Shown here in pieces: positions 1 through 23,077 of a DNA stretch of 23,077 nucleotides; position 1 is the stretch's first letter, and the number at the start of each line of letters is the position of its first letter. Position numbers and translations under genes: made by a program. Location: the NCBI GenBank assembly GCA_944331815.1, contig CALVIQ010000092.1, forward strand, positions 1 through 23,077. Reading direction: 5' to 3'. Below the pieces are notes generated by a model. It was not told the origin of the DNA, did no database searches, and saw only the letters and a program-made list of their open reading frames with translations. This stretch comes from an uncultured Bacilli bacterium (GTDB taxonomy: Bacteria > Bacillota_I > Bacilli_A > RF39 > UBA660).

Positions 1-71
1 TAATAGTAAAATTTTGATAATAAGTATCAATTGTTTTGTTGTGTCTAAAATTAAACATAAAAGTTATATAA

Positions 72-109
72 ACAAAAAAGCAAGAATTTTTTTTCTAAAA
101 TTCTTGCTT
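72..109 (-). terminator. Rho-independent terminator after topA
   Basis: A perfect 13-bp inverted repeat (78-90 with 97-109, loop of 6) starts 20 bases past the topA stop. On the minus strand it is followed by a U-rich run (72-77). It may also act on plus-strand transcripts, because the loop is T-rich. To its left, 1-71 is AT-rich with no recognisable feature. Confidence 0.85.
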
Positions 110-128
110 AAGTTAATGACATTGGAAT

Positions 129-2150
129 TTAATCTTCTTTAACATAATCACAACTAGAACATTTTATTTTTTTTCCTTTAATAGTTAATAAACTATTACA
201 ATTTGGACATTTTTCATCTATTGGCATATCCCAAAAAGCAGTTTTACATTTTGGAAAATTATTGCATCCATAAAATATTTTTCCCTTTTTACTTTTTTTC
301 TCAATTATTTTACCATTGCAATTAGGACAATCCATAATTTCTTTTACTTCACTTGGTTTAATATATTTACAATTAGGATAATTACTACATGCAGTAAATT
401 CACCATACTTACCTTTTCTAATTACTAAATCACTACCACATTCTGGACATGCTTCACCTGTTTTAGTTGCTTCTTTTTTAGGCAATAAATCAAAAGCATT
501 TTTTAAGGCTGGTTCAAAATCATTATAAAAATCTTTTAAAGTTTTAACCCAATTTTCTTTTCCTTCGGCAATTTTATCTAAATCGTTTTCCATATTAGCT
601 GTATATTCAACATTAATTAAATGACTAAAACATTCTTGTAATTTATCAGTTATTTCGATACCAATATCAGTTGGAATAAATTTTTTATCTTCAATTGTAA
701 CATAATTTCTTTGCTTTAATGTTTCCATAGTTGTGGCATAAGTACTAGGTCTACCAATACCTAATTTTTCCATTTCTTCAATTAATTTTGCTTCCGTATA
801 TCTGCTAGGTGGCTTAGTAAAATGTTGTTCCTTAATTATTTCATTAGATACTAATACATTTGAATTGTAAGTTTCTAATGGTGGTAAAATCTTATCTTTT
901 GTATCTTCATAATCACTATAAACTTTTAAATAACCATCAAAATCTATAATTTGGCCAGTTGCCTTAAATTGATAATTATTATTATCTAAAATAACAGTTG
1001 TATTAATAGTAGTAGCATCTTTCATTAAACTTGCTAAAGCACGATAATAAATCATTTTATATAATTTATATTCATCATTAGATAAATAAGGTTTAACTGA
1101 TTCAGGAGTTCTATTAATACTAGTTGGCCTAATTGCTTCATGAGCATCTTGAACATTATCCATATTTTTATTAGATTTAACATAACCAATATATTCTTCA
1201 CCAAATTTATCTTTAATATAACCATATGTTGATTTAATAAATTCATCAGATAATCTAACAGAATCAGTTCTCATATAGGAAATCAAACCGACTGTTTCAT
1301 CTTTAAGTTCGATTCCTTCATATAGTTTTTGTGCTAAAGACATCGTCTTTTTTGCATTAAACCCCAATTTATTAGAAGCTAATCTTTGCAACGTACTTGT
1401 AATAAATGGTGGATTAGATTTCTTATTTTTAGTTTTCTTATCAACACTAACTATTTTAAACGTATTACCTAATTTATCTAATATTTCATTAGCTTTAGCC
1501 TCATTAGATATTTTTATATCTTTATTATTGTAATTAAACAAATCTGCTTCAAAATCTTTAAATATACCAGTAATAGTCCAATATTCTTCTGGATCGAATT
1601 TGTTTATTTCTCTTTCTTTATCAACAATTAATTTTAATGCCACACTTTGAACACGACCAGCACTAGTACCATCAGTTTTAGCTTGCATCAATTTACTTAA
1701 TCTAAAACCAATTATTCGATCTAATATTCTTCTTGTTTCTTGACTATTAACTAAATTTTGATCTATTTTTCTAGCATGTTTAAATGAATTAATAACTGCA
1801 TCTTTAGTTATTTCATTAAATACTATTCTCTGATAATTTTCATCTTTTAATTTTAAAGTGTCAAACAAATGCCAAGAAATTGCTTCTCCTTCACGATCGG
1901 GATCGGTTGCAAGATAGACAAAATCAGCTTTTTTAACTTCTTTTTTTAAATCGTTAATTAATTTAGATTTACCTTTAATTGTAATGTAATCAGGCTTAAA
2001 ATCATTTTCAATATCAACGCCTAATCCATATTTTCCTTTAGTTGATAAATCTCTTATATGACCTTTACTAGATAAAACTTCATAATCTTTACCTAGATAT
2101 TTTTCAATTGTTTTACTTTTACTTGGGGACTCAACAATAACTAATTTCAA
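129..2150 (-). CDS. topA: DNA topoisomerase I (type IA)
   Basis: Relaxes negative supercoils by transient cleavage of one DNA strand. The N-terminal Toprim domain begins with KLVIVESPSKSKTIEKYLG and carries DPDREGE near residues 83-89. The active-site tyrosine is in YMRTDS near residue 292. The C-terminus has three Cys4 zinc ribbons (about residues 568-595, 608-635 and 648-667), as is usual for Bacillota TopA. Start choice: GTG 2159 and ATG 2156 are possible, but the GAGGAG Shine-Dalgarno (2164-2159) would overlap or almost touch them. TTG 2150 sits 8 bases after it and gives MKLVIVESP, which matches the family N-terminus (673 aa). The gene is monocistronic, with its own consensus promoter and terminator. 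Identity is secure; the start codon is an inference. Confidence 0.97.
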   Translation of the reverse strand: MKLVIVESPSKSKTIEKYLGKDYEVLSSKGHIRDLSTKGKYGLGVDIENDFKPDYITIKGKSKLINDLKKEVKKADFVYLATDPDREGEAISWHLFDTLKLKDENYQRIVFNEITKDAVINSFKHARKIDQNLVNSQETRRILDRIIGFRLSKLMQAKTDGTSAGRVQSVALKLIVDKEREINKFDPEEYWTITGIFKDFEADLFNYNNKDIKISNEAKANEILDKLGNTFKIVSVDKKTKNKKSNPPFITSTLQRLASNKLGFNAKKTMSLAQKLYEGIELKDETVGLISYMRTDSVRLSDEFIKSTYGYIKDKFGEEYIGYVKSNKNMDNVQDAHEAIRPTSINRTPESVKPYLSNDEYKLYKMIYYRALASLMKDATTINTTVILDNNNYQFKATGQIIDFDGYLKVYSDYEDTKDKILPPLETYNSNVLVSNEIIKEQHFTKPPSRYTEAKLIEEMEKLGIGRPSTYATTMETLKQRNYVTIEDKKFIPTDIGIEITDKLQECFSHLINVEYTANMENDLDKIAEGKENWVKTLKDFYNDFEPALKNAFDLLPKKEATKTGEACPECGSDLVIRKGKYGEFTACSNYPNCKYIKPSEVKEIMDCPNCNGKIIEKKSKKGKIFYGCNNFPKCKTAFWDMPIDEKCPNCNSLLTIKGKKIKCSSCDYVKED

Positions 2151-2172
2151 TATCATCACTCCTCGAATATAA

Positions 2173-2201
2173 TTTATACACTATTATTTTTACCTTGTCA
2201 A
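2173..2201 (-). promoter_or_regulatory. Sigma-A promoter of topA
   Basis: -35 TTGACA (2201-2196), 17-bp spacer, -10 TATAAA (2178-2173). The -35 box directly follows the U-run of the sigE terminator. The predicted transcription start is about 15 bases before the TTG start codon, so the leader is very short. Confidence 0.8.
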
Positions 2202-2203
2202 GA

Positions 2204-2237
2204 GAAAAAGACTTAACTATTTATTCTTTTAAGTCTT
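2204..2237 (-). terminator. Terminator overlapping the 3' end of sigE
   Basis: A 9-bp perfect stem (AAGACTTAA with TTAAGTCTT; 2229-2237 with 2208-2216), 12-base loop, then a U-rich run. The 5' arm is made of the last sense codons of sigE and the 3' arm contains its stop codon, so the hairpin is partly coding. Confidence 0.75.
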
Positions 2238-2896
2238 CTAATAACTTTTTTTTCTATTCTAGAAATATATGATTGTGATATACCTAACATTTCAGCAACT
2301 TCTTTTTGCGTTTTTTCTTCATTATCATATAAACCATATCTTAAGACTATTATTTCTTTGTCCCTTTTATTTAAATTATTTATTTCATTATATAATATTT
2401 TTTTATTTGTTTCCTCTTCTAATCCTTTAGTAACTATATCTGGTTCCGTACCTAATATATCTTCTAAGTGTAGCTCATTTCCCTCTGCATCATAGCTCAA
2501 ACTATCTTCAAAACTAACTTCACCTTTTCTTTTTTTATTTTTTCTTAAAAACATTAAAATTTCATTATCAATGCAACGTGAAGCATAAGTTGCCAATTTA
2601 ATATTTTTATCTAATTTATAAGTATTAACCCCTTTAATTAATCCAATAGTTCCGATACTAACTAAATCTTCTAAATCAACTTTAGTATTTTCATATTTTT
2701 TTGCTAAAAAAACCACTAATCTTAAATTATGTTCGATTAACTTAGCACGTGCAAATTCATCTCCTTCCATAGACTTAGTCACATATAATATTTCTTCTTC
2801 TTTTGATAAAGGAGCTGGCAATTTATCAGCACTACCAACATAAAAAACTTCTTGTGTAAATAATTTTATAATTAATTTTTTTAATTTTGTTAACAA
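2213..2896 (-). CDS. sigE: Sporulation sigma factor pro-sigma-E
   Basis: Early mother-cell sigma factor, made as a membrane-associated precursor. Region 2 is clear (HNLRLVVFLAKKYENT, ISIGTIGLIKGVNTY, ATYASRCIDNEILMFLR) and region 4 ends with TQKEVAEMLGISQSYISRIEKK, closely like Bacillus SigE. The conserved segment after the pro-sequence (YVGSADKLPAPLSKEEE) begins near residue 19. The pro-peptide is therefore about 18 residues rather than the 27 of B. subtilis, but is still amphipathic and basic (LTKLKKLIIKLF). Translation starts at TTG 2896, one base after the spoIIGA stop, and the GGAGGG Shine-Dalgarno lies in the last spoIIGA codons, so the two genes look translationally coupled. Assignment to SigE rather than SigF/G/K rests on this pairing and on the N-terminus. 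Confidence 0.95.
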   Translation of the reverse strand: MLTKLKKLIIKLFTQEVFYVGSADKLPAPLSKEEEILYVTKSMEGDEFARAKLIEHNLRLVVFLAKKYENTKVDLEDLVSIGTIGLIKGVNTYKLDKNIKLATYASRCIDNEILMFLRKNKKRKGEVSFEDSLSYDAEGNELHLEDILGTEPDIVTKGLEEETNKKILYNEINNLNKRDKEIIVLRYGLYDNEEKTQKEVAEMLGISQSYISRIEKKVIRRLKRINS

Positions 2897-2897
2897 T

Positions 2898-3665
2898 TTA
2901 TCCCTCCAATATTTTTTTATTTAGCAAACAATCAACACCATCAAGTTTTATTTTGTCTTTTAAAATACCTACAACTACATTTTTTTTAATCATCCCTTCA
3001 ATTTCAATTTTATCTACTTTAAAACATTTAATTAATCCATCACCTTTAACGCACTTATAAGGTATGTAAAAAAAATTATCTAATTTTATTTCTTTGTCTA
3101 TTAGTATAACGGGTTTGTTTGTTATAGGTGTGACTAAATTATTACCAGTATCTAAAAATGAATTAAATAAATATTTTTTGTTTTTATAATAAATATTTAT
3201 TTTATAATAATTATTATAATTATTTTTTAAACATAATCCTTGTTTAATATAAATATATATAATAATTGGACTAAATATGATTAAAAAAATAACGTTAATC
3301 GATAATCCATTATTAATAAATATAATACCATATTGTTTATACGAAAATTCAACATTCAAAAAATATAAAAAACCACCTAAAACAATACTAGTCATATAAA
3401 GATATATTATGTTTTTTAATGTATATTTTATATTTTTAAAACCAAAACTAACTATTACCATAACTATACTCATAATTATTTTATATAAAAATAACATTAA
3501 TGAATTACTTACAAATAAAAATAAAATACTAATTCCTCCAATAAAAGAACCACCTAATATTTTATATATACTTACATTTCTTCGAAGTATAATTGAAACT
3601 GCTAATAGTAATAAAAAATCAAATATAAAATTTAAAATCATAATTAAATCTAAATATATTTTCGT
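2898..3665 (-). CDS. spoIIGA: Pro-sigma-E processing aspartic protease SpoIIGA
   Basis: Membrane protease that cleaves pro-sigma-E at the sporulation septum. The N-terminal half has about five hydrophobic segments. The C-terminal domain carries FLDTGNNLVTPITNKPVILID, the family's active-site D(T/S)GN signature (peptidase family A36). At about 250 residues it is shorter than B. subtilis SpoIIGA (about 309). The first ATG is at 3641, but the frame stays open upstream and encodes TKIYLDLI, matching the family N-terminus MKIYLDVI. It lies 10 bases after an AGGAGG site (3681-3676). I therefore place the start at ACG 3665, a near-cognate codon. The conservative alternative is ATG 3641 with a truncated first helix. 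An ATG at 3673 is out of frame and stops after 7 codons. Confidence 0.9.
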   Translation of the reverse strand, partial: TKIYLDLIMILNFIFDFLLLLAVSIILRRNVSIYKILGGSFIGGISILFLFVSNSLMLFLYKIIMSIVMVIVSFGFKNIKYTLKNIIYLYMTSIVLGGFLYFLNVEFSYKQYGIIFINNGLSINVIFLIIFSPIIIYIYIKQGLCLKNNYNNYYKINIYYKNKKYLFNSFLDTGNNLVTPITNKPVILIDKEIKLDNFFYIPYKCVKGDGLIKCFKVDKIEIEGMIKKNVVVGILKDKIKLDGVDCLLNKKILEG

Positions 3666-3685
3666 ATAATCATCACCTCCTTTTA

Positions 3686-3719
3686 ATTATAAAAAAAAAA
3701 TCATTAAAATTTTGTCAAT
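3686..3719 (-). promoter_or_regulatory. Putative Spo0A-dependent spoIIG promoter
   Basis: Minus-strand TTGACA (3718-3713) and TATAAT (3691-3686) are both consensus but are separated by 21 bp instead of 17. The opposite strand over the -35 reads TTTGTCAAT (3711-3719), 8 of 9 bases of the Spo0A box TTTGTCRAA. The B. subtilis spoIIG promoter is known for its 22-bp spacer and for Spo0A-P binding at the -35, so the architecture matches. The predicted transcription start falls at the edge of the spoIIGA Shine-Dalgarno. Function is inferred. Confidence 0.6.
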
Positions 3720-3729
3720 TTAATGATTT
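3691..3729 (-). terminator. Terminator overlapping the ftsW stop
   Basis: An 11-bp perfect stem (3719-3729 with 3698-3708), 10-base loop, then U-run 3697-3691. The ftsW stop codon is inside the hairpin. The loop contains the TTGACA and Spo0A-like box of the next promoter, and the U-run forms part of that promoter's spacer. Confidence 0.8.
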
Positions 3730-4898
3730 AATTTAAATTTTTCTAATTTTGTTTCAATATGTATTCTTTGAACAACAGCTAAAGAACACATTAAACTAAT
3801 TGCAAATGTACCACCATAAGATAAAAATGGAAGTGGTACACCAGTTAATGGTATTATGCCAAATAAACCACCTAAATTAATAAATATATGTAAAAATATA
3901 TATGTTGCTATACCTAAACAAATATATCTTCCTCTGATTGTTGTTGCATTAGTAGCAATTTTTAATATCCTAAACAAAACAAATATATAAGCTAAAAATA
4001 TAAAACTACATTTTATTGCACCATACTCTTCACCAATAATAGCAAATATACTATCAGTATGAGGTTCTGGAATATAAGAATATTTTTGTTTACTTTTTCC
4101 AATTCCTAATCCAAATAAGCCACCATCATTTAAAGCAATAAAACCATTACATATTTGATATCCTGTTGTTTCATATTTAGAACAAGGATTAAAAAAATCA
4201 AATCGTGATATCTGAGCATCACTTAATAAATATCCTTGTTTCATAACAACTGCTGACATACCTACAATACAAAGACAAAACATTAGTCCAATTATCTTTA
4301 ATTTATCTATTCTTCTAATAGGACTTGCTAAAAATAATACACCAAATATTCCCATCATTATTAATGCTCCACCCAAATCTTTTTGGCTAAATGTTAAAAT
4401 AGGAATTAAAACCGCTATTAGTAGTATTAAACTAATTTTAGACCATCTTTTTGGATTGTCAGAATTTAAAATGCGATAATTTTGTTCAAATAATATAGCA
4501 AATAACACAATCATTACAGGTTTAGCAAATTCACTAGGTTGTAAAGTACCAAATCCTGGAATTGGTAACCAGTTAGTTGCTCCATTGACTTCTTTTCCAA
4601 ATGGAAATAATAATATTACTAATCCTAAAACAATTAAATAAGCAAGCCATATTAAATTTTTATATACTTTTGTTTTCATATTCAAAATAATATAAGAGCT
4701 AATAAGACCAGCTATTAACATTTGTAATTGCTTGAAAAAATAATGATATGTTGAAACCTCATATCTAACTACAGCTTCACGACTTGAAGCTGTAACTATA
4801 TTTAATAAACCAAATAAGAAAAATAAAATAGTAACAATAAATAAAGATTTATCCATCTTACTAAATAAATTTTTTAGGTTTTTTAAGAACTTTTTCAT
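3720..4898 (-). CDS. ftsW: SEDS-family peptidoglycan glycosyltransferase, FtsW/SpoVE type
   Basis: Polytopic membrane protein of about ten hydrophobic segments that polymerises lipid II, working with a class B penicillin-binding protein. Family motifs are visible: TLQPSEFAKP, SQKDLGGAL, GLFGLGIGKSKQKYSYIPEPHTDSIFAIIGEE and, near the C-terminus, PLTGVPLPFLSYGG. The GYQ-to-GLGxGxSxQKxxYxPEPHTD block is typical of FtsW/SpoVE rather than RodA. Start: ATG 4898 is placed 5 bases after AGGTGG and gives MKKFLKNLKN (392 aa). The upstream ATG 4949 has no ribosome site and would cover the probable promoter. Being next to spoIIGA-sigE, it could be the sporulation paralogue SpoVE; the sequence alone does not separate it from the vegetative FtsW. 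Confidence 0.88.
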   Translation of the reverse strand: MKKFLKNLKNLFSKMDKSLFIVTILFFLFGLLNIVTASSREAVVRYEVSTYHYFFKQLQMLIAGLISSYIILNMKTKVYKNLIWLAYLIVLGLVILLFPFGKEVNGATNWLPIPGFGTLQPSEFAKPVMIVLFAILFEQNYRILNSDNPKRWSKISLILLIAVLIPILTFSQKDLGGALIMMGIFGVLFLASPIRRIDKLKIIGLMFCLCIVGMSAVVMKQGYLLSDAQISRFDFFNPCSKYETTGYQICNGFIALNDGGLFGLGIGKSKQKYSYIPEPHTDSIFAIIGEEYGAIKCSFIFLAYIFVLFRILKIATNATTIRGRYICLGIATYIFLHIFINLGGLFGIIPLTGVPLPFLSYGGTFAISLMCSLAVVQRIHIETKLEKFKLNH

Positions 4899-4915
4899 AC
4901 CTTCCACCTTATAAT

Positions 4916-4944
4916 ATGATATCACATATTTACAAATTTGAAAA
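4916..4944 (-). promoter_or_regulatory. Putative promoter of ftsW
   Basis: Extended -10 TGA-TATCAT (-10 at 4921-4916) with a weak -35 TTTTCA (4944-4939) and a 17-bp spacer. The Shine-Dalgarno begins about 6 bases after the -10, so the leader would be close to minimal. Confidence 0.4.
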
Positions 4945-5027
4945 CACAAATATTTAAATTTAGGTATTTTAAATGAACAAATTATCTAAATAATAATAAA
5001 ATATATTAGCTAGAAGGAGGTAATAAT

Positions 5028-5210
5028 ATGTATTACTACGGAGGATATAGCGGTTATGGTTACAATCAACCATATGGCTATGGATACGGTTCTGGATATG
5101 GAGCTGCTATCATTTTAGTTTTATTTATTTTATTAGTAATAATCATTGGTGCCAGAGCATTTGAAAGCAACTGTGGCTGTCATACTCAATCACCTTGCCA
5201 AGGAAGATAA
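5028..5210 (+). CDS. YjcZ-like small sporulation-associated membrane peptide
   Basis: A 60-residue peptide. The Tyr/Gly-rich head (residues 1-26, with repeated GYGY/GSGYG) is followed by one strongly hydrophobic helix (GAAIILVLFILLVIIIGARAF, about 25-45), as in the YjcZ family of tiny Bacillus membrane proteins seen with spore coats. Unusual is the C-terminal tail with three cysteines (NCGCHTQSPCQGR), which most short family members lack. A strong AAGGAGG site lies 7 bases before the ATG. It stands alone, divergent from ftsW. No clear sigma-A promoter is visible, which would fit a sporulation sigma factor, but I see no convincing sigma-E or sigma-K box. Function is unknown. Confidence 0.8.
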   Translation: MYYYGGYSGYGYNQPYGYGYGSGYGAAIILVLFILLVIIIGARAFESNCGCHTQSPCQGR

Positions 5211-5225
5211 TCTTCCTTTTATTTT
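5200..5225 (+). terminator. Terminator with the stop codon as its loop
   Basis: AAGGAAGA (5200-5207), loop TAA (the stop codon of the YjcZ-like gene), TCTTCCTT (5211-5218), then a T-rich run. The 8-bp stem is perfect and its 5' arm is coding. Confidence 0.8.
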
Positions 5226-5251
5226 GCAATTTTTAAAAAATGTGGTAAAAT
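5224..5251 (+). promoter_or_regulatory. Promoter of def
   Basis: TTGCAA (5224-5229), 16-bp spacer, extended -10 TGG-TAAAAT (-10 at 5246-5251). It starts inside the T-run of the preceding terminator. The predicted start near 5258 leaves a leader of about 18 bases. Confidence 0.6.
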
Positions 5252-5275
5252 ACTTGTGTTGTGGGAGTTGATATT

Positions 5276-5824
5276 ATGTTTAAAAAATTAGATATATTAG
5301 ATGAAAAAGATAAAAGATTAAGAATAATTAGCAAAGATGCTACCTTTCCATTATCAAAAGAAGATAAAGATTTGATCAAAAGAGCTATTGATGAATTAAC
5401 ATTTAGTCAAATAGAGGATTTAGCAACTAAATATGAATTAAGACCAGGTATGGGTTTAGCATTTCCACAATTAGGTTTAAATAAAAGAATTATAATAATT
5501 GTCCATGAAGTTAAAGATGGAGTTTTTGATGAATATGTGTTTGTTAATCCTAAAATAGTGTCATATTCTAATGAAATGATTGCAGCTGATGTTGGTGAAG
5601 GATGCCTATCAGTGAATCGTGAAGTTGAAGGACATGTTCCAAGATACGCAAGAGTTACAATCGAAGGATATGATATTGATGGTAACAAAATAAAAGTACG
5701 AGCAAGAGAAGAATTATCAATTGCTTTCCAACATGAAATAGATCATCTAAATGGTATCTTATTTTATGATAGAATTAATAAAGATAAACCATTCTTTAAC
5801 GAAAATGAAATTAGATTAATTTAA
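5276..5824 (+). CDS. def: Peptide deformylase
   Basis: Removes the N-formyl group from nascent proteins in the cytoplasm, using a metal ion. All three family motifs are present: GMGLAFPQLG (motif 1, GxGLAAxQ type), EGCLSV (motif 2, metal-binding Cys) and QHEIDHLNG (motif 3, HExxH). At 182 residues with extra residues between motifs 1 and 2, it fits the Gram-positive type 2 enzymes. Start: ATG 5276 follows GGGAG (5263-5267) by 8 bases. A GTG at 5261 is in frame but its codon runs into that ribosome site, so I reject it. The gene is a single transcription unit with its own promoter and terminator, convergent with smc. Confidence 0.95.
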   Translation: MFKKLDILDEKDKRLRIISKDATFPLSKEDKDLIKRAIDELTFSQIEDLATKYELRPGMGLAFPQLGLNKRIIIIVHEVKDGVFDEYVFVNPKIVSYSNEMIAADVGEGCLSVNREVEGHVPRYARVTIEGYDIDGNKIKVRAREELSIAFQHEIDHLNGILFYDRINKDKPFFNENEIRLI

Positions 5825-5843
5825 AATTTTTATAATAATACTT

Positions 5844-5868
5844 AAAAGGAAATTTTTTCCTTTTTTAT
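5844..5868 (+). terminator. Terminator of def
   Basis: AAAAGGAAA (5844-5852) pairs with TTTCCTTTT (5856-5864) across a 3-base loop, followed by more T. Confidence 0.8.
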
Positions 5869-5892
5869 ATTTCAAAAAATAATCTTTTAAAT

Positions 5893-5924
5893 ATAAAAAA
5901 GAAGAAATTCATTCTATTTCTTCT
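5893..5924 (-). terminator. Terminator overlapping the smc stop
   Basis: A 9-bp perfect stem (5916-5924 with 5900-5908) with the smc TGA in the 7-base loop, then a U-run 5899-5894. It ends the tcdA-to-smc operon. Confidence 0.8.
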
Positions 5925-8839
5925 AATTTTACACTTACTAATTTACTAACTCCAGATTCTTGCATTGTAATACCATATAAAGTATCAACATATTCCATTG
6001 TTTTTTTCTTATGAGTAATTATAATAAATTGTGTTTTATCTTTTAAATTACATACATACTTGCCAAATGAATCTACATTAACATCATCTAATGCAGCTTC
6101 AACTTCATCTAGTATACAAAATGGTACTGGTTTTGATTTTAATATAGCAAACAATAAACTAATTGCCGTAAATGTTTTTTCTCCACCTGATAATAATGAA
6201 ATTGTTGTTAATTTTTTACCTGGAGGTGATGCAACTATTTCAATGCCTGTTTCTAAAATATTGTTGGGATCAGTTAGTTTTAAATCAGCATTTCCACCTT
6301 TAAATAATTCTTTAAAAGTTATATTAAAATTTTCTTTAATAACTTTAAATGTTTTAATAAATTCTTTTTCCATTACTTTATCCATTTCAGATATAATTTC
6401 TAATAAAGTATTTTCAGCTTTAGTTAAATCATCTCTTTGATTAATTAAAAATTCATACCTTTCATTAACTTTATCAAATTCTTCGATGGAATCTAAATTA
6501 ACATTACCAATTTCTTTAATTTGTCTTTTTAAACTATTAACTTTGTTTCTAGCTATATCAATATCCATATCTAATTTATATCTAGTTATAGCTGTATCAT
6601 AAGTAATAGAATAATTTTCTGATAAAGTATTTAACAAATTATCTATTTTAACATCTAACCTATTAACAGAAATTTCTAAACTATTTAATTCTTCTTTTTT
6701 AGCATTATATAAACTATTTTCTTTTTTTACAGTTAGTTCATAATCGGATAATTCACTATTCAAATCCTCTTTTTTCTTCAATAAATTATTTAAATATAAA
6801 CTTACTTTATTTTTATTTTCTAAAGTTTCATAATATTCTTTCAACACTTGTTGTTCTTCTTCTTGTAATTTATTATCCAATATATTATTATTGCCCATTA
6901 TTTCATAAGTTGTTTCTTTTAAAAATTCTGTTTTATTTGCTATTTCTTTTTGATAATTTTCTAATATCACTTCTTTATTCATTTTTTCTTTGTTGATTAA
7001 ATAAATCTTATCTTCAACTGCTTTATAATCATTATCAATTTCATTTATTTTTTCTTCTATTTTACTTATGTTATCGGAAATTATTTTAATTTCTTTTATT
7101 TTATTTTCTAATTCATACTTTTCTAATATAATATTTCTTGTTTTAATTATATTACCACCAGTTAATGAACCTCCAACATGCAATAATTCACCATCTAAAG
7201 TAACTATTCTATATCTATAATTTATGTATTTAGCAATTATATTAGCATTATCAATATTATCAACTACTAGCACATTTCCTAATAAATTTAACATTATATT
7301 AGAATACTTTGAATCGTACTTAATCAAATTACTAGCAATATCAATAAATCCAGTTAAATTTATGTTCATATCAATATTTTTTGGTTTAATAATATTTAAT
7401 GGAAAAAATGTAGCTCTACCTAATTTGTTTTCTTTTAAATAATTAATAGCTTCTTTAGCACAATTTTCATTATCAACTACAATATTAGTAGAAGAAACAC
7501 CTAAAGCAGTAGAAATAGCTAAAGAATATTTTTCAGGGACATCAAATAAATTACCAATTATATCATGAATACCACATAATTTAGGATTATCTAATACTTT
7601 TTTAACAGAAGTTGGTAAACTACTATTATTATCAATACTATATTTTAAAGACTCAATTTGTAAATTTAAATTATTTTGATTTCTTAAATTATTTTGTAAT
7701 GATATATCTAATTTTTGTTTATTTTCCTTTATATTACTGATATCTTTATTTAAATTATCAATTTTTTTACTTAATTCAATTATCTGGTTTTCAATGAAAT
7801 CTTTTTCATTTTTTATACTGTTTAATTCGGTAGTTAATTTCAATTCTTTTTCTTTCAATAATACTAAATTTTCATGAACTTTACTATTTTCAACACTATA
7901 CTTTTGTCTTTCTAAAATAATTGCTTTACGACTATTTATTTTTTCGACATCACTAGTTAATTTAATTAAATAATCTTGATATTTTTTTATTTCAATATCA
8001 ATATCAATAATATTTTTCTTATATTGTTCTATTTTTGCTTCACATTTACTATTATCAGTAGTCAATTTAGATATTTCTAGTTTTAAATTTTCAATTCTAT
8101 TTTTCTTATTTTGATAATCAAAGTTTAAATTGGTTATATCTTCACTTAATAAAGCAATTTCAATATTTTCTAACTCAATATTTAAATCTTGATATTTTAA
8201 AGCTTTTTCTTTTTGTTCTTTTAGTGGCTCAATTCTATCTTCTAATTCATTAATAATATCATTAATACGATTCATATTATCATGCGTTTTATCTAATTTT
8301 CTTATAGCTTCTTCTTTTCTTCTTTTATATTTTAAAACCCCTGATGCTTCTTCGAATATAATTCTCCTATCATCTGGTTTATTAGATAATATTTCTTCAA
8401 TTTTACCTTGAGAAATAATATTGAAACTTTCCTTAGCTACACCACTATCTAATAACAAATTTGTTATATCTTTTAATCTGACTTTTTCATTATTAATAAA
8501 ATATTCATTACTACCATCTTTATAAACTCTTCTTTTAATTGCTACTTCATTAAATTCTAATGGTAAATATTTATCAGTATTATCAAATATTAAAGTTACA
8601 GACGCTACATTAGAGGGATTTCTTGATTTACTACCAGAAAATATGACATCAGTCATATTTCCGTCACCTCTTAATGATTTTACAGATTGTTCACCTAATA
8701 CCCACCTTACTGCATCAACAACATTACTTTTACCACTACCATTAGGACCAACAATTCCTGTTATTCTGTTATTTAATTCAATAAGTGTTTTATCAGCAAA
8801 TGATTTAAAACCATGTGCTTTAATTGCTTTCAAATACAT
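5909..8839 (-). CDS. smc: Chromosome partition/condensin ATPase SMC
   Basis: Core of the SMC-ScpAB condensin, which loads on the chromosome and extrudes loops for segregation. Walker A is GPNGSGKSN (31-39), the signature is LLSGGEKTF (about 882-890) and Walker B is FCILDEVEAALDD (about 907-919), as in Bacillus SMC. A hinge domain covers about residues 408-567 with GGSLTGG. Long heptad-rich coiled coils flank it (about 165-405 and 570-815). The 976-residue length is clearly below the usual 1,170-1,190; the loss is shared almost equally by the two arms, while head and hinge look complete. The start is firm: AAGGAG lies in the last codons of the upstream gene, 8 bases before the ATG, implying translational coupling. 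The usual neighbours rnc and ftsY are absent. Confidence 0.96.
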   Translation of the reverse strand: MYLKAIKAHGFKSFADKTLIELNNRITGIVGPNGSGKSNVVDAVRWVLGEQSVKSLRGDGNMTDVIFSGSKSRNPSNVASVTLIFDNTDKYLPLEFNEVAIKRRVYKDGSNEYFINNEKVRLKDITNLLLDSGVAKESFNIISQGKIEEILSNKPDDRRIIFEEASGVLKYKRRKEEAIRKLDKTHDNMNRINDIINELEDRIEPLKEQKEKALKYQDLNIELENIEIALLSEDITNLNFDYQNKKNRIENLKLEISKLTTDNSKCEAKIEQYKKNIIDIDIEIKKYQDYLIKLTSDVEKINSRKAIILERQKYSVENSKVHENLVLLKEKELKLTTELNSIKNEKDFIENQIIELSKKIDNLNKDISNIKENKQKLDISLQNNLRNQNNLNLQIESLKYSIDNNSSLPTSVKKVLDNPKLCGIHDIIGNLFDVPEKYSLAISTALGVSSTNIVVDNENCAKEAINYLKENKLGRATFFPLNIIKPKNIDMNINLTGFIDIASNLIKYDSKYSNIMLNLLGNVLVVDNIDNANIIAKYINYRYRIVTLDGELLHVGGSLTGGNIIKTRNIILEKYELENKIKEIKIISDNISKIEEKINEIDNDYKAVEDKIYLINKEKMNKEVILENYQKEIANKTEFLKETTYEIMGNNNILDNKLQEEEQQVLKEYYETLENKNKVSLYLNNLLKKKEDLNSELSDYELTVKKENSLYNAKKEELNSLEISVNRLDVKIDNLLNTLSENYSITYDTAITRYKLDMDIDIARNKVNSLKRQIKEIGNVNLDSIEEFDKVNERYEFLINQRDDLTKAENTLLEIISEMDKVMEKEFIKTFKVIKENFNITFKELFKGGNADLKLTDPNNILETGIEIVASPPGKKLTTISLLSGGEKTFTAISLLFAILKSKPVPFCILDEVEAALDDVNVDSFGKYVCNLKDKTQFIIITHKKKTMEYVDTLYGITMQESGVSKLVSVKLEEIE

Positions 8840-8844
8840 AATGT

Positions 8845-9672
8845 TTACTCCTTTATTGTAACTTTTCGTAATTTAATAGTTTCATTTCCTGAAGAATCTT
8901 TAGCGATATATTTTACTGTATAATTTCCAGCTAAAGGTTTAATATTTGATTCAACTGTTACCTCAACATCTTCATTACTATTATCAGTTACTGTGATATC
9001 AGATTTAAAATTATAAGTTCTTGATTGTTCATAAGTCATTTCCAAATTAGTATTAAAAGTTATTTCTGGCCCTACTGTATCTCTTACTACAATTGTCCTA
9101 TAAGCAACATTATCAACTGTTTTATATTGCACTAAATAAATACCTTTTTTATTTAAATTTAAATCAGGGGTAGTAGTAATAATAACATCAGATATGATGT
9201 TGTTAGTTGTGTCTTTTGCAGTTACACCCAAATCATTATAATTTGAACTTCCAATTTCAACATAATCTAATATATTACCATTAACTTTAATACTAGTAAG
9301 AGAATTATAATCTTTAGTATTACTGCCATTAACATTAACATCATATTCAATAATTCCGTTATTGTTTTTTATTTTTAAAATCATATCATTAGGAAATAGT
9401 TCTTTTGTCTTAGGATTTTTGATATCTATTTCAATTAAACCAGCTTCTTTTAATTGGCTTAAACTTAATGTTATATATTCTCCTTCATTTGGTCTTTGGT
9501 TATCACTCATCCATGCTTCTAATGCCAATTTAATACCATCTATTTGATTATTATATAATTCTTCATTACCGCTTCTTATAGCAGATGAGACAAGTGGAAT
9601 AATTACTAACATTAAAGCTCCTAAAATTATAATAATACCTAATAATTCTGCTAAAGTAAATCCTTTTTTCAT
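8845..9672 (-). CDS. Prepilin-like surface protein with Ig-like domains
   Basis: The N-terminus MKKGFTLAELLGIIIILGAL is a class III (type IV prepilin) signal: peptidase site G4-F5, Glu at mature position +5, then a hydrophobic helix to about residue 32. Residues 35-115 look like a small globular pilin region. About 118-196 and 197-275 are two beta-rich segments ending in GIYLVQYKTVDN and GNYTVKYIAKDSSGNE, resembling the DUF5011-type bacterial Ig-like fold. The cell-surface location is inferred. No prepilin peptidase, assembly ATPase or other pilin gene is in the window, so partner genes would be elsewhere. It sits third in the tcdA-to-smc operon with GGAGG 7 bases before the ATG. 'Pseudopilin with Ig domains' is as far as I would go. 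Confidence 0.8.
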   Translation of the reverse strand: MKKGFTLAELLGIIIILGALMLVIIPLVSSAIRSGNEELYNNQIDGIKLALEAWMSDNQRPNEGEYITLSLSQLKEAGLIEIDIKNPKTKELFPNDMILKIKNNNGIIEYDVNVNGSNTKDYNSLTSIKVNGNILDYVEIGSSNYNDLGVTAKDTTNNIISDVIITTTPDLNLNKKGIYLVQYKTVDNVAYRTIVVRDTVGPEITFNTNLEMTYEQSRTYNFKSDITVTDNSNEDVEVTVESNIKPLAGNYTVKYIAKDSSGNETIKLRKVTIKE

Positions 9673-9682
9673 AAATATCCTC

Positions 9683-10183
9683 CTAATTCATTAAAATATC
9701 ACCAATTAATTCAATTAATTTATCTTTAAATTCTTTTAATCTATAATAAATATCTTTAAAAAAATTATTTTTTGCTTTGCTAGTATCAATTTCAATTAAA
9801 TTCTTATTTTTAATAATTATTTTTGTGTCATATCTATTGTATTTGCTTTTCAACAACTCAATATCAACATTACCAAAATAATATATTTTTTTATTATTTA
9901 TATAAATACTATCCTTAATAAATGTATTAAAATATTTATATATTTCATCATAATTACATATAACATAATTAATTTTTTTCTTTTTAAAAACTTTTCTTAT
10001 TTTTTTAATTTTAATGGTTTTATTAAATAAGCTAAATTTATTTTTACCTTTAGTATAAGAATTTAATAAATTGCATTCTATTATTTTATCATTATCTTCA
10101 ATTGCTTTAGTTAATTTTTCATCTAATCCAATTCCTAATACTTTACCATCTAAATTTTTAATTATTTCTAATAATTCTTTCAT
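9683..10183 (-). CDS. Conserved-looking protein of unknown function
   Basis: I do not recognise this 166-residue protein. It is Lys/Ile/Asn-rich without membrane segments. The start (GKVLGIGLDEKL, then DKIIECNLLNS, then KKKINYVICNYDEIYKYF) has the alternating strand-helix look of a Rossmann-like fold, faintly like a methyltransferase motif I/II arrangement, but no diagnostic residues confirm this. It overlaps the end of tcdA. Of two adjacent ATGs, 10183 is better spaced (6 bases) from GAGG than 10186. It is followed after 10 bases by the prepilin-like gene, so it belongs to the same operon. Its position between a tRNA-modification gene and a surface-protein gene gives no functional hint. Confidence 0.7.
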   Translation of the reverse strand: MKELLEIIKNLDGKVLGIGLDEKLTKAIEDNDKIIECNLLNSYTKGKNKFSLFNKTIKIKKIRKVFKKKKINYVICNYDEIYKYFNTFIKDSIYINNKKIYYFGNVDIELLKSKYNRYDTKIIIKNKNLIEIDTSKAKNNFFKDIYYRLKEFKDKLIELIGDILMN

Positions 10184-10856
10184 CATTAACCTCTTTTATA
10201 ATATCATTGATAACATAATTAGTACATAACAAACCAGCTGTTCCTACAACATAACTAATAGAACCTAATTTATTACTTTTCAAAGGTTGTTCTTCACTAT
10301 AGACAACAGGAATTTTACCTTTTATGTTTTCTTTTTTTATTAGATTTCTTAATTTTCTAGCTAAAGGATCATAACAAGTTTTATCTAGATAACTAATTTT
10401 TATTTTACTAGCATCTACTCTATTTGCCATTCCCATTGATGATATAAATTTAATTTTATTTTTTAAACAATATTTAATTATTTCTTTTTTAGTTTCCAAA
10501 GTATCACAAGCATCAATTACATAATCAACTTTTTCTTTAAATAATAAGTTTAAATTATCTTTTGTAATAAATTCTGTAATTTTAACAACTTTGCAATCAG
10601 GATTTATTTTTTTAATTCTATCTTCCCACACATCTGTTTTGTATAATCCTACATTATTTATATTAGTCATCAATTGTCTATTCAAATTAGATATATCAAT
10701 TTTATCATTATCTACTATTATTAATTTATTGAAATAAGTACGAGCTAAAGTTTCTAAAGCATAACTTCCGACACCACCTAAACCAATTATTAATATTATT
10801 TTATTTTTTATGATATCTAATTTATTATCTAATAACCAAATTAATCTTTCTTGCAT
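10158..10856 (-). CDS. tcdA: tRNA threonylcarbamoyladenosine dehydratase (ThiF/E1-like)
   Basis: E1-like adenylating enzyme that cyclises t6A37 of tRNA to ct6A. The nucleotide-binding site is IIGLGGVGSYALE. It is followed by IVDNDKIDISNLNRQ, with the Asp and Arg typical of the ThiF/MoeB/E1 superfamily, and by VDYVIDACDTLETKKE. The later segment SYLDKTCYDPLARKLRN resembles the DPLAR region of TcdA/CsdL, which favours TcdA over ThiF or MoeB. The absence of thiamine or molybdopterin genes nearby agrees. I start at ATG 10856, 10 bases from the first base of GGTGGAAGG; ATG 10868 lies next to the -10 box and has no ribosome site. First gene of the four-gene operon ending in smc. Confidence 0.87.
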   Translation of the reverse strand: MQERLIWLLDNKLDIIKNKIILIIGLGGVGSYALETLARTYFNKLIIVDNDKIDISNLNRQLMTNINNVGLYKTDVWEDRIKKINPDCKVVKITEFITKDNLNLLFKEKVDYVIDACDTLETKKEIIKYCLKNKIKFISSMGMANRVDASKIKISYLDKTCYDPLARKLRNLIKKENIKGKIPVVYSEEQPLKSNKLGSISYVVGTAGLLCTNYVINDIIKEVNDERIIRNN

Positions 10857-10872
10857 ACCTTCCACCATACTA

Positions 10873-10901
10873 ATTATACAAAAAAAACTTAATAAAGTAA
10901 A
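10873..10901 (-). promoter_or_regulatory. Promoter of the tcdA-smc operon
   Basis: -10 TATAAT (10878-10873), 17-bp spacer containing a run of eight T, -35 TTTACT (10901-10896). The predicted start falls at the first base of the tcdA Shine-Dalgarno. Confidence 0.6.
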
Positions 10902-10966
10902 GGAAAATAGTTAAAATAAATTATTGATTTATTCTGTTATTCATAATTTAAAATAGGTGATAAAAA

Positions 10967-11182
10967 ATGGATATCTTGGATTTAATTATAAAAATTTCTT
11001 CTTTAATTGTAGCTGTTGGTGTTATTTTAACAAACATTAATAAAATTTTTAACCCTATATATAAAAAAATAATCGAATGTCAAAAAAATAGAGCTTATGA
11101 AATATATGATCATTATATTAATGATTTAAAAGGAAATTCATTTATTAAAGACAAATGGGAAAGATTAATAAATAAAGAATAA
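10967..11182 (+). CDS. Small membrane-anchored protein, unknown
   Basis: A 71-residue protein. One hydrophobic helix (about residues 5-24, LDLIIKISSLIVAVGVILTN) is followed by a charged region (KKIIECQKNRAYEIYDHYINDLKG). A single anchor with a charged tail is reminiscent of small phage or holin-like proteins, but no family is recognised and no phage genes are nearby. It has a GGTGAT ribosome site 6 bases before the ATG and a strong terminator directly after the stop, which supports a real gene. It is the only plus-strand gene between 5824 and 21881. Confidence 0.6.
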   Translation: MDILDLIIKISSLIVAVGVILTNINKIFNPIYKKIIECQKNRAYEIYDHYINDLKGNSFIKDKWERLINKE

Positions 11183-11212
11183 AAAGCTTGTTTATTTCAA
11201 ACAAGCTTTTTT
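11182..11212. terminator. Bidirectional terminator
   Basis: A 12-bp perfect stem (11182-11193 with 11199-11210), 5-base loop, with T runs in both directions. It ends the small plus-strand gene and the dnaQ-like gene; the dnaQ-like stop codon (11192-11194) spans the stem-loop boundary. Confidence 0.85.
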
Positions 11213-11704
11213 CTTACATTCTTGATAAACATAATTTGTCGTATAACAATCACCAATTGCTCGATGAGATACTTGATTAATTTTAAAATATTTTTTTAAA
11301 GTTTCTAGTTTATAATTATACATTTGAGGTAAATATTTTTTAGCAAGTAACAATGTATCGACGTTTTGATTATTTAACTTATTCATATTTAATTTATTTA
11401 AATTAAAATTAATAAATCCTAAATCAAATTCATTATTATGAGCAATCAAAGGTAAATCTTCAATAAAATCAATAAATTTAGGTAATACCAAATCAATAGT
11501 ATCTTCATTTACTAAATCTTCATCTTCAATTCCAGTTATTGTAGTTATTATTTCGGGTAATTTAATCTTAGGATTAATTAAATGATTAAATTCATTTACT
11601 AAAACATTATTTCTATATTTTAAAGCACCTATTTCAATTATTTTATCAAAATTTTTATTAAGTCCAGTAGTTTCAATATCAAAAACTACATAATCATCAT
11701 ACAT
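11192..11704 (-). CDS. DnaQ-like 3'-5' exonuclease (DEDDh)
   Basis: A 170-residue stand-alone exonuclease domain. The DEDDh motifs are VFDIETTG (Exo I, Asp and Glu), AHNNEFDLGFI (Exo II) and SHRAIGDCYTT (Exo III His and Asp). The layout matches the proofreading domain in PolC and the epsilon subunit (EXOIII superfamily), but no polymerase part is attached, so it may act in repair or RNA trimming rather than replication. Two ATGs follow AAGGAG; 11704 (7-base spacing) is preferred over 11707. It lies downstream of the frameshifted HExxH gene, possibly in one transcript. Substrate unknown. Confidence 0.88.
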   Translation of the reverse strand: MYDDYVVFDIETTGLNKNFDKIIEIGALKYRNNVLVNEFNHLINPKIKLPEIITTITGIEDEDLVNEDTIDLVLPKFIDFIEDLPLIAHNNEFDLGFINFNLNKLNMNKLNNQNVDTLLLAKKYLPQMYNYKLETLKKYFKINQVSHRAIGDCYTTNYVYQECKKKACLK

Positions 11705-11728
11705 CATAATACTCCTTCTTATTATAAT

Positions 11729-11938
11729 TTATAAATTAGATATTTTATCATCTTGGGAAATCATTTTTGCAATTTGACCACATATTTTATTATATCTATC
11801 CTTAAATTCTTCTTTAGATAATTTATTAGATAATGTTCTAGATTTTGATAATTCAATAAATTTTTCAATATAATCTTGTGATAATAGATTATGACAAAAA
11901 TTACTTAAATTGTTATATCCGAATTTGTTTGCTTCTTT
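11729..11938 (-). pseudogene. Out-of-frame 3' part of the HExxH protein gene
   Basis: After the stop of the upstream reading frame (11913-11915) the +1 frame is open and clearly protein-like: EANKFGYNNLSNF, then CHNLLSQDYIEKF, SKEEFKDRYNKICG, ending at TAA 11729-11731. The fragment has no start codon or ribosome site and begins inside the end of the upstream frame, so it is the displaced C-terminus (about 68 residues) of that gene. The shift must lie between 11938, just after an in-frame TAG, and 11916. A real mutation, a sequencing indel in the A-rich stretch, or +1 frameshifting are all possible. Confidence 0.7.
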
Positions 11939-12713
11939 CTATAAAAAACATTTCATGATTTTCTAGATAAAAATCATAATTATAACTAACAATACCCATA
12001 TCTAATCCAATAACTTTAGCATATTCGTCATCATGACTATTCATATATTCAAATTGTTTTAAATGCTTAAATTCATGTAACAGAGCAAATGTTTGATAAC
12101 AAAACATTTCATAATAATCTTGTTTGCTAATTTGTTCTAAACCAAAAAGTTGATGATACACCTCATAATTTATAAAAACAGTTTCTGGATATTCTGAGTA
12201 ATTAGTATGAGCAAATGAATTAGGATTGATTGTAAAATAAATATTATATTTTGAATTTGTAAATTGATTAATTAAATAAAAATTATAAATTAATAAAATG
12301 GGTAACTCTTCAGGAATCACTAATGGTAATTTAAAAATATAATTTTCGATTATTTTAATTATCAAATTTTTATCAACTTTCTCATTATTAATTATACTAT
12401 CTGCCACTAATTTTATAATAAATTCTAATTCGGCTTGTTCAATTTTCTCATTACTTAATCTGTTATTTAAATTACTTTCCCATTTTTTAACCTCATTATA
12501 AAAATCATTATTGCCTTCATCTAAAGTTTCACCATTTCTTTCAATTAATTTTATAAAATATATAATGTTAAATTTATCTTTATTTGATAACTTTGCATAA
12601 TATTCAAAAAAATTATTTTCTTTAAGTAATTTGCAAAAATAACTAAAATCATAATTTGATTTTAATGATTTCAAAATAAGATTTTGTAAATTATCATTTT
12701 CAAGTATATTCAT
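11913..12713 (-). CDS. Putative HExxH metalloprotease-like protein, frameshifted
   Basis: A 266-residue frame of unknown family. Residues 1-130 are charged and helical. Near the C-terminus LLHEFKHLKQF (HExxH at 213-217) is a gluzincin-type zinc motif. The frame ends in ...FFIERSKQIRI, but the +1 frame continues as EANKFGYN..., so the intact protein would read about ...FFIE(RE)ANKFGYN and run to about 327 residues. An E..AN.F segment after HExxH is where ImmA/IrrE-like and related peptidases have their third ligand, so the frameshift falls next to the presumed active site. No signal peptide or membrane segment. The ATG follows GGTGGG by only 3 bases. Protease function is inference from the motif. 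Confidence 0.65.
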   Translation of the reverse strand: MNILENDNLQNLILKSLKSNYDFSYFCKLLKENNFFEYYAKLSNKDKFNIIYFIKLIERNGETLDEGNNDFYNEVKKWESNLNNRLSNEKIEQAELEFIIKLVADSIINNEKVDKNLIIKIIENYIFKLPLVIPEELPILLIYNFYLINQFTNSKYNIYFTINPNSFAHTNYSEYPETVFINYEVYHQLFGLEQISKQDYYEMFCYQTFALLHEFKHLKQFEYMNSHDDEYAKVIGLDMGIVSYNYDFYLENHEMFFIERSKQIRI

Positions 12714-12728
12714 AGTCCCACCATTATA

Positions 12729-12737
12729 ATTATATCA
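12729..12737 (-). promoter_or_regulatory. Extended -10 promoter of the HExxH gene
   Basis: TGA-TATAAT (12737-12729) directly follows the U-run of the argS terminator; no good -35 is visible. The Shine-Dalgarno starts 6 bases downstream. Confidence 0.4.
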
Positions 12738-12764
12738 AAAAAATGTAGGATTTCTACATTTTTT
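12736..12764 (-). terminator. Terminator overlapping the argS stop
   Basis: Inverted repeat AAAAATGTAG / CTACATTTTT around a short loop, then U-run. The argS stop TAG (12754-12756) is in the 5' arm. Confidence 0.8.
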
Positions 12765-14412
12765 CTATCGTTTTAATACCTAATATACTAAGACCATTAG
12801 TTAATACTACTTTAATAGCTTCTAATAACATTAATTTAGAATATTTAATTTGTTCATTTTCTATATTGCTTATATTTATTTTTTCATAATAAGATGAGAA
12901 TTTTTGGGTTAAATTAAAGATATACTTAGTTAATAATACTGGTTCTGCTGTTTTTAATAAATCATTTACTAAATTTGGGAATTCAATTAAATCTTTAACG
13001 ATTTTATATTCTAATTCATCAGTTAATTTAATATCCACATAATCATATTTATTATTTCTTAAAATAGAATTGATTCTTACAATACTATATAAAATGTAGA
13101 TAGCCGATTCTCCTTGAAAACTAGTAGCATTATCAAAATTAAAATTAACTATTTTATTTTTAGATACATTTAACATAGTATATTTAATACATGCATTAGT
13201 TAAAATATTTAAAGTCTCTTGATTACATTCTAAATTTCTATTATCAAATTCTAATTTAATTTTTTCTTTTAACGCTTTAATAAAATCAGTGACTAATACT
13301 AAAGTTCCATTTGAAGTACTCATTTTATCACCATCTAATAAAACATATGAATAACTTATTAATTTAGGTGATTTATATCCCAATATATCTAGAGTAGCAG
13401 CAATTTGTTTCATATATACTTCTTGATCTTCACCTAAAACAATATAGTTATTAGTAGCATTTAAATCCATTTTATGCATTGTATAAGCGATATCTTTAAT
13501 TGGATATAAAGAAGTTTTATTAGATCTAGTTAATACTAGCACTGGTTCTTTAGTAGGAATATCATAATCACTTAAATCAACATAATTTCGACCACTTTCA
13601 TCTACTCTTAATTTACCTTTTTCATCTAATTTGTTTAAAATATTAGTTAAATAATTATTATAAACATAATCGGATTCATGAGTAAAAACATCAAAATGAA
13701 TATCTAATTGGTTAAATATTTCCATTTGCCCATTAACACATTTATCAGTAATAGTCTTAAATTTAGCAATCATTTTTTCATTACCACTTTCAACTAATTC
13801 CAAATAATCAAAAGCTTTTTGTTCTAAAGATAAATCAGTCTTTGCTTCATTAGAAATTTTAACATAAACATCTAAAATACTTTTAAAAGAATCATCTTTT
13901 AAGCCATACTTTTCAACACCTATTACTAATAGAGCAATTTTTTTACCTAAATCATTGATGAAATAATGTCTTTCAACTTTGTATCCAACAAATTCATATA
14001 GTCTAGATAAAAAGTCACCTATTAAACTATTTCTACATCTACCCATATGAGGTTCAGCATTAGGATTAATTGATGTATGTTCAATTAACAATGCATCATT
14101 ATGTCCTTGATTTAAAGAACCATAGCTTTTATTATTTAATACTTCTTTAATCACGTTACTTACTTTATCATAATTTAAATAAAAATTAACATAAGGCCCC
14201 ATTACATCAATTTTAGAAAATATATTTTCTTCATCTTTAATATTTTCTTTAATCATTTTACTTATTTCTAATGGATTTTTATTAGTTTCATCTCTAAAAT
14301 TAAAACATGGCACACTATAATCACCCATATTTGGTTTAGGTGGTGTTTCAACTACAACTTCCTTATCTTTAATAATTTCTTTTACTAATTTAATAATATA
14401 ATCTTTATACAT
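12754..14412 (-). CDS. argS: Arginyl-tRNA synthetase
   Basis: Class I synthetase charging tRNA-Arg. The N-terminal additional domain (about 1-90, with KPNMGDYSVPCFNF) is present, as are the catalytic core and a C-terminal helical anticodon-binding domain (about 430-552, with ESAIYILYSIVRI). The HIGH motif is degenerate: NPNAEPHMGR (H122-M-G-R125), where the second His is replaced by Arg. The KMSKS motif is KMSTS (363-367). The segment HYFINDLGKKIALLVIGV and the ILGEDQ-like VLGEDQEVYM fit ArgRS. The 552-residue length is normal. Identity is also supported by the T-box leader with an Arg specifier codon. The ATG follows AAAGGGTGA at good spacing. Confidence 0.95.
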   Translation of the reverse strand: MYKDYIIKLVKEIIKDKEVVVETPPKPNMGDYSVPCFNFRDETNKNPLEISKMIKENIKDEENIFSKIDVMGPYVNFYLNYDKVSNVIKEVLNNKSYGSLNQGHNDALLIEHTSINPNAEPHMGRCRNSLIGDFLSRLYEFVGYKVERHYFINDLGKKIALLVIGVEKYGLKDDSFKSILDVYVKISNEAKTDLSLEQKAFDYLELVESGNEKMIAKFKTITDKCVNGQMEIFNQLDIHFDVFTHESDYVYNNYLTNILNKLDEKGKLRVDESGRNYVDLSDYDIPTKEPVLVLTRSNKTSLYPIKDIAYTMHKMDLNATNNYIVLGEDQEVYMKQIAATLDILGYKSPKLISYSYVLLDGDKMSTSNGTLVLVTDFIKALKEKIKLEFDNRNLECNQETLNILTNACIKYTMLNVSKNKIVNFNFDNATSFQGESAIYILYSIVRINSILRNNKYDYVDIKLTDELEYKIVKDLIEFPNLVNDLLKTAEPVLLTKYIFNLTQKFSSYYEKINISNIENEQIKYSKLMLLEAIKVVLTNGLSILGIKTIEKM

Positions 14413-14430
14413 AAAATCACCCTTTCAAAA

Positions 14431-14632
14431 ATAAAAAGTCCCTATAACATAAGGACGAATTATTCGCGGTACCACCTTATTTTATAGAAGACTATACACT
14501 CTAATCTTTATAGCAGATCTGCTTTAAAACTCCAAGACGCGTTCATAAAATATTATCATTATCTTCCACTAACCGATAACTCACTATAAATAATTGATTT
14601 TATTACTATTTCTCTTCCTCGTTTTCAATGTA
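14431..14632 (-). promoter_or_regulatory. T-box riboswitch leader of argS (specifier CGC, Arg)
   Basis: The canonical T-box AAGGTGGTACCGCG is at 14478-14465. A terminator follows: 8-bp stem 14449-14456 with 14438-14445, loop of 3, then U-run to 14431. In Stem I the lower helix AAGA/UCUU and flanking purine bulges are readable. The codon just before the G and UCUU strand is CGC (14541-14539), which is Arg and agrees with the gene. Binding of uncharged tRNA-Arg should favour the antiterminator. Alignment with the gltX leader places both specifiers at the same point. With the part up to 14833, this accounts for the 421-base gap between argS and gltX. Confidence 0.92.
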
Positions 14633-14636
14633 CTTA

Positions 14637-14665
14637 ATTTTAACAAAATATTTTGTTTTTGTCAA
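14637..14665 (-). promoter_or_regulatory. Promoter of the argS leader
   Basis: TTGACA (14665-14660), 17-bp spacer, TAAAAT (14642-14637), placing the start just 5' of T-box Stem I. Confidence 0.8.
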
Positions 14666-14666
14666 C

Positions 14667-14694
14667 ATTTAATTTTATTCATTTAATTTTATTC
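14667..14694. repeat. Tandem repeat, 14 bp x 2
   Basis: ATTTAATTTTATTC occurs twice without a gap (14667-14680, 14681-14694), directly upstream of the argS -35 box. AT-rich and possibly only a slippage product; no function is evident. Confidence 0.7.
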
Positions 14695-14710
14695 ATTTTG
14701 TTTATGTTGA

Positions 14711-14755
14711 ATGAATTTTTAATAAAAAAACTAACTCATTTATGAATTAGTTTAA
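14711..14755 (-). terminator. gltX terminator, copy 1 of a 45-bp repeated element
   Basis: On the minus strand AAACTAATTCAT and ATGAGTTAGTTT form a 12-bp stem (one G-U pair, 2-base loop) followed by a U-run. The whole 45-base block recurs at 16841-16885 with two differences. The 80 bases between it and the gltX stop hold no gene I can support. Confidence 0.75.
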
Positions 14756-14833
14756 TTTAAAAAATGATACGATTAAATATTATATCTGAAACCTTGAAAA
14801 TAGTTTAATAAACAACCCATTGCTAAAAATAAT

Positions 14834-16465
14834 TTATAATAAATTTATTCTATTTTTAATATTATCTATTCCTAACAATTTCATTATTTCATATAAATCC
14901 GGTGTCATTGATTTACTTGTAATAGCAACTCTAATAATCATACTAATATCAATTATACTTCCTTTATATTTGCTAGGATTTTCTTTATATTCTTTAACAT
15001 CATGGCAATAATTATATTTTGTTGCAATATCTTTCATTTTATTAAACCATGTATCTTTATCATCATTAATATCATAATAATTATCAATATAATCAGTTAA
15101 TATTAATTTAATTTCTTTTGTATCTTTTATTTCTTGCCATTCATATTCAAAGTTATTAAACAATTCATTATACATATACCAAATATAATTCTTGATTTCG
15201 GAATAACAACTAAAATCTTTTCTTGGTTTCTTTTGTTCTCTTTCTATATTTAAAATATCAATAGTATATTGTTTATATTTAGTTATCAATTCAGCAAAAG
15301 TTTTATCAAATTCTAAAGCCCATTCTAATAAATTATTATAAACTTCTGTTGCAGTTAATTTTGAAATATAATTTCTAGATATATTTATTATTTTATCTAA
15401 ATCGAATAGTGCCCCATTTTTACTCATCTTACTAAAAGAGAACTCAAAATCTCTATAGGATTTAGTTGGATTTTGTAAATACCAAATATCAAAATTAGAA
15501 TTCATTAAAGTTGCAAAATACAATTTAATTGCTTCTACTGGAATTCCTTTTTCATGATAATATATTGCGGCGGCCTCTGGATCTTTTCTTTTACTAATTT
15601 TTCTAACTGAATTACCATCTTTTATATTTAATGGTAAAAGATGGGCAAATTTTGGAGGTTTAAATCCACATGCCTCCCATAATTCCAAATGATAAGGAAC
15701 TGAAGAAATATAAGAATCATCTCTTGTAACAATTGTAACTCTCATAAAATGATCATCACATACATGAGCAAAAGCATATGGGGGTATACCATCAGATTTA
15801 ACTAATACTTGATCCAAATCGTTTTCTGGTAATTTTATTGTTCCCTTAACTAAATCTTTAAATATTATTTGATTATTAAAATTTCCATTTGATTTTAATC
15901 TTAATACCCATTTATCACCTTTATCAATATGCTCTTTTATTTCATCATATGTTAAATTACGACACTTTGCATAATGTCCATAATATCCAATTCTATCTTT
16001 TCTACTTTCTTGGACTTTCCGCATATTGTTTAAATCTTCTTCAGAACAAAAACAAGGATAAGCCCTACCAATAGAAACAAGATATTTAGCGACCGTATGA
16101 TAAATTTCCAATCTTTTAGATTGTATATATGGACCATAATTGCCACCTTTAATCGGGTGTTCATCTACCATATAATTATAGTGTTCTAAATCTTTTATTC
16201 CCAATTCAATACCATTTTCTATTTTTCTTTTTTGATCAGTATCCTCAATTCTAACTATAAATACACCATTAGTTTGTTTTGCTATAACTTCTGGAATGAA
16301 AGAAGCATACAAATTTCCTAAATGCATTCTTCCAGTTGGACTTGGTGCAAATCTCATTACTTGAGCTCCTTCAGGTAAAATTCTTTCAGGATACATCTTT
16401 TCTAAATCTTCAATTGTTTTTGCAACATTTGGATAAAGTAAATTGGCCAAATCATTATAATTCAT
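14834..16465 (-). CDS. gltX: Glutamyl-tRNA synthetase
   Basis: Class I synthetase charging tRNA-Glu. The HIGH region is FAPSPTGRMHLGNLY (HLGN) and the KMSKR region is RKISKRKDPE (about residue 289). A zinc-type cluster is visible as PCFCSEEDL ... GHYAKCR (C-x-C ... Y-x3-C), and VRIEDTDQKR is the conserved ATP/amino-acid segment. At about 543 residues it is longer than the common 480-500 form, mostly in the C-terminal anticodon-binding half, resembling the long Clostridia-type GltX. A GlnRS cannot be fully ruled out, but the leader specifier is a Glu codon. Of two ATGs, 16465 is 9 bases from AGGA and preferred; 16474 is too close to it. Confidence 0.93.
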   Translation of the reverse strand: MNYNDLANLLYPNVAKTIEDLEKMYPERILPEGAQVMRFAPSPTGRMHLGNLYASFIPEVIAKQTNGVFIVRIEDTDQKRKIENGIELGIKDLEHYNYMVDEHPIKGGNYGPYIQSKRLEIYHTVAKYLVSIGRAYPCFCSEEDLNNMRKVQESRKDRIGYYGHYAKCRNLTYDEIKEHIDKGDKWVLRLKSNGNFNNQIIFKDLVKGTIKLPENDLDQVLVKSDGIPPYAFAHVCDDHFMRVTIVTRDDSYISSVPYHLELWEACGFKPPKFAHLLPLNIKDGNSVRKISKRKDPEAAAIYYHEKGIPVEAIKLYFATLMNSNFDIWYLQNPTKSYRDFEFSFSKMSKNGALFDLDKIINISRNYISKLTATEVYNNLLEWALEFDKTFAELITKYKQYTIDILNIEREQKKPRKDFSCYSEIKNYIWYMYNELFNNFEYEWQEIKDTKEIKLILTDYIDNYYDINDDKDTWFNKMKDIATKYNYCHDVKEYKENPSKYKGSIIDISMIIRVAITSKSMTPDLYEIMKLLGIDNIKNRINLL

Positions 16466-16488
16466 TTTTATCATTCCTCGCTTTAAAC

Positions 16489-16720
16489 AAAAAAAATAGA
16501 TTCATCCAATAAGGACGAATCTATCGTGGTACCACCTTAATTTATATAATTAACTAACAATTATATATCTCTATATCTTAACGCGATTAACGAAATAACT
16601 TGTATACATTATTTTGCTCCAAAGCTTCCTTCAAATATTTCAATTGTTATTTTACACCAGCCAATAACTCTCTACGCATTGAATATATTTTACTCTTCTT
16701 CTTCGTTGCATTCAAAATAT
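16489..16720 (-). promoter_or_regulatory. T-box riboswitch leader of gltX (specifier GAA, Glu)
   Basis: T-box AAGGTGGTACCACG at 16538-16525. The terminator is a 12-bp stem with one G-U (16513-16524 with 16496-16507), loop of 5, then U-run. Stem I carries the AGAAGAGUA block on the 5' side. On the 3' side the codon before the G and CUUU strand is GAA (16628-16626), which is Glu. It shares the architecture and several short blocks with the argS leader, so they may be ancient duplicates. Upstream, 16756-16840 is AT-rich with no feature. Confidence 0.92.
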
Positions 16721-16726
16721 AAGTTG

Positions 16727-16755
16727 ATTATAGACCATTTTAGTTTATTTGTCAA
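16727..16755 (-). promoter_or_regulatory. Consensus promoter of the gltX leader
   Basis: TTGACA (16755-16750), 17-bp spacer, TATAAT (16732-16727): a perfect sigma-A consensus. Confidence 0.85.
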
Positions 16756-16840
16756 TATATATATTATAACATAATTAATAACATTTATTAATAAAATCCT
16801 AAGCTATTATCTTTTTTGTTTGAATCTAAATTACAATTTG

Positions 16841-16885
16841 ATCAATTTTTAATAAAAAAACTAACTCATTTCTGAATTAGTTTAA
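16841..16885 (-). terminator. tRNA-Met terminator, copy 2 of the 45-bp repeated element
   Basis: Same hairpin and U-run as 14711-14755 (43 of 45 bases identical), starting 9 bases after the tRNA CCA end. Confidence 0.75.
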
Positions 16886-16894
16886 CTTTTTAAA

Positions 16895-16971
16895 TGGTAG
16901 CGAGAGGGGGATTCGAACCCTCGACCTACTGGGTATGAACCAGTTGCTCTAGCCAACTGAGCTATCTCGCC
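16895..16971 (-). tRNA. tRNA-Met (anticodon CAT), elongator type
   Basis: A 77-nt cloverleaf with encoded CCA. Acceptor GGCGAGA/TCTCGCT has a G1-U72 wobble, the anticodon stem ACTGG/CCAGT encloses loop TTCATAC, and the T arm contains GGTTCGAATCC. A near match to B. subtilis elongator tRNA-Met, including the G1-U72 pair. The initiator tRNA has a mismatched C1-A72 and three G-C pairs under the anticodon, which are absent here. A tRNA-Ile2 (CAT, lysidine) is less likely because of the wobble first pair. Confidence 0.95.
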
Positions 16972-16989
16972 AAAAAATTGAACAATATA

Positions 16990-17018
16990 ATAATATCATA
17001 TTCATTCAATTTTTGCAA
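16990..17018 (-). promoter_or_regulatory. Promoter of tRNA-Met
   Basis: TTGCAA (17018-17013), 17-bp spacer, extended -10 TGA-TATTAT (-10 at 16995-16990). The same stretch contains a 10-bp inverted repeat (AAAAATTGAA / TTCAATTTTT) that could also terminate the gene upstream. Confidence 0.65.
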
Positions 17019-17027
17019 TAAGTTTTT

Positions 17028-17870
17028 TTAATTTTTTTGTTCTTTTAAATAACTTATTACTTTTTGTTTTGCTTTTTGCATATTTTCACTTCCGTAATCA
17101 ACATCAATTCCATCTTTTGCTTGAGATAATAATATTCTTCTTTGACTACCTAATTTTGAACTATCTTCTAATACTTTTTTCATACCATATAAATTTTGAA
17201 ATATATCATAATCAAAAATACTTTCATCTAGAATCGTTAATATAATATATTTAATTTGTTGTAATTTAGATATCTGCATTCTATAAAATTCTTCATCATT
17301 TATGTTGGATCCAGGTGAAATTAAAATATTGTCATCCAAATAATTTAAAGCAGAATTAAATTCTAAAATTTCTAATCCTTTATAAATTGTTTTTCTCTCT
17401 TCAGCTATTTCTTTTTTTCTTTGTTCTAATGCTTTTTTAAATAACATTAATGTATATTTATCAGATTGTAAATATTTAGAATTTATTCTTCTACTTAAAT
17501 TAGCAATTTCTATATCACATATCTTATCAAAAAATTTAGCCATAAAATTCATATCTGTACAAAGATGTCTTTCACTAAATAATATTTTTGAATCTTCAAA
17601 TTTTGTTGCGTATACTTCATTAAAATATAATTCCATTAATTGTTGCATATTAGGATTAGTACTAAACAAATAATTTTCTATATCTAATCCTCTTTTATTT
17701 ATCACTTCTAACTCTGATTGCATTAAATCATCATATTGTGTACCTAAATGCTTTATTCTTTCTTTTAGCTCAATTTCAGCAAATTTTCTAAGACAAATAT
17801 TATTTTTCTCATCTAATATTATTAGTACCAAATGTGAAATTGGTGTTTTTTTTAATTCGTTTATTTCCAT
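17028..17870 (-). CDS. Unknown protein in the glyA-folD operon
   Basis: A 280-residue protein I do not recognise. It looks soluble and mostly helical, with charged stretches (ALEQRKKEIAEERKTI near 147-162) that may form a short coiled coil, and no signal peptide or membrane segment. Residues near the N-terminus (SHLVLIILDEKNNICLRKFAEIELKERI) look like a packed helical domain. It starts 9 bases after the folD stop with GGGGGA as ribosome site, so it is the third gene of the glyA-folD unit. Co-transcription does not by itself imply a folate role. Confidence 0.75.
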   Translation of the reverse strand: MEINELKKTPISHLVLIILDEKNNICLRKFAEIELKERIKHLGTQYDDLMQSELEVINKRGLDIENYLFSTNPNMQQLMELYFNEVYATKFEDSKILFSERHLCTDMNFMAKFFDKICDIEIANLSRRINSKYLQSDKYTLMLFKKALEQRKKEIAEERKTIYKGLEILEFNSALNYLDDNILISPGSNINDEEFYRMQISKLQQIKYIILTILDESIFDYDIFQNLYGMKKVLEDSSKLGSQRRILLSQAKDGIDVDYGSENMQKAKQKVISYLKEQKN

Positions 17871-17879
17871 AAAATCCCC

Positions 17880-18707
17880 CTATAAATTTTTTTCATAATT
17901 TTTTAAAACATTAGAAAGTAGCATTGCAACTGTCATAGGTCCTACTCCACCTGGTACAGGTGTTATATAAGAGGCAATATCTTTTATATTTTCAAAATCT
18001 ACATCACCATACAACTTACCATCTACCCTATTCATTCCCACATCAACTACTACTACATTTTCTTTAACCATATCTTTAGTTATTAAATCTTTTTTACCAA
18101 CTGCACATATCAATATGTCAGCTTGTTTAGTATATTGCTTTAAATCTACTGTTTTAGAGTGACAGATAGTGACTGTGGCACCACTTTGCAATAACAACAT
18201 AGCAAGTGGTTTACCTACCAAATTGGATTTACCTACAACTACTGCATGTTTACCTAATAAATCTATATTATATTCTTCTAATAATTTTATTATTCCTTGG
18301 GGTGTACAAGGAACTAAATTATTATTATCTTTGAATAATAACCCCATATTTATATCAGTTAATCCATCAACATCTTTATTTTTATTTATTAAATTTAACA
18401 ATTTATATGTATCAAATTTTTTAGGTATTGGTAATTGAATTAAAATACCATTAACATAAGAATCATTATTTAATTCAATTATTTTATTAATAATTTCTTG
18501 TTCATTTGTATCTTCATCAAACTTAGCATGAATAAAATTAATACCAACATTTTCACAAGCTTTTCTTTTTGAATTAATATATATATTACTTGCTTCATCA
18601 TCACCTATTTGAATAACAGCTAAAGTAGGTTTTATTAAATAATTTTTAACTTTTGATTTAATTTCATTTTTTATTTTATCACTTAAAGTTTTACCATCTA
18701 ATATCAT
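17880..18707 (-). CDS. folD: Methylene-THF dehydrogenase / methenyl-THF cyclohydrolase
   Basis: Bifunctional enzyme interconverting methylene-, methenyl- and formyl-tetrahydrofolate. Signatures: YINSKRKACENVGI with the catalytic Tyr43 and Lys47, ILIQLPIPK (about 88-96), KDVDGLTDINMG (about 111-122), PCTPQGI, the nucleotide-binding VVGKSNLVGKPLAMLL (about 157-172) and PVPGGVGPMTVAMLL near the C-terminus. Its 275 residues are usual. The ATG is one base beyond the glyA stop, and the GGAGGGA site is formed by the last glyA codons, so translation is coupled with glyA, which supplies methylene-THF to this enzyme. Confidence 0.97.
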   Translation of the reverse strand: MILDGKTLSDKIKNEIKSKVKNYLIKPTLAVIQIGDDEASNIYINSKRKACENVGINFIHAKFDEDTNEQEIINKIIELNNDSYVNGILIQLPIPKKFDTYKLLNLINKNKDVDGLTDINMGLLFKDNNNLVPCTPQGIIKLLEEYNIDLLGKHAVVVGKSNLVGKPLAMLLLQSGATVTICHSKTVDLKQYTKQADILICAVGKKDLITKDMVKENVVVVDVGMNRVDGKLYGDVDFENIKDIASYITPVPGGVGPMTVAMLLSNVLKNYEKNL

Positions 18708-18708
18708 A

Positions 18709-19917
18709 TTATCCCTCCAATGGATACTTATCAGTTATTTTTTTAACTCTTAATTTTAATTCTTCTTTATTACCACCTTTTAAAGTATCAACAATAATAT
18801 TACCTATTTCTATAAAATCTTCTTCTTTTAATCCTCTAGTAGTCATAGCAGGACTTCCTAATCTAATACCACTAGTTTTAAAAGGTGATTCTTTATCAAA
18901 TGGAATTGTATTTTTATTAACAGTAATATTTACTTCATCTAATAAACTTTCAGCTTCTTTACCTGTCATTTTTAAACCTGTAACATCTACCAATATTAAA
19001 TGATTATCAGTACCACCAGAAACTATTCTTAATCCATTATTTAATAAAACGTTAGATAAAGCTTTAATATTTTTTAATACTTGTTCTTGATATGTTTTAA
19101 ATGAAGGTTGTAATGCTTCATAGAAGCACTGTGCTTTAGCAGCAATAACATGCATCAAAGGACCACCTTGAATACCAGGAAAAATAATTTTATTTATTTT
19201 TTTAATTATTTCTTCATTATTAGTCAAAATAATACCGCCCCTTGGGCCTCTTAATGTTTTATGAGTAGTAGAAGTTACTACATCCGCATAAGGAAATGGT
19301 GATGGATGTAATCCGGTTGCTACTAAACCAGCAATATGAGCCATATCAACCATTAAATATGCTCCTATTTTATCAGCAATTTCTCTAAATCTTTTAAAAT
19401 CTATTATTCTAGAATAAGCTGAAGCACCTGCTATAATCATTTTAGGTTTATTTTTTAAAGCTAATTCTTCTAATTTATCATAATTGATTTTTTCTGTTTC
19501 AGGATCAACATCATAACTAATTATTTCATATTCTAAACCACTAAAATTAATAGGATGACCATGTGTTAAATGTCCACCATGAGATAAATTCATACCCATT
19601 ACTTTATCCCCATAATTTAATAATGCTTTATATACAGCCATATTAGCACTACTACCAGAATGAGGTTGAACATTAGCATATTTACAATCAAATAACTTAG
19701 TTACGTATTCAATAGCTAAATCTTCAACAGTATCAACATTAACACATCCACCATAATATCTTTTACCAGAATATCCTTCAGCATATTTATTAGTAAAAAT
19801 ACTTCCTTGTAATTCTAAAATATCTTTAGAAACATAATTTTCAGAAGCAATTAATTCAATATTATTTTGTTGTCTTAATTTTTCTTTTTCTAAAGCTTCT
19901 TTAATTCTAATATCCAT
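18709..19917 (-). CDS. glyA: Serine hydroxymethyltransferase
   Basis: PLP enzyme converting serine plus THF to glycine and methylene-THF, the main one-carbon entry. Family motifs: [11 protein letters not shown] (about 20-30), [27 protein letters not shown] (about 85-97), [19 protein letters not shown] (about 190-198) and the PLP-lysine loop [15 protein letters not shown] with Lys220. At 402 residues it is close to the bacterial norm (about 415). The ATG follows GGAGATGAT. First gene of the glyA-folD-unknown operon. Confidence 0.98.
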
Positions 19918-19936
19918 AATATCATCTCCAATAAAT

Positions 19937-19965
19937 AGTATAGCATAAAAAAAATTCTATTTAAA
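19937..19965 (-). promoter_or_regulatory. Promoter of glyA
   Basis: Extended -10 TGC-TATACT (-10 at 19942-19937), 17-bp spacer, weak -35 TTTAAA (19965-19960) that lies within the rubrerythrin terminator. The Shine-Dalgarno begins 7 bases after the -10. Confidence 0.5.
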
Positions 19966-19974
19966 TAGAATTTT
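19947..19974 (-). terminator. Terminator of the perR-rubrerythrin operon
   Basis: A 24-bp nearly continuous palindrome (19951-19974, centre TTTAAA) followed by a U-run, overlapping the last base of the rubrerythrin stop codon. Confidence 0.75.
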
Positions 19975-20513
19975 TAATAATTTACTTTTCTTAATTCAAA
20001 ATAACTTTGTGGGTGTTCACATACAGGACATACTTTAGGTGCAGATTTACCAAAATGAACATGACCACAATTACGACAAATCCACATTTCTTCAGTACCT
20101 TTATTGAATACTTTTTCAGCTTTAACATTTTCTAATAATGCTTTATATCTTTCTTCGTGATCTTTTTCTATTTTAGCTACACTTTCAAATAAGAATGCTA
20201 TATGATCGAATCCTTCCTCTTTAGCTTCTTTAGCAAATCCAGCATACATATCTGTCCATTCATAATTTTCACCAGCTGCTGCATCTTCTAAGTTTTCGAT
20301 AGTACTTGGAACATTGCCACCATGTAATAATTTAAACCAAATTTTGGCATGTTCTTTTTCGTTACCAGCAGTTTCTTCAAATATAGCTGCTATTTGTTCA
20401 TAACCTTCCTTTTTAGCTTTTGATGCATAATAAGTATACTTATTTCTTGCTTGAGATTCACCTGCAAAAGCTGCCATTAAGTTTTGTTCTGTTTTACTTC
20501 CTTTTAATTCCAT
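19974..20513 (-). CDS. rbr: Rubrerythrin
   Basis: Non-haem diiron peroxidase that reduces hydrogen peroxide in anaerobes and microaerophiles. The ferritin-like domain has [15 protein letters not shown] and [15 protein letters not shown], repeated later as [14 protein letters not shown], giving the Glu and His iron ligands. The C-terminal rubredoxin-like knuckle is [11 protein letters not shown] ... [10 protein letters not shown] (two CxxC). About 179 residues, standard. Start ATG 20513 gives [13 protein letters not shown], matching the family N-terminus, and follows GAAAGGATG. The ATG at 20537 lies inside the perR-like gene and is rejected. Only 2 bases separate it from the perR-like stop, so it is co-translated. 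Confidence 0.96.
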
Positions 20514-20515
20514 AA

Positions 20516-20881
20516 TTAATTCATCCTTTCCATACAATCATTACATATTCCCATTAAAACAACATCACTACTTAACACTTTAAAATTATAATTATCTAAA
20601 ATGTATTTATCAATATTTAACAAACCAATATCGATTATTTTATCACATTTCACACAACATAAATGACAATGATCAGTATTTTTATCAAATCTATCAATAG
20701 TTAATGGTATTTTTTTAATTAATTTATTCTCTACCAAACTATTTAAATTACGATAAACTGTACCTAAGCTTATATCTGGTATTTCTCTTTTTACTTTTTC
20801 ATAAACCATGTAAGCAGTTGGATGATCATAACTATTATTTATAATTTCAAGTATTTTTTGTCGCTGTTTAGAATATTTCAT
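20516..20881 (-). CDS. perR: Fur-family peroxide regulator, PerR type
   Basis: A 121-residue winged-helix repressor. The DNA-recognition helix region is [19 protein letters not shown]. Metal site: H20 (in HPTAYMVY), D66 (DRFD), H71 and H73 (DHCH) and D84 correspond to B. subtilis PerR H37, D85, H91, H93 and D104. The structural zinc site is C76xxC79 with C113xxC116. An Asp rather than Glu at the D66 position, and rubrerythrin as next gene, favour PerR over Fur. It lacks about 20 N-terminal residues compared with B. subtilis PerR. Very likely autoregulated with rubrerythrin through the leader (see the inverted repeat at 20894-20914). Confidence 0.9.
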
Positions 20882-20893
20882 GAATCACCTCAA

Positions 20894-20914
20894 AAGTAGT
20901 AACCATTCCTACTT
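20894..20914. promoter_or_regulatory. Candidate operator of the perR-like operon
   Basis: Inverted repeat AAGTAG-N9-CTACTT, centred about 18 bases downstream of the -10 and overlapping the predicted transcription start. It is not the classical PerR box (TTATAATNATTATAA). Function inferred from position only. Confidence 0.4.
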
Positions 20915-20921
20915 CTATATA

Positions 20922-20950
20922 ATTATATAATAATTATTTATTCAAGTCAA
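20922..20950 (-). promoter_or_regulatory. Promoter of the perR-rubrerythrin operon
   Basis: TTGACT (20950-20945), 17-bp spacer, TATAAT (20927-20922). The -35 lies inside the last codons of the DUF1003 gene. The leader of about 35 bases is longer than at the other genes here. Confidence 0.75.
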
Positions 20951-21443
20951 TATCTTTTTCTTCTAATTTTTTAATAATTTTTCTTTGATTAGAAATAATT
21001 AATTCAATATGATCATGAAGCTGTTCCAATATTAATTCACTTTTTAAATCAATTCGATAGTCATTTTGATTTCGTAAACTATCTTTTTTTGCTTGTCTAT
21101 TTTGACTCATCATAATAATTGGTGCTTGTAAAGCCGCAATGCAAGACAATAATAAATTTAATAGAATAAATGGATATGGATCAACATTATCCCATAAAAA
21201 TACATTTAATAATATCCAAATTATTAAAAATAAAGTAAATCCTATTATAAAATACCAACTACCAGCTATAGCTGTTATTGTATCTGCTACTTTATCTGAA
21301 AATTTTAAATTATTTTGATCTAATTTATCAACATCAACAGCAATTGGTTGATCAAATAATAATTCCATTAATTCTTCTTCATCAATTTCTTCTTTACTTT
21401 TCAATAACATTTTTACTATTTCTTTTTTCTTATTCTTATCCAT
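20934..21443 (-). CDS. DUF1003 membrane protein
   Basis: A 169-residue protein of the DUF1003 family, function unknown. The family core is clear: FSDKVADTITAIAGSWYFIIGF, then two membrane helices (about 62-84 and 92-112) around NVDPYPFILLNLLLSCIAALQAPIIMMSQNRQ, then a basic tail with KSELILEQLHDHIE. The N-terminal 45 residues are acidic and charged. Start ATG 21443 follows GGTGAT by 4 bases; the upstream ATG 21455 overlaps the predicted leader and lacks a ribosome site. It lies between the thioredoxin-like gene and the perR-like gene, each with its own promoter. Confidence 0.9.
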   Translation of the reverse strand: MDKNKKKEIVKMLLKSKEEIDEEELMELLFDQPIAVDVDKLDQNNLKFSDKVADTITAIAGSWYFIIGFTLFLIIWILLNVFLWDNVDPYPFILLNLLLSCIAALQAPIIMMSQNRQAKKDSLRNQNDYRIDLKSELILEQLHDHIELIISNQRKIIKKLEEKDIDLNK

Positions 21444-21459
21444 TTTTATCACCATATAA

Positions 21460-21488
21460 ATTATACTTTATATTAAAAAAAAAAACAA
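21460..21488 (-). promoter_or_regulatory. Promoter of the DUF1003 gene
   Basis: TTGTTT (21488-21483), 17-bp T-rich spacer, TATAAT (21465-21460). The Shine-Dalgarno begins 6 bases after the -10. Confidence 0.55.
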
Positions 21489-21516
21489 GAAAAAAAGATT
21501 CAAAAATAAATCTTTT
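21486..21516 (-). terminator. Terminator of the thioredoxin-like gene
   Basis: AAAAGATT (21516-21509) pairs with AATCTTTT (21500-21493) around an 8-base loop, then a U-run. It overlaps the stop codon. Confidence 0.7.
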
Positions 21517-21745
21517 AAGCTAATAATAACTTTTTTATTTCCCTTATAGACAACACCTTTCCTTGACTAACTATTTGACCGTTAATTACTAGGCCTGGAA
21601 CATTTTTAATTCCATATTTATTTTTAGATGAATCATCTAATTTATCAATAACAGCATTACAATTAATTTCTTCTACTGCTTTATCAACCATTTTAGATAA
21701 TTTCATACCATTACTACAATTAGTTCCAATTATCTTAATATTTAT
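21515..21745 (-). CDS. Small thioredoxin-like protein with a single Cys
   Basis: About 76 residues of the small 'redox-active disulfide protein'/thioredoxin_3 fold: NIKIIGTNCSNGMKL, VDKAVEEI, KYGIKNVPGLVINGQIVSQGKV, IREIKKLL. The cis-Pro (VPGLVING) is present. The redox motif, normally CPKC or similar, is CSNG, so the second Cys is missing. The first ATG (21706) lies after the Cys and would remove strand 1 and the active site. The frame stays open upstream to a TGA and the family start (M)xIKIIG falls on ATA 21745, 5 bases after GAGGTG, so I place the start there, with AUA as initiator. Function unknown; family members may act as electron carriers. Confidence 0.7.
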   Translation of the reverse strand: MNIKIIGTNCSNGMKLSKMVDKAVEEINCNAVIDKLDDSSKNKYGIKNVPGLVINGQIVSQGKVLSIREIKKLLLA

Positions 21746-21832
21746 AGTCTCACCTCATTTCTATATCCATTATAAAATATAAATATAGAAAATATGTGTT
21801 AGATTAATGGGAAAATATGGTAATTAAATATA

Positions 21833-21861
21833 TAGACTATTTTATAAAAATTTGATAAAAT
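21833..21861 (+). promoter_or_regulatory. Promoter of the TagO-like gene
   Basis: Extended -10 TGA-TAAAAT (-10 at 21856-21861), 17-bp spacer, weak -35 TAGACT (21833-21838). The Shine-Dalgarno follows after 7 bases. Confidence 0.45.
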
Positions 21862-21880
21862 TATAACTAGAGGTGTAATC

Positions 21881-22948
21881 ATGTCAAACGAAGTATTTAT
21901 TAAAATATTATTGGTCACTTTAGCTTGTTTTTTATTTGTATATTTAATAGTTCCATATGTAAAGAAAATTGCTAATCATGTAGGAGCTATGGATATTCCT
22001 AACAAAAGAAAAGTTCATAAAATCCCAATTCCAAGATTAGGTGGATTAGCTATATTTGCAGGTTTCTTATTTGGATATATGGCATTTTGCAAATCTAATG
22101 ATTTAATGAATTCAATTTTAATTGGAAGTTTTATAATTGTTATTACTGGTATAATAGATGATATTAAACCATTAGATGCTAAAGTTAAATTATTTGGGCA
22201 AACAATAGCAGCTTCTATTGTTGTATTTTATGGAAATATTTTACTTTCAAGCATTAGTGCTTTTGGGATTTATATCAATTTTGGATTATTATCTTATCCA
22301 ATTACAATATTGTTTATTTTATCATTTATCAACTGTATGAATCTAATAGATGGTTTAGATGGATTAGCTGCAGGAATAAGTAGTATATTTTTCTTAACAG
22401 TAGGAAGCATTGCAATATTTAAAAGTTCACAAGGATTAGATTTTATTTTATGTTTTATTATGTTAGGGTCATGTTTAGGATTTTTAAAATATAATTCTCA
22501 TCCTGCTTCAATTTTTATGGGTGATACTGGATCTATGTTTTTAGGATATATTATAAGTATAATTGCTTTATTAGGATTTAAAAATGTAACAATGACATCA
22601 ATAATAATTCCATTTACAATAATTGCTATTCCATTTTTAGATACTATATTTGCTATTATAAGAAGATATTTAAAAAACGAAAGTATTACTAAACCTGATA
22701 AATTTCATATCCATCATCAATTATTAAATATGAAATTTTCACATAAAAAAACAGTAATAATTATTTGTTTAATTGATGCTTTATTTGCATTTACTTCAAT
22801 TGTATATGTTTTAGTAGATCGCCAACTTGGATATGTAATGTATGGTATATTAATGTTATTAGTATTAGCATTCATCTTAAAAACAAATGTTGTTATAGAA
22901 CATAAAACAAGTATTTTAGAAAAAATAAAAAAGATTAAGAAATGTTAA
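21881..22948 (+). CDS. tagO: Undecaprenyl-phosphate GlcNAc-1-phosphate transferase, TagO/WecA type
   Basis: Integral membrane enzyme moving a HexNAc-1-phosphate from a UDP-sugar onto undecaprenyl phosphate, the first step of teichoic acid or other cell-wall glycopolymer synthesis. About ten hydrophobic segments. Motifs of the MraY/WecA superfamily: DIPNKRKVHKIPIPRLGGLAI (about 39-58), GIIDDIKPLDAKVKLFGQ with the catalytic DD, NLIDGLDGLAAGIS, GDTGSMFLGY and the cytoplasmic PDKFHIHHQLL (HIHH, typical of WecA/TagO rather than MraY). 355 residues, usual length. AGAGGTG lies 5 bases before the ATG. It is divergent from the thioredoxin-like gene and followed at once by an IS end. Confidence 0.93.
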   Translation: MSNEVFIKILLVTLACFLFVYLIVPYVKKIANHVGAMDIPNKRKVHKIPIPRLGGLAIFAGFLFGYMAFCKSNDLMNSILIGSFIIVITGIIDDIKPLDAKVKLFGQTIAASIVVFYGNILLSSISAFGIYINFGLLSYPITILFILSFINCMNLIDGLDGLAAGISSIFFLTVGSIAIFKSSQGLDFILCFIMLGSCLGFLKYNSHPASIFMGDTGSMFLGYIISIIALLGFKNVTMTSIIIPFTIIAIPFLDTIFAIIRRYLKNESITKPDKFHIHHQLLNMKFSHKKTVIIICLIDALFAFTSIVYVLVDRQLGYVMYGILMLLVLAFILKTNVVIEHKTSILEKIKKIKKC

Positions 22949-22951
22949 ACT

Positions 22952-23077
22952 GAACTTGTCAATAAAAAGTAGACAATTAAAAGATATTCATTTAAACCCT
23001 AATTGAGTTCTATATTCAATTGGGGTTTTATATTTTAATGCGTAACTAGGTCTTAAATAATTATGATCGTATATAAT
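22952..23077 (-). mobile_element. End of an IS3-family insertion sequence (cut by the window)
   Basis: Sequence from about 22952 (TGAACTTGTCAATAAAAAG, then TAGACAA) resembles the terminal region of IS3/IS150-group elements and lies just outside the end of a transposase gene. The exact end and any target duplication cannot be set because only one end is visible. Confidence 0.7.
22988..23077 (-). CDS. IS3-family transposase OrfB, C-terminal end (partial)
   Basis: The last 29 residues of a transposase running in from beyond the right edge. YDHNYLRPSYALKYKTPIEY is the hallmark C-terminus of the IS3 DDE integrase (rve) domain, usually YN..RPH.aLgykTP.eY. The stop is TGA 22988-22990. Too little is present to tell whether the element is intact. 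It points toward tagO and ends 39 bases after it. Confidence 0.88.
   Translation of the reverse strand: MIYDHNYLRPSYALKYKTPIEYRTQLGFK

Follow-up and report, generated by a model that had tools for sequence, protein, structure and literature searches.

How is transcription of the spoIIGA-sigE operon started, and kept apart from that of its neighbour, when an ftsW-type gene on the same strand ends 54 bp ahead of it? This question was raised by the window (the whole stretch of 23,077 nucleotides analysed here, from an uncultured Bacilli bacterium), in which signals for stopping one gene and starting the next appear to share the same bases. Our answer is that a 45-bp stretch, covering the end of the ftsW-type gene and part of this gap, is very probably a composite element, in which a Spo0A-activated SigA promoter would carry an insulating terminator built into its spacer. 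All the evidence is comparative, and the thresholds were our own choice.

The ftsW-spoIIGA gap in the window

The features of the locus are summarized in Table 1. The protein of the upstream gene scored under the NCBIfam cut-offs for FtsW, RodA and SpoVE. SpoIIGA matched the Peptidase_U4 profile (PF03419, 150 bits, cut-off 28.4) and reached 126 bits against TIGR02854, under its cut-off of 209.6.

Table 1 Features of the spoIIGA-sigE locus and its upstream gap in the window.
Feature	Position	Strand	Remarks
Upstream gene, FtsW/RodA/SpoVE family	3720..4949	-	PF01098, E 6.7e-79; stop TAA (3722-3720) within 5' arm of the terminator stem
Terminator-like hairpin	3698..3729	-	5' arm AAATCATTAAA (3729-3719), loop TTGACAAAAT (10 nt, 3718-3709), 3' arm TTTAATGATTT (3708-3698); layout conserved
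U-run past stem	3691..3697	-	part of ten T (3700-3691) that close the 3' arm and extend seven bases past it; last T shared with -10
TTGACA, putative degenerate 0A box	3713..3718	-	conserved core YGACA, 3717-3713
-10 element TATAAT	3686..3691	-	exactly 21 bp from box (spacer 3712-3692)
Shine-Dalgarno GGAGGTGAT of spoIIGA	3672..3680	-	from sequence; GGTG register in relatives
ACG start codon of spoIIGA (probable)	3663..3665	-	not ATG at 3641; PF03419 match starts at next Lys
spoIIGA, sigma-E processing peptidase	2898..3665	-	PF03419, E 1.1e-43
sigE, second gene of operon	2213..2896	-	NF006158, E 2.1e-96, under curated cut-off

The exact pattern TTGACA-N21-TATAAT occurred once in the whole window, and 5 of 100 shuffles also contained one (mean 0.05); with two mismatches allowed, it was at background level (17 against 16.95). 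A classical SigA promoter with 16–18 bp spacing was rejected as an alternative, as such pairs were at background over 3400-5100 (16 found, 15.1 expected). Transcription from the TATAAT would begin about 7 nt past it, at the first bases of the Shine-Dalgarno sequence.

The 11-bp stem folded with a minimum free energy of −7.4 kcal/mol (z −2.9), and 3 of 200 shuffles folded equally well. It holds one G-C pair, so that a standard terminator scan requiring at least three G-C pairs misses it, and it is not G+C-rich, a property usual for intrinsic terminators though not strictly required of them. Both the box and the stem appear to be weak members of their class. The case for promoter and terminator from the window by itself is modest, and relatives decide.

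The first-pass annotation had described TTGACA and TATAAT 21 bp apart, with an overlapping terminator whose loop is the TTGACA segment and whose U-run is the promoter spacer. The pair and its spacing were confirmed, as were the hairpin, the position of the box in the loop and the overlap of the U-run with the promoter. The U-run forms the 3' end of the spacer and not the whole of it, because the T-run spans only 3700-3691.

Two other observations were made in the window. The SigE reading frame begins with TTG, and the encoded N-terminus seems short compared with the NCBIfam SigE model (residue 5 corresponds to profile position 14); it perhaps carries a short pro-sequence (2800-2896, minus strand). 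Divergent from the ftsW-type gene, positions 5028-5210 of the plus strand encode a Gly/Tyr-rich protein of 60 aa, which has a single membrane stretch and a tail containing Cys and had no match in Pfam or NCBIfam.

Promoter geometry, box and start codon among relatives

A SpoIIGA scan of genome contigs gave 22 relatives (best-segment identity 36–94%). They are metagenome-assembled genomes, mostly labelled as Bacilli, with one Candidatus Faecisoma merdavium, whose genus is placed in Mycoplasmatota by NCBI; we infer that the group is the order RF39, small-genome Bacilli. The available text of a previous report states that spoIIGA occurs in RF39 and that spore formation is predicted (PMC10868615). 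Of the 193 genomes in the order to which G003 belongs, 170 had SpoIIGA, and 129 further loci were added, giving a working set of 152 loci (the window, L001-L022, L078-L106 and L117-L216). The loci are kin (142 distinct 32-mers among 152), so that the counts and p values below are not independent.

GACA stood exactly 21 bp before a −10 element with at least five of six matches in 129 of the 152 loci, compared with 0.28 in dinucleotide shuffles. Each other spacer between 12 and 30 bp was found in 0–7 loci, except for 27 bp with 17. The 21-bp geometry extended to a wider class sample, where 21 of 36 loci had it. A base profile compiled from 150 loci (two of the 152 omitted) had Y-G-A-C-A, the −10 element and a GGTG ribosome site at a fixed place, with a faint second element approximately 10 bp upstream of the box; its percentages are inflated because the register was chosen by the box and −10 scores. 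Comparison thus shows YGACA-N21-TATAAT to be a promoter-like pair of fixed geometry, whose distal element reads as the reverse complement of a Spo0A box.

The spoIIG and spoIIE promoters of B. subtilis are Spo0A-activated SigA promoters with spacers of 21–22 bp, and the window agrees exactly with this SigA −10 and spacing. The likeness to B. subtilis spoIIG extends to the same spoIIGA-sigE operon, a 0A element approximately 21 bp from a SigA −10 and, among the relatives, the presence of Spo0A: a Spo0A_C domain was found in all 22 relatives and in 183 of the 193 genomes of the order. Two of the genomes have two adjacent Spo0A_C matches each, which are probable tandem spo0A paralogues (G156:C32:7111-8286 and G161:C17:267227-268414).

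The base preceding GACA in the 129 loci was C in 80, T in 37 and A in 12, against a region background of 8% C. Box counts over the 152 loci were CGACA 91, TGACA 40, AGACA 13, CAACA 5 and others 3, in a register picked by a score favouring the first two forms; the count of the preceding base is free of that bias. Read on the other strand, YGACA becomes TGTCR, which forms the core of the 0A box TGTCGAA. According to the accessible part of one study, Spo0A contacts G2, C4 and G5 of this box, and altering the contacted bases strongly cut binding of C. difficile Spo0A, approximately 10-fold (PMC3485338). These three bases correspond, on the other strand, to C, G and C within CGACA. TTGACA in the window is without one of the three and is expected to be a weak 0A box.

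A consensus −35 overlain on the other strand by a Spo0A-like box, as part of a conserved Spo0A switch, had also been proposed from the window. The near match to a 0A box is present, and CGACA as the commonest form in relatives agrees with it. Box and spacer length were retained across relatives, and also in the 21 wider-sample loci. The reading as a consensus −35 holds for the letters of the window, and TTGACA is not conserved: L001-L008 have ATGACA, and CGACA is the most frequent form over all loci. The switch itself gained support from the comparison, with TTGACA as a −35 being incidental and the window box probably weak.

Between the −10 and the spoIIGA start codon there were 15–17 nt in 117 of 152 loci and 20 nt in the window, so the mRNA would begin at or near the ribosome site. 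In five loci (L019, L021, L022, L188 and L201), only 6 nt separate the −10 from the ATG and no ribosome site was seen; the spoIIGA mRNA would therefore be leaderless there.

Codons at the start position were ATG in 130 loci, ACG in 10, TTG in 5, GTG in 3, ATA in 3 (L009, L011 and L020) and ATT in 1 (L136). ACG was found in the window and nine relatives (L001-L008 and L010), together with a strong Shine-Dalgarno sequence. Codons 2–7 of these ten loci vary only between TAT and TAC, and codon 8 encodes I or V; the codon two before the start has seven forms, including an in-frame TAA in L010. A start at ATG 3641 is unlikely, as codons 2–8, which precede it, keep their protein sequence through synonymous changes and the in-frame stop is present in L010. 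From this pattern, spoIIGA of the window's clade would initiate at ACG. The two best matches in a protein search were 247 aa long, as if begun at the inner ATG, and a length of 256 aa was also present among the relatives; gene callers seem to start spoIIGA of the ACG loci at the inner ATG and to miss its likely N-terminus. A non-canonical start in a sigma-factor switch, overlooked by gene callers, is also described in the portion available of a study on Streptomyces sigR, which has a GTC start codon under IF3 control (PMC5472188). The present case differs from that account in having ACG (or ATA/ATT) on a sigma-processing peptidase, and adds a key sporulation protein to those whose probable N-terminus is overlooked by gene callers.

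A terminator-like hairpin in the promoter spacer

Hairpins were detected by an energy-based scan with a cut-off of −3 kcal/mol and six of eight T following the stem. An initial hairpin score was discarded in its favour as too loose (65% of shuffles cleared its lowest cut). Some hairpins that can be seen by eye escape the scan (L159), and L136 and L094, which have spacer repeats, were classed as "up". In 109 of the 152 loci, the hairpin ended in the spacer (layout A); in 12 it lay just upstream, with the T-run extending towards the box (layout B), in 12 it was further up, and in 19 none was found. Shuffles that preserved the box and T-runs gave 6 layout A and 142 without a hairpin among 152. 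When 3' halves were exchanged among loci, 38 spacer hairpins were counted on average (60 trials, maximum 49), compared with 111 of 151 before the exchange. Of the 109 layout A loci, 82 had the box in the 5' arm and 6 had it in the 3' arm; in the remaining 21 it occupied the loop, which is also its position in the window. Pairing at the first box position was C-G in 41, T-A in 18, A-T in 9 and T-G in 0. Stem sequences vary and run past the box, and many relatives have more G-C pairs than the window. Comparison thus shows a terminator-like hairpin of the upstream gene, placed such that the box is usually in the 5' arm or the loop and the U-run forms the spacer end; the sharing of one stretch of the window by stop codon, terminator, promoter and activator site, as had been claimed, is real and is conserved as sequence.

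A strict layout A pattern matched 60 places in 57 of the 193 genomes, and its reversed control matched one. Among 30 of these loci examined, 22 stand before spoIIGA, as found by script for 19 and by eye for L299-L301. The remaining eight precede five cse60-like genes (L278 and L294-L297; Pfam was run on L278), two SirA-like genes (L279, confirmed by Pfam, and L298, unmatched) and one spoIIP (L306).

The mean T content at spacer offsets 17–24 was 4.4 of 8 outside layout A and 6.9 of 8 within it, a contrast that arises partly by construction because the scan requires a T-run. Loci without a spacer hairpin had similar −10 matches (5.1–5.3 of 6, compared with 5.4). This suggests that the spacer T-run serves the terminator; the idea that a long spacer requires a T-tract is doubtful, as loci outside layout A have fewer T and a similar −10.

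The upstream gene of each locus was oriented by our ORF rule (6 of the 152 loci were too short). A terminator was found after 127 of 141 co-directional genes and 1 of 5 divergent ones (Fisher p 0.0008, uncorrected for kinship, with only five divergent loci); the energy-based scan found none in the other 14 co-directional loci. For 104 layout A loci, the co-directional upstream genes formed 41 sequence clusters (blastp E 1e-4, single linkage, by which distant relatives may be split), and the stop codon was within 60 nt of the box in 92 of these loci, from 35 clusters. The 41 clusters indicate that the terminator goes with spoIIGA and not with one inherited neighbour, which rules out inheritance of the hairpin with a single upstream gene.

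As in intrinsic (Rho-independent) terminators, a hairpin followed by a U-run comes after co-directional genes and was not found at four of the five divergent ones. In contrast to intrinsic terminators, the U-run here closes a promoter spacer and reaches into the −10, an activator box forms an arm or the loop, and the stem is often AT-rich. We know of no spacer terminator at the B. subtilis spoIIG and spoIIE promoters, whereas it is the commonest layout among the 152 loci. Six loci of larger genomes that have the motif (L246, L248-L250, L253 and L254) had no terminator overlapping it. A literature survey on RF39 and Spo0A, spoIIG and Spo0A, and terminator-promoter overlap, mostly at title or abstract level and with few subscription papers, brought up nothing recognisable as this arrangement.

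Related promoters and the proposed action of the composite element

The 21-bp module was also found before sirA in 20 of 30 loci (0.15 in shuffles), before cse60 in 17 of 30 (0.28 in shuffles) and before spoIIP in 17 of 24 usable loci, the last without a shuffle control and excluding 6 of 30 loci in which the script found no start. Family identity was confirmed for example proteins of all three. In B. subtilis, sirA is a direct Spo0A target. Layout A was found in 2 of 20 motif-bearing sirA loci, 2 of 17 spoIIP loci and 1 of 17 cse60 loci (5 of 54 overall), and the 21 motif loci of the wider class comprised one layout A, one with the box in the 3' arm, two layout B, seven with a separate hairpin and ten with none. 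Nesting of the terminator in the spacer is therefore typical of spoIIGA in this order.

Further modules were noted in individual loci. L109, L111 and L114, from three genomes related to the window's clade, have tandem TTCGACA-N3-TTCGACA boxes 10 bp apart, 21 bp before the −10 and after a terminator-like T-run, preceding a membrane sensor histidine kinase (Pfam was run on L109 only). L110, L112 and L115, also of this clade, have TTCGACA-N21-TATAAT before a 142–148 aa single-span protein (MKKYLLTI...); Pfam gave no clear family for the L110 copy, and the gene is a candidate new Spo0A-controlled gene. SpoIIP is apparently under a Spo0A-type 21-bp promoter in L107, L113, L116 and L306 (Pfam for L107 and L306), and the gene ahead of it in L306 resembles Gpr protease by eye. 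In L257 and L266 of the wider sample, as judged by eye, the two signals overlap in a third manner, with the GACA box as the 3' arm of the hairpin that would terminate the upstream gene.

In the reading that we favour, Spo0A~P would bind the box and recruit SigA polymerase or reorient it over the over-long spacer, as at B. subtilis spoIIG, and activation would start spoIIGA-sigE transcription. The terminator would end transcription of the neighbouring gene, in the window the ftsW-type one, and shield the developmental sigma operon from vegetative read-through. As the hairpin lies upstream of the expected spoIIG start, it would act on neighbour transcripts, and attenuation of spoIIG was ruled out on this ground.

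Since terminator and promoter overlap, competition between them is possible. Beyond insulation, the two may exclude one another, a proposal that we regard as tentative. During growth, polymerases terminating on the U-run would occlude the box and −10 as long as the division gene is busy; on the spore side, Spo0A~P and SigA polymerase on the site would block the arriving polymerase, and a drop in upstream transcription would help to fire spoIIG. The geometry forces such an overlap, as a polymerase at the U-run would cover both elements, and the overlap recurs beside 41 clusters of upstream genes, although a separate upstream terminator is possible (the 12 "up" loci). Against this, sharing of bases could be mere economy in genomes of approximately 1 Mb, and the −10 is similarly good in loci without a spacer hairpin. 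The more specific claim is that two processes contend for the same 45 bp, namely termination of an upstream gene of growth or division and transcription initiation at the spore sigma operon; we put it forward with still more reserve.

Binding of YGACA by another regulator, or its use as a plain SigA −35 at an odd distance, would suit the perfect TTGACA of the window and is improbable. The C before GACA in 80 of 129 loci argues against a −35 hexamer, which it spoils, and makes a 0A core. In addition, the module recurs before sirA, cse60 and spoIIP, and the tandem TTCGACA precedes the sensor kinase in three genomes.

A marginally smaller chance was given to the inverted repeat not being a terminator: it could be a palindromic protein site in the DNA, or have arisen as a side effect of repeated 0A half-sites. 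With the box in the 5' arm at 82 of 109 loci, the 3' arm does resemble an inverted box, and the T-run in the matches is there by construction, as the scan demanded one. The spoIIGA strand nevertheless carried hairpin and T-run around the box and spacer in 123 of 152 loci, compared with 33 for the opposite strand (a notable scan background), and four of the five divergent loci had no such structure. Moreover, the box is in the loop at 21 of 109 loci, and the stems extend past it with changing sequence.

Chance in AT-rich DNA, where TATAAT, T-runs and weak stems are common, is favoured within the window by its weak stem and the exact matches in 5 of 100 shuffles, but is refuted by the comparison (129 of 152 loci against 0.28, and 109 against 6 of 152).

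The composite element, a Spo0A-activated promoter with its insulator in the spacer, thus stays the preferred reading. YGACA-N21-TATAAT offers a sequence-level definition of candidate Spo0A targets in a group known here only from metagenome-assembled genomes, by which the sporulation programme of the group becomes readable from sequence. A stop signal and a developmental promoter share bases beside many different neighbours, which raises the testable question of whether a terminator within a promoter is economy only or couples the genes. If competition between them is true, vegetative transcription itself would gate entry into sporulation.
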